NCBI RefSeq assembly: GCF_000717345.1
Contig: NZ_JNZA01000068.1
Location: 1-18,281, forward strand
Reading direction: 5' to 3'
DNA from: Streptomyces lydicus
GTDB taxonomy: Bacteria; Actinomycetota; Actinomycetes; Streptomycetales; Streptomycetaceae
Length of the DNA stretch: 18,281 bases
The notes under the pieces are model-generated. The model was not told where the DNA came from. It did no database searches and saw only the letters and a list, made by a program, of their open reading frames with translations. Shown here piece after piece: positions 1 to 18,281 of the stretch (the stretch's first letter is position 1; every line of letters starts with the position of its first letter). The translations under genes were made by a program, and so were the position numbers.

Positions 1-155
1 TGTACTGGCAGGTGCGGGACGGGCTGGCCTGCTCAGAAGAGGTGCAGCAGGTGGCGAAGTCATGGCGTGAGGCAGGGAGACCGGAGCTGACGACGCGAAC
101 CGTGGAGCAGCGGCTGAATGCCTATGTCACCGCCCTGATGGACGCGCTGTCCTGA
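1..155 (+). CDS. C-terminal end of an unidentified protein (partial)
   Basis: An open frame enters at the left edge (first full codon at 3) and ends with TGA at 153-155, giving the last 50 residues of a protein. The tail is rich in charged residues and probably helical (for example VQQVAKSWREAGRPELTTRT) and ends NAYVTALMDALS. Third codon positions are mostly G or C. A GC-rich perfect hairpin begins 21 nt after the stop, which supports a true gene end. I do not recognise the family and no catalytic motif is visible in this fragment. The start and function lie outside the window. Confidence 0.6.
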   Translation, partial: YWQVRDGLACSEEVQQVAKSWREAGRPELTTRTVEQRLNAYVTALMDALS

Positions 156-175
156 GCCAAAGCAGCCCAGGACAC

Positions 176-200
176 GGGCCCGGCGACGAGCGCCGGGCCC
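176..200 (+). terminator. GC-rich hairpin after the partial gene
   Basis: Perfect inverted repeat: GGGCCCGGCG, 5-nt loop ACGAG, CGCCGGGCCC. It lies 21 nt downstream of the stop codon at 155. There is no clear U-tract, as is common for actinomycete terminators. Confidence 0.55.
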
Positions 201-595
201 GGCCGCCACGTCCGGCAGCGGAGCCGATCGCACCCCCGGACCGCGACACCCCCCGCATACGGGCTGGCTCCCGGCCGACAACTCTGCGGCGCCTCCGAAT
301 CTCTCCGGTCGCCGGGCTGATGATTTGGATGCAGCGGACGATCATGCCGACAGCCTACGCAGGCGCAAGGTGCAGCCCGTCGGGTTGCAAAGTGCAGAGA
401 AAGTTCCTGAACCCGGTCGAATGCCTTGGGACCAAGCAACGCGCGAGGACGCTCGGGCCCGCAGCTGCTGGATCCAGCTGACAGCCAAGCCGCGAGCGAC
501 CGCAGCCAGGCGGGGGCCGGCCCCGCACCGTCGGCGCCCCGAATCCGGTGACCGGGAAAACGACCCCGGGGCCCGGCTATGCCGCGTCGACCGTG
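201..595. other. Gene-free spacer, no intact gene seen
   Basis: I find no convincing coding region on either strand. The open frames here have arginine/proline-rich compositions typical of shadow translations of GC-rich DNA, and no start with a ribosome binding site stands out. If the next feature is an integrase-linked gene, its recombinase partners are not recognisable here. Confidence 0.5.
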
Positions 596-1184
596 ATGTC
601 GGATCCGGGCGGCTGCTCAACCCCCGCACGGCAGCGGCCCTGGCAGCCCGCCAAGTAAGACCGAGACCGTCCTCAACGCCTCCACGAGGTCATTGCCCGC
701 CTCCGGCGCGAAAAGACCCAGGTCAGTGTGGTCGCCGTTTGCCCGCCGCGCAGACGCCTTCCACACCTTCCTCTCTGACAACCGCGAGGCCGGAACTGCC
801 ATCGCCACGGCCATGGCCGAGGCCGGCGAAAGCTGGTCCCGGACGCTCGCCGAGCAAGATGACGAGCGCGAGGCGACCTGGCGCGGACGCGCACTCAACG
901 CGGAGGACGCCCTCAAGACCGCTCACGCCGAGATCCTCACCCAGCGGACCCGCATCGGTGAACTCCGCAGCGAAATGCGGAACTTGTGGGCAGAATGAAC
1001 GGAGGAGGCCATCCAACGGATCACCACCGAGAACACCACCCTCAAGCAGCGAGTCCGCCAGCTCACTGCCGGCAACCGCACCCTCGACGATCGACTCCAG
1101 GCTGCCCGCTCCAACCTCCGTTTCCAAGACCGGCGCCTCGCCGACCTGGAAGCCCGCGTCGCCGAGCCCGGAGCGGCAACATGA
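596..1184 (+). pseudogene. Decayed coiled-coil gene of the DUF6262-like, integrase-associated type
   Basis: Coherent protein sequence continues across all three + frames. In order: LNPRTAAALAARQ (about 615-656), TETVLNA (660-680), HEVIARLRREKTQVSVVAV (about 682-740), then a phrase resembling a short DNA-binding motif (ARRADAFHTFLSDNREA), then a long acidic/basic coiled coil. The coil is interrupted by an in-frame TGA at 996-998, at a place where Trp would fit. It continues as TEEAIQRITTENTTLKQRVR and ends at 1182-1184. At least three frameshifts plus one nonsense codon mean no full product is made. From memory, intact proteins of this kind in Streptomyces sit next to tyrosine recombinases of Tn554-like modules and may help DNA binding. 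The family name is by recall and the decay is read directly. The 5' boundary (ATG at 596) is a guess. Confidence 0.65.
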
Positions 1185-1645
1185 TCCTGTCCTCGAAGCC
1201 AAGGAAGGAATACACGTTGAGCATGCAGTTCCCCGCCCCGGGGCGCGTTATCAACACTGAGGTACGGCTCAAGGCCCAGCGGGTCCTCAAGGCCATGTCC
1301 ACCGATGCCCGCAGGGTATGGGAGGAAGCCATGGAAGAGGTCAACGAAGATGCGCTGGGCGAAGGCGTTGTGCTGTCCACCCAGGCATTCAAGGGAAAGT
1401 TCGATCCTGACGACGAAGTCTGGCTCGGACCGGCAGAGTTGAACCTGGACAGGTACATGTGTGAAGAGGGCATGGGCGTGCTGACGTTGATCGAGTACGC
1501 CATCGCCGGAACCGTCACCCGCTGCGAAGTTACGACATGCCGTCAGTTCGGCGAGGTGGTCCACCGCATGGTGATCGGGGAAATCGTCATGGGCGGCACA
1601 CCTACCAGCGCCACGTCTCCGGGGCTCCCCCGAGGAGCGGTCTGA
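1181..1645 (+). CDS. Hypothetical protein, 154 aa
   Basis: An ATG at 1181 preceded by GGAG (7-nt spacing) opens a 154-residue frame ending with TGA at 1643-1645. A TTG at 1217 behind AAGGAAGGA is an equally good start and would give 142 residues (LSMQFPAPGRV...). The ATG overlaps the TGA of the preceding pseudogene (ATGA), which may be coincidence. The product is soluble and acidic in the middle (EEAMEEVNEDALGEG, KFDPDDEVWLGPAELNLD). A later hydrophobic stretch with two cysteines (RCEVTTCRQF) follows. There is no signal peptide or transmembrane helix. I do not recognise the family. Codon use is natural for the host and I consider it a real gene, possibly belonging to the same mobile region as its upstream neighbour. 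Confidence 0.6.
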   Translation: MILSSKPRKEYTLSMQFPAPGRVINTEVRLKAQRVLKAMSTDARRVWEEAMEEVNEDALGEGVVLSTQAFKGKFDPDDEVWLGPAELNLDRYMCEEGMGVLTLIEYAIAGTVTRCEVTTCRQFGEVVHRMVIGEIVMGGTPTSATSPGLPRGAV

Positions 1646-1766
1646 TCTCAGTTCTCCGATCCTGAGGCCACAGCCGGAACACATCGCGGGCCCGTCCACC
1701 GTCGCGGTTCATCTCATAGGCGATTTCAGGGCCGAGGTCGGGACGGAGGGCGTGATCCCTGGGACT
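1602..1766 (-). pseudogene. Possible remnant of a - strand gene
   Basis: On the - strand a 54-codon frame between two stops reads like genuine protein (RPDLGPEIAYEMNRDGGRAR, then DVFRLWPQDRR) and ends with TAG at 1604-1602. It has no convincing start or ribosome binding site. Its end overlaps the last 44 bp of the + strand hypothetical gene. It may be the C-terminal scrap of a deleted gene, or chance. I do not recognise it. Confidence 0.2.
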
Positions 1767-1849
1767 TCAGGTGATCTCTACCAATGCCGGTATTTCCCTG
1801 CCGCCCTCGTACTTTTATTCTATTGTCTCCCTGATCCAGGGAGAGGTAC

Positions 1850-2599
1850 ATGAGTGTGGGGCGTGGACGAAGACGGCTGGCCGCCGTGGCGCTGATTCTG
1901 ATTCTGCCGGGGCTGGTGTCGAGCGGATGCGGTGAACGCACCCCACGGGAGCCGCCGCCGAAGAAGGCCGCGCATGCCAAGCCGGCCAAGCTGTCCGAGA
2001 AACTCGACAAGAACGGCACCACCATCGTCGTCGGGAATACGAAGGCCCCGGTCACGGTGCATCTCTACGAGGACCCGCGTTGCCCGGTCTGCCAGGATTT
2101 CGAGGTGACCGGTGGTGGACCGGCCCTCCGCGTCATGACCCAGCGGGGTGAGGCGAAGACCGAGTACACCCTCGCGTCCTTCCTTGACCAGAGAGCGGGC
2201 GGCGGCGGCTCGAAGAGGGCCGTCAACGCCCTGCGTGCCGCGCTGGAAGCCGGAAAGTTCGCCGAGTACCACGCCGTGATCTACCGGTACCAGCCGGCAG
2301 AAGCCGTTGACGGCTACACCGACGCGCTGCTGCTGAAACTGGCCGGCAAGGTGGCGGGACTGCGCGGCCCGGCATTCGACTCCGCCGTCAAGACCATGAG
2401 GTACCGCGAGTTCGTCGATCGATCCGAGCGGGCCTACGAGCGAGCCGGGGGAGATGACCCCCGCGGCCCGGGCACGCCCACTGCAGTGGTCAATGGCCTG
2501 CAGGTGCCGGAGCAGTACTACGGGGTGCTCTTCGACCGAAGGTTGTTCACGCAGTTCCTCAAAGCAATCAGGAATCAGCCAGGGCAGTGGTCGTCGTAA
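1850..2599 (+). CDS. DsbA-family thioredoxin-like protein, secreted (possible lipoprotein)
   Basis: A 249-residue protein with an ATG at 1850 behind GGGAGAGG. The N-terminus has a basic run (RGRRR), a hydrophobic segment (about residues 10-23) and a Cys at 27 in LVSSGC. That is a weak lipobox, so it is either a lipoprotein or an exported protein anchored by its leader. After a Lys/Pro-rich linker, the thioredoxin fold starts near residue 58 with a WG-less version of the DsbA entry (VVGNTKAPVTVHLYEDPRC). The redox motif is C78-P-V-C81. A helical insert follows, and the cis-proline loop is G-T209-P210-T. This is the layout of the DsbA/Thioredoxin_4 family. It probably forms or reshuffles disulfides outside the membrane. 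The secreted LamG and RHS proteins nearby contain many cysteines, so they are possible substrates, but that link is only inference. Confidence 0.85.
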   Translation: MSVGRGRRRLAAVALILILPGLVSSGCGERTPREPPPKKAAHAKPAKLSEKLDKNGTTIVVGNTKAPVTVHLYEDPRCPVCQDFEVTGGGPALRVMTQRGEAKTEYTLASFLDQRAGGGGSKRAVNALRAALEAGKFAEYHAVIYRYQPAEAVDGYTDALLLKLAGKVAGLRGPAFDSAVKTMRYREFVDRSERAYERAGGDDPRGPGTPTAVVNGLQVPEQYYGVLFDRRLFTQFLKAIRNQPGQWSS

Positions 2600-2679
2600 G
2601 GGGCGTTGCCGAGGCCGCGGCCGCCCTTGAGGAACTGGACGAACAGACGCTGGTGGACGACGCGTCCGGAGAAGGATGA
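2587..2679 (+). CDS. Possible 30-aa peptide overlapping the DsbA-like gene end
   Basis: A GTG at 2587 opens a short frame that overlaps the last 13 nt of the DsbA-like gene and ends in TGA at 2677-2679. The product, VVVVRGV followed by the acidic AEAAAALEELDEQTLVDDAS, is more protein-like than random. It could equally be the tail of a deleted gene. No family is recognised. Confidence 0.2.
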   Translation: MVVVRGVAEAAAALEELDEQTLVDDASGEG

Positions 2680-2780
2680 CGCCCCGCAGCCGCGAGATAT
2701 TCGCCCACCACCACACCCCACGCAAACTCATCGCCACCGGCCAACAAACCCTGATCCAAGTAACCCGCCGCACCCCCTGA
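2676..2780 (+). CDS. Possible 34-aa basic peptide or gene remnant
   Basis: ATG at 2676 overlaps the stop of the preceding short frame (ATGA). It sits directly after GGAGAAGG, so the ribosome binding site is very close. The product begins MTPRSREIFAHHHTPRK and ends QVTRRTP. It is basic and has a His triplet. It may be a coupled small gene or, more likely, the C-terminal remnant of a larger gene. Not recognised. Confidence 0.25.
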   Translation: MTPRSREIFAHHHTPRKLIATGQQTLIQVTRRTP

Positions 2781-3038
2781 AAGCCCCCTAGCGCCGTCCT
2801 CCAACACCGCACTCCCACCCCTTGGTGGCGCCGGCCCGCACTCAACTGCTTCGAGATCAGGGCTGATTACCTGGACTCATGCGCGGGGGCGCGGCGGACG
2901 GTGACTGCCGAGCATGGAACAGGTGCCGAAGGGAGACCCCGACGCCCTGCCGCCCCAGCAGCCGTCCTCTGACGTTGCGTTGCTGTCAACCGCTGAGGAG
3001 CCCCACCGGCCTCGAAATCCGGTGGAGCTCCTCACAGG

Positions 3039-3329
3039 CTATTCGAATATTACCGAGAAGCGATCGGACCATCCGAAGGATTCATCCTGTGCCTGAACAC
3101 GGAGGAGGAGATCGCGAATCTTCTCAAATTCGCTTTCGCCCAACGCCGTCCGGCTCAGCCCTGCCCTCTTCCAGACGATCTCGATCGGGCGCTCTACGTC
3201 CGTTGACAGTCGATCCCACAGGGCGCTCAGGTTGGCTCCATAGTAGGGGCCAAAATCTAGAGCTCGAGACAAGAATTCATGAAGATCACTCTCAGAGTGA
3301 ATCGCTGAACCATCGATTTCAATCCTCAT
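3039..3329 (-). CDS. Barstar-family RNase inhibitor (immunity protein)
   Basis: A 96-residue acidic protein. Its ATG at 3329 lies 6 nt after the stop of the RHS toxin, and the likely ribosome binding site (GGAAATGAG) overlaps the toxin's last codons, so translation is probably coupled. It aligns without gaps over the start of Bacillus barstar: I-D-G at 5-7, DLH at 15-17, Y29-Y30-G31, N33-L34, A36-L37-W38-D39. In barstar, Y29 and D39 plug the barnase active site, with D39 contacting R83, R87 and H102. Both are kept here. D35 is Ser, and the position equivalent to E76 (in the LLLRVQAQ helix) does not look acidic, so the interface differs from the textbook one. Its role is to bind and block the RNase domain at the end of the neighbouring RHS protein in the cytoplasm. 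The DNA looks less GC-rich than the RHS body. Confidence 0.93.
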   Translation of the reverse strand: MRIEIDGSAIHSESDLHEFLSRALDFGPYYGANLSALWDRLSTDVERPIEIVWKRAGLSRTALGESEFEKIRDLLLRVQAQDESFGWSDRFSVIFE

Positions 3330-3335
3330 GAGTTC

Positions 3336-6300
3336 TCATTTCCAGTTGGGTAGCTGATAGAAGCTCCTGTAGTGGTCGCTGGTTACGTAAGCGAGCCCGT
3401 CGTTCGAATAGACCAACCGAGTTCCCGGCTGCTTCGACCGCTTCATCATGTTGTTGATCCCCACATCTGCTTCGCGCCACGTCCGACCCCTGACGCTTGG
3501 CAGCGACCCGTCGGAATTTTCGAATACATCTCCGCCGATCTGAGCGCCCGGTATTTTGTTTCCCAATGCCTTTCCAGGTTCCCAGCCGGCAGCAGAAGCT
3601 TGCGCCTTGGTCACATAGTTACCGGGCAGGCTCCCCGTCGCGCGGAGACTTTCCATCAGCGGATTTGCCGCTTCCGCAGCTGCAAGAGCGCCACCGTACC
3701 GAATGCACGTCGAGTTATGCACAAGTACCGGGGTTTGCCCTGCCAGCACATAGTACGTGTGAGTGCCTGCGATGGTGAGGTCGTGCGTCTGCTGCTGCTT
3801 GGAGAAGTGGCGGAGCGCGGCGATCTTGACCTTTGCGCCCTGGGGGGTGCGGAGTTCGGTTCCTGGACGGAGGTCGCCGGCGTTGATCCACTTCTTCTTG
3901 TCAACGGACCAGAAGGGGTGGGTGTCGGTGGCGATGATGCTGGAGTCGCCGGATGGGGTTTTGAAGATGAGGTCGGTGAAGTGTTTGTCGTCCTTGGTGA
4001 CGATCGTGGCGACGACACGGCGGCTGGTGGTCTTGCCGGTTCTCGGGTCGGTGGCGATGACCTTGTCGCCGGTCTTTACGTCCTCGATGCGCTTTTGCTT
4101 GCCGTTGGCGAGGGCGACTTCGGTGTCGGGGACGAAGCTGTGGAAGCAGTTGCTCGCCTTGCCGGCGAGACGTCCGGCCATCCTGCCGGGGATATCGCCC
4201 TCGGTTGCAGCAGCTAGGGCTGCGGTGGCAAAAAGCTTGCTGAAGCTGTAGACGTCGTCGGGGCAGCCACCCTCGAGCCGGTAGCAGGCTTCGCTGAGCG
4301 CGTGCATGATCCGTACGCCGGCTAGCGGGCCATCTTCGAAGCGCGGGTTGCCCCACGGCTTGAATTCACTGGTGACGTTCGTGAACTCCCGCTCGAGGTC
4401 AGGGGCTTTCGCCCAGCTCAGAGGGGCGGAAACGCCCGGGTAGATCTCGTAGCGAGTCGGGCCGTTGTAGGCGGTGCGGCAGTACGGCTGGATGCAGGCG
4501 CCAGGGCCCGGGATGTAGTCCTTGGAGCCGGAGAGGCGCATGCCGCCGTGGCTGTTGTGGACGACTCCGCTGCCTCCGTGGCCTCCGGGGTCGGCGAAGA
4601 TCATGCCGGTGGGGTCGTTGAAGGTGAGCGGGTTGTTGTTGCCGTAGGTGTAGCCGTTGATCTGCTGGGGATCGGCCGGGTCCATCACCGGGTCGACGGA
4701 GAGGAAGCGCCCGGTATCCGGGTCGTATTCGCGGGCGCCGAGGTGGGTGAGGCCGGTGTCGGTGGTGTCGTCGGTGCCGCCGACGTAGCCCTTGGTGCCG
4801 GGCCAGGTGGTGGGCTTGGTGCCGCGAAGGGCGCCGAAGGGGAGTTGGCGGCGTTGGGTGAGGGTTTGGTTGGTGGTGTTGATGGCGAGTTGGCCGGTGC
4901 CGAGGCGGTCGGCGAGGGTGACGGTGTAGGTGCCGTCGTCGGCCAGGACGGCCTGGTTGCCGCTGCCCAGGGGGATGTAGCGGGTGGCCTTGGGTTTGTC
5001 GGCGCCCTTGTCGAGGGTGACCTCGGTGTGGTCGCCGAGGGTGAGGGTGGTCTTGGTGTCGGTGCGGGTGATCAGGCGGTTGCCGTCGGCGTCGTAGACG
5101 TAGCTGGTGGTCTTGGTGCCTGTGTCGCCCGCCGGTTCGGTGACCTTGGCCAGGTGGCCTTCGACGTCCCAGGTGAGGGTTTGCTTGTCGCCGTGGAGGA
5201 CGCGGGTGGTGGTGTTGCCGGTGTGGTCGTAGCCGTAGGTGGAGGTGCTGGTACCGGTGGGGCCGACGGCGTTGACAGCCGTGAGGGTGTGGGGCTGGGG
5301 AGTGCCGGGCTTGGGGTAGGTGTAGGTGTTCTTGGTGTCCTTGGCGGTGTCGCCGGTGGGGTCGTGCTGGGTGAGGGCGGTGCGGTTGCCGGCGGTGTCG
5401 TAGCCGTAGGACTGCCAGTAGGGGGCCGGGCCGGCGAGCAGGGGGCCGGCGGGCTTGTCAGCGCAGGTCTTTTCGTCCTGGGTCCAGGCTTCGGTGAGGC
5501 GGCGCAGGTAGTCGTAGGTGAAGCACTGGGTGTCGGTGCCGGAGCGGGACACGTCGGACAGTGCGGTGACGTTGCCGGCGGGGTCATAGCCGTAGGTGGC
5601 GGACTGGTCGACGCCGGCGACGTCCTGGCGGTCGACGCGGGAGTTGGACAGGCGCTGGGTGCCCCACTCGTAGGTGTTGGTGACCTGGGTGAACTTGCCG
5701 CCACCGCCGACGATCTTGTAGGTGAGGGGCTTGCCGGCGAGCGTGTAGGTGGCGTCGGAGCGGATGCCCGTGCCGTAGACGGTGGTCATCCGAAGGGTGG
5801 CGTCGTCGTAGGTGTAGTTCCACCCCTTGCCGACGATGTTCCCCATGGTGGAGAAGCTGCGCGCCTTCGGCAGGCCGTTGCCGTAGTACGAGGTGCCGGC
5901 CTGATAGGTGCCGGCCAGTGCACCCTCGGAGTCGGGGATGACGGTGGCGGTGCGCTGCGGTCGGTAGAGGGTGTCGTATTGGGTGACCTTGGTGGTGTAC
6001 GGCGTGCCGTTGAGGTAGCGGGTGGATTCGGCGAGCTGGCCCTTGGCACCGGCGAGGGTGTCGTAGACCCACTTGGCGCGCAGCGGGCCGTCGGGTGTCT
6101 TGTCGTGCAGTTCGGTCTTGCGGCCGAGGCCGTCGTAGACGGTGGCCAGTACGTCCCCGTTGGCGTCCTCGCTGGAGATCTGCTGGCCGCGGTCGTCGAA
6201 CGCGGCCTTGGTGACGCCCTTGTCGGGGTCGTTGGCCCAGGTCTGGTTGCCGAGCTGGTCGTACTGGTAGGCCCACTTGTTGCCGGCCGGGTCGGTGACG

Positions 6301-9300
6301 CTTTCGAGCTTGCCGGCCGGGGTGTAGGTGTAGCGAGTGGTCTCGGCCGGGGCGTCGGCGGCGCGGGTGTGGTGCTGCAGGAGTTGGGTGGTCTGCCCGC
6401 GGGCGTCGGTCACCGTGGTAGTGGCCGTGCCGCCTTCGGGCGGGAGCACGGTGGTGCGGTCACCGCCGTAGAGCGTCTTGGTGACCGCCAGGACCTTGCC
6501 GCCCTCGCCGTTGCCGGCGACATCCCGGCTCTCGGTCTCCCGGCCCAGCCCGTCGTGCGTCTTCCAGGTCTGGGTCTCGACGCCGAGGGCGTCGGCGGGC
6601 TTGAACAGCTCGCGTTCCGGCTTCTTCAGCGCGTAGTACGGGGCGAAGGTCTTCGCCACCAGCCCGCGTTCGTCGTAGAACGTGTCGCTGATCAGGCGCC
6701 CACCGTCAGGGCCGGGCGCCTGGACCTGGCGGGTGCGCAGGTAGCCGTCGTACAGGGCGTAGGAGACCGTCTGCGACTGAGCGCTGGGGTTGAGGGTGTA
6801 CGTGGCGACGGCAGCCGGCTTGCCCTCCTCGACCAGGTAGGCGAACTGGTAGGTGGGCAGGGAGCCGCGGTCGGGCAGCCACACCTTCACGGAGCGGCCC
6901 AGCGCGTCGTACTTCAGCGTGGTGCGCTTGGCGTTGGTGTCGACGGTGGCGATGGGCTGGCCGCGCAGCGGGTCGAGTTCGGTTGTGGTGGTCTGGGCGG
7001 TGGTGGCGTCCTTGGCGTCGGCGGGGGGTGTGGTGACGACGGTCTTGGTGGGGATGCCGGTGACGGGGGAGTAGGCCGTGGTGGTGGTGCGGCCGTCGGC
7101 GCGGAGGGTGCGGGTGGGTGCGCTGTCGCCGATGGCGGTGACGTTGGCCGTCAGGTCGGTGACCTTTTGCGGGCGGCCGTAGCCGTCGTAGGTGGTGCCG
7201 GTCTCCAGATAGGTGGCCGTGGTGCCGTCGTGCTTCTTGAGGTTGGCAACCGCGGTGGCGTCGCCCTTGGTGGGCGCTGTGCCGTAGCCACCCCCGTCGT
7301 AGGTGGTGCGGACGTCGGAGAGGACGTCCTTGGAACGGTCCGGGCTGCTGCCGCATTCGGTGGCGACGGTCTCGACCCGTGCGGGCAGGGTGAGGATGTT
7401 CTTGTCGGTGTTGGTGGCGTAGGTGGTGCGGGTGCAGCGGTCGTCGTCGGTGGTGGCGTCATCGCCGCGGTCGCTGACCTCGGTGACGCGTCCGGCGACG
7501 GTGTCGAAGGTGGAGGCCGTGGTGGTCGTGCGCCACTTCGCGCCGGCGCCGTCATCGAGCGAGGTCCAGGCGCGGGCGCTGGCCGTGCCGGTGAAGTTCG
7601 CGGTGACGGTTCCCCAGTCGCGGACCTTCTTGGCCGTCTGGTGGTGCCAGGGCCGGCTGACGGTCTTGGTGAGGATCTTCCCGCCGGGCCCCGAGTACGT
7701 GGCCGTCTTGTAGGGGAAGCCGGCCGCGGAGGCGTCGTCGGTGAGCGGCTCTCCCTCGCCCTCGTCCAGGGCGACGGAGACGTTCTTGGTGCCGCCGCTC
7801 GCGGTCTTGCGGTCGCCGTCCATGCCGCGCAGGAAGTAGCTGTCTTCTTGCGTCTTCATGGCGTCGGCAGGCGTGCCCTGGCCGCCGGTCTGGACGCGGA
7901 CGTGGCCGTAGCCGCGCCACTGTGACCAGGTCTTGAACTTCTCCTTGGTCAGCCCGTCGTCATCGTCGTAGTGCCAGGCCGCGTCACCGAGGTAGCTGTA
8001 GCGGGTGACCTGGTCGGGGGCCCCGCCGGTGCGGTCGGTGGTCGTCACGGAGGTGACGACGTACTTGTTGAACCACGACTTGTCCATGTCGTCGCTGGAG
8101 CTGCCGCCGATGAACTGCGGGAAGCAGCGGGTGGTGTTGGACTCCGGGGTGGGCAGGTCGTCGAACGCGCAGGCGGGCTCGGAGTAGCCGACGTCGGTCT
8201 GGCCGCCGTATTCGTCGTCGACGGTCGACAGGCGGTCCTTGATGTAGGGGGCGTATCCGTCGCCGGTCTTGTCGAGTCGGTTGGCCAGCTGGGTGTAGGC
8301 GAAGGTGGTCTTCGGCAGGGTGAGGGGCGTGGTGTCGGTGTGGCCGGTGTGCTGGATGGATTCCAGTTCCAGCTGGTAGTCGACATCGGCCTTGCCCCAA
8401 CGCTGGTTCAGGGCCCAGGAGTCGACCGGGGTGAGTGCGCCGTCCTTGAGGACCTCGGTGGTCACACCCGTCAGCCGCTTGCGCGTCCAGAAGGTGGGGG
8501 AGAAGCGCCCCTGGTCACAGGTGCTGCCGGCCTTGCAGTTCAGGTCCCAGGGCGTGTCGTACCAGTAGAAGCTCTTGGCGTCGATGGTGTCCGCCGCGCA
8601 GGTGACCCCGGTCTGGGGCAGGCAGCGCTCGGCGTTGCTGAAGGAGACCTGGGCGAGCGGCTTGCCCGCGTACAGGTCGCTGGACGACCGGCCGTACTCG
8701 ATGCGCTTGAGGGAGCCGCCGCGGATGTACGGGGTGTCGTCGTCCTTGTTCAGGTCACGCCCGTAGGAGTTGGTCTCCTTGTCGTAGTAGTACGCGATCG
8801 CGTCGCCGTGCGGGTCGACGACGTAGTCGAGGTTCCAGCGCCAGCCCTGCTGGCACCAGGAGTCCTTGAAGGCGTCCTTGTGGCAGTCCTCGCCGCTGTT
8901 GTTGCCGAAGACCGGCACGGTCCAGGTCGAGTCGGTGGTGTCCTTGCCGGCCGCCCAGCCGGGCAGCTTGTGGTAGCCGAAGTAGAACCGGGTTCCGGAG
9001 GGGTCCGTCAGCTCCCAGTACTCGTTGTCGTTGTCACCGTTGTCCCGCGCCGCCGACGTCAGGCGCTTGATCTTCGTGCCGTCGTCGTTCTGGAGCTTCC
9101 ACTCGTCCTTTCCGGCCGGGACGAGCTCGCCGGCCTTGCCGTTGAAGGAAATGAAGGCGTTGTCATACGACCAGCACAGATCGCCCGGCTTGTTGCCGTC
9201 GGCGTGCTTCTCCCCGTCGTCGGAACAGGGCTTGTAGCGGCGCTCGATGTACCCGGGCCACAGCTCGAAGCCGTCACCGACCCACGAACCCTGGTTGTTG

Positions 9301-10265
9301 CTGTTGCCGGTGCGGCCGTCGATCGAGCCGGACGAGTACGACAGGCCCACGCTCGGCTTGAGGCCGCCGGGCACCTCGGGGACGGGCATGTCGTAGGACC
9401 AGGTGAAGTCACCGGTGTTGAGGTTGGTGTCCCAGGTGGCGGAGGGGGACAGGCTGGTGGCCTTGTAGTCGCCCTTGACGCTCTTGTCGTCACCGACCGC
9501 CGCAAGCACGGTCGGGCCGTTCGCGCGCAGCGGAACCGAGGACGCGGTCAGGGTGTGCTTCTCGGTGTTGTTGCTGGTGGCGAGCGGCTTCGCGATGCGG
9601 CACGCGGACTTGTCCGGGGTGGTCGCGGCGCACGCAGGGAGTTCGACCAGGCGCAGGCGGGAGGCGTAGCCGCCGCCGTAGGCCCCGGCGAAGTCGCCGT
9701 AGTCGACACCCACCCGTAAGGAGCCGGGCTGCTGCCCGGCGGCCGCGGGGGAGCCGCCGGCCGGCTGAAGGGTGAACAACACCCCGTCGATGCCGGCCCG
9801 GCGACTGTACTGCTGGCTCAGGACGCCTGCGGCCACGGCTTCGGGTACCGCCTTGGACATCCCACTTCGGTGCGCCCCGGTCGCCTTGGTTGACCTTCGC
9901 GAATCTGACTCGGCGGGAGCGAGCGTCAGGGGAAGACGCTCGTTACTCCCGCCTGCTGCCGACGACGGAGGCACGGCGCCAGGACCGGCGAGGCGAATGG
10001 TCGCCTTGGTGGCCTTGGGCCAGTTGCTCCTGGGGCGCTCCTTGGGGACGCGTGGTCTGCTGGGGAGCTTCCGGGGCTTGACCCGCATGCCATCGATCCC
10101 CGGAACGGGTTTTCCGACGTCGGGCCGGCTCGGTGCCCCAGGTGCCGCTGCCGCTTGAGCCACCGGGAGAGCCTGCAACAGGGATCCGGCCAGCACCGCA
10201 GAGACGCCCATGGCGACTTTGCGGTGGAGCCGAGTACGTCTGAAGAGGCCGCGCATGCCGTTCAC
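3336..10265 (-). CDS. Secreted RHS/YD-repeat polymorphic toxin with HINT domain and barnase-type RNase tip
   Basis: A 2309-residue protein. I chose GTG 10265 because GAGGTGGGG precedes it by 6 nt. ATG 10256 is the alternative; longer starts would run into the upstream gene. Residues 1-42 form a signal peptide (RRTRLHRK, hydrophobic core, AQAAAA). A Pro/Lys-rich linker follows. The N-terminal shell starts near 280. From about 1025 to 1790 there are many YD repeats (QYDQLGN, YGYDPAGN, YGYDTAGN, YVYDADGN). The RHS-associated core lies at about 1790-1890 (REYDPDTGRFLSVDPV, GYTYGNNNPL, DPTG). After a variable region come a HINT domain (2040-2184) and a barnase-like RNase (2185-2309). It is the type of exported effector that shields a toxin in an RHS cocoon and delivers it to competing cells. 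The LamG gene upstream and barstar gene downstream fit a single toxin-immunity locus. Confidence 0.93.
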   Translation of the reverse strand: MNGMRGLFRRTRLHRKVAMGVSAVLAGSLLQALPVAQAAAAPGAPSRPDVGKPVPGIDGMRVKPRKLPSRPRVPKERPRSNWPKATKATIRLAGPGAVPPSSAAGGSNERLPLTLAPAESDSRRSTKATGAHRSGMSKAVPEAVAAGVLSQQYSRRAGIDGVLFTLQPAGGSPAAAGQQPGSLRVGVDYGDFAGAYGGGYASRLRLVELPACAATTPDKSACRIAKPLATSNNTEKHTLTASSVPLRANGPTVLAAVGDDKSVKGDYKATSLSPSATWDTNLNTGDFTWSYDMPVPEVPGGLKPSVGLSYSSGSIDGRTGNSNNQGSWVGDGFELWPGYIERRYKPCSDDGEKHADGNKPGDLCWSYDNAFISFNGKAGELVPAGKDEWKLQNDDGTKIKRLTSAARDNGDNDNEYWELTDPSGTRFYFGYHKLPGWAAGKDTTDSTWTVPVFGNNSGEDCHKDAFKDSWCQQGWRWNLDYVVDPHGDAIAYYYDKETNSYGRDLNKDDDTPYIRGGSLKRIEYGRSSSDLYAGKPLAQVSFSNAERCLPQTGVTCAADTIDAKSFYWYDTPWDLNCKAGSTCDQGRFSPTFWTRKRLTGVTTEVLKDGALTPVDSWALNQRWGKADVDYQLELESIQHTGHTDTTPLTLPKTTFAYTQLANRLDKTGDGYAPYIKDRLSTVDDEYGGQTDVGYSEPACAFDDLPTPESNTTRCFPQFIGGSSSDDMDKSWFNKYVVTSVTTTDRTGGAPDQVTRYSYLGDAAWHYDDDDGLTKEKFKTWSQWRGYGHVRVQTGGQGTPADAMKTQEDSYFLRGMDGDRKTASGGTKNVSVALDEGEGEPLTDDASAAGFPYKTATYSGPGGKILTKTVSRPWHHQTAKKVRDWGTVTANFTGTASARAWTSLDDGAGAKWRTTTTASTFDTVAGRVTEVSDRGDDATTDDDRCTRTTYATNTDKNILTLPARVETVATECGSSPDRSKDVLSDVRTTYDGGGYGTAPTKGDATAVANLKKHDGTTATYLETGTTYDGYGRPQKVTDLTANVTAIGDSAPTRTLRADGRTTTTAYSPVTGIPTKTVVTTPPADAKDATTAQTTTTELDPLRGQPIATVDTNAKRTTLKYDALGRSVKVWLPDRGSLPTYQFAYLVEEGKPAAVATYTLNPSAQSQTVSYALYDGYLRTRQVQAPGPDGGRLISDTFYDERGLVAKTFAPYYALKKPERELFKPADALGVETQTWKTHDGLGRETESRDVAGNGEGGKVLAVTKTLYGGDRTTVLPPEGGTATTTVTDARGQTTQLLQHHTRAADAPAETTRYTYTPAGKLESVTDPAGNKWAYQYDQLGNQTWANDPDKGVTKAAFDDRGQQISSEDANGDVLATVYDGLGRKTELHDKTPDGPLRAKWVYDTLAGAKGQLAESTRYLNGTPYTTKVTQYDTLYRPQRTATVIPDSEGALAGTYQAGTSYYGNGLPKARSFSTMGNIVGKGWNYTYDDATLRMTTVYGTGIRSDATYTLAGKPLTYKIVGGGGKFTQVTNTYEWGTQRLSNSRVDRQDVAGVDQSATYGYDPAGNVTALSDVSRSGTDTQCFTYDYLRRLTEAWTQDEKTCADKPAGPLLAGPAPYWQSYGYDTAGNRTALTQHDPTGDTAKDTKNTYTYPKPGTPQPHTLTAVNAVGPTGTSTSTYGYDHTGNTTTRVLHGDKQTLTWDVEGHLAKVTEPAGDTGTKTTSYVYDADGNRLITRTDTKTTLTLGDHTEVTLDKGADKPKATRYIPLGSGNQAVLADDGTYTVTLADRLGTGQLAINTTNQTLTQRRQLPFGALRGTKPTTWPGTKGYVGGTDDTTDTGLTHLGAREYDPDTGRFLSVDPVMDPADPQQINGYTYGNNNPLTFNDPTGMIFADPGGHGGSGVVHNSHGGMRLSGSKDYIPGPGACIQPYCRTAYNGPTRYEIYPGVSAPLSWAKAPDLEREFTNVTSEFKPWGNPRFEDGPLAGVRIMHALSEACYRLEGGCPDDVYSFSKLFATAALAAATEGDIPGRMAGRLAGKASNCFHSFVPDTEVALANGKQKRIEDVKTGDKVIATDPRTGKTTSRRVVATIVTKDDKHFTDLIFKTPSGDSSIIATDTHPFWSVDKKKWINAGDLRPGTELRTPQGAKVKIAALRHFSKQQQTHDLTIAGTHTYYVLAGQTPVLVHNSTCIRYGGALAAAEAANPLMESLRATGSLPGNYVTKAQASAAGWEPGKALGNKIPGAQIGGDVFENSDGSLPSVRGRTWREADVGINNMMKRSKQPGTRLVYSNDGLAYVTSDHYRSFYQLPNWK
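3339..3713 (-). other. Barnase-type RNase toxin domain of the RHS protein
   Basis: Residues 2185-2309 align with Bacillus barnase over nearly its whole length: LPGNYVTK, AAGW, IGGDVF, RTWREAD, SDHYRSFYQL. Barnase K27 corresponds to K2220, the general base E73 to E2265 (codon 3471-3473), R83 to R2276, R87 to R2283 and the general acid H102 to H2298 (codon 3372-3374). The domain should therefore be an active endoribonuclease that cleaves single-stranded RNA through a 2',3'-cyclic intermediate. Barnase R59, in the guanine-recognition loop, is Ser2251 here (codon 3513-3515), so base preference and inhibitor contacts may differ. Confidence 0.92.
3714..4148 (-). other. HINT (intein-like) self-cleavage domain of the RHS protein
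   Basis: The domain covers residues 2040-2184. It starts at C2040 (CFHSFVPDTEVALANG), continues with IEDVKTGDKVIATD and the TDTHPFW block containing the conserved TxxH, and ends VLVHN, followed by S2185. This is the arrangement of inteins and of pretoxin-HINT domains: an N-terminal Cys, a block B His and a terminal His-Asn before a nucleophile. Cleavage at N2184 would release the RNase without extra sequence. Splicing is unlikely, because in such toxins the domain usually cuts rather than ligates. Confidence 0.9.
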
Positions 10266-10345
10266 TTCTGTCCCCACCTCTTGTTGCTCACCGATCGGAG
10301 CCGTCGGCACCGTGGTGTTCCACTCCGGAAAAAGTGCACTGGTGT

Positions 10346-10374
10346 GTGGCGGGCGGTCCGAGACCGCCCGCCAC
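10346..10374 (-). terminator. Perfect hairpin between the LamG and RHS genes
   Basis: GTGGCGGGCGGTC, loop CGA, GACCGCCCGCCAC: a 13-bp perfect stem beginning 4 nt after the LamG stop codon. On the - strand a TTTTT run follows about 13 nt beyond the stem. It may terminate transcription, or lower RHS expression relative to the LamG gene by partial read-through or mRNA end protection. Confidence 0.6.
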
Positions 10375-10378
10375 GTGA

Positions 10379-13300
10379 TCAGCCCGCGTCGGGCACGTTC
10401 GGTACCTCGGTGGGCAGCTCGTACCACTCGCCTGCCAGGCGGCCGATTTGTTCCTCGGTGAGCGCGCCCTGGAAGGCCCAGACGTCGTCGATCGAGCCAG
10501 GCCAGTAGTCCCGGAAGGCGCCACGCCCCTTCGCCCGGCCGATCTGCAGTGACTTCAGGGCCTCGATGGAGATGACGTCTTCGGCCCACGGCACCACCTC
10601 GGTGCACTGCGCATCATCGGCCCGGCCGTCGCCGTCCGCGTCCAGGCAGGCCGCCTCCCCGAGCTCACCGTTGACGTAGATGCGCAGGAGCCGGGCGAAG
10701 CCGTCGTACACGATCGCGATGTGGTTCCAGTCCGTCACGCTGCTCATGGGGTGCGCGCTGCCTGCCCAGTCGTAGTCCGTATCGCTGGTGTCGGTGCGGG
10801 AGGTGACCGCCTGCCACACTCCGTCACCTGTCTTCGTCGGGTTCGGCGCCAACCCCATGGCGAAGCCGCTGGCATTCGTTGCCTCAGCGCTCACCAGCAC
10901 CGCCGGGCGGGTGGGGACCGATGCCGCCTGTGCCCATGCGGTCACGGTGAAACTCTCACTGGTGTCGAGGGGGATCGCGCTGGAGGCATAGCTCTGTGCG
11001 CCGTCCAGGACCAGCCCGCCGTCTCCCAGGAACCCTGCCCCGCTGACCTGCTTCGCCCCGCCGCTCAGCGTCATGGCCGGCCCCTGCGCTACGGAGTTGG
11101 CCCCGGGGCTGGCTGTCTGGTCGAACTGCCAGCGGCCGGTCAGGACCGGTCGTCGCTGGACGAGCTGGTGGATCTCGCCCTCGGAGACCGGGCGGTCGAA
11201 GGTCCGCACGTCATCGATCTGCCCGGCCAGGTAGTCGGTGTAGGCGCCCCGGTAGAGAGCCCGACCGATCTGCAGGGCACCGTCGCCGTACCATGCCTGC
11301 GGTGCGTCGGCGCTGCCCTGCAGGATGCCGTTGACGTACAGGCTCACCGTGTTGTGCACCGTGTCGTGCACCGCGGCCAGGTGCACCCACTTGCCGATGG
11401 TCGCCTTCTGCTTGGAGGCGACGCGTTGCTGGGTGAGGCCACCGTCGGTGGCGTCCTTGGTGGCAAGACGGGCACTCCACACGCCACCGGATGCTTCGTA
11501 GGAGAGGTAGAAGGCGCTGAGGAAGCTGCCGTCCTGCGCCACGACCGTCTGGTTGCGTGCGGCGTCGGTGACCCGGGCCCATGCGGTGACCGCATAGGAG
11601 CGTTCGGTATTGAAGTGCGCGGCGCCCACCGAGGCGTAGTCGTCCTTGCCGTCCAGGGTCAGGGCGTTGCCCGCCACGCCTGCCTTACCAGGCTCGGCAC
11701 CGCCGTGCAGGACGGCCGGCATGACCTCACCATGGCCGCTGACCTGCTTGGCATCGGTCGGCTCGTCGAGCGGGAAGACCGCACGGGCCGGTCGCCCGGG
11801 ACCAAGGATCCGCTCCTTGTTGTACAGCCGGGTGACCTCACCGGCGGAGACCGGCTTGTCGAAGATCTGCACCTCGTCGATGGAACCGGGGAAGAAGGAG
11901 CCGGGCGTCCCACCGTACGAGCCGGCGCCCAGCTGGAGGCCGCGCCGTGCGTTCCATGCGCCGACGTACGGCGTCTGCCCGACGAGCTTGCCGTTGACGT
12001 AGAGCTGGAGCACCTTGGCGGTGCTGTCGTAGGCACCCACCAGGTGGGTCCATTCGTTCGCGGTGACACCACCGGGCTGGGACGCCATAGCGCGGGCGAT
12101 GGAGGCGTCGGGGCTGTCGGAGGTGTACTGGTTGAACACCCACCGCTTGAGGTCAAAGGAGTAGTACAGCTCGAAGCCGGGCCGGTTGTTGCCCGGCTGG
12201 GTGGCGACGATCGCCGCATGGTCGGGCACCTGGTTGGGGCGGACCCAGGCCGAGACGGAGAACCCACGGGAGGTGTCCACGACGGGGATGTCGGTGGCTG
12301 CATAACCGTCGACGCCGTTGAGGGACAGCGCGCTGCCCACCACCCCCTCCGCACCAGGTGTGGCTCCGCCGTGCAGCTCCGCGGTCCGCGCCGGGGTGGA
12401 ACCCTTCGCTTCCGTGGCGCCGGCCACCTCGTCGAACTGCCAGGTGGCACGCTCGGGTTGCCCGGCCTTGACCCGGAACTGGTAGGTGCGGATCTCGCTT
12501 CTGTTGCCGGCTGCGTCGGTGGCCTGGACGGTCACGAAGTTCAGTCCGGGCTTCTCCGGCAGGACGGAGATGTTCCGTGCCGCCCCGCCGCTCGTCGTCA
12601 CCGTGTTCTTGTCGGACGGGTCACCGTTGACGCCGTACGTGTAGCGGTTCACGTCCCGGTGGCTGTCCGCCACGGTGAAGGTGCCGTACTGGCCCACCCC
12701 GTCGTACCAAGGATCTTCAGGATTCTCGGGGTCGGAGGAGGGGTACTCCCCTGAGCCAATCGTGGGGGCCACGGGCACCTGGGTGTCGAGGACGAAGTAG
12801 CACGCCTCGGCGGACCCGGTGAACGACCACGGTGAGTACTGCGCGCCGTCGTAGGTCCGCACAGCCCAGCTCACCGTCGTGTTCACCGGGACCTTGGGCA
12901 GGGGGATGGCGAAATCGGAGCCGGACCCCTTCGCCGTCGTCAGCCCCGGCTTCCACCGTGCGATGGCGCCCTTGCCGTCACCGGCGTCCCAGGTCGCCTG
13001 GAACTGGACCTGCACCTTGTCCCGATCCGGGTCGGTGATGTTGTTCGCGTACAGCACACCCCCGCTACGCACCCGCGCCGGAGCGCCGGACTTCTTGCAC
13101 GTTCCGCCGTACTGCATCGTCAGCTGGGAGGGCTTCACCTGCGGCGGCGGCCGGTTGTACTTCACCCGCAGAAACGCCTTGTCGGAGAAGCGCTTCCACG
13201 CCAGACCGTCGCCCTCGCTACCCGCCTTCAACCCGAACGTCAGCGTCGGCCACTTGTTGTCCGCCGCCTCCTGCACCGCGGACCTGATGCCGAACTCGGC

Positions 13301-14707
13301 GTCCTTGGCCGCGCAGCCCTCATAGCCGTAGGCGAAGCTGTCCGCGGCCAGCTGCTTCTGCCAGAAGCCCGACTCGTTCTGTGAGTTCCATGTCGTCGAG
13401 GACGAGATGGGCTTGGTCCGCCACAGTTCCACCTCCTTCTTGCTGCAGGAGGCCGACCAGGTGTTACGGACCACGAACTCGGCCGACAACACCGACTTAC
13501 CGGCGAACGCCGACGTCGGGATCTGGTAGAAGAGCCGCTTGGTGTCCTCGGGCTGGCAGTGGTTCCAGTCGCAATACCCCATCCCCGCGTCGTGGTCGCC
13601 GTTGAACTTCCACTGCGGGGAGGAGGCCCAGTACTTCGACGCCATCGTCCAGGAGGCCGCCCGAGGGGTGGACCACTGCGGGTCGATGTAGACGGGGTAG
13701 ACGGTGTCCTTGCCCTTCAGCACGCCGGCGTCGGGCTTGAGGACGACCTGGTCCTGACCGGTCGGGACGTCCACTCCCACAGGCGCGAGCTTGCCCGACT
13801 CGCCGGCCGACGGTTCACCGCCCCCGGCGTCGCCCTCCGCCCCTCGGAGGGCGGTTTTCCCTTCGCCCGGTACGGACTTCGCCCCCTTGCGGGCTGCTGC
13901 GGCGTTCCCCCCACCCGTACCCGTACCTGTACCCGTACTCGAGTCCCACATCAGCGGCGTGGGCGCCTCGAAGACCGCAGAGCCTGCGCCCTTGTCGAGT
14001 GCCTCCAAACCACCGGCCGCCGTCTCCTTGACGTCCATGCCGTCGGCCGCCAGCTTCAGCCGCAGCTGCGCCAGCTGCGAACTGGCGGCAGCTTGAGCCG
14101 TCTTGACGACCAGGAGCTGGGTGAAGCCGTCGGCCTGAGCCCCCATCCGTAGGTCCACACCGGGCAGGACGTCGCGATACGTGGCCTGTGCGCCGTCCAG
14201 CACCGGAGCCGGCAGGGATCCTGGCCAGGACAGCGCCAGCTGACGACCCACCTTACGAAGCGTCACCAGTGGCGTGTCGCCACCGCCGGAGAACGCCAGG
14301 CTTACGGCTGCCGCCTTCGGCACCACCGTCCCGTCGCTCCGCTTGGTCAGGTCGGTGTCGATGTCCTGCCACTGCCCCGAGACCCGGGTGCGGACCGGAC
14401 GGAGGTACTGACGGGCCTCAAGCTTGCCGTCCGCAGTGGCCACGACATCAGCCGACTCACCCCGGAGCGAGGTGACTTCGACCTCCCGGCCGGTGCGCTT
14501 GGCCTGCTCCAGGGCGGTGTCTTCGTTGGGCGCTTCGGTGTCCGACTGCTTTGTTGAGGCGACGGCCGTGGCAGAGGGTGCCGACGGATGGGGCACGGCC
14601 CAGGCGGGCGGTGCGAGGGCCACTGGCAACAGACTTGCCGACAGCAGCCCGCCTAACCCGGCTGAGAGCACTCGATGTAAGCGTCCGCGACGCACTGAGC
14701 CAGGCAT
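10379..14707 (-). CDS. Secreted protein with DNRLRE-like region and three LamG domains
   Basis: A 1442-residue exported protein. I chose ATG 14707 because GGGGG ends 9 nt upstream; ATG 14716 directly abuts that run and would add three residues. The signal peptide has a basic start (RRGRLHR) and a hydrophobic core ending PPAWA. Regions: an N-terminal domain common in streptomycete cell-surface proteins (about 40-255); a low-complexity Thr-Gly linker (258-265); a DNRLRE-like beta domain (about 340-518, starting YPVYIDPQW and cysteine-rich); Ig-like segments (about 520-750); and three LamG/concanavalin-like domains (about 756-962, 973-1182 and 1193-1426). All three carry the family signature LYVNG or IYVNG and G.IDDV or G.IDEV. 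The third has an inserted acidic loop, DADGDGRADD. LamG domains bind glycans or proteins, so it may act as an adhesin or docking partner for the RHS toxin encoded next. The role is inference. Confidence 0.88.
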   Translation of the reverse strand: MPGSVRRGRLHRVLSAGLGGLLSASLLPVALAPPAWAVPHPSAPSATAVASTKQSDTEAPNEDTALEQAKRTGREVEVTSLRGESADVVATADGKLEARQYLRPVRTRVSGQWQDIDTDLTKRSDGTVVPKAAAVSLAFSGGGDTPLVTLRKVGRQLALSWPGSLPAPVLDGAQATYRDVLPGVDLRMGAQADGFTQLLVVKTAQAAASSQLAQLRLKLAADGMDVKETAAGGLEALDKGAGSAVFEAPTPLMWDSSTGTGTGTGGGNAAAARKGAKSVPGEGKTALRGAEGDAGGGEPSAGESGKLAPVGVDVPTGQDQVVLKPDAGVLKGKDTVYPVYIDPQWSTPRAASWTMASKYWASSPQWKFNGDHDAGMGYCDWNHCQPEDTKRLFYQIPTSAFAGKSVLSAEFVVRNTWSASCSKKEVELWRTKPISSSTTWNSQNESGFWQKQLAADSFAYGYEGCAAKDAEFGIRSAVQEAADNKWPTLTFGLKAGSEGDGLAWKRFSDKAFLRVKYNRPPPQVKPSQLTMQYGGTCKKSGAPARVRSGGVLYANNITDPDRDKVQVQFQATWDAGDGKGAIARWKPGLTTAKGSGSDFAIPLPKVPVNTTVSWAVRTYDGAQYSPWSFTGSAEACYFVLDTQVPVAPTIGSGEYPSSDPENPEDPWYDGVGQYGTFTVADSHRDVNRYTYGVNGDPSDKNTVTTSGGAARNISVLPEKPGLNFVTVQATDAAGNRSEIRTYQFRVKAGQPERATWQFDEVAGATEAKGSTPARTAELHGGATPGAEGVVGSALSLNGVDGYAATDIPVVDTSRGFSVSAWVRPNQVPDHAAIVATQPGNNRPGFELYYSFDLKRWVFNQYTSDSPDASIARAMASQPGGVTANEWTHLVGAYDSTAKVLQLYVNGKLVGQTPYVGAWNARRGLQLGAGSYGGTPGSFFPGSIDEVQIFDKPVSAGEVTRLYNKERILGPGRPARAVFPLDEPTDAKQVSGHGEVMPAVLHGGAEPGKAGVAGNALTLDGKDDYASVGAAHFNTERSYAVTAWARVTDAARNQTVVAQDGSFLSAFYLSYEASGGVWSARLATKDATDGGLTQQRVASKQKATIGKWVHLAAVHDTVHNTVSLYVNGILQGSADAPQAWYGDGALQIGRALYRGAYTDYLAGQIDDVRTFDRPVSEGEIHQLVQRRPVLTGRWQFDQTASPGANSVAQGPAMTLSGGAKQVSGAGFLGDGGLVLDGAQSYASSAIPLDTSESFTVTAWAQAASVPTRPAVLVSAEATNASGFAMGLAPNPTKTGDGVWQAVTSRTDTSDTDYDWAGSAHPMSSVTDWNHIAIVYDGFARLLRIYVNGELGEAACLDADGDGRADDAQCTEVVPWAEDVISIEALKSLQIGRAKGRGAFRDYWPGSIDDVWAFQGALTEEQIGRLAGEWYELPTEVPNVPDAG
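13913..13936. repeat. Four tandem ACCCGT-type hexamers
   Basis: Four 6-bp units (ACCCGT, ACCCGT, ACCTGT, ACCCGT) lie inside the LamG-protein gene. On the coding strand they encode a (Thr-Gly)4 linker at about residues 258-265. Slippage would change linker length by two residues per unit without a frameshift. Confidence 0.8.
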
Positions 14708-14999
14708 TCCCGTCATCCCCCGACCACAAAAATGAAGATTCCATGAAGAAGTTGTGGGCGGGAACGTATATGCCGGAGGGTTTGCCTGGGTACCTCCATG
14801 AAACGGCATCCATGGAACGGAACCGACATTCCGGCAAGCGGAGCTGTGTGATGCCTGTCACCGCGCGGGAAGGTTGTACCGCTTCTGGCCGTATCCGCAG
14901 CAAGAATCCGCCAGAGCAGCGTCACCGCCGGACCTGGATAACGGCTTCCGACCAGGCCGCCCTCGACCAGGTGCAGTCCGTGAAGCCCGGGGGCCGTGC
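14708..14999. promoter_or_regulatory. Divergent spacer between the LamG gene and the T7SS-like gene
   Basis: This 292-bp spacer separates two divergent transcription units and must hold at least one promoter for the LamG-RHS-barstar operon. It has A/T-richer patches, including TATACG on the - strand (about 14767-14772) that could be a -10 box. I could not find a convincing matching -35 box. A TCCATG/CATGGA inverted repeat lies near 14795-14816. No gene is credible here. Confidence 0.35.
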
Positions 15000-16131
15000 G
15001 TGAGCATCAACAGATGGATCGACGGCAAGGTCCTGGTCATCCTCCAGGCGTGCGGGGTGAGCCTGCTCGGCGGCGACGGGGACACTCTGCGCTCGATCGC
15101 ACGCTCCTGGGACACCGTGGGCAGGGGCCTCACCGGAGCGAGCAGGGCACTCGACGGCGATCGAAGCGGTCGACCACAAGGGCTGGCACGGCCAGGCCCG
15201 CGAGGCGTTCCAAAAGCACTGGGCTCATCAAAAGCACGCCCTGACCGACGCCGCGCACAACTTTCACCAGGTGGCAGCGGGCCTGCGGAATTATGCCGAC
15301 GAGATCGACGACATGAACAAGGACATCATCGACATCTGCGTGGAGATCGGGGGGATGGAGGTGACCGGCGTTGTCCTGTCCGTCTTCACCGGCTTCCTTT
15401 CCGACGTCGTCGCCAACGCGGCGGTGGCCGAACGAGTAGCCAAGGTATGCGACTTGGTTAAACTCTTCACCTCGGCGGCCGAGAAGGTGGCCGCGCTCAT
15501 CGAGCGGTTCGCGGGCCTGAGCGAGGGAACGGCCGCTGTGGTGGAGCGGCTGCTGACCACAGGCGCGAAGCTTGCAGGTCAGTTCGCGAAGAAGGGCGCC
15601 GAGAGTTTCGCGACGAACTCCGTCGCCGACTTCGGCAGCGCGATGGCGAACCAGGCCCTGCACGGCCGGAAGGCGACCGTCGGCGACGACCTTCTCGACG
15701 GAGCCCGGGCCGCGGCCGGCACAGCGGCTTTCACCGCGGGCGGCGCCACCTTCGCCGAGGGAGCTCATGTCACGGGCGTGGCCGGACGGATCCTACGGGG
15801 CGACGGCGCGGTCGGCACCAGCATCAATGGCGCATCGGGCAACGTGGCCGGCGGCCTCACCAACGACCTGGCTGCTGATCAGGACGACACGACCCTCGCA
15901 TGGGACGCGGGCATCAACGCCGCGACCGGCGCTGTGGGCAACGCCCAGAACCACGGCGTCACCCACCTCCTGGAACAGCACGGCAGCTTCGGCGGCGAAA
16001 ACCTCAGCGACCGCGGCAAGCTCGCCGACGGCGCGTTCAAAAACACCGTAGGCACCACACTGAACACAGGCGTCTACGTGGCCGGGTCCGGCGCCGAAGC
16101 CGATCTACGGGAAGCGTTCGACGACGAGTGA
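15000..16131 (+). pseudogene. WXG100/T7SS-signal type protein, frameshifted by 1 nt
   Basis: The N-terminal part starts at GTG 15000 (SINRWIDGK) and reads through GVSLLGGDGDTLRSIARSWD to RALD in one frame. From about 15157 sensible sequence continues in the next frame: AIEAVDHKGWHGQAREAFQK, HWAHQKHAL, then NFHQVAAGLRNYADEIDDMN. One extra base (the GG at 15156-15157 fits) explains the break. Without it the product is 376 residues. The helical N-terminus with G-W-H-G is typical of WXG100-like proteins and of T7SS secretion-signal domains of actinomycete effectors. The middle has a hydrophobic, Ala/Val-rich segment, and the C-terminal half is Gly/Ala-rich without a toxin motif I know. It is either a true frameshift mutation or a sequencing error. 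If intact it would be a type VII-exported effector or scaffold. Confidence 0.7.
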
Positions 16132-16395
16132 ACCCCACCCACTACCTGAGAATGAGAACTGCATCCGTCTGGACACCGAACCCGGGCCACCCTCTGGCCT
16201 GGGCAGGCTTCTTCGCCCTGCTCGTGGTGATTACCGGCGGCGCGGTCGTCCTCATCGCACTCCTCGTCTCCTACCGGCGCCAGAGCAAGCTTCCGCGCCC
16301 CGCGCGAACGCCCCCTCGCCCCGCTGCTCGCCACCATAGGCGCCCTGGTGCTCACCGGTGCCGGCATCGCGGCCCTGGGTTTCTGGCTGTACTGA
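16128..16395 (+). pseudogene. Small two-helix membrane protein, frameshifted by 1 nt
   Basis: GTG 16128 overlaps the TGA of the preceding gene (GTGA), indicating translational coupling. The first frame gives NPTHYL, a WTPNPGHPLAWAG stretch and a transmembrane helix (FFALLVVITGGAVVLIALLV) ending in YRRQSKLPRP. At the C run near 16298-16301 sense passes to the next frame: RERPLAPLLATIGALVLTGA and AALGFWLY, ending with TGA at 16393-16395. Removing one C restores an 88-residue protein with two helices and a basic cytoplasmic loop. The function is unknown. Directly after a T7SS-like effector gene, a membrane immunity protein is one possibility. Confidence 0.6.
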
Positions 16396-16580
16396 GAGCT
16401 GGTCGCCAGGACGCGTAGTCGGCTGCAGGGAACAACGCCGGCGCAGCCGCGACGGACTGCGCCGTCCTGAGCGACGGCGAGGACGGTTGAGGGGTCTGAC
16501 CGGGGAGGCCGGAGAAGGGGGAGGGCGCCCGCTGGCGGACGCGCCTCACCTCGGACGCAACCTCGCGGGCGCCTGAAGGT

Positions 16581-16598
16581 CACCCTCGGGCGAGGGTG
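16581..16598 (-). terminator. Hairpin after the MarR gene
   Basis: CACCCTC, loop GGGC, GAGGGTG. It lies 29 nt beyond the stop of the - strand MarR gene and also after the + strand membrane-protein gene, so it could serve either. There is no T-run. Confidence 0.35.
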
Positions 16599-16627
16599 CC
16601 GCGTGAGCAGCGCCACCGCGTCCGTGG

Positions 16628-17131
16628 TCAGCGGCTGCTCCTGGCCCGGGTGGTTTTCTTGCCGCCGGGGCTGGACGTCGTCGTGCGGATCTCCTCGGTG
16701 GCTGCGCGGAAGGCGGGCGCGGCGTGCCTGAAGTAGTCGAAGAGCAGGGCGCGCTGCTCGGACGTGTAGCGCGCCAGGATCTCGGCGATGTGGCGCCGGG
16801 CCGGGCCGACGACCTCCTCGATGCGGTCGAGCGCGTCGGGCACCGGCTCGACGATCACGCGTCTGCGGTCGTTGGGGTCCGCGGCGCGGCGCGCGTATCC
16901 GGCCTGCTCAAGGCGGTCGATCAGGCGGGTGGTGGCGCCAGTGGTGAGCCCGGTCCTGGAGGCCAACTCGCCCGAGGAAAGGCTGCCTTCGCGTGTGATC
17001 AGGCTGAGTGCGTACCACTCCGAGGTGTGCAGTCCTGCCGCCTCCGCGCTGGCCAGGCCCTGGAGGCCGACCGCATCCAGGTACTCACGGAAGACCAGAT
17101 GCTCGTCCGCGGCGTCTGCGGGGGTTGTCAT
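16628..17131 (-). CDS. MarR-family transcriptional regulator
   Basis: A 167-residue protein. ATG 17131 is preceded by AGGAGG 11 nt upstream. Helical dimerisation regions flank a winged helix-turn-helix: SEWYALSLITREG (about 37-49), the recognition region LSSGELASRTGLTTGATTRL (51-70), and the wing with the MarR signature DPNDRRRV (85-92). The C-terminus ends in a basic tail (GGKKTTRARSSR), which is unusual and may add DNA contacts. It is divergent from the SnoaL-like gene. The shared 95-bp spacer contains a perfect palindrome just outside its start, so it most likely represses itself and its neighbour until a ligand binds. No cysteine is present, so a cysteine-based redox sensor is unlikely. 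Confidence 0.92.
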   Translation of the reverse strand: MTTPADAADEHLVFREYLDAVGLQGLASAEAAGLHTSEWYALSLITREGSLSSGELASRTGLTTGATTRLIDRLEQAGYARRAADPNDRRRVIVEPVPDALDRIEEVVGPARRHIAEILARYTSEQRALLFDYFRHAAPAFRAATEEIRTTTSSPGGKKTTRARSSR

Positions 17132-17153
17132 CGGTGGAGCCGCCTCCTAAAGT

Positions 17154-17173
17154 TATCTGCATGCATGCAGATA
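17154..17173. promoter_or_regulatory. 20-bp perfect palindrome, probable MarR operator
   Basis: TATCTGCATGCATGCAGATA is a perfect inverted repeat with no spacer, in the spacer between the MarR gene (start 17131) and the SnoaL-like gene (start 17227). MarR dimers bind such palindromes. Position and symmetry make it the likely operator for both promoters. Confidence 0.8.
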
Positions 17174-17226
17174 CTGCGCTGATTCAGAATCTGCTCCAGT
17201 CTAACCAAAGAGGGGAGTCGCCCACC

Positions 17227-17676
17227 ATGACGACCACGGATGACGTCGCTGCGGTCACCTCGGTACTGAACGAACTCGTCGCCGCATGGGGACGGCACGA
17301 CGCCGACGCATACGGCGAGTTGTTCACTGACGACGCCACCTACATCACCTTTCTCGGCACCCTCTACCAAGGACGTCAGGACATCGTGGACAGCCACCGT
17401 TCACTGTTCGCGGGGTTCCTCAAGAGCACCCAGCTCGCGGACGAGGTTCTCGACATCCGCTTCCCCGGGCCGGATGTAGCCGTCGTCAACGGCCGCGGCG
17501 ACACCTATAAAGGCAAGCGGCCATCAAGGCTCACCAAGATCCAGACGTACACCCTGGTCCGCCAAGGTGACCGGCAGTGGCGTATTGCGGCCTTCCACAA
17601 CACCAAGCGCAAACCGCTGAGGGAATCCCTCTCCTTCAGGTTCGCCCCGGGCCTCATCCCGGCCGCAGAGAAATAA
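17227..17676 (+). CDS. SnoaL-like (SgcJ/EcaC family) protein
   Basis: A 149-residue protein starting at ATG 17227, with GGGGAG 10 nt upstream. The pattern is that of the NTF2/SnoaL fold: an N-terminal helix (DVAAVTSVLNELVAAWGRHD), then ADAYGELFTDDATYITFLGT, YQGRQDIVDSHRSLF, and strands ending in the typical WRIAAFHNTK. Streptomycete proteins with this pattern are annotated as SgcJ/EcaC family oxidoreductases or DUF4440 proteins. The true substrate is generally unknown. It is divergent from the MarR gene and likely controlled by the palindrome between them, so it may handle the compound that MarR senses. Confidence 0.88.
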   Translation: MTTTDDVAAVTSVLNELVAAWGRHDADAYGELFTDDATYITFLGTLYQGRQDIVDSHRSLFAGFLKSTQLADEVLDIRFPGPDVAVVNGRGDTYKGKRPSRLTKIQTYTLVRQGDRQWRIAAFHNTKRKPLRESLSFRFAPGLIPAAEK

Positions 17677-17722
17677 GCTCCGCCGCCCGCCCCTCCACCC
17701 ACAACAGCAGGGAAGGCACCAA

Positions 17723-17738
17723 CCCGAGCAAACTCGGG
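17723..17738 (+). terminator. Small hairpin after the SnoaL-like gene
   Basis: CCCGAG, loop CAAA, CTCGGG, 47 nt after the stop codon. A modest 6-bp stem without a T-run. Confidence 0.35.
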
Positions 17739-18182
17739 GGCACTCTGAGCACGAGCGAGCGGGACATCAAGACTATGAGCGAAGTCCCAGGCCTCGTCGG
17801 CTCCCACGCTCCGCCGCTACCGCTCCCCCCGCACTCCGATCGCGGACGGCCGCCCCTCCGCTCCGGCGCCAACGTTGCTCCCGAGACCGCTGGTTGCTGA
17901 CCCGCCCCCCCCGAGCCGGACACCGTGCTCCTCTTGGCCCTCACCACCGCGTCACTGTCCCGTCCGCCGCCCACGGTCCGCTCCACGTGCTACTTCTTCG
18001 GCGCCCGACGGTGGCCCTCACGTTCGTAGAACGGTGAGGCGGCAGTGAGGCTGAGCGCCCAGGGCGGGCTTGTGCACGCGGGGAAAGGCGACCGCAGTCT
18101 GCGCGTTGCCTTCCCGCAGCTTCCCGCTCGCGCGTTCGGCAGGTGCGCAGATCAGCCTGATCGCAGGCGGTCGAACGGCGTG
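17739..18182. other. Gene-free spacer between convergent genes
   Basis: I see no credible gene on either strand. The frames present are arginine/proline-rich or lack a start with a ribosome binding site. A run of eight C lies near 17905-17912. The flanking genes converge here, so promoters are not expected. Confidence 0.5.
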
Positions 18183-18214
18183 CGCGGGGCCCAACATTCC
18201 TGTTGGGCCCCGCG
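18183..18214 (-). terminator. Strong hairpin after the CsbD-like gene
   Basis: CGCGGGGCCCAACA, loop TTCC, TGTTGGGCCCCGCG: a 14-bp perfect stem with a 4-nt loop. It lies 15 nt beyond the stop of the - strand CsbD-like gene. No T-run follows, but the stability and position mark a terminator that could work in both directions. Confidence 0.8.
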
Positions 18215-18229
18215 TGCGTTCTGTGGTGG

Positions 18230-18281
18230 TCAGTTCTTAAAGGCGTCCTTGCCCTTTTCCTTGGCGGCGCGGAGATCGCCC
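18230..18281 (-). CDS. C-terminal end of a CsbD-family stress protein (partial)
   Basis: The stop TGA lies at 18232-18230 and 16 codons are visible before the right edge: GDLRAAKEKGKDAFKN. This Lys-rich helical ending (GDLxxAxEKxKDAFK) is characteristic of CsbD-like general stress proteins, usually about 55-65 residues long. A strong hairpin follows. The rest of the gene lies outside the window, and the call rests on a short match. Confidence 0.7.
   Translation of the reverse strand, partial: GDLRAAKEKGKDAFKN

Follow-up and report, generated by a model that had tools for sequence, protein, structure and literature searches.

The window, which is the whole 18,281-nucleotide stretch of Streptomyces lydicus DNA analysed here, very probably encodes a polymorphic toxin–immunity pair, in which an exported RHS protein would carry a guanyl-type RNase tip released by a HINT domain, a barstar would give protection, and tip and barstar would be exchanged as a cassette. 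The earlier note had proposed a barnase-type RNase at the end of a giant exported RHS protein, paired with barstar immunity, in an actinomycete, and this proposal is borne out, with export as probable, by homology, predicted fold, gene order and comparative data. It did not extend to the HINT processing domain, to the tip being a cassette, or to the fact that the arrangement already appears in the tables of Zhang et al. (2012; PMC3482391). As a putative delivered weapon made from the textbook barnase–barstar pair, the locus is a clean natural case, and it touches the question of how Gram-positive RHS toxins enter cells. Barnase–barstar is among the best-measured protein complexes, so the variable tip–immunity relatives could help in learning how toxin–immunity specificity changes.

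Layout of the locus and domains of the RHS protein

The features of the window are listed in Table 1. On the minus strand they are transcribed in the order LamG gene, RHS gene, barstar gene, with a gap of 6 nt between the end of the RHS gene at 3336 and the barstar gene, as the earlier note had stated. The RHS gene probably starts with the GTG at 10265, behind GAGGTGGGG; this gives a protein of 2309 residues, matching the length given previously, within a longest ORF of 2423 codons. The hairpin just past the barstar stop is the probable transcription end of the toxin–immunity unit, while that between the LamG and RHS genes, which has no T run directly after it, may separate or attenuate transcription; neither was listed by a scan for terminators, in which a T run is required. 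The flanks of the locus encode Thioredoxin_4 (DsbA-like), MarR and SnoaL/DUF4440 proteins, at 1850-2599 (+), 16628-17131 (-) and 17008-17676 (+).

Table 1. Coordinates of the features in the window and the basis of each call.
Feature	Position	Strand	Basis
Strong hairpin just past the barstar stop	2994..3034	-	-36.1 kcal/mol, z -5.4
Barstar-family immunity gene, 96 codons (96 aa)	3039..3329	-	PF01337, PDB barstar, AF2 and Foldseek
RHS toxin gene, RHS/YD repeats, signal-peptide-like N-terminus	3336..10265	-	GTG start and signal peptide judged by eye
RHS longest ORF, 2423 codons	3336-10607	-	ORF list
Barnase-type RNase tip, S2299-K2423 of the 2423-codon ORF	3339..3713	-	PF00545, PDB binase, AF2 and Foldseek
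PT-HINT (intein-like) pretoxin domain, S2157 to N2298	3714..4139	-	PF07591 and motif positions; start from a sub-threshold intein_Nterm match
RHS repeat-associated core, residues 1923-2002	4602..4841	-	TIGR03696, E 5.5e-15
Hairpin with a perfect 13-bp stem, between LamG and RHS genes	10346-10374	-	-29.8 kcal/mol, z -6.4
LamG partner gene, 1476-codon ORF, exported-looking, Laminin_G_3 domains	10379..14809	-	PF13385, E 9.4e-71

The RHS protein has a long stalk with matches to PF05593, TIGR01643 and TIGR03696, and its N-terminus shows, by eye only, a basic start, a hydrophobic stretch and an Ala-rich end. A Pfam search of the protein gave no match to a PAAR domain. Delivery as a T6SS Rhs effector was therefore rejected, on the missing PAAR match together with the Streptomyces host.

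Ahead of the tip lies a PT-HINT domain (PF07591, 61.5 bits against a cut-off of 27.7, E 1.3e-16, residues 2171-2299). The range of 3039-4148 put forward in the earlier note holds for the tip and the barstar, and it also covers this domain, which the note left unnamed. The HINT motifs are T2227-D-T-H2230 and the C-terminal H2297-N2298, followed by Ser2299, and the 125-residue tip begins at this +1 Ser. A motif scan of 28 genus loci (L090 and L111 having been excluded beforehand) found H-N ahead of the tip in all 28, the end pattern having demanded the H and not the N; TxxH is present in 27 and a Cys-Phe start pattern in 22. The residue following the Asn across the scanned loci is S, C, A, T or D. 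From the analogy with intein chemistry, which is the basis for placing cleavage past an Asn, the tip is probably freed by HINT cleavage past Asn2298. This is made less certain by the start of the domain, since the apparent position 1 is Ser2157 (from the sub-threshold intein_Nterm match), with Cys2154 three residues earlier.

Using the N-terminal part of the LamG partner as query, we found an RHS chassis 0–11 kb downstream on the same strand in 44 of the 49 best LamG places, own included; four of the five places without one are in assemblies of 790–1770 contigs. We therefore conclude that LamG and RHS genes are linked in Streptomyces. The linkage may bear on toxin display, and the LamG protein is a possible dedicated surface or delivery partner. 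Among the papers listed by a literature search, no title or abstract opening was recognised as describing LamG proteins as partners of Streptomyces RHS toxins, which is a weak absence.

The barnase-type tip and its barstar

The alignment of the last 125 residues with barnase, as claimed in the earlier note, is upheld by family, structure database and predicted fold. Within the whole protein the tip matches PF00545 with 35.4 bits (cut-off 24, E 1.6e-8), and in a genome search with 40.6 bits; against the PDB the best match is binase (E 1.9e-24), with barnase entries close behind. The AlphaFold2 model of the tip, made without S2299, has a pLDDT of 92.4, and Foldseek places barnase at rank 1 (E 3.5e-12, rmsd 1.4, TM 0.76 on the query). 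The next gene is equally consistent with the barstar that had been named: its product matches PF01337 with 66.5 bits (cut-off 23.4, E 2.1e-18) and PDB barstar with E 1.8e-10, its model has a pLDDT of 94.2, and Foldseek ranks barstar first (E 7.1e-8, rmsd 2.0). Both proteins thus exceed their Pfam cut-offs in the profile search that the earlier note proposed, and its concern about a fold without an E73/H102-type active site is answered by a barnase fold with both equivalents present. The nearest named homologues of the window barstar, in Streptomyces, are already titled “barstar family protein”.

Barnase-type RNases use a Glu as base and a His as acid. Residues are numbered here after the barnase and barstar fragments of the PDB matches. 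The window tip has the equivalents of K27, E73, R87 and H102, as previously listed, and in an alignment of 44 tips (that of the window and those of 43 loci, some of them broken) E73 is conserved in 44, R87 in 43, H102 in 42 and K27 in 41. The remaining residue of that list, R83, was probably right in substance, with the alignment one column off: column 83 is K in the window tip, the column after it holds Arg in 42 of the 44 tips, and a 4-residue insertion lies between the R83 and R87 positions. As judged from the alignment, the role of R83 is probably taken by the next column, beside the insertion.

With a single His and no Phe-Pro, the tip lacks the residues of the Tox-Barnase motif of Zhang et al. 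(H, H, [ST], FP, [STD]); we therefore filed it by PF00545 and fold and not by that motif, and conclude that it is of the Bacillus barnase type. Its PF00545 score of 35.4 bits is moderate compared with 83–86 bits for the free barnases of the same genome. Elsewhere in this genome, contig C13 encodes a free barnase with a barstar adjoining, C48 a second free barnase, and C1 a 386-aa open frame that ends in a barstar-like domain (together L001, L003, L004 and L005). The two other barnases, L004 and L005, score 86.4 and 83.3 bits, against 40.6 for the tip in the genome search, and the matched part of L005 contains FP and four His. A search of the own genome with the tip found only the tip itself among the 15 of 39 candidates scored. 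These scores and the self-match lend no support to the view that the tip was captured as a copy of a barnase from its own genome.

In the classical complex, Arg59 of barnase faces Asp35 of barstar, and Asp39 fills the active site. The Arg59 column is Arg in none of the 44 tips. Their 44 barstar partners all have Asp in the Asp39 column, and in the Asp35 column 24 have Asp, 12 Asn, 6 Ser, one His and one Gly. In the window pair, tip position 59 and barstar position 35 are both Ser, so that the DxxxD motif of barstar reads SxxxD with the second Asp kept. Among the 44 aligned barstars, those lacking the first Asp still match the barstar profile, and PF01337 membership is independent of this motif. 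The comparison, which included one classical barnase only, suggests that the interface of the window pair is changed relative to the classical one. Pairwise co-loss of R59 and D35 is weakened as an explanation, because R59 is missing in all tips yet D35 is kept in 24 of the 44 partners; what remains of the idea, on the aligned columns, is a relaxed constraint on D35 and no pair-by-pair covariation. A joint reading would combine a clade of delivered barnases, a rewired inhibitor interface, orthogonality to the free pair of the cell, and LamG as dedicated delivery partner. We hold it tentatively and think it rather unlikely as a whole; if true, the Arg59–Asp35 salt bridge would have been given up, and immunity would rest on Asp39 and new contacts.

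Cassette boundary and relatives across species

A 419-residue query, running from before the RHS core to the HINT end, was found in at least 187 of 199 Streptomyces genomes, own included (best nine or fewer candidates in each). The ends of the best 30 Streptomyces loci (own included) were compared by BLASTP (E 1e-4), 27 being taken by the HINT end motif and L090, L109 and L111 as the last 200 residues; only one similar pair was found, L093/L096. The RHS protein of L115 is 79.6% identical to that of the window over residues 1-2299 and carries another tip beyond, and L114, whose chassis is the nearest, keeps 92.1% identity over residues 86-2043 and differs from there on. Conversely, when seven window proteins were compared, L041, L042 and L044 had nothing but HINT, tip and barstar in common with the window.

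At L114 (2196 and below) both the LamG and the RHS proteins are about 92% identical to those of the window, and the end past the equivalent of residue 2043 is unrelated. No HINT end motif was seen in the last 200 residues of the L114 relative (L090), and the tip swap there seems to have taken the HINT domain away too. The tail of L085, whose chassis is 60% identical over the 419-residue query, has by eye the look of a small ADP-ribosyltransferase.

Base composition marks the same boundary. The RHS body has a GC content of 0.686, the tip one of 0.583 and the barstar gene one of 0.529. The GC3 of the tip, 0.656, is below the minimum of 0.734 among 207 windows taken from the same RHS gene clear of the tip, which rules against chance as the source of its low GC. 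In a plasmid collection, 50 records match part of a 1110-base query and none covers 80% of it; all ten matches listed of the 50 end at query positions 434-445, where the HINT/tip boundary is at 435. Among the features annotated at that place in the plasmid records are a DddA-like deaminase toxin and HNH/ENDO VII nucleases. Tip and barstar are a low-GC cassette that starts at the HINT boundary and differs from what the nearest chassis carry as tips; in which direction and when the exchange at this boundary took place, we infer.

A scan with the tip alignment of 84,980 species, one genome per species, found 43 loci with related tips, which from their genera we take to belong to Actinomycetota, Pseudomonadota, Bacillota, Myxococcota and one cyanobacterial MAG. 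In all 43, a search with a profile built from homologues of the window barstar found a barstar homologue directly downstream of the tip. The chassis were identified by a Pfam scan of the tip-bearing ORFs of 40 of the 43 loci, over at most about 830 residues each. They include RHS repeats, ALF repeats with PT-HINT, PT-HINT alone, Fil_haemagg_2 and/or PT-VENN as in CdiA, PT-TG, PrsW, Tox-PAAR-like and DUF6861; in many ORFs the scanned stretch gave the RNase domain alone or no match at all. The occurrence of the tip on so many types of chassis leads us to conclude that the tip–barstar pair is a mobile cassette.

Within Streptomyces the tip is rare, being present in at least 4 of 291 genomes, own included (best 15 or fewer candidates scored per genome). 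The tip of L065 (Streptomyces olivochromogenes), at about 10270, matches in two frames beside a complete barstar match, and is either a broken gene or a sequencing error; at L078, L081 and L083 the frames are interrupted or partial. At L058 (1272-2281) and L063 (10372-10914), tandem barstar-like open frames follow one barnase tip, and are perhaps spare immunity genes.

Proposed mechanism and comparison with known systems

We propose that the RHS protein would be exported by a Sec/Tat-type signal, and that the HINT domain, on its motifs and the domain order, probably cuts between Asn2298 and Ser2299 to give a free 125-residue guanyl-type RNase. The freed RNase would enter competing, probably related, cells and, by analogy with barnase, degrade RNA, a Glu acting as base and a His as acid. 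Barstar from the next gene would place Asp39 in the active site and so protect the producer and its kin. The tip–barstar cassette would be swapped at the HINT/tip boundary, where comparison demonstrates the difference from the tips of the nearest chassis.

The protein could instead be a secreted RNase with an anti-eukaryote or nutritional role such as phosphate scavenging, its barstar guarding the producer before export as with Bacillus barnase. Secretion is classical for guanyl RNases, free barnases occur widely in the genus (242 of 295 genomes have a PF00545 match, and among the frames listed most are short), and the own genome has one beside a barstar; however, a giant RHS/HINT chassis with unlike tips fits antagonism and not scavenging, as does the occurrence of this tip on chassis of the CdiA-, PT-TG- and PAAR-like types, and we regard a scavenging or anti-eukaryote role as improbable. 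Marginally less probable still is a decayed or silent cassette that has lost its function. Such decay would suit the rarity of the tip in Streptomyces and the broken frames at L065, L078, L081 and L083, but the window RHS frame is uninterrupted, its catalytic residues are retained, and the codirectional barstar gene is intact.

The assignment to the polymorphic toxins rests on homology, the adjoining barstar gene, the many chassis, the varied tips and the cassette boundary. With its barnase-type tip and a barstar for immunity, the system belongs to a kind of polymorphic toxin that was listed in 2012 (PMC3482391). In the parts of that work drawn on here, Zhang et al. discuss the order of toxin then immunity gene and barnase cassettes in larger polymorphic systems, and treat HINT as a general processing domain of polymorphic toxins. 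Their Tox-Barnase/Imm-Barstar systems share with the window a barnase-clade tip, an RHS stalk, an actinobacterial host and barstar immunity. Their Tox-Barnase row, however, has PVC-metallopeptidase and neither HINT nor T5SS, whereas the window has HINT and its relatives include CdiA-like chassis. The motif of that row is absent from the window tip, and DxxxD of the Imm-Barstar row becomes SxxxD in the window. Since L005 has FP and several His, the Tox-Barnase row may describe mainly barnases of the L005 type.

With the Bacillus barnase/binase–barstar pairs the window pair shares the fold, the catalytic residues and barstar Asp39. It differs in that Arg59 and barstar Asp35 are replaced and four residues are inserted between the R83 and R87 positions, and in that Bacillus barnase is a free secreted RNase whereas the window RNase is the tip of a giant protein. 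Bacillus subtilis WapA has YD/RHS repeats. In the excerpted account of PMC9990079, WapA is, like the window protein, a secreted Gram-positive protein with a variable C-terminal RNase-type toxin; its toxins are tRNases with no domain assigned in that excerpt, whereas the window tip is barnase-type with HINT ahead. In the CDI system of P. brassicacearum DF41 (CD58_03755), a barstar-domain protein is the predicted immunity according to the corresponding excerpt of PMC4725963. It thus shares with the window a predicted barstar-domain immunity to a delivered tip and, unlike the window system, belongs to CdiA two-partner secretion in a Gram-negative bacterium.
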